Made by a program: the position numbers and the translations under genes. The notes below the pieces were generated by a model, which was not told the DNA's origin, ran no database searches, and was given only the letters and a program-made list of their open reading frames with translations. A DNA stretch of 38,082 nucleotides from Bacillota bacterium (GTDB lineage: Bacteria > Bacillota > Sulfobacillia > JAJYWN01 > JAJZPE01), in the NCBI GenBank assembly GCA_036504675.1, contig DASXUT010000151.1, forward strand, positions 1 through 38,082, read 5' to 3'. Below are positions 1 through 38,082 of the stretch, one piece after another (position 1 is the stretch's first letter; the number at the start of each line of letters is the position of its first letter).

Positions 1-1461
1 CACCGCCGGGTCATCCAGCCTCGACCGGTTGGTCAGCCCGAGCCGCGAAGAGTGGAAGAAGTAGTAGATGACATCAGGGTCATACCAGTCGTAGGTAAGG
101 ACGAAGGCCGGCGCCAGCCCCTCCCGGGTCCGCTCGAGGACGTCCCTGGGCTCGAGGGTGGTCGCCAGGGCCTCGATGCCCACTGCTCGCAGTTGCTCCG
201 ACACGGCCTTGCCCAGCCCGGCCTCCCACTGGTAGTCGTAACTCAGGACCTCGACCCGGAGACGCGATGGCGGCGCCCCGTTCAGACCGGGTCTTTCGAC
301 CAGGCCGTCGCCGTCCGTATCCTTCCAACCGTCGGCGGCCAGGACCGCCTTGGCCCGAGCGGGGTCGTAGGCGGGAAGGCCATCCCCCTTGGAACCGGCC
401 TTCAGCCCGCTAGCCCACATCCCGCCGGGGATGACCGATGTCTCGGCCGTCGCCGGCAGGCCGACCTTGTCAATCAAGGCTTGACGGTCGATGGCCAGCG
501 CCGCCGCCTCCCGCACGGCCGGATCAGCCATGGGCCCGTCGGCCACGTTGAAGCCCAAGTAGGTCAGGGTCGGCCGGTGGACGACTAGCCCGGGTGGGCC
601 CTGCCAAGACTCCCCCTGGCCGAACTCGGCCACGTCGAGCCGGCTGCCTCCGAAAGCGGCCGAGAGCGAGCCGCGCTCGGGAAGGAACTCGAAGACTACC
701 TGCCGCGGTCTGGCGGGCCCCGGCCCCTTGACGAACGGCGGCGGCCAATCGTACCCGTCGTTGGCGACCAAGGTCAGCCGGCCGCCGGTCAGGGACTCCG
801 GCCGGAAAGGCCCGCTCCCCACTGGACCCAACGCCCCGGCTTCGCCGCCGGGGGCGACCACGCCATAGGCCGACCAGGACAAGGCCGTCCAGACTGGAGG
901 ATACGGACGTTCAAAAACCAGTCTGACCCGTTCCGGGTCGACCACGATGACCTCCTTGACCGGGCCGAGCATCCTCGCCAGGGTTCCCGATTCGGGGGCC
1001 TCAGTCAACCGGTCGAGGGTATACTTGACCGCGCCGGCGTCGACCGGTCGCCCGTCGTGGAAACGGACACCGCGTCGGAGCCGGAAGGTTATCTCCTTCC
1101 CCCCCGCCCCGATCTCCCACCCGGCGGCCAGGTGGGGATAGAGCCGCCCGTCGGGTCCGGTGATCACCAGGGTGTCGTAAATCAGGCGATAGGGGCTCAG
1201 GGCCTGGGGCTGGTTAGGATCCACGGGCGAGGCCGCCGGGTCGAGCGAGGAAAGCCGGTAGGGCACGCCGACGACGACCGTGCCCGCTGGGCGCGGCTGG
1301 CCGGCGATGGCCCCAAACTCACCGAAGACCGCCGCGACGAGGGCCGATGAAGCTGCCGTCAACCAAAGGGCCACCAGGATGGCTCTGCGGCCGCGGTGGA
1401 GCAAGAGGGGGTCACCGCCGTTCTGTGAAAAGAGGGCCGGGCCTCGAGGGACCGCCCCCAT
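1..1461 (-). CDS. ABC transporter substrate-binding protein, family 5 (peptide/nickel type), C-terminus cut by window edge
   Basis: The minus-strand frame stays open from position 1461 to the left edge, giving 487 codons with no stop. After a hydrophobic segment (ILVALWLTAASSALVAAV, about residues 29-46) that looks like a signal peptide, the translation has family-5 hallmarks: VVVGVPYRLSSLDPA, an RLIYDTLV segment, FRLRRGVRFHDGRPVDA near residue 130, GPVGSGPFRPES, and YLGFNVADGPMADPAVREAAALAID. Such lipoprotein or secreted receptors capture oligopeptides or similar ligands for an ABC importer; the ligand cannot be read from sequence. I see no lipobox Cys. The ATG at 1461 directly follows an in-frame stop and lacks a good Shine-Dalgarno sequence. 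A TTG at 1404, preceded by GGCGGTGA, may be the true start and gives a more normal signal peptide. The gene lies 64 bp downstream of tdk and may be cotranscribed with it. Confidence 0.85.
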   Translation of the reverse strand, partial: MGAVPRGPALFSQNGGDPLLLHRGRRAILVALWLTAASSALVAAVFGEFGAIAGQPRPAGTVVVGVPYRLSSLDPAASPVDPNQPQALSPYRLIYDTLVITGPDGRLYPHLAAGWEIGAGGKEITFRLRRGVRFHDGRPVDAGAVKYTLDRLTEAPESGTLARMLGPVKEVIVVDPERVRLVFERPYPPVWTALSWSAYGVVAPGGEAGALGPVGSGPFRPESLTGGRLTLVANDGYDWPPPFVKGPGPARPRQVVFEFLPERGSLSAAFGGSRLDVAEFGQGESWQGPPGLVVHRPTLTYLGFNVADGPMADPAVREAAALAIDRQALIDKVGLPATAETSVIPGGMWASGLKAGSKGDGLPAYDPARAKAVLAADGWKDTDGDGLVERPGLNGAPPSRLRVEVLSYDYQWEAGLGKAVSEQLRAVGIEALATTLEPRDVLERTREGLAPAFVLTYDWYDPDVIYYFFHSSRLGLTNRSRLDDPAV

Positions 1462-1525
1462 CTAGGACTTAGACGGTTGTTCCGTCCTTCCTGGTTTCAG
1501 CCAGCCGGGCTTGGGTCCGTCCCCT

Positions 1526-2167
1526 TCATTTCCTGAGAACCTCGTGACAGCGCCGGCAGCGCGCTTCGTAGCTTTCCTTGCCGCCGATGACGATGATCGG
1601 GTCATCGATGGCCGCCGGCCGCCCATTGATCAGGCGCTGGTTGAAACAGGCCGGTTCGCCACACTTGACACAGATCGCCTTCAGCTTGGTGACTTCGTCG
1701 GACAAAGCCATCAACGCGGGCATGCTGCCGAAGGGGCGCCCGGCGAAATCCATGTCCAGTCCGGCGACGATGACCCGGCGACCCGCCCCGACCAGTTTCT
1801 GGACGACCGGGATGACCTCCGGGCCAAAGAACTGAGCCTCGTCAATGGCCACCACGTCGACGTCCGCTTCGGCGACGAGGGTGATGATGTCCTCTGGTCG
1901 CCCCTGGTCGATGGGGTGAGCTTCGAGGCTGTTTCCATCGTGGGAACTCACCCGGCGGTGTCCGTATCGCGTGTCGATGGCGGGTTTTACGATGGCCACC
2001 TTCTTGCGGGCGATGGCCACCCGTTTGGCCCGTCGGATCAACTCCTCGGACTTGCCGCTGAACATGCTGCCGCAGATGATCTCGAGATACCCCGGCTCCT
2101 TGCGCCGTCTGAGTCGGGCCGGGCCCCGCCCCTGGCGCTCGCCCGTCGCCCTGGCTTTGTCTGCCAA
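1526..2167 (-). CDS. tdk: Thymidine kinase (type II, zinc-binding)
   Basis: Cytosolic thymidine kinase phosphorylates thymidine with ATP in dTMP salvage. From the TTG start at 2167 the protein has 213 residues. It carries the P-loop GSMFSGKSEE (residues 33-42), the catalytic-base motif DEAQFF (109-114), and two Cys pairs near the C-terminus (CVKC and CRRC) forming the structural zinc site typical of bacterial and human TK1-like enzymes. The frame stays open upstream to 2452, but that stretch overlaps a plus-strand gene and lies beyond the promoter at 2186-2215, so the TTG preceded by GGGGGGAGAGGC is chosen. About 25 residues precede the conserved GYLEIICGSM core, slightly more than usual. The downstream neighbour is the ABC solute-binding protein. 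Confidence 0.93.
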   Translation of the reverse strand: MADKARATGERQGRGPARLRRRKEPGYLEIICGSMFSGKSEELIRRAKRVAIARKKVAIVKPAIDTRYGHRRVSSHDGNSLEAHPIDQGRPEDIITLVAEADVDVVAIDEAQFFGPEVIPVVQKLVGAGRRVIVAGLDMDFAGRPFGSMPALMALSDEVTKLKAICVKCGEPACFNQRLINGRPAAIDDPIIVIGGKESYEARCRRCHEVLRK

Positions 2168-2185
2168 GCCTCTCCCCCCTCGATC

Positions 2186-2215
2186 ATTGTACCTTCTGGC
2201 CCGTCCCAGCGTCAA
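2186..2215 (-). promoter_or_regulatory. Sigma-A type promoter of tdk
   Basis: On the minus strand, TTGACG (2215-2210) and TACAAT (2191-2186) are separated by 18 bp. Transcription would begin near 2179, only about a dozen bases before the TTG start of tdk, leaving room for little more than the GGGGGGAGAGG ribosome-binding site. This rules out longer tdk starts. Confidence 0.7.
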
Positions 2216-2317
2216 TGACGAGCAAAGGTCGGGGGCGCAGCTCCGGCGGGTTATCGCGGCGGCGGCGGATAATCGCCCCCGTCTTGACGAACACTCCAGG
2301 AGAAAGGGGTGAAGGAC

Positions 2318-2515
2318 ATGGCTAGTGATGTCAAGTGCGAGGTTTCCAGTTGCCACTATTGGGGCCAGGGGAACCGGTGTGAAGCAAGGGCCATTTCCGT
2401 GGTCAACGCGGTGGCCGGTGGGGCTAACATGGAGGCCGGCACGATCGGCCACGAGGCCCAGGCGAGGACCACCGATGAGACCGCCTGCAAGACCTTCAAG
2501 CCGAGGAGCTATTAG
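2318..2515 (+). CDS. DUF1540 domain small cysteine protein
   Basis: A 65-residue protein with the DUF1540 pattern: KCEVSSCHYW near the start, then CEARAISV, and a final Cys in TACKTF. Four cysteines in this spacing suggest a small metal-binding fold, and the family is common in spore-forming Bacillota. Its function is unknown. The ATG at 2318 follows GGGGTGAAGGAC, a good ribosome-binding site; an upstream in-frame GTG at 2309 adds only three residues. It is transcribed divergently from tdk and followed by a strong terminator, so it is probably monocistronic. I found no convincing promoter for it in the roughly 100 bp shared with tdk. Confidence 0.85.
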   Translation: MASDVKCEVSSCHYWGQGNRCEARAISVVNAVAGGANMEAGTIGHEAQARTTDETACKTFKPRSY

Positions 2516-2527
2516 GCCGACCGCGAA

Positions 2528-2556
2528 GGGCCGCCCTCGACCACGGGCGGCCCTTT
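2528..2556 (+). terminator. Rho-independent terminator of the DUF1540 gene
   Basis: A 9-bp stem GGGCCGCCC / GGGCGGCCC (2528-2536 and 2545-2553) with an 8-nt loop, followed by a short T run, begins 12 bases after the stop codon. Confidence 0.75.
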
Positions 2557-2599
2557 CGCCTCTTGCTCCTCTGATCGTGCCGAAAGGATGTGAGCTGAG

Positions 2600-2791
2600 T
2601 TGAGCAAGTGGGTCGCCGCTCTGATCGCCATCCTGGCCGTGGTGGCCGCCGGCTGGGTCCTCACGAGTATCCTCGGGCTGGCCTGGTTCCTGGCCGCCGG
2701 AGCCTTCCGCGGCCTGATCGGCCTGGTGTTTCTTCTGGTCGTCGGGGTGATCCTCTACCGCCTCTTCGCCGGCCGCCGCCAGAGAGTCTGA
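2600..2791 (+). CDS. Small hydrophobic membrane protein, unknown function
   Basis: A 63-residue protein made of two hydrophobic helices (about residues 5-30 and 35-58) and a basic tail, FAGRRQRV, which would lie in the cytoplasm. The TTG start follows AAAGGATGTGAGCTGAG, a moderate ribosome-binding site. I do not recognise a family. It lies after the DUF1540 terminator and faces comM, with an inverted repeat in the 95-bp gap that could end both transcripts. Its hydrophobic pattern and consistent third-position GC argue for a real gene, but there is no homology evidence. Confidence 0.55.
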   Translation: MSKWVAALIAILAVVAAGWVLTSILGLAWFLAAGAFRGLIGLVFLLVVGVILYRLFAGRRQRV

Positions 2792-2827
2792 TCCGGCCGC
2801 CCGGCTTCGGTTGGATCGAACAAAGCG

Positions 2828-2859
2828 CCCTCCTTGCCGGCCGCCCCGCGCGAGGAGGG
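2828..2859. terminator. Possible terminator hairpin between convergent genes
   Basis: CCCTCCT at 2828-2834 pairs with AGGAGGG at 2853-2859 around an 18-nt GC-rich loop. It sits between the stop codons of the 63-residue membrane protein and comM. The T tract is weak on both strands, so the assignment is tentative. Confidence 0.4.
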
Positions 2860-2886
2860 TCCTTCATTGCTCCGAGGGGCGACGAG

Positions 2887-4395
2887 TCATTCGACTGGTG
2901 GTTCATACAGTCGGTACTGCAGGGCCTCGCCGATGTGGTCGGCCGTGATGGTCGTCTCCTCGGCCAGGTCGGCCACGGTCCGGGCGATTTTCACCAGTCG
3001 GTCATGAGCCCTAACGCTCAGACCCAAGCGGGTGAAGGCCCGCCTCAGGAGGGCCCTGGCCGCCATGGTCAGCGGGCAGAGCCCATCCAGCCGGCCGCGG
3101 TCGAGGTTGGCGTTGAGGAGCCCCCCGTTGCGGTCCAGTTGCCGCTCCCGACAGGCGGCGATACGGGCCCGAACCGTGGCCGACGGCACTCCCCCCGCGC
3201 CGCCGACGACCTCGGCGTAGTCGGGCCGGGCCACTTCGACCTGGAGTCCGAGCCGGTCCAGAAGCGGTCCCGAGAGCCTGGTCCGGTAACGTTCGACCTG
3301 GTAGGGGGTGCACCGGCAGGCGCGGATTGAATCCCCGAGGTGTCCGCAGGGGCAGGGATTCATCGCCCCCACCAAGATCAGCCTTGATGGGTAGGTGACC
3401 GACCCGCCGGCCCTGGCCACGGTCACCTGGCCGTCCTCGATCGGTTGCCTCAGGGCCTCCAGGGCATCGCGGCGGAACTCCGGCAGTTCGTCGAGGAAGA
3501 GCACCCCGCAATGGGCCAGGCTGACCTCGCCGGGCGTGTCCAGCCGGCCGATGAGGGCGGCCGACGAGGCGGTATGATGCGGCGCCCGGAAGGGCGGCCT
3601 CCGGATGAGCCGGTCACCGTTGAGCCCTCCGGCCACACTGTACAGCCTGGTCACCTGGATCGTCTCGGCCAGCGTCAGGTCCGGGAGGAGCCTGGCCACG
3701 CCCCTGGCCAGCATGGTCTTGCCCGTCCCCGGCGGCCCGACGAGGAGGATGTTGTGGCCGCCGGCCACGGCCACCTCCAGGGCCCTCTTGGCCTGGGTCT
3801 GACCCTTTACGTCGGCCCAGGCCTCATCCCCGTCGACGGCTTCCGCCGCCGGGCTTGGTTGCTCGGCGCGAACCGCCGTCGGCGGATGCCCCGTGGCCGC
3901 CGCGACCACTTCCTCCAGGGTGCCGCAGGGGATCAGGCGTAAACCGTCGACGAGGGCCGCTTCTCCGGCGTTGGCGGCCGGCAGGAGAAAGCCGTCGAGC
4001 CGGAGATCCCGCGCGGCCAGGGCCATCGACAGGGCTCCCTTGACCGGTCGGATGGACCCGTCCAGCCCGAGTTCGCCGGCCATGGCCACCCCGGCCAGGG
4101 CAGCTTCCGGCAACTGACCGCAGGCCTCGAGGATGCCCACGGCGACCGGCAGGTCGAATCCGGGCCCCTCCTTGCGCATATCCGCCGGGGCCAGGTTGAC
4201 CGTGACCCGCCGCATCGGAAACGTAAAGTTGCTATTTCGCAGGGCCGATCTGACTCGTTCCCGGGCTTCCCGTAGACCGACATCGGGAAGCCCGACGATC
4301 TCGAACCCCGGCAAGCCGTTGGCCACGTCCACCTGGACCTGGATTGGCACGGCCTCGATGCCCCGCAGGGCAAACCCTCGAACGGCTGCGAGCAT
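2887..4395 (-). CDS. comM: YifB/ComM-family magnesium chelatase-like AAA+ ATPase
   Basis: A 502-residue AAA+ protein of the YifB/ComM family. In ComM of naturally competent bacteria this is a hexameric helicase promoting branch migration during recombination; the role in Bacillota is less clear. The N-terminal Lon-protease-like fold (ChlI domain, about residues 20-140) is followed by the Mg-chelatase ATPase: Walker A GPPGTGKT (220-227), Walker B VLFLDELPEF (298-307), a zinc-like cluster CPCG...CRC (Cys348, 350, 360, 362), and a C-terminal helical domain. Length is normal for the family. The ATG follows GGGGGGTGGACC. It starts 13 bp downstream of yraN, a pairing common in many bacteria, and the two are probably cotranscribed. 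Confidence 0.93.
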   Translation of the reverse strand: MLAAVRGFALRGIEAVPIQVQVDVANGLPGFEIVGLPDVGLREARERVRSALRNSNFTFPMRRVTVNLAPADMRKEGPGFDLPVAVGILEACGQLPEAALAGVAMAGELGLDGSIRPVKGALSMALAARDLRLDGFLLPAANAGEAALVDGLRLIPCGTLEEVVAAATGHPPTAVRAEQPSPAAEAVDGDEAWADVKGQTQAKRALEVAVAGGHNILLVGPPGTGKTMLARGVARLLPDLTLAETIQVTRLYSVAGGLNGDRLIRRPPFRAPHHTASSAALIGRLDTPGEVSLAHCGVLFLDELPEFRRDALEALRQPIEDGQVTVARAGGSVTYPSRLILVGAMNPCPCGHLGDSIRACRCTPYQVERYRTRLSGPLLDRLGLQVEVARPDYAEVVGGAGGVPSATVRARIAACRERQLDRNGGLLNANLDRGRLDGLCPLTMAARALLRRAFTRLGLSVRAHDRLVKIARTVADLAEETTITADHIGEALQYRLYEPPVE

Positions 4396-4408
4396 GGTCC
4401 ACCCCCCG

Positions 4409-4798
4409 TCAGAAAACCCCGCGGACCAGGATCATCGCGCCTCCCGGGGTGACCGGCCCGCGGCCGGCCTCGACCAGGACGGCATCGAACCGGCAAGGGG
4501 GATCCCCGCCTGGTAGTTCCCTTGACAGGTAATGCGCGGCCACCGCCCGCATCCGGTTGAGTTTCCGAGGGCCGATGGCCTCCGCCGGCCCGCCGAGACT
4601 GTTCCCCCGCCTGGCCTTGACCTCGACAAAGACCAGTGTAGGCCCGTCCCAGGCGACCAGGTCGATCTCCCCTTGACGGCAGCGGTAGTTGGCGGCGGCC
4701 AGACGATATCCCTGGGAGACCAGCAAGGCAGCCGCGGCTACCTCCGCCTGACGTCCCAGGGCGTGCGGATCACGAAGGTCGGAACTTGAGCCGTTCAA
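4409..4798 (-). CDS. yraN: YraN family protein (UPF0102), endonuclease-like fold
   Basis: A 129-residue UPF0102 protein. The family has a restriction-endonuclease-like fold with GEIDLVAWDG and FVEVKAR (about residues 43-63), the D...E-x-K arrangement of that superfamily. No biochemical role is firmly established, but it is often encoded beside rnhB and comM, as here. The TTG start at 4798 is preceded by GGGGGGAGAGGC; the 18 bases CGAGGGGGGAGAGGCTTG are identical to the start region of tdk, which supports both starts. The gene lies downstream of the terminator at 4862-4888, so it needs its own promoter or read-through. Confidence 0.9.
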   Translation of the reverse strand: MNGSSSDLRDPHALGRQAEVAAAALLVSQGYRLAAANYRCRQGEIDLVAWDGPTLVFVEVKARRGNSLGGPAEAIGPRKLNRMRAVAAHYLSRELPGGDPPCRFDAVLVEAGRGPVTPGGAMILVRGVF

Positions 4799-4861
4799 GC
4801 CTCTCCCCCCTCGGGGTGAGCGGCTTTCGACCCCCTCGGCTGTTCTCCTTCCTCGGCCACG

Positions 4862-4888
4862 AAAAAACCCCCGACCTCTCGTCGGGGG
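4862..4888 (-). terminator. Rho-independent terminator after the HD-GYP gene
   Basis: On the minus strand an 8-bp stem CCCCCGAC / GTCGGGGG with loop GAGAG (reads as CTCTC on the plus strand) is followed by TTTTTT. It begins 10 bases after the HD-GYP stop codon and separates that gene from yraN-comM. Confidence 0.9.
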
Positions 4889-4898
4889 CCAACCCGCC

Positions 4899-6026
4899 TC
4901 AGATCAACTGCCGGACATCCTTGGCGTCGAGCGGGCCTCGTTCGTCGATCGCCCGGGCCACATGGACGTCCCGGTGCTGGGTCAGGTCCAGATCGTAGGT
5001 CTTGGCCACCGGGTGGCCGTGGCCGTCTTTGATCACCCGCAACACCGGGTGGCGCGGGTAGGCCCGCCGGACCTTGATCACCACGGCCACTTCCTTGGTG
5101 GTCAATTGGATCAGGCTGCCGACCGGGTAGGGGGCGATGTTCTCGGTGAAAGCCTTGGCGATCCGCCGGTCGAAGAGGCGGCCGGCGTTGCCGGCGATGA
5201 TGTCGAGGGCGTCGGCCGGAAGGAAGCCCCTCCGGTAGACCCGGTCGGCCACGAGGGCGTCGTAAACGTCGGCGACGGCGGCTATCCGCGCGAACTCATG
5301 GATCTCCGTCCCCATCAGCTTGCGTGGATAACCCTCGCCGTTGCTTCGCTCATGATGCTGGTAGGCGACGTGCGCGGAGAGCGAGCTCAAGCCGTCCTGG
5401 CGGCGGATGATCTCGAACCCGTAGGCCGGGTGCTTCTTGACCTCTTCGAATTCAGCCGGTGTGAGCACACTCGGCTTGTTCAGGACCTCTTCCGGGATCT
5501 TGGTCTTGCCGATGTCGTGGAGGATGGCCCCGACTCCCAGCTCGCGCAGGCGCATCTGCTCATACCCGAGACCGATGGCGGTCATCAGGGAGAGGATGCA
5601 GACGTTGACCGAATGGCCAAAGGTGTAGTCGTCGGCGGCCCGGATGTCGGTCAGGTTGACGACCAGGTCGCGGTTCTCGATGAGCTCGTCAATGATCCCG
5701 TTGACCTGGTCTTTCACCTTCCTGGCCTCGGTCCCGGTCAACCGGCCGAGCCCCGACTTGGCCCGCTCCTTGACCTCGTTGAGGACCTCCTTGGCCGTGA
5801 ACATCGCCTCGACTCGGGTCTCCGGGCTGACGACGTCCTTGGCCTCGATGTCGGGGAAGCGCTCGTCGACCACATAGACGCAAGGAACGCCGCGTCGCCG
5901 GAGCTGGGTGATGAACTCCGGCTTGATGGGCGTTCCCGAGGCCAGGAGGACCTGACTATCGGCGCCGAAGATCGGCCTGGCGACGATCATTCCCGGTTGA
6001 ATATGGTCGATGTCGACGATCTTCAA
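4899..6026 (-). CDS. HD-GYP domain phosphohydrolase (probable cyclic-di-GMP phosphodiesterase)
   Basis: A 375-residue protein. Residues 1-60 form a small N-terminal module (IDHIQPGMIVARPIFG, GTPIKPEFITQLRRRGV) common ahead of HD-GYP domains. A helical linker follows, then the HD-GYP domain at about 130-310: His138 in FGHSVNV, HDIGK (170-174), His199, YQHHERSNGEGYP (222-234) with the GYP signature, and ADVYDAL. These metal-ligating residues are all present, so an active phosphodiesterase that degrades cyclic-di-GMP is likely. About 75 C-terminal residues, resembling a small beta-rich regulatory module, follow the catalytic domain. No membrane segment is visible. The TTG start follows GGGGGAACGGCA. 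It lies 42 bp after rnhB and is closed by a terminator. Confidence 0.9.
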   Translation of the reverse strand: MKIVDIDHIQPGMIVARPIFGADSQVLLASGTPIKPEFITQLRRRGVPCVYVVDERFPDIEAKDVVSPETRVEAMFTAKEVLNEVKERAKSGLGRLTGTEARKVKDQVNGIIDELIENRDLVVNLTDIRAADDYTFGHSVNVCILSLMTAIGLGYEQMRLRELGVGAILHDIGKTKIPEEVLNKPSVLTPAEFEEVKKHPAYGFEIIRRQDGLSSLSAHVAYQHHERSNGEGYPRKLMGTEIHEFARIAAVADVYDALVADRVYRRGFLPADALDIIAGNAGRLFDRRIAKAFTENIAPYPVGSLIQLTTKEVAVVIKVRRAYPRHPVLRVIKDGHGHPVAKTYDLDLTQHRDVHVARAIDERGPLDAKDVRQLI

Positions 6027-6068
6027 ATGCCGTTCCCCCGGACTGTGTTCGTTGGCGGATTGAGGGCG

Positions 6069-6911
6069 CTAATCCCCCTCTTCAATGATATCGAACAAAC
6101 GGGGCTGAAAATGCAGCCCCGCACCCTGGGCATCCATGTCCCACTTGAAACTGCGCCGGTGGACCGGGCACGGACCCAGTCGCCGCAAGGCTTCTACGTG
6201 CGCCGTCGTGCAGTAGCCCTTGTTCTCAGCCAAGCCGTAACCCGGGTATAGCCGGTCCAAGTCGTCCATCACGGCGTCCCTGGCCACCTTGGCGATGACC
6301 GAGGCCGCGGCGATGGACGCCGAACGGCTGTCACCCTTGACGATGGCCCGCTGCCTCAGTTCCAGGCCGGGAATGGCAAAGCCGTCGACAAGGACAAAGT
6401 CGACGGCGACTGACAGGCCGGCCAGGGCCCGGCGCATTGCCAGGAAGCTGGCCTGACGGATATTGATGGTGTCGATCTCCTCGACCTCGGCCCGGCCGAT
6501 GGAGACCCCCAGGGCGATCTCCCGGATCAGCGGGCATAGGGTTTCCCGCTGCTCGGCCGAGAGCCGCTTCGAGTCGTCCAGCCCGACCAGGCGCAGCCCG
6601 GGCGGAAGGATGACGGCGGCGGCGAAGACCGGCCCGGCCAACGGGCCCCGGCCGACCTCGTCGACTCCGGCGATGACCGCCGCCCCCTGGGCCCTGGCCT
6701 CGGCCTCGAACCTCTCCATGGCCGTCAGCCTAGCCGCTTCGGCCTCTTCCCGGTCGAGCCTGGCGAGGATCTCCGCTCCCAGGCGACGGGCTCCGGCCCG
6801 CGGGTCGCGGGCCAGCCGGCGGGCGGCCCGCCGGCGCAGCTCGGCCCTGGACAGGCCATGGACGATGAGGCGGATCTCCTCAAGGCTGAGGTCCTTGAAT
6901 GACGGCTTCAT
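6069..6911 (-). CDS. rnhB: Ribonuclease HII
   Basis: RNase HII removes ribonucleotides and RNA primers from RNA-DNA hybrids. The 280-residue protein has a helical N-terminal extension of about 75 residues, like the Bacillus enzyme, then the catalytic domain: [14 protein letters not shown] with metal ligands Asp84 and Glu85, [12 protein letters not shown], a VDFVLVDGF strand with the third acidic residue, and [10 protein letters not shown]. The frame is open to 7031, but that extension overlaps rbgA. ATG 6911 is preceded by GGGTGATTCC and is preferred over the ATG four codons upstream. It sits 22 bp after rbgA, a conserved pairing. Confidence 0.93.
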
Positions 6912-6933
6912 GGAATCACCCATGAAGGACCAT

Positions 6934-7830
6934 CTACTCCCCCGGAGGTGGGCTTTCCTGCTTCCGCGAAAGACCTTTCGGCGGGCGGACCGGCCTCCCG
7001 CCGGACGCGGCCGCCTCCGGGACCGGGTCAAGGGTGAATCGCCCCAGTCGCCCGCTCCGGAATTCGGCCAGCAGGACCTGGGCGGCGCGGTCGAAATCGG
7101 GCTGGCCGCCGGCCTTGAGGAGACCCCGGCTCACGGCCACTTGCGCCAGAGCCGTCTGGGAGTCCCCGTCGACGATCCCGTAACGCTCGACGAGCACCCC
7201 CTTGGACTCCCTCCGCAGCTCAGTGATGAGTCCCTGGGCCACCTGGACCTGGTCGTAGGCCCCGGCCTCGAGGGCCCCCGTGGCCGCCAGACGGTAGACG
7301 ACCTCTTGGTCGCCGACCCGCGGCGGCAAGGTCCCCGGTAGGTCGAGCAGCTCGAAGGAGGACCCGACGCGGACCCACTGGGGGCCGCGGGTGACCCCGG
7401 GCAAGGCCCCCGTTCTGGCCCGGGCCCGGCCGGCCAAGCGGTTGATGAGCGAACTCTTACCCACGTTGGGAGTCCCGAGGATCATCGCCCGCCGGGCCCT
7501 GCCCGCCGCTTTGGTCTTGGCCGAGGCCCGGACGGCGGCAGTCAACGCTCTGATTCCCCGCCCCTCGGTCGCCGAGATGATCACGACCCGGTACCCCCGG
7601 CGGCCAAAAAAAGCCGCCCAGCGCGCGGTATCTTCATCCGCGGCCAAGTCGGCCTTGTTGATGGCGATGATCCGCGGTTTCTGGCCGACGAGGGCGTCAA
7701 GGTCCGGGTTCCGACTGGAGGCCGGGACGCGGGCATCGACAACCTCGATGACCACGTCGACCACCCGGAGCATCTCCCGGATGACTCGGTTCGTCCGGGC
7801 CATGTGCCCGGGATACCTCTGACCCTTCAT
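6934..7830 (-). CDS. rbgA: Ribosome biogenesis GTPase RbgA (YlqF)
   Basis: RbgA is a circularly permuted GTPase needed for late 50S assembly, including incorporation of L16. The 298-residue protein shows the permuted motif order: G4 NKAD (58-61), G5-like SATEG, G1 [14 protein letters not shown] (119-132), then G3 DLPGT (163-167), followed by a C-terminal RNA-binding helical domain. The N-terminal PGHMAR motif is also typical. The ATG at 7830 follows CGGAGAGCGGGAT. It is placed between lepB and rnhB as in Bacillus subtilis. Confidence 0.95.
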
Positions 7831-7901
7831 ATCCCGCTCTCCGCGGCTTCCCCGACCGGGGTCAGCCGCTCAACCCAGGGTGATCGGCCCAGACTCACGG
7901 G

Positions 7902-8426
7902 TCAACGAACCAGAGCAATCCGGTTCAATGGCCAGTAAATCAGGATGGCCTTACCCTTGACGTTCTCCAAGGGGACGAAACCGAGGGAGGCGAAACGGCT
8001 GTCCTCGCTGTTGGCGCGATTGTCCCCCAGGACGAAGAGGCTGTCCGGAGGGACGGTCGTCTCGGGATAGTTCGATTTCTGCGGGATCATCAGATGGTTT
8101 TCCGGGAAGACCTGCCCATTGAGGTAGACGACGCCGTCTCTGATGGCCACCCGGTCACCGGGGAGGCCGATGGCCCGCTTGATGTAGTCCTTAGCCGGAT
8201 TCTTGGGGTTACGGAAGACGATGACCTCGCCGCGCCGCGGGGAACGCAGGTGGTAGATGGCCTTATTCAGCCACAGCCGCTCGCCGGTGTAGAGGGTCGG
8301 TTGCATCGAAGGTCCATTGACGAGAGTCGTCTCGACGACGAAGGTCTTGATCAAGAGAGCCAGGACCAAGGCGAAGACAACGGTCTCGATAAGCTCACGG
8401 AAAAGGCTCTTCTCGGGCTCGGCCAT
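7902..8426 (-). CDS. lepB: Signal peptidase I
   Basis: Type I signal peptidase cleaves signal peptides of exported proteins at the outer face of the membrane. The 174-residue, Sip-type protein has one N-terminal membrane anchor (TVVFALVLALLIKTFVV, residues 15-31), the catalytic Ser40 in NGPSMQPTL, the catalytic Lys83 in DYIKRAIGLPGD, and the GDNRANSEDSR box. ATG 8426 follows GGGGGGGCAGAAA and matches family length; the frame extends 37 codons further upstream into the rplS terminator, which is rejected. Because that terminator lies directly upstream, expression depends on read-through or an unseen promoter. Confidence 0.95.
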   Translation of the reverse strand: MAEPEKSLFRELIETVVFALVLALLIKTFVVETTLVNGPSMQPTLYTGERLWLNKAIYHLRSPRRGEVIVFRNPKNPAKDYIKRAIGLPGDRVAIRDGVVYLNGQVFPENHLMIPQKSNYPETTVPPDSLFVLGDNRANSEDSRFASLGFVPLENVKGKAILIYWPLNRIALVR

Positions 8427-8464
8427 TTTCTGCCCCCCCGGTCCACCGCGGGAAAAGACCAAGA

Positions 8465-8490
8465 CAAAAAAGGGACTGTTGGCAGTCCCT
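8465..8490 (-). terminator. Rho-independent terminator after rplS
   Basis: On the minus strand AGGGACT / AGTCCCT (7-bp stem, loop GCCAAC) is followed by TTTTTTG. It starts about 10 bases after the rplS stop codon and lies between rplS and lepB, so it may act as a partial terminator. Confidence 0.9.
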
Positions 8491-8499
8491 GATCGAACC

Positions 8500-8850
8500 T
8501 TACCGGATGGTGGTTCGCTCCTTGACCTTGGCCGCACGGCCGGTCAACTCGCGCAGGTAGTTCAACTTAGCCCGCCGAACCCGCCCCCGTCGAACGACTT
8601 CAATCTTGTCGACCCTCGGGGAATGCAGCGGGAACTTCCGCTCCACGCCGACCCCGTACGAGATGCGCCGAACGGTGAAGGTCTCGCGGACTCCGCCGCC
8701 GCTCCGACCGATGACGATCCCTTCGTAGGCCTGGATCCTCTCGCGGCCACCCTCGACCACTTTGACCTGCACCCGGACAGTATCGCCGGGGGCGAAGTCC
8801 GGGATATCCTTGCGCATGTTCTCGAGTTCGATCGTTCTGATCAGGTCCAC
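8500..8850 (-). CDS. rplS: 50S ribosomal protein L19
   Basis: L19 sits at the 30S-50S interface. The 116-residue sequence is typical: [54 protein letters not shown] and [19 protein letters not shown] 8850 is preceded by AAGGAGGAAGACCG, an excellent ribosome-binding site; 11 extra in-frame codons upstream are rejected. It has its own promoter in the 88-bp gap after trmD and its own terminator, so it can be expressed separately from the rimM-trmD genes. Confidence 0.97.
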
Positions 8851-8889
8851 CGGTCTTCCTCCTTTGACCAAGCAGGTCCACAAGCAGAA

Positions 8890-8918
8890 ATTATAGCATA
8901 CAGCCCTAGAAAAGACAA
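8890..8918 (-). promoter_or_regulatory. Sigma-A promoter of rplS with extended -10
   Basis: On the minus strand TTGTCT (8918-8913), 17 bp, then TATAAT (8895-8890), preceded by TGC, which makes an extended -10. The leader would be about 30 nt before the rplS GTG. Confidence 0.75.
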
Positions 8919-8938
8919 CTTATCGCACGTCCGGGCGG

Positions 8939-9718
8939 TCAGCCTCCGCTCTTCGGTCCTTCCTCGCGGGGGGTGGCTTCCAGCCTGATCTCGGCCAACA
9001 GCCGCTCGTCCTCCCGCCGGAGGTTCACCAACTCGAGCAGGTCCGGACGGCGCTCGAGGGTCCGACGCAGGGATTCGCGGCGGCGCCATAGGCGGACCTT
9101 TTCGTGGTGTCCCGAGACGAGCACCTCGGGGACGGCCATGCCCCGGAAGATCGGCGGCCGAGTGTACTGCGGATATTCCAGGAGGCCGTCGGAAAAGGAC
9201 TCTTCGCTTACCGAGTCGTCCTCGAGGACGCCCGGCACGAGCCGGGAAACCGCGTCGACGAGGACCATCGCCGGCAGTTCACCACCGGTGACCACGAAAT
9301 CGCCCAGGGAGATCTCCTCTTCCACGAGTCCGGCCCTGATCCGCTCGTCGACGCCCTCGTAGTGGCCGCAGATGACCAATAGCCACTCCAGACCGGCCAG
9401 CCTGACAACGGTCTCCTGAGTCAGGCGGCGGCCCTGAGGGGTCATCAGGATGACTCTCGGACGGTGTCCCACCGGGCCCGAGGCGACGATCATCTCGACC
9501 CCCTCGAAGACCGGGTCGGGCTTGAGGACCATGCCCGCCCCGCCACCGTAAGGGTAGTCGTCGACCGTCCGATGCCGGTCGTGGGTGAAGCCGCGCAGGT
9601 CGTGGCAGCGGATGTCCAGCAAGCCGTGGTTGGCACCGCGCTTGACGATGCTCTCTCCAAAAGGGCCTTCGAACATGGCCGGGAAGAGGGTCAGAATATC
9701 GACCCGGAGAGGGCTCAT
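8939..9718 (-). CDS. trmD: tRNA (guanine-37-N1)-methyltransferase TrmD
   Basis: TrmD methylates G37 of tRNAs reading codons with G36, preventing frameshifting, with S-adenosylmethionine bound in a trefoil knot. The 259-residue protein has the signatures [16 protein letters not shown] at the N-terminus, [17 protein letters not shown] (54-70), [11 protein letters not shown] (118-128) and [16 protein letters not shown] 9718 overlaps the rimM stop by four bases (ATGA) and follows GGAGGAGTGGAA. The length is usual. The order rimM-trmD-rplS is conserved. Confidence 0.97.
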
Positions 9719-10227
9719 TTCCACTCCTCCAAGGGCCTTGCGACGATCACTCCGGCGGCCAGGTCGACCCGGCGGATGACTTCTCGTGTCGCCGGGAGAA
9801 GGGTCTGACGCCCGCCGTCAGTGACGACGTAGACGTCGTTGGCCGGCTCGCTGACCACCTCGCTGAGGAGACCGAGGGGCTTGCCGGATTCGTCGATGAC
9901 TCTCAACCCGACCAGCTGGAAGTGATAATAGGAGCCTTCCGGTAAAGGCACGACGGCCGCCGGCGGGACCTTGACCTCCCCGCCGACCAACCCCTCGGCC
10001 TCGTCGCGGGTCTTTGCCCAATCGAAGGCCATCAGGTAAACCCCTTTGTGCGGGGTGGCCTCAGTGATCCTGGCCGGCCTTTGCGAGCCGTCCGGCCCGA
10101 CCACGAAGACGTCGGGTCGTTCCAGGTAACGCTGAGGAAAGTCGGTCAGGGGGTAGACCCTGACCATCCCTCTGACCCCGTGGACGCCGACGATCTTGCC
10201 GATGCTGATCAGTTCCTCTTCGGCCAA
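9715..10227 (-). CDS. rimM: 16S rRNA processing protein RimM
   Basis: RimM assists assembly of the 30S head with S19. The 170-residue protein shows the N-terminal RimM domain ([56 protein letters not shown]) and the PRC-barrel C-terminal half ([40 protein letters not shown]). TTG 10227, preceded by GGGTGGCGCCGGC, gives normal length; the frame is open upstream to 10500 but there overlaps ylqD. It is translationally coupled to trmD by a four-base overlap. Confidence 0.95.
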
Positions 10228-10240
10228 GCCGGCGCCACCC

Positions 10241-10642
10241 CTATTCCCGGATGGCGACCACCCGGCCGTCCTCCACGACGATCTCCGCCTGGAAGAGACG
10301 GTCCCAGTCGTCGCCGATCCTGACTTGGACGAAGCCCTCCACCGTCCCCTGGCCGACTTCGACCCCCGGCTCGAGCCGCCCGGACTCCTTGAGCTTCTCG
10401 ACCAGTCGGCTCTTATTCTCGAGCCGGTTCTGGCGCTCGGCCTGGAGGCGTTCGACGGCCGACCGGCGCTCCGCGGGGGACCCTTCGTCGGCCTCGCCAA
10501 GGCGTTTGAGCTGTCCTTCGATCTGGGCCAGCTCGGCCTCGGTCCGGCGCAGAGCCTCCTGGAACTCGGCCGCGAGTTGCTTCTTCAAGACCTCGGTCAC
10601 CTTGGCCTTGACCGTCACCGGGCGCTGGATGAAGATGGCCAC
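10241..10642 (-). CDS. ylqD: YlqD family protein
   Basis: A 133-residue protein recognised chiefly by position (khpA-ylqD-rimM-trmD, as in Bacillus) and by its layout: IQRPVTVKAKVTE, a long charged coiled coil (about residues 15-90), and a small C-terminal beta module ending VVEDGRVVAIRE. Function is unknown; the context suggests a link to ribosome or RNA metabolism. The GTG start shares one base with the khpA stop codon (TAGTG). Confidence 0.82.
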   Translation of the reverse strand: MAIFIQRPVTVKAKVTEVLKKQLAAEFQEALRRTEAELAQIEGQLKRLGEADEGSPAERRSAVERLQAERQNRLENKSRLVEKLKESGRLEPGVEVGQGTVEGFVQVRIGDDWDRLFQAEIVVEDGRVVAIRE

Positions 10643-10872
10643 TACTGGACGACCTCGACCGAGACCTTCCGGCCTTGCTTGGTCGCCGCCGCCTTGACCA
10701 CCGCCCGGATGGCCTTGACCACCCGCCCCTGTCGCCCGATCACCTTGCCCATATCCTGCGGGTCGACCCGGAGCTCGACGACCGAGCTGTGCGGGCCGCC
10801 GACCTCCGCCACCTGAACGGCGTCGGGATTATCGACGAGGGCCCTGGCCAGGACCAGAACCAGTTCCTTCAC
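10642..10872 (-). CDS. khpA: KH-domain RNA-binding protein KhpA (YlqC)
   Basis: A 76-residue single KH domain protein with the RNA-gripping loop GKVIGRQGR. In Bacillota KhpA pairs with KhpB (Jag/EloR) and binds many RNAs, affecting cell elongation. GTG 10872 follows GGAGGTGCGACC, so the four extra upstream codons are not used. It lies between rpsP and ylqD, as in most Bacillota. Confidence 0.93.
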   Translation of the reverse strand: MKELVLVLARALVDNPDAVQVAEVGGPHSSVVELRVDPQDMGKVIGRQGRVVKAIRAVVKAAATKQGRKVSVEVVQ

Positions 10873-10906
10873 GGTCGCACCTCCCAAAGACCCGTCCCTT
10901 GGATGG

Positions 10907-11194
10907 TCAGGCCTTCTCGGACTCGCCCGGCTCTGGACCGGCGGCCCTGCTGCCCTTGATACCGGCGCGGATGAAGAGGGACTTCACCGTCTCCGACGGC
11001 TGAGCGCCTTTGGCCAGCCACTCGCGGGCCTTGTCTTCCTGAACCTTGATCACGGCGGGCTCGCGGGTCGGGTCGTAGTAACCAATCTCCTCGATGAACC
11101 GCCCGTCACGGGGCGACCGGGAATCGGCGACGACCAGCCGATAACTCGGGGCCTTCTTGGCGCCAACCCGCTTGAGACGAATCTTGACTGCCAC
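10907..11194 (-). CDS. rpsP: 30S ribosomal protein S16
   Basis: S16 is an assembly protein of the 30S body. The 95-residue sequence carries [41 protein letters not shown] and [19 protein letters not shown], all typical, with a short acidic tail. The start is preceded by AGAGGAGTGGCA-type purine sequence. It begins 98 bp after ffh; that gap contains a small GGCC-TTTC-GGCC hairpin but no clear promoter. Confidence 0.97.
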
Positions 11195-11292
11195 TCCTCT
11201 TGGACACCTCCAAAGCGACTATGATAGCCTGGCCTTTCGGCCCTGATCTAGATCCGGCCGGGGGACGGCAAAGCGACCGCCCGGGGCCGATC

Positions 11293-12639
11293 TCAGCGGG
11301 GCATCCAGCCTGGACCGCCGGGACCCCGCTTGATCCCCTTCTCCCCCATGCTCATGACCTGCCTGATCATCTTGCGGGTCGCGTCGAACTGCTTGAGCAG
11401 GGTGTTGACCTGCTGAACGCTGGTCCCGCTGCCGGCGGCGATCCGCCGCCGCCGCGAGCCGTCGATGAGTTCCGGCCGCCGGCGCTCTTCGGGGGTCATC
11501 GAGTTGATGATCGCCTCAGCCCGGTCCAGTTGCCGGTCATCGACGTCCTTCGGGATCATCCCCTTCATCCGTGCGGCTCCGGGAAACATCGACATCAGTT
11601 GGTCGATGGGGCCCATCTTGCGCACTTGTCGGAGCTGGTCAACGAAGTCTTCAAAGGTGAACTCGTCGGCCCGCAGCTTCCGCTCGAGGTCGCGGGCCTT
11701 CTTCTCGTCGAAGTTCTCCTGGGCCTTCTCGATGAGGGTCAGAACATCACCCATCCCGAGGATGCGCGAGGCCATCCGGTCGGGGTAGAACGGCTCGAGG
11801 GCCTGCAGTTTCTCACCGGTGCCGATGAACTTGATCGGCCGGCCGGTGACCGCCCGGACCGAGAGGGCCGCGCCGCCTCTGGCGTCGCTGTCCATCTTGG
11901 TCAGGATCACCCCGTCCAGACCGACCCGGGTGTTGAAGGCCTCGGCCACGTCGACCGCGCTCTGGCCGCTCATGGCGTCGACCACCAGCATGACCTCATG
12001 AGGCTTAACGGCTTCCTTCATCCGGACAAGCTCAGTCATGAGTTCCTCGTCGACATGAAGGCGGCCGGCCGTGTCGACGATCACCGCGTCGCGGGCCTGA
12101 CGGTCGGCCTCCTGGCAGCCGGCCTCGGCGATGGCTACCGGATCCTCACCCGGGGCACCGGCCCATACCGGCATCCCCAGCTGGTCGCCGAGAATCTTGA
12201 GCTGCTCTACGGCGGCCGGGCGATAAACGTCGGCGGCCACCAGCAGCGGCCGCCGCCCCCCGGAACGCAGGTGGGCGGCGAGCTTGCCGGCTGTCGTCGT
12301 CTTGCCGGACCCCTGCAGGCCGACCAGCATGATCACCGTCGGCGGCTTGGCGGCCAGGTTCAGGCGGGCCGGGGTCTTCCCCATCAGCTCGATCAACTCG
12401 TCGTGGACGATCTTGATCACTTGCTGAGCCGGGGTCAGGCTCTCCAGGACCTCGGCCCCGACCGCCCGTTCGTCGATCCGGGCAATGAAGTCCTTGGCCA
12501 CCCGGTAGTTGACATCGGCCTCGAGGAGGGCCATCCGGACCTCCCGGGTGGCCTCCTTGACGTCGTTGGGGCCTAGCTTGCCGCGCCCCCTCAGCCGTTT
12601 GAAGGTCGCTTGCAGTCTTTCGCTGAGGCTTTCGAACAC
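11293..12639 (-). CDS. ffh: Signal recognition particle protein Ffh
   Basis: Ffh binds 4.5S/6S RNA and nascent signal sequences and delivers ribosomes to FtsY at the membrane. The 448-residue protein has the N helical bundle, the G domain with P-loop GLQGSGKTTT (107-116), DTAGR (189-193) and TKMD (247-250), and the Met-rich M domain (about 300-448, including GPIDQLMSMFPG and MIRQVMSMGEKG). The start is GTG, three bases after the ylxM stop, so the pair is translationally coupled. Confidence 0.98.
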   Translation of the reverse strand: MFESLSERLQATFKRLRGRGKLGPNDVKEATREVRMALLEADVNYRVAKDFIARIDERAVGAEVLESLTPAQQVIKIVHDELIELMGKTPARLNLAAKPPTVIMLVGLQGSGKTTTAGKLAAHLRSGGRRPLLVAADVYRPAAVEQLKILGDQLGMPVWAGAPGEDPVAIAEAGCQEADRQARDAVIVDTAGRLHVDEELMTELVRMKEAVKPHEVMLVVDAMSGQSAVDVAEAFNTRVGLDGVILTKMDSDARGGAALSVRAVTGRPIKFIGTGEKLQALEPFYPDRMASRILGMGDVLTLIEKAQENFDEKKARDLERKLRADEFTFEDFVDQLRQVRKMGPIDQLMSMFPGAARMKGMIPKDVDDRQLDRAEAIINSMTPEERRRPELIDGSRRRRIAAGSGTSVQQVNTLLKQFDATRKMIRQVMSMGEKGIKRGPGGPGWMPR

Positions 12640-12642
12640 TTC

Positions 12643-13053
12643 TCAGGACCTCGCCTTGAGGCGCTTGATCAAACGTTCCAAGCGCGGCTTGAGCGGATGG
12701 GCCGATTCTAGGGCGTCGACGGCCCGCGCCAGGGAGGCCATCAGGCGGCGGGCGACGGCGTCTCGCGCGACCAGGCCGAGACGCCGCTCGTAGTCTTCCA
12801 ATGCTTTCTCGGAGCGGGTCAGGAGGTCATGGACCGCTTGGCGGCTGACGCCGAGCAACTCGCTGATCTCACCCAAGGAGAGGTCGTCCTCATAATGCAT
12901 CGACAGCATCTCGCGCTGGCGATCGGTCAACAGTGGGCCGTAGTAGTCGTAAAGAAGCACGGTCCGGTTGGCCCGGTCCAGCCGTCTGGCGACGGCCGGC
13001 CGGTCTGTCGAGGCCCTCACCGTCTTGTCCGCGGCGCGGCTGATCTTGCTCAT
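12643..13053 (-). CDS. ylxM: YlxM family DNA-binding protein, SRP-associated
   Basis: A 136-residue UPF0122 protein with a sigma-factor region-4-like helix-turn-helix (LSLGEISELLGVSRQAVHDLL, about residues 56-76), preceded by LLTDRQREMLSMHYEDD. In Bacillota ylxM is cotranscribed with ffh, and streptococcal YlxM binds SRP components. The N-terminal 25 residues and C-terminal basic tail (KPRLERLIKRLKARS) are longer than in compact homologues. It is the first gene behind the promoter at 13131-13159. Confidence 0.92.
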   Translation of the reverse strand: MSKISRAADKTVRASTDRPAVARRLDRANRTVLLYDYYGPLLTDRQREMLSMHYEDDLSLGEISELLGVSRQAVHDLLTRSEKALEDYERRLGLVARDAVARRLMASLARAVDALESAHPLKPRLERLIKRLKARS

Positions 13054-13130
13054 CTGGCTGTCTTCCCCCCCGCCGCGACGGCCGCTGCGTCGGCGGTCGA
13101 AGCTGTCAAGGAAAAAACCTTTACAGCCGT

Positions 13131-13159
13131 ATTGTAGACGACAACAGGGCCGCCGTCAA
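13131..13159 (-). promoter_or_regulatory. Sigma-A promoter of the ylxM-ffh operon
   Basis: On the minus strand TTGACG (13159-13154), 17 bp, then TACAAT (13136-13131). Transcription would start near 13124, giving a leader of about 70 nt before ylxM. It lies in the 189-bp gap after ftsY; I see nothing else there. Confidence 0.78.
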
Positions 13160-13242
13160 GTCTCGCCGCCCGAAAGGCAAGGCTGACCGACCGCGGCCGA
13201 TGACCCCAAATGCCCGGACACGAGATCGACCGAGACGGACGT

Positions 13243-14244
13243 TCAGCCCCCGGACCCGGCGGACTCCGCCTGGTCGGGGAAGAGCCCGGCCACGAAACGC
13301 TCCGCCGAGAACGGTTCGAGGTCCTCGGCGGCCTCGCCAAGCCCGACGTATCTGACTGGCAGGCCGATCTCGTCGGCGATGGCGACCACCACGCCGCCCT
13401 TGGCCGTCCCGTCCAGCTTGGTCAGGACTACCCCGGTCACGCCGACCGCCTCCTTGAAGACGCGTGCCTGCTGCACGGCGTTGAGGCCGGTGGTCGCGTC
13501 GACGACGAGGAGGACCTCGTGGGGAGCCCCGGGAATCTCGCGGGCCAAGACCCGCTGGATCTTCTTGAGCTCCTCCATCAGGTTGACCTTGGTATGCAGG
13601 CGGCCGGCCGTGTCGACGATGACCACGTCGGCTCCCCGCGCTTGGGCGGCCTTGAGGGCATCGAAAGCCACCGCGGCCGGGTCTCCCCCGGCTTGGTGCT
13701 TGACGACCGTGGCACCGGTCCGCTGGCCCCAGATGGTCAACTGCTCGGCAGCCGCCGCTCGGAAGGTGTCGGCGGCCGCCATGACGACCTCCAGCCCCTC
13801 ATCGCGGAAGCGACCGGCGAGCTTCCCGATGGTCGTCGTCTTCCCCGTCCCGTTGACCCCGACGACCATCAGCACGCGGGGCTTGGCGACCGATTCTCCG
13901 GGCCCCCCGGATGGTCCCGCGGAAGCTTGCCCGGCCCCGGGCCGCGCTTTCGAGGCCTCCCCGGCCGACAGCCGTCTGGCCAACTCCTCGCGGAGGAGCC
14001 GCCTGACCTCGCCGGCCTCGGTCACGCCCTCCTCACGGCAGCGCCGGCGGATGGCTTCGACGATACCCTGGCTGCCGGCCACGCCGATGTCGGCCTGGAT
14101 CAGGATCGCCTCGAGCTCCTCGAAGAGGTCCTCGTCCAGGCGGCCCGACCTCTGCACCAGGGCCTGGACCTTGTCGGTCAGGCCCTGCCTCATCTTCTGC
14201 AAACCCCGGCTGAAACGGTTGAACCAACCCTCTGGCTTGGTCAT
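13243..14244 (-). CDS. ftsY: Signal recognition particle receptor FtsY
   Basis: FtsY is the membrane-associated GTPase that receives SRP-ribosome complexes. The 333-residue protein has a short N region with amphipathic WFNRFSRGLQKMRQGL, the NG domain with GVNGTGKTTT (129-138), a DTAGR motif (211-215) and TKLDGTAKGG (275-284). A low-complexity Ala/Gly/Pro insert (about residues 95-120) sits between the N bundle and the P-loop. The acidic A domain of E. coli FtsY is absent, as usual in Bacillota. It follows smc by 49 bp, as in Bacillus. Confidence 0.97.
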   Translation of the reverse strand: MTKPEGWFNRFSRGLQKMRQGLTDKVQALVQRSGRLDEDLFEELEAILIQADIGVAGSQGIVEAIRRRCREEGVTEAGEVRRLLREELARRLSAGEASKARPGAGQASAGPSGGPGESVAKPRVLMVVGVNGTGKTTTIGKLAGRFRDEGLEVVMAAADTFRAAAAEQLTIWGQRTGATVVKHQAGGDPAAVAFDALKAAQARGADVVIVDTAGRLHTKVNLMEELKKIQRVLAREIPGAPHEVLLVVDATTGLNAVQQARVFKEAVGVTGVVLTKLDGTAKGGVVVAIADEIGLPVRYVGLGEAAEDLEPFSAERFVAGLFPDQAESAGSGG

Positions 14245-14293
14245 CCCCCGCGAAAACCCCCATTCATTCCTGGCAACCCGGTCTTATCCTGCC

Positions 14294-17200
14294 TCAGCTG
14301 GCTTTTTCCTCGAGTCTCACGGAGACGATCTTGGAGACGCCGCCTTCCTCCATGGTCACACCGTAGAGGACGTCGGCCACCTCCATCGTCCGCTTCTGAT
14401 GGGTGATGATGAGGAACTGCGTCTTGCGGGAGCACTCCCTGAGGAAGCGGGCAAACCGCTCAACGTTGCTCTCGTCGAGGGCCGCGTCGATCTCGTCCAG
14501 GAGGCAGAACGGGCTGGGCTTGACCTCGAGGACGGCGAAGAGGAGAGCGATGGCCGTCAGGGCCTTCTCCCCGCCGGACAAGAGGGACAGGTTCTGCAGC
14601 GTCTTTCCGGGCGGCTGGGCCAGGATGTCGATGCCCGTCTCCAGGAGATTGCCCTCGTCAATGAGGATCAATTCGGCTCGGCCGCCCCCGAAGAGCCGCT
14701 GAAAGACCCGGGAGAACTGCTCCTTGATGAGCAGGAAGTGCTCCAGGAAGCGCTTCTTCATGACCTCGTCGATCTCGGCGATCAGCTGGCCGAGCTGCCC
14801 CCTGGCCTGCTCCAGGTCGGCATGCTGGGTCTTGAGGAACTCCACCCGCTCTTTGGCCCGTTGGAAGTCGTCGATGGCCGCCAGGTTGACCAGACCGAGT
14901 CCGTCGATCCGGGCCCTCAGTTCCTCGGCTTCGGCCTCGGCGGCAACCCGGTCGGCCGGCGGTTCGACCCGGTCGGCTTCGGCCTCCAGCCGCGAGACGT
15001 CGAGTCCGTACTGACCGGACAACCGCTCCCGAAGGCGCTGCAGTTCGGCCTCCACCCGGGCCTGCTCGACCTCGGCCGAGCGAAGCTTGGCTGCCGCTCC
15101 CTCAGATTGCCTTCGGAGGGCGCGACTCTCCTTCTCGGCCGTGACCAACCCGGCCTCAACCGCCTTGCGGACCTCGGCGGCCTTGGCCAGTTCGACCTCG
15201 GCCGTCGCCTTGTCCTCCTTGAACCGGACCTCCTCGGCCTCGTCGGACCGGCGGCTGCCGGCGACTTCCTCGGCCTGCCGGGACAGATCGGCCGCCTCCG
15301 CCTCCAGGCCGGTGATGTCGCCCTCCAGCTCCTGGCGGCGGCGACGGCGCTCGGCGGTGGCCGCGGTCAGGCCGTTGATCTCCTGCTTGAGCGTCGCCGC
15401 CGCGACTCGGTTGTCGGCCACCTGTCCGGCCAGTGTCTCCCTGGCGACGGTGGTCTCGACGAACCCTTTCTCGTCGGCGGTGATCTTCTCGCGGATGGCC
15501 GTCTCTTCGTCCTTCAGCCCGTCCAGACGGGCCCGCGCCTTCTCAGTCGTCCTCGCCGCCTCACGCTCCTGGCGGTCGAGCTTCTGCTGTTCCAGAGCTA
15601 GGAGCTGTCGGGATTGGGCCAGCTTCTTGGCCTCTTCTTCCGCCCTGGCCAGGTCGCGGTCCCCGGTGGCCTGGCGGATCTCCAGCCGGTGGGTTGTCTC
15701 CAGCGCGGCGGCCAGTTCATTGTCGGCCTTCTGCCGTTCTTCAGCGATCTTGGCCAGTTCCCGCCGGACTTTCGCCAGCTCGTCCTCGTCACGCGCCAAG
15801 CGCTCCGTGAGGTCGGCCAGCTCGCGGCGGCGTTCGAGGGGGTTGCCGGCGGCCGTGTGGGGACCGCCCCCGGCCGCGACGACGCCGTCGGCGGCGACCA
15901 CCTCCCCGCCGATGGTCACGGCCGCCCGGCCCCCGAAGACCCCGACGATCTCCCAGGCCGAGGTGAGGTCCGGGGTGATCACGTAGCGGTCAGAGAGCCA
16001 GGTCACCAGGTCCCCCCCACCGGCTCTGGGCCTGATCCAGGCGCCCAACCCCAGACCGTCCCCTCGGCCCTTGGATGGGCCGGCCTTGGCGGCGGTTGGG
16101 GCGGCCTCGCGACGAGCCGGAGCCACGGTCAGCCGGCGGCAGAGTTCGAGCGGCAGGACCAGGAGCCGACCCTCGCCCGCGGCACAGGCAGCCGCCAGAC
16201 GTTCGGCATCGGCTATCGTCTCGACCACGACGGCCTGGATCAGGTCTCCCAGCGCGGTCTCGACTTGGACCTCGTGGCCGGGCAGGACTTCGATCAGGTC
16301 GGCCAGGCTGCCCAGGACGCCGACGCCGGCCGGCCGGCCTTCTTTCTTGGCCACCAGGACGCGGCGGGCGATCTCCCCGTAACCCTGGTAGCCCGACTCC
16401 ATCTCCTCAAGCACGGAGAGGCGGGTCCGCCTAGTCCGGCAAGTCTCTTCGCACCGGGCCACCTCTCGCTGCAGTTCGACGGCCTTAGTCGCGGCCGACC
16501 CGGCGGTCTTCCGCCAGTGCTCGGCCATGGATCGGAGCTCAGCCAGTTCCCGCCGCACGCCGTCGAGTTCACGGCGGACCACGGCCGCGTTCTCATCGGC
16601 CGCCCGCTGGGCGATCTCGCCCTCCTCGGCCTCGCTCTCCAGTCGCAGACGCCGGGCTGCCGCGGCCTGGGCCATCTGCTCGGCCTCACGGACCCGGTTG
16701 CGCTCCTCGGCCGCCTCATTGAGGGCCTCGATCAGTTCGCCCTTCAGCGATTCGACGGCCTGGCGGGTCTGCCCGAGGCCGGCCTCGACTTCCTCCAGCC
16801 CCAACGTCCTGGCTGCCAGCTCCGCCTCGGCCCCGGCCAGTTGGGCCGCGATCTCCACGGCCCGACGGTCCTCGGCCTCAAGGGAGCCGGCGACTTCGGT
16901 CAGGCGGACTCGAAGGTTGTCGGCCTCCCGGACCTTGGCCGCCCTCTCCCGCTCGATGGCCGCTAGCCGCTCCTCGGCCACCGCCCGACGGCCTTCCAGA
17001 CGGACCAGGGCTTCGCTGATCTCGGCCAGGGACCTCTGACGCCCATCCACGGCGGCCTCGGCCTCAGCCAGGCGCTCGCGGCCGGCGTCGACCTCGGTTT
17101 CCAGGGCCGCCAGGCGTCCCGTCGCCCGTTCGGCCTGTTCCCGGTAAGCCTCGGCCTTCTCGACCAGGTCTCGCAGCTTGGCCCGGCCCGCGGCGGCATC

Positions 17201-17896
17201 GACCAAGTAGAGCTGGGTCTCCAAGGCCTGCAACCGGGTTCGATAGTCCCGGTAGAGTTGGGCCACGTGGTATTGCTTTTCCAGCGGTTCCAGCTGGGCC
17301 TCGGTGGCCGAGATGACATCGCCCACCCGAAGCAAGTTCTGCAGGGTCTCCTCCAGTTTCCGCTGGGCCTCACGCTTGCGATTCTTGTACCGAACGATCC
17401 CGGCCGCCTCTTCGAAGATGCCCCGCCGATCCTCCCACCGGCTCGAGAGGACGTTCTCCACCTGGCCCTGACCGATGATGGAATAGCCCTCCTTGCCCAC
17501 CCCGGTGTCCGAAAAGAGGTCGAGGACGTCCTTCAGCCGGCAGTCGCTCTTGTTGATCAGGTACTGGCCATCGCCGGAACGGAAGACCCGGCGGGTGACG
17601 GTCACCTCGTTGTAGTCGATCCCCAGGCCGCCGTCGCCGTTGTCGATGGTCAACCCGACCTCGGCCATCGACAGGGAGCGTCGCTGCGAACTGCCGGCAA
17701 AGATGACCTCTTCCATCTTCGTCCCACGGAGCTGTCGCGGACTTTGCTCCCCCAAGGCCCAGCGGACCGAATCGGCGATGTTGCTCTTGCCGCTGCCGTT
17801 TGGGCCGACGATGGCCGTCACTCCGGGCTGCAGTTCGAGTTCGATCCGGTCGGCAAAAGACTTGAACCCGAATACGTCCAGGCGCTTCAGGTACAC
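14294..17896 (-). CDS. smc: Chromosome segregation protein SMC
   Basis: SMC forms the ATPase core of condensin with ScpAB, loaded at ParB-parS. From GTG 17896 the protein has 1200 residues. The N-terminal head carries GPNGSGKSN (31-39), followed by a long coiled coil, a hinge near 500-690 (GYQGYGEIARRVL, LGSLADLIEV, ALGDLIQAVVVE), a second coiled coil, and the C-terminal head with signature LSGGEKALTAIALLFA (from about 1106) and Walker B CLLDEIDAALDESN. The hinge contains an Ala/Lys/Gly-rich insert of about 35 residues. The GTG follows GGGGGTGCCTGG; the 106-codon extension to 18214 crosses the spoVS terminator and is rejected. Confidence 0.97.
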   Translation of the reverse strand: MYLKRLDVFGFKSFADRIELELQPGVTAIVGPNGSGKSNIADSVRWALGEQSPRQLRGTKMEEVIFAGSSQRRSLSMAEVGLTIDNGDGGLGIDYNEVTVTRRVFRSGDGQYLINKSDCRLKDVLDLFSDTGVGKEGYSIIGQGQVENVLSSRWEDRRGIFEEAAGIVRYKNRKREAQRKLEETLQNLLRVGDVISATEAQLEPLEKQYHVAQLYRDYRTRLQALETQLYLVDAAAGRAKLRDLVEKAEAYREQAERATGRLAALETEVDAGRERLAEAEAAVDGRQRSLAEISEALVRLEGRRAVAEERLAAIERERAAKVREADNLRVRLTEVAGSLEAEDRRAVEIAAQLAGAEAELAARTLGLEEVEAGLGQTRQAVESLKGELIEALNEAAEERNRVREAEQMAQAAAARRLRLESEAEEGEIAQRAADENAAVVRRELDGVRRELAELRSMAEHWRKTAGSAATKAVELQREVARCEETCRTRRTRLSVLEEMESGYQGYGEIARRVLVAKKEGRPAGVGVLGSLADLIEVLPGHEVQVETALGDLIQAVVVETIADAERLAAACAAGEGRLLVLPLELCRRLTVAPARREAAPTAAKAGPSKGRGDGLGLGAWIRPRAGGGDLVTWLSDRYVITPDLTSAWEIVGVFGGRAAVTIGGEVVAADGVVAAGGGPHTAAGNPLERRRELADLTERLARDEDELAKVRRELAKIAEERQKADNELAAALETTHRLEIRQATGDRDLARAEEEAKKLAQSRQLLALEQQKLDRQEREAARTTEKARARLDGLKDEETAIREKITADEKGFVETTVARETLAGQVADNRVAAATLKQEINGLTAATAERRRRRQELEGDITGLEAEAADLSRQAEEVAGSRRSDEAEEVRFKEDKATAEVELAKAAEVRKAVEAGLVTAEKESRALRRQSEGAAAKLRSAEVEQARVEAELQRLRERLSGQYGLDVSRLEAEADRVEPPADRVAAEAEAEELRARIDGLGLVNLAAIDDFQRAKERVEFLKTQHADLEQARGQLGQLIAEIDEVMKKRFLEHFLLIKEQFSRVFQRLFGGGRAELILIDEGNLLETGIDILAQPPGKTLQNLSLLSGGEKALTAIALLFAVLEVKPSPFCLLDEIDAALDESNVERFARFLRECSRKTQFLIITHQKRTMEVADVLYGVTMEEGGVSKIVSVRLEEKAS

Positions 17897-18018
17897 CCAG
17901 GCACCCCCGATACCAGGAGAATGGCAGCCCAGGGCCGCGGCTGCCAGATCTGCCGGTTCATTCTCTCCCCATTCTACCATAGGCTTCAGGGGGCGGGAAG
18001 AGTTCACTCCCTGGCCAC

Positions 18019-18051
18019 AAAAAGGCCCCGCCACCTTGCGGCGGCCGGGCC
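18019..18051 (-). terminator. Rho-independent terminator after spoVS
   Basis: On the minus strand a 12-position stem (18051-18040 with 18035-18024, one mismatch and one wobble, loop GCAA) is followed by TTTTTG. It separates spoVS from smc. Confidence 0.85.
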
Positions 18052-18089
18052 TGATGATTCGGAGACTGTAGACTCCTGGGGAGTCCTTT

Positions 18090-18350
18090 CTAGCGGGGCT
18101 GGACGATGAACTTGATGGCTGTCCTCTCTTCGCCGTCGATCTGAATCTCCACGAAGGCTGGAATGGCCACGAGGTCGATTCCGTTGGGAGCGACGAAACC
18201 CCGGGTGATGGCAATGGCCTTGACCGCTTGGTTGACCGCCCCGGCCCCGACCGCTTGCACCTCGGCCAGTCCCTTCTCGCGCAGGACTGCCGCGAGAGCG
18301 CCGGCCACGGACTTGGGCTTCGATTGGGCAGAGACTTTGAGGACTTCCAT
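18090..18350 (-). CDS. spoVS: Stage V sporulation protein S
   Basis: An 86-residue SpoVS protein, an Alba-like nucleic-acid-binding family that affects sporulation and septation in Bacillus. The whole length matches: MEVLKVSAQSKPKSVAGALA, GAGAVNQAVKAIAITRGFVAP, GIDLVAIPAFVEI and RTAIKFIVQP. ATG follows AAGGAGGCTATGAAGC. It forms a single-gene unit with a sigma-H-like promoter and a strong terminator. B. subtilis spoVS is also known to be sigma-H dependent. Confidence 0.96.
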   Translation of the reverse strand: MEVLKVSAQSKPKSVAGALAAVLREKGLAEVQAVGAGAVNQAVKAIAITRGFVAPNGIDLVAIPAFVEIQIDGEERTAIKFIVQPR

Positions 18351-18420
18351 GCTTCATAGCCTCCTTACGCGGTGTGGAGAAAGAACGGAAGGTGTTTTGT
18401 ATTGTAGATTGTCGACTAGG

Positions 18421-18447
18421 GTATTCGCCCCGAACGGGGAGATTCCT
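18421..18447 (-). promoter_or_regulatory. Sigma-H-like promoter of spoVS
   Basis: On the minus strand AGGAATC (18447-18441), 14 bp, then GAAT (18426-18423) in the context GGCGAATAC. This fits the known Bacillus sigma-H pattern AGGAwwT followed 12-14 bp later by RGAAT, with mismatches only at the last -35 base and at the R. The spacer contains a small dyad CCCCG-TT-CGGGG. A TACAAT at 18406-18401 could be a weak sigma-A -10, but it lacks a -35. The rest of the 208-bp gap to rnc shows nothing clear. Confidence 0.62.
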
Positions 18448-18558
18448 GCCCCTCGTCTGAAAATAACATCGACTTCAGGCGATTGGAGGCTGCTCGGCTG
18501 TAGTTTTCAAAAGGACCCTCTAGCGAAAATGCGGGCCGACCTGGGGGATCTCCGTTCC

Positions 18559-19482
18559 CTAACCCCGGGGCACGGTGGCGGCGGCGACGATCGCCCCGGC
18601 CGGCAATCCGCTTTCTTCGGACGGGTTATCCACCCGGACCGGTGGCCACCCCTTGGCCCTCTCTTCTCCCGCGACCTCCGGCTTCATCCCGGGCTTGGCG
18701 CCGGTCGGCCCCGGCTTCTTACGCCCGCGCCCGCCGGCTTTGCGCTCAACCTTCTCCAGGGCCTTGCGGGCGGCGACCTGCTCGGCCTCTTTCTTGCTGG
18801 TCCCCTTACCCCGAGCCAGGACCCGGCCAGCCAGGCAGACCCCGACCGTGAAGACCTTGGCGTGGTCCGGCCCGGCCTCGGTGAGCAATTGGTAGCTGAG
18901 ACCGTTGGCCTCTCTCTGCATCTTCTCTTGGAGGGCCGTCTTGTAATCCGACGGCTGCCCCCCGGTCCCGGCAGCCTCCAGGGCCGGCCCCAACAATCGC
19001 AGGACGAGGTCCTTCGAGGCGGTCAGGCCTCGGTCGAGGTAGACCGCCCCGACCACGGCCTCGAAGGCGTCGGCGAGGAGCGACCGTCGCGTCCGGCCGC
19101 CCGAAGCCTCCTCTCCCCGCCCCAGGTACATATGCTCGCCCAGGTTGACCTCGCGGGCCTTCTCGGCCAAAGAGGCCTCGCAGACGACGACCGCTCGGAT
19201 CCGCGTCAGGTCGCCTTCAGGCAGGTCGCTGAAGCGGCGGTAGAGATAGTCGCTGACGCTGATCTGGAGGACGGCATCGCCCAGAAACTCGAGGCGTTCA
19301 TTGTCCTCGATCCGGCTGTCCCGTCGTTCGTTGGCGAAGGACGAGTGGGTCAGCGCCTTGAGCAATAGCGGCGGCCGCTTCATGCGGAGGCCGAGCTTCT
19401 CTTGAAGTCGGCGGAGGTTCTCGTCAGGAGAGGCGTAATCGGTGGTATCCACGGCCGTAGGCGTAAGCGGCAAGGGCCTCAC
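18559..19482 (-). CDS. rnc: Ribonuclease III
   Basis: RNase III cleaves double-stranded RNA, including rRNA precursors and SRP RNA. The 307-residue protein has the endonuclease domain with the signature NERLEFLGDAVLQ (Glu65 and Asp69) and the second acidic pair in LLADAFEAVVGAVYLD (Asp138, Glu141), then a dsRNA-binding domain (about 177-244, ending TSKKEAEQVAARKALEKVE). An unusual basic and Gly/Pro-rich tail of about 62 residues follows. GTG 19482 overlaps the fabF stop by four bases; an internal GTG ten codons later is an alternative. It is placed at the end of the fatty-acid operon, as in Bacillus. Confidence 0.95.
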   Translation of the reverse strand: MRPLPLTPTAVDTTDYASPDENLRRLQEKLGLRMKRPPLLLKALTHSSFANERRDSRIEDNERLEFLGDAVLQISVSDYLYRRFSDLPEGDLTRIRAVVVCEASLAEKAREVNLGEHMYLGRGEEASGGRTRRSLLADAFEAVVGAVYLDRGLTASKDLVLRLLGPALEAAGTGGQPSDYKTALQEKMQREANGLSYQLLTEAGPDHAKVFTVGVCLAGRVLARGKGTSKKEAEQVAARKALEKVERKAGGRGRKKPGPTGAKPGMKPEVAGEERAKGWPPVRVDNPSEESGLPAGAIVAAATVPRG

Positions 19483-20756
19483 CCCTTAGTGCTCTCGGCG
19501 CTAATATGTTCGTCTTGGGAGTATTTCTTGACGATCAGCGTGGCGTTCTGGCCGCCGAATCCGAAGGAGTTGCTCATCGCCACGCGGACATCGGCCGGTC
19601 TGGCTTGGTTCGGGACGTAGTCGAGGTCGCATTCAGGGTCCGGCCTCTCGAGGTTGACCGTCGGCGGGATGAGGCCCTCCTGGATGGCCAGGACACAGGC
19701 GATGAACTCGACCGCTCCGGCCGCTCCGAGGAGGTGGCCGGTCATCGACTTGGTTGAACTCACGGCCAGCCGTCTGGGGTGGTCACCGAAGACCCGTTTG
19801 ATCGCCCGGGTCTCCCCGACGTCGCCCTTGGGGGTCGACGTCCCATGAGCGTTCAGGTAATCGACCTCATCGATTTGAAGACCACTGTCCCGCAAGGCCA
19901 GGGCCATTGAGCGCCGGCCGCCGTCCCCCTCCGGGGCCGGCTCGACCATGTGATAGGCGTCGGCGGTCAGGCCGTACCCGACAACTTCCGCCCGGATCCG
20001 CGCGCCTCTTGAGAGGGCGTGATCAAGGGTCTCGAGAACGATCATCCCCGCCCCCTCGCCGATGACGAACCCGTCGCGATCGGCGTCGAATGGCCTTGAA
20101 GCCCGCTCGGGCTCGTCGTTTCGAGTCGACAGGGCCTTCATGGCCGAAAAACCCCCGACGGCGAGAGGCAGCACGGCCGCCTCGGTCCCGCCGGCGATCA
20201 TCACCTCGGCCTCTCCACGCTGCAGATAGCGCATGGCCTCGCCGATGGCGTTGGCCCCGGAAGCGCAGGCGGTCTGAATCGTCAGGCACGGCCCCTTGGC
20301 CTGCAAAGCGATGGAAATGTGGCCGGCGGCGATGTTCCCGATCATCATCGGCACGAAGAAGGGGCTCATCCGACCGGGGCCTTTTTGGGCCAGGACGGCG
20401 AACTGGTCGCCGAGGGTCTCCATGCCGCCGATGCCGCTCCCGAGGATGACCCCGGTGGCTTCGGCTTCATAGGCCTCGGGCGCGAGTCCTGCGTCGGCGA
20501 CGGCCATCCGCGAAGTGGCCACCGCGAAATGGGTGAAACGGTCCATCCGGCGGGCTTCCTTGCGGTCGATGAAATCGGCGGCCTCGAAGCCCTTGACCTC
20601 CCCGGCAATCCGGCAATCAAATCCGGTCGGGTCGAAATGGGTGATCCGGGCAATCCCGGAGCGGCCGTTCCGCAGACCGTCCCAGAAAGCGTCAAGGCCG
20701 ATGCCCAAGGGGGTGATCGCCCCCATTCCGGTCACCATGACCCTCTTCTTGTCCAT
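19479..20756 (-). CDS. fabF: 3-oxoacyl-ACP synthase II
   Basis: FabF elongates acyl-ACP with malonyl-ACP in fatty acid synthesis. From ATG 20756 the protein has 425 residues, slightly above the usual 412-415 because of a short C-terminal extension. The catalytic triad is visible: Cys164 in QTACASGANAIG, His304 in NAHGTSTPKGD and His341 in KSMTGHLLGAAG. ATG follows TGGGAGACTT; upstream in-frame codons are not used. It lies 168 bp downstream of acpP, with a terminator-like hairpin between, and overlaps rnc by four bases. Confidence 0.97.
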   Translation of the reverse strand: MDKKRVMVTGMGAITPLGIGLDAFWDGLRNGRSGIARITHFDPTGFDCRIAGEVKGFEAADFIDRKEARRMDRFTHFAVATSRMAVADAGLAPEAYEAEATGVILGSGIGGMETLGDQFAVLAQKGPGRMSPFFVPMMIGNIAAGHISIALQAKGPCLTIQTACASGANAIGEAMRYLQRGEAEVMIAGGTEAAVLPLAVGGFSAMKALSTRNDEPERASRPFDADRDGFVIGEGAGMIVLETLDHALSRGARIRAEVVGYGLTADAYHMVEPAPEGDGGRRSMALALRDSGLQIDEVDYLNAHGTSTPKGDVGETRAIKRVFGDHPRRLAVSSTKSMTGHLLGAAGAVEFIACVLAIQEGLIPPTVNLERPDPECDLDYVPNQARPADVRVAMSNSFGFGGQNATLIVKKYSQDEHISAESTKG

Positions 20757-20820
20757 AAGTCTCCAAGTCTCCCAACCCGGCTCAGGCGGTCTGGCGATTT
20801 TGACCGGCGAGCCCATTAGT

Positions 20821-20856
20821 TTAAAGAAGCCCCGGGGGATCCGCCCTCGGGACTTC
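20821..20856 (-). terminator. Hairpin terminator between acpP and fabF
   Basis: On the minus strand GAAGTCCCGAGGG pairs with CCCCCGGGGCTTC (one wobble, one mismatch, loop CGGAT), followed by TTTAAA. It lies inside the fab operon, so partial termination would raise acpP transcript above fabF and rnc. Confidence 0.6.
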
Positions 20857-20924
20857 TGGTTGATATCAAGCTGACCTGAAACGTGAGCGACGACGGCTGG
20901 TGCCGCCCTTACCGGCGGCCGCCT

Positions 20925-21173
20925 TCAGGAGGCCGCGTTCTGCTTGATGTAGTCCACCGCGTCGCCGACCGTGACGAGTTTCTCCGCGTCCTCGTCCGGC
21001 ACTTCGAGGTCGAACTCCTCTTCGAGGGCCATGATCAGCTCCACCAAGTCGAGCGAATCGGCGCCAAGATCATCGATGAATGAGGCATCAAGGGAGACCT
21101 CGTCGGCATTGGCCCCCAGCTGATCGACGATGATGGCCTTGACCTTTTCGAAGATTGCGTCCTTGTTAGCCAA
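20925..21173 (-). CDS. acpP: Acyl carrier protein
   Basis: An 82-residue acidic carrier protein. Ser40 in [13 protein letters not shown] is the phosphopantetheine attachment site, and helix II residues [20 protein letters not shown] are canonical. TTG is the start, with GGAGG nine bases upstream. It lies between fabG and fabF, as in most bacteria. Confidence 0.98.
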
Positions 21174-21224
21174 CGATTCGTACCTCCTCGCTATGGTCTC
21201 TCCGGCTGTTTTCCACCCTGTCTC

Positions 21225-21968
21225 TTAGAGGGACAGGCCACCGTCTACCACGATGGTCTGTCCGGTGACATAGGCCGCGGAAGGGGACACCAGAAAGGCA
21301 ACCACCTCCGCCACTTCCTCCGGTTTTCCGAATCGGGCTAGGGCGATGCGGTTCAAGAAGGTGGCCCTGGCCTCGGCTGGCAGATCATGGGTCAGGTCGG
21401 TCTCGATGAACCCGGGAGCCACGGCGTTGACGGTGATGTCCCGGGAGGCCAATTCGCGAGCGACCGACCGGGTCAATCCAATCACCCCGGCCTTGGCCGC
21501 GCTGTAGTTGGCCTGTCCGGGGCTGCCCATCAAGCCGGAAACCGAGGCAACGCTGACGACCCGACCGAACCGCTGCTTCAACATGGGTCTGGCGGCCGCC
21601 CGGAGACAATTATAAACGCCCTTCAGGTTCGTGTCGATGACGGTGTCCCAGTCTTCCTCGGAAAGGCGCAGCAGTAGATTGTCCCTCGCAATCCCGGCGT
21701 TATTCACCAGGATGTCCAGGCGCCCGTAGGCCGCGACGACCTCCGCCACCAGCTTCCGGGCCTCTTCGGGACGGCTGACGTCGGCCGCGACGGCGAAGGC
21801 CTCCCGGCCACCGGCCCTGATCTCCTCGACCACTCGCTCGGCCCCGGTCTTGTCCTTCGAGTAGTTGACCGCCACCCGGGCTCCCTGTTTGGCCAGAGCC
21901 AGGGCGACGGCGCGCCCGATGCCCCGAGAAGCCCCTGTGACAAGGGCTGCGCGTTCCTCAAGGAACAT
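21225..21968 (-). CDS. fabG: 3-oxoacyl-ACP reductase
   Basis: FabG reduces 3-oxoacyl-ACP with NADPH. The 247-residue short-chain dehydrogenase has the cofactor loop TGASRGIG (11-18), NNAG, and the catalytic Ser142, Tyr155 and Lys159 (SVASVSG and YSAAKAG). The C-terminus [12 protein letters not shown] is typical. ATG 21968 follows GGGGGGAGGTTTGCTAAG and starts one base after the fabD stop. A 20-codon upstream extension overlaps fabD and is rejected. Confidence 0.97.
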
Positions 21969-21969
21969 C

Positions 21970-22908
21970 TTAGCAAACCTCCCCCCAATAATCAAGGAGT
22001 TTTTCCAAGCTGCTTCCATCCTCGACATTGAGGGTACGGGCCTCGGGCACGATCCGCTTGAGGAACCCGGAAAGGGTTTTCCCCGGTCCGACTTCGACGA
22101 AGAGGTTCACCCCATCGTCGACCATCCGCCGGACCGATTCCTCCCAGCGGACCGGTCGCGACACCTGGTCGATCAAGCAACGCTTAATGTCCTCGGGCTG
22201 GCGCACATAGTCGGCCGAAACGTTGGCCACCACGGGGATGACCGCTTCCTTCAGTTCCACTTGCTCCAGGTCTTCGGCCAGACGCTCCCCGGCCGGACGA
22301 AGCAGCCGGCAGTGGAAGGGAGCGCTTACAGCCAGCCTGACAACACGGGTCGCGCCCAGTTCCTTGGCCATCGCCACGGCCCTGTCGACGGCCGCCGTCT
22401 CCCCGGCGATGACCACCTGTCCGGGGCAGTTGTAGTTGGCCGGTTCGACCACACCGGTGGCCGAGGCCTCGCGGCAAGCCTGTTCGACCTCGGCCCGTCC
22501 CAGACCGAGGATGGCGGCCATCGTCCCCCGTCCTTCCGGGACCGCTTCCTGCATGTACCGCCCGCGTCTCTGGACCAGCCGGACGGCGTCGCCCAGGTCC
22601 AGGGAATCGGCCGCCACCAGCGCTCCATATTCGCCGAGGGACAGCCCGGCGGCGGCCTCTGGGGTGACTCCCTGTTCCACGAGGACGGCCAGACAAGCCG
22701 CCGAGACGGCGAGGATGGCCGGCTGCGTGTTGACGGTCTGCTTGAGGGCCTCCTCGGGGCCTTCGAAGCAGACTTTGGCCAGGTCCATCCCCAGGCTATC
22801 GTTGACCTCCTCGAAGACGGCCCGAGCGCTGGGATATCGCTCGCAAAGCTCCTTACCCATGCCTACGTACTGGGCCCCTTGCCCTGGAAAGATGAAACCC
22901 GCTCCCAT
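21970..22908 (-). CDS. fabD: Malonyl-CoA:ACP transacylase
   Basis: FabD loads malonyl groups onto ACP. The 312-residue protein begins [17 protein letters not shown] and has the nucleophile Ser90 in [10 protein letters not shown], the Gln in the N-terminal GQGAQ, Arg in [10 protein letters not shown], and His199 in [14 protein letters not shown] lies 12 bases before the ATG. It follows degV after a 72-bp gap in which I see no promoter. Confidence 0.97.
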
Positions 22909-22980
22909 CGAACCGTGGAACCTCCGGATGGTGTGACGTGGACTGGGTCGCGTCGGCGGCCGTTGCGCCTTGCCCGGCGG

Positions 22981-23847
22981 TCAGGCCCGCGGGGCCAGGC
23001 CGCCCAGCCCGTAGAAGACGACGGCCAGTGTCCCCGGGCCGACGTTGGCCCCGATGACCGGCCCGATAAAGTTGATCGTCGCCTCGTCCACCTCGAAGAC
23101 GCCCTTAATCGCCTCGAGGAGCCGGTCGGCGTGGTCTCGGCAGTTGGCATGGACGATGGCCACCCGGACCTGCTTCTCCGGACCCATCTTCTCCTGGATC
23201 AACTCGACCAGGCGGGGGATGACTCGCCCCTGACCGCGCACCTTCTCGTAGGGGGCGACCACCCCGTCTTCAAGCCACAGGATGGGCTTGATATTGAGGA
23301 GTGAGCCGAGCAGGGCGGCCGCCTTGCCGATCCGGCCGTTGCGCCGGAGGTACTCCAGCGTGTCCACGGAGAAGAAGACGTGGACCTCCTTGGCCTTCCG
23401 CTCGATCAAGGCCATCACCTGGTCCTTCGACCAGCCGGCCCGAACCGCCCGGGCCGCCTCGACGACGGTCACCCCGAGGGACATCGACGCCCCTCTTGTG
23501 TCGACGACCTCGATGTCCACCCCCTCAACCATCCCTTTGGCCAGGAGGGCCGATTGACACGTCCCGGAGAGGTGCGACGAGAGGTGAATGGAGATGATCG
23601 TGTCGGCCTCGTTCTTGAGGGCGCTGTAAACGGCGATAAAGTCGGCCGGTGAAGGCTGCGATGTCTTCGGGTGATGCGGAGAGGCGACCAGCTTCGGGTA
23701 AAACTCCTTGGCTTTGAGCTCGACGCCGTCGAGGAAGCCTTCGGTCCCGAAGAAGACGGTCAGGGGAACGACCGTCAGCCCCAGGTCGCGAGCGACCTCT
23801 TCAGGGATGTCCGCCGTGCTGTCGGTGACGATCTTGATCCGGGCCAC
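22981..23847 (-). CDS. DegV family fatty-acid-binding protein (FakB-like)
   Basis: A 288-residue DegV-fold protein. In Staphylococcus and others DegV proteins (FakB) hold a fatty acid for phosphorylation by FakA, producing acyl-phosphate for PlsX/PlsY. Family motifs: IVTDSTADIP (6-15), TSQPSPADF with Thr62, SSHLSGTCQSA (90-100), LRRNGRIGKAAALLGSLLNIKPIL, Arg204 and GPVIGANVGPGT. In most homologues the last motif reads G(T/A)HxGPG; here the His, which contacts the carboxylate in FakB, is Asn268. The gene is embedded between fabH and fabD, which supports a lipid role. GTG follows GGGAGGGATGTTAG. Confidence 0.9.
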   Translation of the reverse strand: MARIKIVTDSTADIPEEVARDLGLTVVPLTVFFGTEGFLDGVELKAKEFYPKLVASPHHPKTSQPSPADFIAVYSALKNEADTIISIHLSSHLSGTCQSALLAKGMVEGVDIEVVDTRGASMSLGVTVVEAARAVRAGWSKDQVMALIERKAKEVHVFFSVDTLEYLRRNGRIGKAAALLGSLLNIKPILWLEDGVVAPYEKVRGQGRVIPRLVELIQEKMGPEKQVRVAIVHANCRDHADRLLEAIKGVFEVDEATINFIGPVIGANVGPGTLAVVFYGLGGLAPRA

Positions 23848-23879
23848 CTAACATCCCTCCCATGTGATCTCGGGTGGAC

Positions 23880-24878
23880 CTAAAGGGACCAACGCAAGGC
23901 CGCCGCGGCCCAGGTCAACCCAGCCCCGAAGGCCACCAGGACGACCACGTCGCCGCGCTTGATGCGGCTCTCCCTAACCGCTTCATGCAAGGCTGTCGGG
24001 ATCGAAGCCGCCGACATATTGCCGTAGTCGGCGATGTTGATGATCACTTTGTCCTCGGGCAGACCGAGCCGTCTCGCCGCGGCGTCGATGATCCTCCGGT
24101 TGGCCTGGTGGGGGACGAAGAAATCGACCTCCGACCGGGTCAGGCCGGCCTTGGCGATGGCCGCGTCGGCCGCTTCCCCGACTGCCTTGACGGCGAAACG
24201 GAAGACCTCGTTGCCGTTCATCTTGATGAAGTGCAGGCGCTCCTCGATCGTCTTGGGGTTGGCCGGCAGACGAGACCCGCCGGCGGGTAGGATCAAGAGG
24301 TCGCTGCCCGAACCGTCGGCCCCGAGGACCGTCGAAAGAATGCCTTCGCCCTTGCCCACCGGTTTCAGGACCGCCGCCCCGGCCCCGTCGCCGAACAGGA
24401 TGCAGGTCCCCCGGTCCGTGTAGTCGGTGATCCGCGACAGTGTATCCGCCCCCACGACCAAGACGGTCTCGTCGGCCCCCGAGGCCACGAGCTGGCTTCC
24501 GACCGAGAGGGCGTAGAGGAAACCGGTGCAGCCCACCGAGAGGTCGAAGGCGGCCGCCCGGGTGGCTCCGAGCCGGGCTTGAAGGAGGCAAGCCGTGGCC
24601 GGGAAGATGGTATCGGGAGTGACCGTGGCCACGATGATCAGGTCCAGATCGGCGCCGTTGACACCGGCTTCCGCGAGGGCCTCGACGGCCGCCTGATAAG
24701 CCAGGTCGGAGGTGGCCGTTTCGGGACGGGCGATGTGTCGCTGACTGATCCCGGTGCGTTCTTTGATCCATTCGTCCGAGGTCTCGACGATCTTCTCGAG
24801 GTCGTTGTTGGTCAGGATGTCTTCTCCGGCCGCCACTCCGAGGCCGGCGATACCCACGGATCTGAGGGAATTAGGCAT
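23880..24878 (-). CDS. fabH: 3-oxoacyl-ACP synthase III
   Basis: FabH starts fatty acid synthesis by condensing an acyl-CoA primer with malonyl-ACP. The 332-residue protein has the triad Cys117 (SVGCTGFLYAL), His257 (VPHQANRRII) and Asn287 (ADYGNMSAAS), plus DEWIKERTGISQRHI. ATG 24878 lies eight bases inside the end of plsX, so the two genes are translationally coupled. The 60-codon upstream extension lies within plsX and is rejected. Confidence 0.97.
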   Translation of the reverse strand: MPNSLRSVGIAGLGVAAGEDILTNNDLEKIVETSDEWIKERTGISQRHIARPETATSDLAYQAAVEALAEAGVNGADLDLIIVATVTPDTIFPATACLLQARLGATRAAAFDLSVGCTGFLYALSVGSQLVASGADETVLVVGADTLSRITDYTDRGTCILFGDGAGAAVLKPVGKGEGILSTVLGADGSGSDLLILPAGGSRLPANPKTIEERLHFIKMNGNEVFRFAVKAVGEAADAAIAKAGLTRSEVDFFVPHQANRRIIDAAARRLGLPEDKVIINIADYGNMSAASIPTALHEAVRESRIKRGDVVVLVAFGAGLTWAAAALRWSL

Positions 24879-25884
24879 CAGCAGATCTACCCCACGAAGC
24901 CATGGCTCGTTCCATCTCGGCCAAGGCCCCTGTACGTGCAAACTCGGCGGCGACGCGGACCCCGTTCTCGATGGCCCGGGCGCCGGAACTTCCATGGCAC
25001 TTGATGAACGCTCCGCTGACCCCCAGGAACGGAGCCCCGCCATACTCCGCATAGTCAAGTCTCTTCTTCACTCGGGCGAAGGCCGGCTTGAGGGCGGCGG
25101 CGGCAAGCTTCCGCACGCCGCCGCGGGTGATCTCTTCTTTGATCATCCCGAGCAACCCCTGGACGATACCCTCGGCCGTCTTGATGATGGCATTGCCGAC
25201 AAAGCCGTCGCAGACGATGACGTCGACCCGGCCGTTCAGGATCTCCCGGGCCTCGACGTTGCCGACGAAGTTGATCGGCGCCTCCTTAAGGAGGGCGAAA
25301 GCCTCTTTGGTGAGGATCGACCCCTTGTTCTCCTCGAGGCCGACGTTGATCAGCCCGACCCCGGGCTTCTCCCGCCCGAGCACGCGCTCGGCGTAGATGC
25401 TTCCCATCAGGGCGTAAGTCAGCAGGTTCGACGGGCTGCAGTCGACGTTGGCCCCCACGTCCAGGAGGACGGTGCCCCGGCCATCGATGGTGTTGACCAC
25501 GGTTGCCAGGGCCGGTCGCTCGACCCCCTTGATCCTCCCCACCGTCAGCAGAGCCGAGGCCATGAAGGCCCCGGTGCTGCCGGCCGACACGAAGGCGTCG
25601 GCCCGCCCCTCCTTGATCAACCTCGTCCCGACGTTGATCGAGGAGTCCTTCTTCCGCCGGATCGCCTGGACGGGAGGTTCATCAGTCCCGATGACCTCGC
25701 TGGCCGGCACCTGGCTGACTCTGGCGCGGCCGCCGGCGGCGGCCAACTCCAGGTCGATGTCCTCCGGCCGGCCGACCAGGATGATCTCGAGGTCGTCCCG
25801 AGCGGTCGCGGCGGCCAGGGCCCCCTTGACGATTTCGGAGGGCGCCTTGTCGCCCCCCATGGCGTCCACTGCCACGCGGGTCAT
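24871..25884 (-). CDS. plsX: Phosphate acyltransferase PlsX
   Basis: PlsX interconverts acyl-ACP and acyl-phosphate, the donor for PlsY in phospholipid synthesis. The 337-residue protein is typical: RVAVDAMGGDKAPSEIVKGA, GSTGAFMASALLTVGRIKGV, ALATVVNTIDGRGTVLLDVGANVDC and ILNGRVDVIVCDGFVGNAIIKT. The ATG overlaps the fapR stop by four bases. The order fapR-plsX is the conserved lipid-control arrangement of Bacillota. Confidence 0.97.
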   Translation of the reverse strand: MTRVAVDAMGGDKAPSEIVKGALAAATARDDLEIILVGRPEDIDLELAAAGGRARVSQVPASEVIGTDEPPVQAIRRKKDSSINVGTRLIKEGRADAFVSAGSTGAFMASALLTVGRIKGVERPALATVVNTIDGRGTVLLDVGANVDCSPSNLLTYALMGSIYAERVLGREKPGVGLINVGLEENKGSILTKEAFALLKEAPINFVGNVEAREILNGRVDVIVCDGFVGNAIIKTAEGIVQGLLGMIKEEITRGGVRKLAAAALKPAFARVKKRLDYAEYGGAPFLGVSGAFIKCHGSSGARAIENGVRVAAEFARTGALAEMERAMASWGRSADA

Positions 25885-26489
25885 CGCTCAGCACCTCCCC
25901 GGCGCTCCAACGGCCGATCCCCGGCCGACTTAGGTTCGACGGCAAAGACGACGAACTTACCGCGGAACACCGGTTCCTGGCCGACCCTGGTCTGGACCAG
26001 GACGACGAACTTCTTGCCCTTCTTCCTCAGGACTTCGGCCTTGGCCACGAGCTTCTCCCCGACCTGCACGGGGCGCTTGAACTTGATGTTGGCCAGCCCG
26101 GTCAGGACGATGTCGGCATCGATCAGGGCGATGGCCAGCGAGTCGGCCTGGGCGAAGATGAAGTGGCCCCGGACGATCCGGGTCTTCTCGAAGACCATGT
26201 CCTCGGTGGTCTCGAGGATGGAGATCCCATTCTGCCCGAGGGAGATATCGATCAGTTCACCGACGATCTCCTTCGACCCGAGGGACTTGACCTGCCCGTA
26301 GGTCCTGGCGGCGACTTCCTTCATCCGCTCGCGGAGTTCCGGGACGCCCAGGGCCAACCGGTCCAACCGGATGGTTTGGACGCTGACCCCGAACAGCTCG
26401 GCCAATTCCACATCAGTCAGGAAAGGATTCTCATGGATCTTGTCGGTCAGCAGCGCATATCGATCCTGCTTGCCGAAGCCCCTCCGCAT
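25881..26489 (-). CDS. fapR: Fatty acid and phospholipid synthesis repressor FapR
   Basis: FapR represses fatty-acid genes and is released by malonyl-CoA. From ATG 26489 (after GGGGGGAAGGGGA) the protein has 202 residues: a DeoR-like helix-turn-helix (LTDVELAELFGVSVQTIRLDR, about 24-44), a linker helix, and a hot-dog effector domain (about 70-190) with RGHFIFAQADSLA. In Bacillus FapR the matching segment reads RGHHLFAQANS, and its Asn115 helps bind the ligand; here it is Asp116. The gene lies behind a dyad-covered promoter, consistent with autoregulation. Confidence 0.93.
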   Translation of the reverse strand: MRRGFGKQDRYALLTDKIHENPFLTDVELAELFGVSVQTIRLDRLALGVPELRERMKEVAARTYGQVKSLGSKEIVGELIDISLGQNGISILETTEDMVFEKTRIVRGHFIFAQADSLAIALIDADIVLTGLANIKFKRPVQVGEKLVAKAEVLRKKGKKFVVLVQTRVGQEPVFRGKFVVFAVEPKSAGDRPLERRGGAER

Positions 26490-26546
26490 TCCCCTTCCCC
26501 CCGGCCGCAAGGCGTTTAGTAGAGTATTGAATACCTCATCCTAAGA

Positions 26547-26584
26547 GTTACTGCTATTATATAGCAGAACTAGTAACGGCGCAA
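26547..26584 (-). promoter_or_regulatory. fapR operon promoter with overlapping dyad (candidate operator)
   Basis: On the minus strand TTGCGC (26584-26579), 17 bp, then TATAAT (26561-26556). The -10 lies inside a perfect dyad CTGCTAT-ATA-ATAGCAG (26551-26567), with outer arms GTTAC and GTAAC at 26547-26551 and 26573-26577. A second small dyad GTATT-G-AATAC lies just downstream at 26525-26535. FapR operators normally overlap the promoter, but the sequence is not a good match to the B. subtilis FapR box. Confidence 0.65.
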
Positions 26585-26621
26585 GCCAGAAATCGCCTAG
26601 AGGGCCCCCCGAAAGAAGCAC

Positions 26622-26648
26622 AAAAGGGCTGCTAAAAGCAGCCCTTTC
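26622..26648 (-). terminator. Rho-independent terminator after rpmF
   Basis: On the minus strand AAGGGCTGC / GCAGCCCTT (loop TTTTA) is followed by TTTG. The hairpin is nearly symmetric, with A-rich flanks on both sides. It lies about 70 bases after the rpmF stop codon and isolates the fapR promoter. Confidence 0.85.
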
Positions 26649-26719
26649 CGGAGTCCGTCAGATCCGACCGGGACCTGGCCGGGCCCGCCCACCACCCGAT
26701 GGGAAGCACCCGAGGGCCC

Positions 26720-26896
26720 CTATTTGACTTCGATTACCTCACGGTCGCGATAATACCCGCAGTGGGGACAGACCCGGTGCGGCAGCTTCGGCTTGTGGCA
26801 CTGGGGGCATTCCACCATGCCGGGCACGGTCAACTTCCAGTTGGCCCGCCTTGTCGCCTGCCTAGCGTGGGAAGTCCTTCTTTTCGGGACGGCCAT
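26720..26896 (-). CDS. rpmF: 50S ribosomal protein L32
   Basis: A 58-residue L32 of the zinc-ribbon type: [20 protein letters not shown], then CPQC and CPHC pairs. ATG 26896 follows GAGGGGGTGGAACCG. The first 35 bases overlap the end of ylbN in another frame, so its ribosome-binding site lies inside ylbN. The pair ylbN-rpmF is conserved across bacteria. Confidence 0.97.
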
Positions 26897-27449
26897 CGGT
26901 TCCACCCCCTCGGGCGTCTGAGTTGTCCACCTTGAGCTCCTTGAATAAGTCAGCCAACCCGGCGAGGCGTGCATCGACCTCAGGCCGGCACTCGCATGGC
27001 CCTTCGTTGAGATCCTTGCCGCAGGTCGGGCATAACCCCCGACAGTCGGGGCGGCACAAGGGCTTCATCGGCAGGGCCAGGAGCAGCTGCTGCCTGACCT
27101 CGTCGGCGAGATCGATCTCGTCCCCCTGATACTGGACGACGTCGTCGGCCTCGTCATTGTCGGCCCCCGGCCGGCCCGGCCGCTCGGCCACGTACTGCAC
27201 CTGGAACGGGGCCTCGACCGGCTGGACCAAGGGCTTCGAGCAACGGCTGCAGAGGAGCTCGGCGCGGGCCTTGACCCGGCCGCGGACATGGACCGCCGAG
27301 CCGGTGTTGTAGGCCTCGCCGCGGACCTCGACTGGCCCATCGATGGCCACCGAACCCGCTTCCCCTTCGAGGGCCGGAAACGGCTCTTCGAAGAAGAACG
27401 ATACTTTGTCCCCGGTCTGTTCTCCGAGCCGAGAGACGTCAATCCGCAT
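26862..27449 (-). CDS. ylbN: DUF177 / YceD family protein (YlbN)
   Basis: A 195-residue DUF177 protein. It has a CSRC pair near residue 68 and a Cys-rich region ([20 protein letters not shown], then CEC) typical of the family. YceD homologues are linked to 23S rRNA maturation; that role is inferred here from family and from cotranscription with rpmF. ATG 27449 is preceded by GAGGTGGACAGG; a GTG three codons upstream would lack the good spacing. A hydrophilic tail ([20 protein letters not shown]) overlaps rpmF. Confidence 0.9.
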
Positions 27450-27478
27450 CCTGTCCACCTCACAAGGGACCGATGTAC

Positions 27479-27507
27479 ATTATATCCAGCGACACCCGGG
27501 CTGTCAA
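27479..27507 (-). promoter_or_regulatory. Consensus sigma-A promoter of ylbN-rpmF
   Basis: On the minus strand TTGACA (27507-27502), exactly 17 bp, then TATAAT (27484-27479): a perfect match to both hexamers, as expected for a highly expressed ribosomal operon. The leader before ylbN is about 25 nt. Confidence 0.9.
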
Positions 27508-27526
27508 CGCGACCCCGGTCGGGCGG

Positions 27527-28246
27527 TCACGGCGATTCCGGGCCGAACAGCTCCCGGGCGGCCTGGGCAAAGTCATCGACGGCGACGACCCTCATCCCAC
27601 CGGCGGCCGACAGGGCCAGATCGGCCTCGGACCGCGGGACGATGAAGAGCTTGGCGCCGGCCCTTCGGGCGGCGATGGCTTTCTGGCGGACCCCGCCGAC
27701 GGCGGCGACGCGACCGTCCGGCAAGAGCATCCCCGACCCGGCGACGATGACCCCGCCCGCCGGCGGCGTCCCCTCTGCCTGCCTGACGATCTCCAGGGCG
27801 AACATGATCCCGGCCGACGGACCGCCGATCTCACCAACGTCGAATCCCACCGGCGGCAGCCGGCGCTGCAGGTAGCCCGCCGCGACGAGTTCGGCCACTT
27901 GCTGACTCTCGGTCATCTGGCGGGAGGCGTTTCGCATGTAGTCTTCCTCGGATTGTCCTGGCGGGATGAGGCTGCGACGCGGGACCAGATCCCATCCCGG
28001 TTCGAAGGCCGCGATCATGATGGCTAGCGGTGTCGCCCGGTCGGCCCGGATGGTGACCATCACCAGCCGGCCCTCGGCCGCCGTAGGGCCGCCGGTGACG
28101 GTGACCATCGCGGCGAGGTCCTTGGCCGGCCCGGGTTTCAGAACGTAAAGGCCCGTCGGCATAGTCACGACGACGAGCCCGAAGACCAGGATGAGGACGA
28201 TCGAAACCAGCCGCCGGCGGAACAACGGGGCCTTACCGCCCGGCAT
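27527..28246 (-). CDS. SepM/YlbL-like Lon-type serine protease without PDZ domain
   Basis: A 239-residue membrane-anchored protein: one N-terminal transmembrane segment (VSIVLILVFGLVVVTMPTGL, 14-33), the family stretch YVLKPGPAKDL, then a Lon-type (S16) protease domain with Ser144 in GGPSAGIMFALEI and Lys189 in VRQKAIAARRAGA, the catalytic dyad. YlbL/SepM proteins normally have about 340 residues with a PDZ domain between the N-terminal region and the protease. Here residue 125 (VAAGYLQRR) runs almost straight into VGFDVGEIGGPSAG, so the PDZ is missing. The active site faces outside. It starts two bases after the preceding gene. Confidence 0.88.
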   Translation of the reverse strand: MPGGKAPLFRRRLVSIVLILVFGLVVVTMPTGLYVLKPGPAKDLAAMVTVTGGPTAAEGRLVMVTIRADRATPLAIMIAAFEPGWDLVPRRSLIPPGQSEEDYMRNASRQMTESQQVAELVAAGYLQRRLPPVGFDVGEIGGPSAGIMFALEIVRQAEGTPPAGGVIVAGSGMLLPDGRVAAVGGVRQKAIAARRAGAKLFIVPRSEADLALSAAGGMRVVAVDDFAQAARELFGPESP

Positions 28247-28248
28247 CG

Positions 28249-28749
28249 TCAGACGGGGCGACCCTTCTGTTGGTTCGGTTGGCGAGCCCTGGTTCCCAGG
28301 CGTTCTCGGCCGTTGCGGACGGCCTCCATCACCTTTTGCAGCTCACCGTCGAAACGGGCCAGGACGTCGGCGGCGTATGCCTCGGCGCCGTCCTTCAGTT
28401 CGGTCGCGCGGCGCTGGGCCTCGGCCATGATCTCGGTCGCCCTGGCCTGGGCCAGCCTGGTCACCTCGTCCTGGGAAGTCAATTGTCCGGCCCGGGCCTG
28501 GGCGTCGAGGACCGTCTTCTCCGCCACGCCCCGGGCGTCGGCCAGGATCTTGTCCCGGTCCCTGATGATCCACTGCGACTTCTGCATCTCGTCGGGAAAG
28601 ATCCGGCGGAGGTGATCCAGGGCATCGAGGATCAAGTCTTCCCGGACCATCACGAAATCAGTCAGGGGTACCCGCTTGGCCTCAGTCAGGCCCGCCTCCA
28701 GCGCGTCGAGGAGGGTCTCGAACTCAGTCTTGTGTTCACCGGATTTCAT
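28249..28749 (-). CDS. Coiled-coil protein of unknown function (coaD-sepM interval)
   Basis: A 166-residue highly charged protein predicted to be almost entirely helical. Residues 1-60 (FETLLDALEAGLTEAKRVPL, then REDLILDALDHLRRIFPDEM) form a compact segment; 60-150 are a long Ala/Glu/Arg-rich coil resembling the stalk of V-type ATPase E/H subunits or DivIVA-like proteins. No signal peptide or membrane segment. Similar proteins occur at this locus in Clostridia and are sometimes labelled 'ATPase', but I see no nucleotide-binding motif. It overlaps the coaD stop by four bases (ATGA), so it is translationally coupled. Function unknown. Confidence 0.8.
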   Translation of the reverse strand: MKSGEHKTEFETLLDALEAGLTEAKRVPLTDFVMVREDLILDALDHLRRIFPDEMQKSQWIIRDRDKILADARGVAEKTVLDAQARAGQLTSQDEVTRLAQARATEIMAEAQRRATELKDGAEAYAADVLARFDGELQKVMEAVRNGRERLGTRARQPNQQKGRPV

Positions 28750-29237
28750 CGGCTTGCCCGCTCCCGCAGTCTCTCCCTCAATCTATCCTCGACCTCCGAT
28801 GGCACCAGGCCGTTGATGCACCCGCCAAAGCGAGCCACTTCTTTGAGGATGCTCGAACTCAGGTAGGAATACTCGACCCGGCTCATCAGGAACATCGTCT
28901 CGATCTTCTCATCGAGCTTGCGGTTCATCATCGCCATCCGGAACTCGTATTCGTAATCCGACACCGCTCGGAGGCCCTTGAGGATGACCGTCGCCCCGCG
29001 CTCCCGGCAGTAGTCCAGGAGCAGCCCGTCGAAGGATTCGACCACGACGTTGGAGAGGTCCCGAGTGCCCCTTTGGATCATCTCAAGTCTTTCCTCCAAG
29101 GTGAACAACGGGTCCTTGCCGGTGTTGTGAAAGACCGTCACGTAGAGCCGGTCAAAGATGGCCGCTCCCCGCTCGATGATGTCCAGGTGCCCGTTGGTGA
29201 CCGGGTCAAAGCTGCCTGGGCAGACTGCCGTATGCAC
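28746..29237 (-). CDS. coaD: Phosphopantetheine adenylyltransferase
   Basis: CoaD makes dephospho-CoA from 4'-phosphopantetheine and ATP. The 163-residue nucleotidyltransferase has PGSFDPVTNGHLDII with the T-x-G-H motif (residues 14-17), LKGLRAVSDYEYEFRMAMMN and YSYLSSSILKEVARFGG. Normal length. GTG follows AGAGGTAACTTCG, a site that overlaps the rsmD stop codon. The rsmD-coaD pair is conserved in Bacillota. Confidence 0.97.
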   Translation of the reverse strand: MHTAVCPGSFDPVTNGHLDIIERGAAIFDRLYVTVFHNTGKDPLFTLEERLEMIQRGTRDLSNVVVESFDGLLLDYCRERGATVILKGLRAVSDYEYEFRMAMMNRKLDEKIETMFLMSRVEYSYLSSSILKEVARFGGCINGLVPSEVEDRLRERLRERASR

Positions 29238-29242
29238 CGAAG

Positions 29243-29866
29243 TTACCTCTTTTCCTGGCCGGTTGGGTCGTCGGACGAGGCCAAGCCGGGCGAAGCGGAA
29301 CCCTCTTCTTTCCCGACTCGCCGGAGGTAGGTCAAGGAGGTCGATCCATACCGGCCTTCGCCGGCCTCGAGCAAGCCCGGCGGCAGCCGGCCGACCGCCT
29401 CGTTTTGGCTGTGCTGGATGACGATGATGCCGCCCGGTGCCAGGAGGGCCGGTTGATCGGCCAATCGCTCGAGGGTGTCCTGGACCAACCCGTGATCGTA
29501 CGGGGGATCCAGGAAGATGACGTCAAAACGCCGCCCCTGACGGGCCAGCCACGGGAGGGCATGCTCGACCCGGCCTCTGAAGACCATTCCCGAAGCGGCC
29601 AGGCCGGTCAGCTCCAGGTTGGCTTGGATCAACCGCTGGCAACGCGGATCGTCTTCGGCCATCACCGCTTGACTGGCGCCGCGGCTGAGGGCCTCGATGC
29701 CCACCGCCCCGGTGCCGGCGAAGAGATCCAACCAAGCGCGATCGACCACGTATTCTCGAAGGACGTTGAAGAGGGCCCCGCGGACGAGATCGGAGGTCGG
29801 CCGGGGATCCGAACCGGGGAGTGATTTGAGTCGGTGTCCTTTGGCCATGCCGGCGATCACGCGCAC
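29243..29866 (-). CDS. rsmD: 16S rRNA (guanine-966-N2)-methyltransferase RsmD
   Basis: RsmD methylates G966 of 16S rRNA. The 207-residue Rossmann methyltransferase has MRVIAGMAKGHRLKSLPG, RPTSDLVRGALFNVL, DLFAGTGAVGIEALSRGA and the catalytic FLDPPYDHG. The C-terminal tail past YLRRVGKEEG is short and hydrophilic. The GTG start at 29866 is supported by homology from the first residue. It heads the rsmD-coaD-coiled coil-sepM operon and is divergent from the csfG-like RNA and gpr. Confidence 0.95.
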   Translation of the reverse strand: MRVIAGMAKGHRLKSLPGSDPRPTSDLVRGALFNVLREYVVDRAWLDLFAGTGAVGIEALSRGASQAVMAEDDPRCQRLIQANLELTGLAASGMVFRGRVEHALPWLARQGRRFDVIFLDPPYDHGLVQDTLERLADQPALLAPGGIIVIQHSQNEAVGRLPPGLLEAGEGRYGSTSLTYLRRVGKEEGSASPGLASSDDPTGQEKR

Positions 29867-29928
29867 GTCACGTTCGCCCCCCGGCGGCGCAGAAGTCCCA
29901 CCTTTCCATAAGATTCCTAGGTGGGCGG

Positions 29929-29959
29929 TGCATAATGCCGTTCACTGGCAATCATAATA
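29929..29959 (+). promoter_or_regulatory. Sigma-G promoter of the csfG-like RNA
   Basis: TGCATA (29929-29934), 18 bp, then CATAATA (29953-29959). This matches every position of the Bacillus sigma-G consensus (-35 YGHATR, -10 CATAMTA, spacer 17-18). Transcription would begin near 29966 on the plus strand. Confidence 0.78.
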
Positions 29960-29983
29960 CCGACTGAGAAAGTTCGGTTTCAA
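29954..29983 (-). promoter_or_regulatory. Probable sigma-A promoter of the rsmD operon
   Basis: On the minus strand TTGAAA (29983-29978), 18 bp, then TATTAT (29959-29954). The -10 hexamer occupies the same base pairs as the sigma-G -10 on the other strand. The leader before rsmD would be about 80 nt; it contains no other clear element. Confidence 0.55.
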
Positions 29984-30054
29984 ACCTCCCCATTGGCTCT
30001 TCCTCCGGTTTCTCCTCTCCCAACTTGGCTGCGAGCGATCGCAGCCCTTTTTTT
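29966..30054 (+). ncRNA. csfG: csfG-like forespore small RNA (pyrimidine-rich core)
   Basis: The segment between the sigma-G promoter and a strong terminator would give an RNA of about 85-90 nt. I find no start codon with a ribosome-binding site in it. Its middle is strikingly pyrimidine-rich: CCTCCCC (29985-29991), CTCTTCCTCC (29997-30006) and TTTCTCCTCTCCC (30009-30021), framed by a weak 5' hairpin (GAAA/TTTC, 29968-29981) and the terminator stem. B. subtilis csfG is a forespore RNA made under sigma-F and sigma-G, conserved in endospore formers, with a pyrimidine-rich core, located next to ylbH, the rsmD orthologue. Position beside rsmD, promoter class and layout all agree. The identification is from features and synteny, not from an alignment. 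Confidence 0.68.
30027..30054 (+). terminator. Strong rho-independent terminator of the csfG-like RNA
   Basis: A perfect 8-bp stem GGCTGCGA / TCGCAGCC with tetraloop GCGA is followed by CTTTTTTT (30047-30054). It is oriented plus and has no protein gene upstream, which is what revealed the small RNA. Confidence 0.92.
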
Positions 30055-30191
30055 GGCACTTCGGCGCAGGTTGGCAAAATCCTCCCCGAGAACCGGCCGG
30101 CGGACCTTCGCCCCGCCCGCCCACCGGGACCGCATAGTGACGCCGCCCGGCGCAGAGACTAGCCCCAATGAGCTGGGGAACGAGGGATTCA

Positions 30192-31181
30192 ATGCGAACT
30201 TCAGGTTCTCCGCGGCACCATCGTGACGTCCGCACCGATCTGGCCATCGAGACCCACGACTACCTGACCAGTGGCGGGCGACAAGCCGTCCCCGGGGTCG
30301 ACACCGAGGAATACGAAGAAGACGGCGTGGTCGTCACCCGGGTCCGGATCAGGACCCCGCAAGGGGCCCAGGAAATGGGCAAGGCCATCGGCAACTACGT
30401 CACCATCCAGGCGACCGCCCTCCGGAAGCGGAACCGGGACCTTCAGGAGAAGGTCGGCAGCATCTTCGGCGAGGAGGTCGCCCGCCTCCTCCGGCTGCGG
30501 CCGGGTGACTCGGTCTTCATCGTCGGCCTCGGGAACTGGAACGCTACCCCCGATGCCCTTGGCCCCAGGGTCGTCAACCAGGTCCTGGTCACCAGGCACC
30601 TGCTGGACTTCGTCCCGGGGGACCTACGTGGCCAGCTTCGGTCGGTCAGCGCCTTGGCCCCCGGGGTCCTTGGGATCACCGGCATTGAGACCGGGGACAT
30701 CATCCGCGGCATCGTCGACCGGCTGAGACCCGATGTGGTCATCGCCGTCGACGCTCTGGCCGCCCGCAAGTTGGACCGGATCCTGACCACCGTCCAGATT
30801 GCCGACTCGGGGATCCAGCCGGGCTCCGGGGTGGGCAACAGGCGGGTCGCCATCACCTCGGAGACGCTCGGCTGTCGAACGGTGGCCGTCGGCGTGCCCA
30901 CCGTGGTCCACGCGATGACCATCGCCAATGACACCATCGACATCCTCATCGACCAACTCAAGGACGAGAGGCAATTCTATGAGATGCTCGACGAGATGGG
31001 CGAGCCGGACAAGGAGGCGGTCATCCGTGAGGTCCTGACGCCGGCCTTTGGCGACCTGATGGTTACCCCCAAGGAGATCGACGTCTACGTCGAAGACCTG
31101 GCCAAGATCGTCGCCGGGGGGCTGAACGCGGCCCTCCACGAGGGGATCGCCCGCGACGAGATCATGCGCTATCTGAGTTAG
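30192..31181 (+). CDS. gpr: Germination protease GPR
   Basis: GPR is made as a zymogen in the forespore and degrades alpha/beta-type SASPs when spores germinate. From ATG 30192 the protein has 329 residues, starting with a short propeptide region before VRTDLAIETHDYL. Two catalytic aspartates of this family are visible: Asp121 in GLGNWNATPDALGP and Asp187 in VIAVDALAARK. Other motifs: GIETGDIIRGIVDRLRPD, DSGIQPGSGVGNRR and LGCRTVAVGVPTVV. ATG 30192 is preceded by GAGGGATTCA; an upstream ATG at 30168 has no ribosome-binding site. The 137 bp after the csfG terminator show no clear sigma-F or sigma-G promoter, so read-through is possible. It converges on a SASP gene, its likely substrate. Confidence 0.96.
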   Translation: MRTSGSPRHHRDVRTDLAIETHDYLTSGGRQAVPGVDTEEYEEDGVVVTRVRIRTPQGAQEMGKAIGNYVTIQATALRKRNRDLQEKVGSIFGEEVARLLRLRPGDSVFIVGLGNWNATPDALGPRVVNQVLVTRHLLDFVPGDLRGQLRSVSALAPGVLGITGIETGDIIRGIVDRLRPDVVIAVDALAARKLDRILTTVQIADSGIQPGSGVGNRRVAITSETLGCRTVAVGVPTVVHAMTIANDTIDILIDQLKDERQFYEMLDEMGEPDKEAVIREVLTPAFGDLMVTPKEIDVYVEDLAKIVAGGLNAALHEGIARDEIMRYLS

Positions 31182-31238
31182 CCAAAGGGTCCGCCGAAGA
31201 CCCGCCGATCCGGTGGTCAAGAACTGATGACCAGCAGA

Positions 31239-31264
31239 AGAGCGGACTCGTTCGAGTCCGCTCT
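31239..31264. terminator. Bidirectional terminator between gpr and the SASP gene
   Basis: A perfect 12-bp inverted repeat AGAGCGGACTCG-TT-CGAGTCCGCTCT sits between the two convergent stop codons. Only short T-rich stretches flank it (ATCTTG on the plus strand; TCTGC on the minus), so efficiency would rest on the stem. Confidence 0.8.
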
Positions 31265-31284
31265 ATCTTGCCATGCCTTCTTCG

Positions 31285-31530
31285 TTACCGGGTGGTCGTG
31301 CCACCACCGGTCGTCCCCCTACCGGACAACGACCTCTCGGCCAGCTCAATCATTCTCCTGACCATTTGGCCGCCAACCGCCCCGCACTGGCGGGCCGGCA
31401 GGTCGCCCCAGTAACCACCCTGGATCTGTTGATCGATGCCGAGTTCTCTGGCCACCTCATACTTGAAGTTGTCCAGCGCCTGCTCGGCACCACGAACGAG
31501 GGCCCTGTTCGATGATTGTCCTTCAGCCAT
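31285..31530 (-). CDS. Alpha/beta-type small acid-soluble spore protein
   Basis: An 81-residue SASP that coats and protects spore DNA. It carries both family blocks: ALDNFKYEVARELGI (18-32), containing the GPR cleavage context around Glu25-Val26, and YWGDLPARQCGAVGGQMVRRM followed by IELAERSL. A Ser/Gly/Thr-rich C-terminal tail follows. ATG follows GGAGGTGAGCGC. It is monocistronic behind a sigma-G promoter and faces gpr. Confidence 0.96.
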   Translation of the reverse strand: MAEGQSSNRALVRGAEQALDNFKYEVARELGIDQQIQGGYWGDLPARQCGAVGGQMVRRMIELAERSLSGRGTTGGGTTTR

Positions 31531-31558
31531 GCGCTCACCTCCTTATCCATGCTAGCTT

Positions 31559-31589
31559 TAGTATCGGGTGGAGAAACGCGCTTCATGCA
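31559..31589 (-). promoter_or_regulatory. Sigma-G promoter of the SASP gene
   Basis: On the minus strand TGCATG (31589-31584), 18 bp, then GATACTA (31565-31559). The -35 fits YGHATR fully and the -10 differs from CATAMTA at one base. The distance to the ATG is about 28 bp. Confidence 0.75.
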
Positions 31590-31695
31590 GGTAGGTTGTG
31601 GTAGCGTAGAGCTGCCGTTGGAGTCTTTTTCGCCGCCGCGCGAACGGCGACCGTCGCCGGGACAGGAAAACGCCGCCGAGGCCGCCAGAATCGAC

Positions 31696-31722
31696 CTACG
31701 ATAATCAATCGTAGCTGCGATT
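31696..31722. repeat. Nested inverted repeats upstream of the SASP gene
   Basis: CTACGAT-AATCA-ATCGTAG (31696-31714) is a perfect 7-bp dyad. An overlapping pair ATAATC (31701-31706) and GATTAT (31719-31724) gives a mutually exclusive hairpin. It lies in the 266-bp gap between recG and the SASP gene, where I see no gene. It is AT-rich relative to its surroundings and could be a protein-binding site or a recG 3'-end structure; there is no T tract. Confidence 0.6.
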
Positions 31723-31796
31723 ATTGTGGCCGGTCGGCGACGCGATAGGCCGTGATGGCCGATACCCAGGTGGCCGCCTGGTCGCCCCGCAAGGGG

Positions 31797-33854
31797 TCAC
31801 CCCACCAGCCCGACCGCCAGGCGCCCACGGAAGGCTCGGACGACCTCGTTGCGGAGAAGTCGGTGCTCCCCCCGGGCTAGACCCGGGTCGTCGGCCAGCA
31901 ACGCTTGAGCCTCGTCTCGGGCCTCCAGCAGCAGTTGGGCATCGCGGAGGAGGTCGGCGGCGACCAGGTCGGGCAGGCCGTGTTGTCTGGTCCCGAAGAA
32001 CTCACCCGGCCCTCTCAGCCGGAGGTCCTCCTCGGCCAGGGCGAAGCCATCGGCAGCCGCGGCGACGGCTTCGAGGCGGGCCCGTCCCTCCTCGGTCTTC
32101 GGGTGGCCGATGAGCACGCAATAGGATTGGGTGGCGCCGCGGCCCACCCGGCCGCGCAACTGGTGCAACTGGGCCAGACCGAACTGGTCGGCCCCCTCGA
32201 TCACCATCAAGCTGGCCTCGGGCACGTCGATCCCGACTTCGATGACGGTCGTCGCCACCAGCGCCTGGACCTCCCCCGAGCGGAAAGACGCCATGACCTG
32301 CTCTCTGGCGGTTGCCGGGAGCCTCCCGTGGATCAGGCCGACGGCCACGTCCGGCCAGGCCGCCCGAAGCTCGGTCGCCAGCCTGGTGGCCGCCTTCGCC
32401 TGGCGTTCTTCCGATTCCTCGATCAGGGGGCAGACGATAAAGACCCGTCGTCCTGCCCTCAACTGGTCGTGAACCCAGGCGTAGACCTCATCGCGACGGG
32501 CCGGGGGGACGACCCGGGTGACCACCGGTCTCCGGCCGGGCGGCAGTTCGTCGATAACCGTCAGGTCCAGATCGCCGTAAAGGGTCAGCGCCAGAGTCCG
32601 CGGGATCGGCGTGGCCGTCATCACCAGGACGTCCGGAGACGCCCCCTTGGCCTGCAACCGCGCCCGCTGGGCGACGCCGAAGCGGTGTTGCTCATCGATG
32701 ACCACCAGACCCAAGCGGGCAAAGGCGACGTCCGCCTCGAGCAGGGCGTGGGTTCCGACGACCGCCTTGCCCCGCCCGTCGGCCAAGTCCCTGAGGACGG
32801 CCTCCCGCTCAGCCGGCGGCGTACCTCCGGTCAGGAAGGCCGGGGCCAGACCGATCGGGCCGAGGATGGTGCCGAGGTGTCGCCAATGCTGCTCGGCCAG
32901 GATCTCCGTGGGCGCGAGAAGGGCTGATTGGTAACCGCCCTCGGCCGCCTTGACCATGGCCGCCGCGGCGACCACGGTCTTACCCGAACCGACGTCGCCC
33001 TGCAGGAGGCGGTTCATCTGGCGGGGGGCCTCCATATCCGCGGAGACCTGGGCCAATGCCCGCCCCTGGGCGCCGGTCAGGGTGAAGGGCAGGCCCCCCA
33101 GGAAGGCCTGGACCAAGGGTCCATCGGGGCGGTGTCGAACCCCGTCCGCCCTGGCCGCCCGGGCCACCTTGACCGTCGCCAGGCCGACCTGCATGGTGAA
33201 TAGCTCATCGAAGGCCAGACGGCGCCTGGCCGTCTCGGCTTCCCCCTGGGCCTCCGGGAAGTGCCCGTGCCGCAAGGCCCAGGCCAGGTCGGGAAGGTTC
33301 CGGCGCCGCCGAACGGAGGCCGGCACGAAGTCCGGAAGGTCCGCCGATAGGGGTTCCAGGGCCTTATGAACCAGTCGGCGGAGCACCCGAGCCGACAGCC
33401 CCCCGACCGCCCGGTGGACGGGGACGATCCGGCCGAAGTGGATCGGGTCTGACTCATCCTCGACCGGCTCCCACTCGGGACGCGACAGGTGCAACCCCCG
33501 TTCGGCGCGGCAAAGACCATAGACGAGGAAGCCCGCCCCGGCCGGGAATGACTTCAGCAGGTACGGTTGGTTCCACAGGCGGACCTGGATCGCCCCGGTG
33601 GCGTCGGTCAAGGTGACCCGGGTGAGGGTCAGGCCCCTGCGGACATAATCGTTACGGGCGGCCGCCACCGTCCCCTTGACCGTGGCCCACTCCCCGGGCT
33701 CGAGCGAGCGGATCGGCCGGAAGGAGGTCCGGTCCTCGAAGCGGTAGGGGAGGTGGCGCAGAAGGTCGCCGATGGTCGATAGGCCGGCCTTTTCAAGGGC
33801 CACCCGTCGGGCCTCGCCGATGCCCTTCAGATCGGTTAACGGTCGGTCGAGCAA
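31797..33854 (-). CDS. recG: ATP-dependent DNA helicase RecG
   Basis: RecG remodels stalled forks and branched recombination intermediates. The 685-residue protein has the N-terminal wedge/OB domain ([34 protein letters not shown]), Walker [10 protein letters not shown] (286-294), [20 protein letters not shown], the [11 protein letters not shown] box (from 387), and helicase C motifs [16 protein letters not shown] and [12 protein letters not shown]. Length matches Bacillus RecG. TTG 33854 follows GGAGGGGTCTCTC. A GC-rich hairpin without a T tract sits in the 72-bp gap after fakA. Confidence 0.97.
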
Positions 33855-33926
33855 GAGAGACCCCTCCGAGGCGAAGGGAGCCCCGCGGTGCGGCGCTCCC
33901 CAAGGTTTGCGGGCCGGGCTTGTGAC

Positions 33927-35573
33927 TTACTCCACCGACATCAGATAGTAGTACAATGGCTGACCCCCGTGGTGCATCTCGATCTCCCGGTCCGGGTAGA
34001 CCGACCGGAGGCGGGTGGCGGCCGCCTCGGCCCGTTCGACCGAGACATCCGACCCGTAGAAGATGGTGATCACTTCGTCGTTCTCGTCAACGAGTCTCTC
34101 GGCCAACTGGACCAGGACCTCGTCGAAATCCTTGCCGACGGCCCTGATCTTGTCGTCACCGATGCCGATGATGTCGCCTTCGTTGATGGTCACGCCGTCA
34201 TAGGTCGTGCTTCGGACGGCATACGTGACTTCCCCGGTCTTGACCCGGCCCAGGGCGGCCTTCATCCGCTCGGTGTTGGCGGTCAGTTCCTGGCCGGGGG
34301 TCATGGCCAGGAGGGCGGCCACACCCTGGGGGATGCTCTTGGTCGGGATGATGTGAACGTCCTTGTCGCTCAGTTGCTTGGCCTGTTCGGCCGCCATGAT
34401 GATATTGCCGTTATTGGGCAGGATCAAGACCCGCCTGGCCTGGACCCGGTCAAGGGCCCTGACGATCTCCTCGGTGCTCGGGTTCATCGTCTGACCGCCG
34501 TCGACGATCTCGTCCACGCCGAGGCTCCTCAGGATCTTCTCGAGCCCGTCGCCCACGGCGACGGAGACGATGGCCACGTCCTTCTGCTCGGTCGGCAGAG
34601 GTCCCGGCAACGGCGGCTGGCCGTGGTCGACCGGCGCACCCTCGGCCGCCTCGGCCAGCCCTTCGTACTGTGCCTTCATATTCTCCACGGTGACCTCGGC
34701 CAACTGGCCGTATTTCAGGCAACAGCCGATGACCCGGTCCGGCGTGTTGGTGTGGACGTGGACCTTGAGGACCCGGTCCGAGCCCACGACCAGCAGGGAA
34801 TCGCCGAACTCGCCCAGGATTCCGCGGATCTCGTCGGCCGGCAGGTCCCGACCGCTGATCAAGAGCTGAGTGTCGTAGATGAACTTGATGTCGCCGAGGT
34901 CTTCGGAGACCTTGAACCCCGGGACCTTCTTGATCGCCGCCGTCCCCACCGCCGCCGGGTCTTCCAGGGCCCGCAGGGCTCCCGACATGAGGACGCAGAA
35001 ACCCTTGCCCCCGGCGTCGACCACCCCCGCCTGCTTGAGCACGGGCAACATCTCGGGAGTCCGTTCGAGGACCCGCTCCGCCTGGTTCAAGGCCTCACGC
35101 AGGACGGTCAGGCAATCGGCCCCGGCCCGGGCGGCGTGGATGGCCGCCTTGGCGTACTCGCGGGCGACCGTCAGGATGGTCCCCTCGACCGGCTTCATGA
35201 CCGCCTTGTAGGCGGTGTCCACCGCCTCCTGACAGGCCCAGGCCAACTCGGTCGGGCTGACCCGGTCCTTGCCGGACATCCCGCGCGCCAGTCCGCGAAA
35301 GATCTGTGACAGGATGACGCCGGAATTGCCGCGGGCACCCATCAATGATCCGAAGGACACGGCCTCGGCGACCTCCGACAGCTGGTCGCTCTTGACCCCG
35401 CTCATATGTTTGACGGCCGAGCGGACAGTCAGGGACATGTTCGTCCCGGTGTCCCCGTCCGGCACTGGGAAGACGTTGAGGGCGTCGACCTCGGCTCTGT
35501 TCTGTTCAAGGTAGTCGGCGGCGGCCGCGATCATCGCACGGAAGCCAGACCCGCCGAGGTGCTCGAAACTCAA
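33927..35573 (-). CDS. fakA: Fatty acid kinase subunit FakA (YloV)
   Basis: FakA phosphorylates fatty acids carried by DegV/FakB proteins, feeding acyl-phosphate to phospholipid synthesis. The 548-residue protein has an N-terminal DhaL kinase domain with metal-binding PVPDGDTGTNM (36-46), GARGNSGVILSQIFRG (79-94) and DAGGKGF. A middle domain follows with KVHVHT (His272, His274), then a C-terminal DegV-like domain (IVSVAVGDGLEKILRSLGVD, ILPNNGNIIMAAEQA, VHIIPTKSIPQGVAALLAM). Staphylococcal FakA has a zinc-site Cys ahead of the two His; the equivalent YDTQLLI here has Asp234. TTG follows GAGGAGGACCCGGGT. It is cotranscribed with asp23. Confidence 0.93.
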   Translation of the reverse strand: MSFEHLGGSGFRAMIAAAADYLEQNRAEVDALNVFPVPDGDTGTNMSLTVRSAVKHMSGVKSDQLSEVAEAVSFGSLMGARGNSGVILSQIFRGLARGMSGKDRVSPTELAWACQEAVDTAYKAVMKPVEGTILTVAREYAKAAIHAARAGADCLTVLREALNQAERVLERTPEMLPVLKQAGVVDAGGKGFCVLMSGALRALEDPAAVGTAAIKKVPGFKVSEDLGDIKFIYDTQLLISGRDLPADEIRGILGEFGDSLLVVGSDRVLKVHVHTNTPDRVIGCCLKYGQLAEVTVENMKAQYEGLAEAAEGAPVDHGQPPLPGPLPTEQKDVAIVSVAVGDGLEKILRSLGVDEIVDGGQTMNPSTEEIVRALDRVQARRVLILPNNGNIIMAAEQAKQLSDKDVHIIPTKSIPQGVAALLAMTPGQELTANTERMKAALGRVKTGEVTYAVRSTTYDGVTINEGDIIGIGDDKIRAVGKDFDEVLVQLAERLVDENDEVITIFYGSDVSVERAEAAATRLRSVYPDREIEMHHGGQPLYYYLMSVE

Positions 35574-35586
35574 ACCCGGGTCCTCC

Positions 35587-35949
35587 TCACTTGGCGTTGG
35601 CGACGTTGACCCCTTGGACGGTGATGTTGACTTGGGCCACGTTCAGCCCGACGGTGCTCTCCAGGGTGTATTTGACCTTGTCCCGGACGTTCCGGGCGAC
35701 CTCGGAGATCCTCGTCCCGTACCCGACCACCATATTGAGGTTGACGACGACGCTTTCCTGGTCGACGATGACGTCGACCCCCTTGGAGAGGTTCTCCCGC
35801 CCCAAAAGCTCGGCGATGCCGTCCTTGAGGCGGCGGGCCGACATGCCGACGATGCCGTAGCATTCAGTCGCCGCAACGCCGGCGATGGTCGCGATGACCT
35901 CGTCGGTGATGGCTATTCGGCCGAATTCAGTGGTGATTTCTTTCCCCAT
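35587..35949 (-). CDS. yloU: Asp23/YloU family protein
   Basis: A 120-residue Asp23/Gls24-family protein: FGRIAITDEVIATIAGVAATE, CYGIVGMSARRLKDGIAELL and VVVNLNMVVGYGTRISEVAR, followed by DKVKYTLESTVGL. Asp23 homologues are abundant cytosolic proteins that attach to the membrane through partners and relate to envelope homeostasis. The order yloU-fakA is conserved in Bacillota. ATG follows CGGGAGGGCAGACCC. No promoter is obvious in the 189 bp upstream. Confidence 0.95.
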   Translation of the reverse strand: MGKEITTEFGRIAITDEVIATIAGVAATECYGIVGMSARRLKDGIAELLGRENLSKGVDVIVDQESVVVNLNMVVGYGTRISEVARNVRDKVKYTLESTVGLNVAQVNITVQGVNVANAK

Positions 35950-35972
35950 GGGTCTGCCCTCCCGGGCCGCGT

Positions 35973-35999
35973 CTTGCCGCTCTTACCGCTCTTGCCGCT
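35973..35999. repeat. Three tandem 9-bp units upstream of yloU
   Basis: CTTGCCGCT, CTTACCGCT, CTTGCCGCT occur head to tail with one substitution. They lie in the leader of yloU, 24 bp before its ATG. No gene is visible between 35950 and 36141. Confidence 0.75.
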
Positions 36000-36141
36000 T
36001 GAGCCGGCAACACTGTTTCTCTGCCGGGGTCTATTTTTCCTGCCTTGCCTGGCGCGGATACCGCCGCTTGACGACCAGCAAAGGCTTGTCCCACGTAGCG
36101 CCGGGGGATTTTGTTAAGACTTGGTCATCGCTTTTGGTAAT

Positions 36142-36172
36142 AAAACAGGGCGGTTCTCAGCGAGCCGCCCTG
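36142..36172 (-). terminator. Rho-independent terminator after spoVM
   Basis: On the minus strand CAGGGCGG / CCGCCCTG (8-bp stem) is followed by TTTTATT. It starts 25 bases after the spoVM stop codon and ends that transcript before yloU. Confidence 0.88.
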
Positions 36173-36197
36173 GCGCGCGACCGGTCACCGGCGTTGG

Positions 36198-36278
36198 TCA
36201 TTTCCGGCCGAAGACCCTCAGGACGAGCCGGACGACCGGCGCCAAACCACGCGGAACCTTCAAGACATAGAATCTCAA
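36198..36278 (-). CDS. spoVM: Stage V sporulation protein M (26 residues)
   Basis: SpoVM is a tiny amphipathic helix that recognises the curved forespore membrane and recruits SpoIVA to begin spore coat assembly. The frame TTG AGA TTC TAT to TGA encodes 26 residues, exactly the B. subtilis length, starting MRFYVLKVPRGLAPVVRLVL and ending FGRK; B. subtilis begins MKFYTIKLPKFLGG. The conserved Pro9 is present. A strong ribosome-binding site AGGAGGGAGTCTC precedes the TTG, and a terminator follows. Its place between rpe and yloU is the same as in Bacillus. No sigma-E promoter is evident just upstream, so it may be cotranscribed with the preceding small membrane gene. Confidence 0.92.
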   Translation of the reverse strand: MRFYVLKVPRGLAPVVRLVLRVFGRK

Positions 36279-36311
36279 GAGACTCCCTCCTGTCACCGCA
36301 TCCACGTCCCA

Positions 36312-36473
36312 CTAACCTTGAAAGACGTACCACCCGAGCCAAGCCAGGGCCACCCCACAAAGAACGATCCAGAACCAGGCCGGCAAAGAGGCCAAGATCA
36401 AGACCCCGCCGAGGAAGAGTAGGATGCCTCCGAGGATCCTCGACCGCCGGTCACGCGAACCTGCCCAGCGCAT
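36312..36473 (-). CDS. Small membrane protein upstream of spoVM, unknown function
   Basis: A 53-residue protein: basic start MRWAGSRDRRSR, then two hydrophobic segments (ILGGILLFLGGVLILASLP and WFWIVLCGVALAWLGWYVF), so probably a two-helix membrane hairpin. ATG 36473 lies after GAGGGGTTGGATCGC; a longer in-frame start at 36563 adds 30 hydrophilic residues and is less likely. I do not recognise the family. It sits 33 bp before spoVM and behind the rpe terminator, so it may be part of a two-gene sporulation transcript. Confidence 0.65.
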   Translation of the reverse strand: MRWAGSRDRRSRILGGILLFLGGVLILASLPAWFWIVLCGVALAWLGWYVFQG

Positions 36474-36576
36474 GCGATCCAACCCCTCGCCCTCATCTTG
36501 CCGTATATGATATTCGGTCGCCCCAGAGAGGTTCGCCCGGTTTCCCGGAACGGCGACGCCCAAGGAAGTTGACAGA

Positions 36577-36601
36577 ATAAGCCCCCGGCGGGCCGGGGGC
36601 T
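36577..36601 (-). terminator. Rho-independent terminator after rpe
   Basis: On the minus strand AGCCCCCGG / CCGGGGGCT (9-bp stem, loop CCCG) is followed by TATTCT. It lies about 43 bases after the rpe stop codon. Confidence 0.82.
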
Positions 36602-36643
36602 CTGCGAGTCATGGATATTGGCCGTCCGCCAAAGGTCGCCTCG

Positions 36644-37306
36644 TCAAGAGGCCGTCCGGGCGGCATCGGCTCGCTCACGGATTTGGGCCATCGCCGCCAG
36701 TGGGTCGGCCGCGCCGAAGATGGCCGAGCCGGCGACCAACACCTCGGCGCCGGCGGCGGCCGCCCGGGCCACGGTCTCGGCATTGATCCCCCCGTCGATC
36801 TCGACGGCGAAGCCGTGCGGCCGGCCCGCCAGGGACCTGACTTTCGGCAGGACGTCGGCGATGAAGCCCTGCCCTCCGAAGCCCGGATTGACCGACATCA
36901 CCAGGACCAGGTCGACCTCGGACAGGTAAGGCTCGGCGGCCTCCAAGGGGGTCGGCGGGTTGACCGATACCCCCGGACGAACCCCCAGTTCGCGGATATG
37001 CCGGATCACCGCCAGCGGGTCGTCGGCGGCCTCGACGTGGACGGTCAAATAGTCGGCGCCGGCCTTGGCGAAGGGTTCGACGAAGTCCCCGGGGTGTTCG
37101 ATCATCAGATGAACGTCCAGCGGCAGACGGGTCACCCGGCGGACCGCCTTGACCAGCGCCGGACCGAAGGTCAGGTTGGGGACGAAGTGCCCGTCCATGA
37201 CGTCGACGTGGATCCAGTCGGCCCCGCCCCGTTCGACCATGGCCACTTCCTCGGCCAACCGGGCGAAATCGGCCGACAGGAGCGAGGGGGCGATCTTGAC
37301 GGGCAT
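36644..37306 (-). CDS. rpe: Ribulose-phosphate 3-epimerase
   Basis: Rpe interconverts ribulose 5-phosphate and xylulose 5-phosphate in the pentose phosphate pathway. The 220-residue TIM barrel has IAPSLLSADFARLAEEV, HVDVMDGHFVPNLTFGP (His33, Asp35), LDVHLMIEHP (His66), VMSVNPGFGGQGFI and VEIDGGINAET. All catalytic and metal residues are present. The gene follows rsgA, as in Bacillus, and is closed by a terminator. Confidence 0.97.
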   Translation of the reverse strand: MPVKIAPSLLSADFARLAEEVAMVERGGADWIHVDVMDGHFVPNLTFGPALVKAVRRVTRLPLDVHLMIEHPGDFVEPFAKAGADYLTVHVEAADDPLAVIRHIRELGVRPGVSVNPPTPLEAAEPYLSEVDLVLVMSVNPGFGGQGFIADVLPKVRSLAGRPHGFAVEIDGGINAETVARAAAAGAEVLVAGSAIFGAADPLAAMAQIRERADAARTAS

Positions 37307-37356
37307 CGATGGCGACCTCCCAAAGAGCTCTGCTGAGGCGGGGCCCTCAGTACCGC

Positions 37357-38082
37357 TCAGTACCGGTTGCGCTCGGCCTCCCGGGCCTCGCTCAGGAACT
37401 CAAGGTAGTGCTGATAGCGCTGACCGTCGATCCGGCCCTCGGCGACGGCCTCTTTGACGGCGCACCCAGGCTCCCGGTCGTGGAGACAACCGTCGAACCG
37501 GCAGTACCCCTCGCACGGGCGGAACTCCGGGAAGAGATCGGCCAGCCCGCGCACGGGCAGCCCCTCAAGCTCAACCTGAGTGAACCCCGGCGTATCGGCG
37601 ACCAGGCCTCCCCAGGCCCGCAAGAGCCTGACATTCCGAGTCGTGTGCGTACCCCGCCCGACCTTGCGGCTCAGTTCGCCGGTGGACAGGCCGGCCCCGG
37701 GGATGAGCGCGTTCAGCAGGGTCGACTTGCCAACCCCGCTCTGCCCGGCCAGGACCGTCGTCCGGCCGGCGAAGGTCTCCCTCAGGGTCTCCAGGTTGAC
37801 CGACCATTTGGCGCTGGTCGGGATGATCCTATAGCCGGAACCTTCATAGTAACGGACGGCCTCGGCGATCTCCTCCTCGCTCAGGAGGTCGCACTTGTTC
37901 AGGCACAGGATGATGCCCAGGCCCTTCCGCTCGACCATGACCAGGAAGCGATCGACGAGGGCGAGGTTCTTGTCCGGGTCCCGCAAAGTGAAGACGATGG
38001 CCGCCTGATCGACGTTGGCCACCGGCGGTTTCCTGAGTTCGGTCGTCCGGGGCACGATCGTCTCGATGTAGCCGGCCCCCGG
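37357..38082 (-). CDS. rsgA: Ribosome small subunit-dependent GTPase RsgA, N-terminus beyond window edge
   Basis: RsgA is a circularly permuted GTPase that checks late 30S assembly. The frame is open through the right edge: GAGYIETIVPRTTELRKPPV is the end of the OB domain, so a GTG at 38055 is internal. Visible motifs: ANVDQAAIVF, G4 NKCD, G1 GQSGVGKSTLLN, G3 DTPGF, and the zinc domain FRPCEGYCRFDGCLHDREPG with its following Cys. The protein ends normally in YLEFLSEAREAERNRY. It lies 50 bp upstream of rpe. Confidence 0.96.
   Translation of the reverse strand, partial: PGAGYIETIVPRTTELRKPPVANVDQAAIVFTLRDPDKNLALVDRFLVMVERKGLGIILCLNKCDLLSEEEIAEAVRYYEGSGYRIIPTSAKWSVNLETLRETFAGRTTVLAGQSGVGKSTLLNALIPGAGLSTGELSRKVGRGTHTTRNVRLLRAWGGLVADTPGFTQVELEGLPVRGLADLFPEFRPCEGYCRFDGCLHDREPGCAVKEAVAEGRIDGQRYQHYLEFLSEAREAERNRY

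Follow-up and report, generated by a model that had tools for sequence, protein, structure and literature searches.

The element at positions 29930–30054 of the window (the whole 38,082-nt stretch of DNA analyzed here) is, to judge from its sequence, a copy of csfG, a non-coding small RNA of Bacillus subtilis spores, since it unites the same 25-nt core, a divergently oriented rsmD gene, a sigma-G-type promoter and a terminator on the same strand. Our data suggest that this csfG, from a GC-rich, deep-branching, spore-forming member of the Bacillota, is probably a forespore non-coding RNA that pairs with the Shine-Dalgarno (SD) regions of several mRNAs. The sequence comparisons speak directly to its identity, synteny, promoter type, terminator, strand and link with a sporulation gene (Table 1). 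An earlier note, made from the letters of this DNA, had recognized csfG in a GC-rich, probably deep-branching spore former, and core, synteny, promoter and terminator all agree with that identification.

Table 1 Features of the csfG locus and the candidate rpoD site
Feature	Position	Strand	Description
Sigma-G-type promoter	29930–29959	plus	−35 GCATA 29930–29934; 18-nt spacer; −10 CATAATA 29953–29959
Predicted csfG transcript, non-coding	~29966/29967–30054	plus	~88 nt; start inferred from the promoter
C-rich motif CCTCCCCAT	29985–29993	plus	Aligns with the CCCTCCCCCAT motif found upstream in other csfG loci
csfG core CTCTTCCTCCGGTTTCTCCTCTCCC	29997–30021	plus	Near-invariant, from identity across loci; 3' half is UUUCUCCUCUCCC
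Intrinsic terminator	30027–30054	plus	GGCTGCGA-gcga-TCGCAGCC, then C and T7; sequence reading and fold
rsmD (ylbH)	29243–29866	minus	TIGR00095, 142.5 bits (cut-off 117.5); divergent neighbor of csfG
gpr, germination protease	30168 or 30192 to 31181	plus	TIGR01441, 387.8 bits (cut-off 120)
Weaker sigma-G-like site upstream of gpr	30132–30161		GCATA 30132–30136; 18-nt spacer; GAGACTA 30155–30161
Sigma-70-like promoter, suited to rsmD	29983–29954	minus	TTGAAA-18-TATTAT; score 10/12
Candidate rpoD site	G000:C154:20037–20057 (L295)		With L296 and L297; site identical in three family genomes

The csfG locus and its conservation

The csfG interval is flanked by rsmD on the minus strand and, downstream on the plus strand, by gpr, for which the ATG at 30192 is the preferred start and 30168 a possible one. 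Adjacency to rsmD, which the earlier note had likened to that of B. subtilis csfG, was confirmed by the TIGR00095 identification and recurs elsewhere: rsmD lies divergently upstream in 83 of 96 csfG-oriented loci, typically 100–250 nt away. Downstream on the same strand, gpr was found in at least 33 of the 96, a lower bound because many of the fetched stretches were short, and about half of these gpr cases were fetched via gpr. The weaker sigma-G-like site ahead of gpr would start its transcription at ~30168, with the ATG at 30192. The minus-strand promoter on the rsmD side overlaps the csfG promoter, and the −10 bases are common to both on opposite strands.

The csfG promoter had been described as a perfect TGCATA-18-CATAATA, and its coordinates were borne out (by sequence reading, the TGCATA hexamer occupies 29929–29934). 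It attains the maximum of our custom scoring scheme (12.5/12.5), whose weights follow the known consensus rather than a fit to these loci. Scores of at least 11/12.5 occurred in 75% of 95 upstream regions versus 3.7% of dinucleotide shuffles. We took the transcript to start ~7 nt past the −10 element and to end with the T7 run at 30054. The proposed terminator likewise has its stem (30027–30046; 8 bp, 6 of them GC, loop of 4) and, after a C, its T7 in the expected place, but shuffled sequence, too, yields such a pattern fairly often (0.4 expected per 400 bp), and its evidential weight therefore comes from comparison across loci. A strong hairpin stands 3' of the core in 86 of the 96 loci (90%, versus 6% of shuffles); in 53 of these 86 the 12 nt that follow contain five or more T, and in none of the 86 is the hairpin preceded by an A-rich flank of the kind expected for the other strand. 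Together, the promoters, the T-tailed hairpins and the lack of A-rich flanks fix the strand of csfG.

Structure alone would not have picked out the element, since the terminator dominates its predicted fold in the window (−21.8 kcal/mol, z −1.7). Our search for a covarying 5' hairpin found, in the GAAGAGC/GCTCTTC stem of one group, no two-sided change, which neither supports nor refutes RNA structure.

Of 21 near genomes searched by BLAST with 135 nt, 14 contained the element, most of them from other families of the class; outside the window's family only ~28–40 nt of the core align, at 90–100% identity. The 25-nt core was unchanged in 69 of 174 fetched loci (the window included, and some loci repeating one genome), while flanks and stems differ across the sampled phylum. 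Across an aligned set of 64 diverse sequences, eight columns of TTTCTCCTCT never change and the other two vary in a single lineage; lineage-specific variants fall mostly in the middle CCGG, which becomes CCAG, CCAA, TCAA or TATG. In a B. subtilis-like genome (G159, 3.6 Mb) 24 of the 25 positions agree. Promoter, core and terminator are thus all kept in relatives, whereas the earlier note had listed a lack of such conservation among the signs that would speak against csfG. One genome, G069, carries two csfG copies near contig ends (C4:227395–227441 and C18:244187–244233); they are probably one locus duplicated by assembly, or possibly a true repeat.

The element shares with B. subtilis csfG its core, divergent rsmD (ylbH), sigma-F/G-type control (here at the sequence level), terminator and strand. 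It differs in being GC-rich, in its weaker 5' hairpin, in its length (~88 nt, compared with the 136-nt peak of B. subtilis CsfG; PMC3574147) and in its neighbor on the other side, which is gpr in the window and ylbG in B. subtilis.

Proposed function and candidate targets

For csfG we infer forespore expression, a base-pairing mode of action and several targets. RNA polymerase with sigma-G (possibly sigma-F) would initiate csfG transcription at the 29930–29959 promoter in the forespore and stop at the terminator ending at 30054, yielding a non-coding RNA of ~88 nt. The C-rich motif and, within the core, the open UUUCUCCUCUCCC would be its likely working parts: both may pair with purine-rich SD regions of several mRNAs and so lower translation during spore maturation, in the manner of the C-rich regions of RoxS and FsrA.

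Over the 96 loci, most of UUUCUCCUCUCCC is predicted to be highly accessible (0.6–0.85) and CCUCC moderately so; accessibility is low at CUCUUC and GG, which are as a rule paired with the RNA's 5' portion. The open part of the core is complementary to strong SD sequences, and B. subtilis CsfG has been grouped with RoxS and FsrA for its C-rich regions (PMC8216469, PMC9147052, PMC4409812); together these favor SD pairing. The anti-SD character that the earlier note had read in the core is plausible on sequence grounds. Within the window's lineage, UUUCUC is paired with a 5' GAGAAA in the fold of lowest energy, which makes the open state of the core less clear there. No CsfG target or role was known to the studies cited here (PMC8216469, PMC9147052, PMC4409812), in keeping with the earlier description of a poorly understood family.

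RoxS/RsaE and FsrA of Firmicutes resemble csfG in having single-stranded, C-rich regions for which SD binding has been proposed (PMC8216469, PMC4409812) and differ from it in sequence, regulation and locus; the RsaE model RF01820 had no match in the window's genome. A weak 23-bit similarity (cut-off 41 bits) to RF00519 (suhB/mmgR) extends on the plus strand over the CU-rich stretch and the terminator, probably through convergence of C-rich sequence plus a terminator.

Whole-core near-complements were not clearly enriched in 80 genomes (35 extra sites, versus 18 for the reversed control) and lay mostly in Glu-rich coding sequence. Among these 80 genomes no whole-core target was common to more than one family, and no orthologous whole-core target other than rpoD was found. 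A small RNA with many targets does not obviously need 25 frozen positions, which leaves room for a protein partner or a single dominant target. Accordingly, what holds the core constant might be a single unchanging partner, for example a conserved RNA-binding protein, and not many mRNAs, a reading we consider unlikely though worth keeping in view. The near constancy of 25 nt over the sampled phylum amid varying flanks and stems would fit such a partner, as would the co-purification of B. subtilis CsfG with Hfq (22.9-fold; PMC3574147); however, the middle CCGG does vary, so that the core is not wholly fixed, and a ribosomal RNA partner failed. Thirteen nucleotides of the core complement, AAACCGGAGGAAG, match helix 40 (h40) of 16S rRNA in B. 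subtilis-like and many other lineages, but changes on one side are not matched on the other. In G057 the core is kept and h40 reads AAGGCGGAGG; in G105 and G140 the core is changed to CCTTCAATTT and the 16S rRNA reads AACACGGAGG; in G144 the core is changed to CCTTCGTTT and the 16S rRNA stays AAACCGGAGG. We therefore rejected 16S rRNA as the target.

The SD and start region of rpoD (sigma-A), GAAAGGGGAAACCGGATGAAGAGCC, is complementary to the csfG core at 22 of 25 positions, plus one G-U pair. It was the one orthologous site to emerge when the three genomes of the window's family were examined for complements of the core. If csfG silenced this housekeeping sigma factor, it would favor sigma-F/sigma-G over sigma-A in the forespore. 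The predicted core–rpoD energy is −41.4 kcal/mol in the window's family, compared with −17 to −32 in 14 other genomes with a located rpoD start, and none of 707 sampled SD-plus-start windows reached −41.4 kcal/mol, in a pool that was partly selected for similarity and so makes a harsh null. A rough extreme-value fit nonetheless predicts tens of equally good starts per genome against this GC-rich, purine-rich background, and none of 30 other genomes scanned had a full-core match at rpoD. Unconserved elsewhere and unexceptional in energy, rpoD was rejected as a phylum-wide target; even within the window's family, its silencing by csfG appears improbable from these sequence comparisons.

Transcription unit, strand and coding potential

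Rather than an independent RNA acting on SD regions, csfG could be an attenuated 5' leader of gpr, its promoter driving gpr by read-through of the terminator. We find this very doubtful. That gpr is next on the same strand in at least 33 loci would suit such a leader, and at six loci (L041, L044, L077, L091, L096 and L165) similarity to gpr begins 60–90 nt past the core, leaving little room for a promoter; the window, however, has room for a separate gpr promoter (GCATA 30132–30136, GAGACTA 30155–30161), and in many lineages, Bacillus-like ones included, gpr lies elsewhere and csfG is still beside rsmD.

The public record takes another view of this DNA. We found no Rfam model named csfG; the only Rfam record is RF00516 ("ylbH leader"), which covers the same conserved DNA element as its reverse complement and is listed as a cis-regulatory leader. 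The covariance match anticipated by the earlier note thus exists, but in antisense and below the gathering score: at a loose threshold, RF00516 (model positions 1–122) matched the minus strand at 30056–29961 with 27.4 bits (E = 8.5e-4 in 601 bases; gathering score 50), and no Rfam family exceeded its gathering threshold anywhere in the window. The B. subtilis-like genome G159 scores 115 bits with RF00516. The model's cut-off recovers just 3 of 149 phylum genomes and therefore leaves out evident members.

It is highly improbable that the element is in fact a 5' leader of rsmD (ylbH) on the minus strand. Besides the Rfam listing, rsmD lies downstream in the minus direction in 83 of the 96 loci, and the sigma-70-like promoter at 29983–29954 (10/12) could serve it; yet transcription from that promoter would begin with most of the element already behind it, and both the sigma-G-type promoters and the T-tailed hairpins face the other way (A-rich flanks, 0/86). 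Northern blotting in B. subtilis showed a transcript from the csfG strand but none from the ylbH-leader strand (PMC3574147), so an RF00516 match on the strand opposite to csfG is what one expects. The csfG family is under-annotated in Rfam and modeled on the wrong strand, as a cis-regulatory leader.

A short peptide encoded in the csfG region is scarcely credible: a mechanical plus-strand frame does run from a TTG over 29993–30226, but it crosses the terminator, the transcript (some 88 nt without a gene, as claimed at the outset) has no ATG, no GTG and no TTG opening a frame that closes within it, and the core positions are conserved in alignment without a codon pattern.

Distribution among Bacillota

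We built a profile (R1) from 64 cores, the window's included, and ran it on 398 evenly drawn Bacillota genomes. At E ≤ 0.01, csfG was found in 189 of them, and 171 (43%) were confident, at about E ≤ 1e-6. The window's genome scored E = 1.4e-11, its own sequence being among those that built the profile; a second match there (C124, E = 0.0045) was rejected as another csfG copy, being a short, chance-like site. Named carriers include Candidatus Acetocimmeria pyornia, Tepidanaerobacter, Lutispora saccharofermentans, Paradesulfitobacterium ferrireducens and a Symbiobacterium MAG, and no match was found in the records of Sulfobacillus, Thermobrachium, Caloramator, Desulfosporosinus and Pelotomaculum.

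The germination protease GPR was detected in 337 of the same 398 genomes, among them 168 of the 171 confident csfG carriers; the three exceptions (G166, G236 and G263) are draft assemblies of ~60–310 contigs. Conversely, 58 of the 61 genomes without detected GPR also had no confident csfG (Fisher p = 1e-12 for co-occurrence, counting genomes as independent of kinship). Another 169 of the 337 GPR-positive genomes had no confident csfG, indicating that csfG is dispensable there or has diverged beyond the profile, as illustrated by G144, whose divergent copy reaches only E = 0.004 with it. Thus csfG is common, not universal, among spore formers, or else has diverged past the profile in some of them.

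The original csfG paper, by Marchais et al. in 2011, reportedly speaks in its title of high conservation in endospore formers. What appears new here is one more csfG member, a wider and better documented range, the strand error and the under-calling in the public model. Hundreds of csfG sequences are now usable for target prediction, and few small RNAs of spore formers are as conserved as csfG. It is probably about as old as much of the Bacillota phylum: with core, neighbor and promoter alike in this deep-branching lineage, and a confident copy in 43% of the sampled genomes, csfG is probably a long-standing part of endospore formation.
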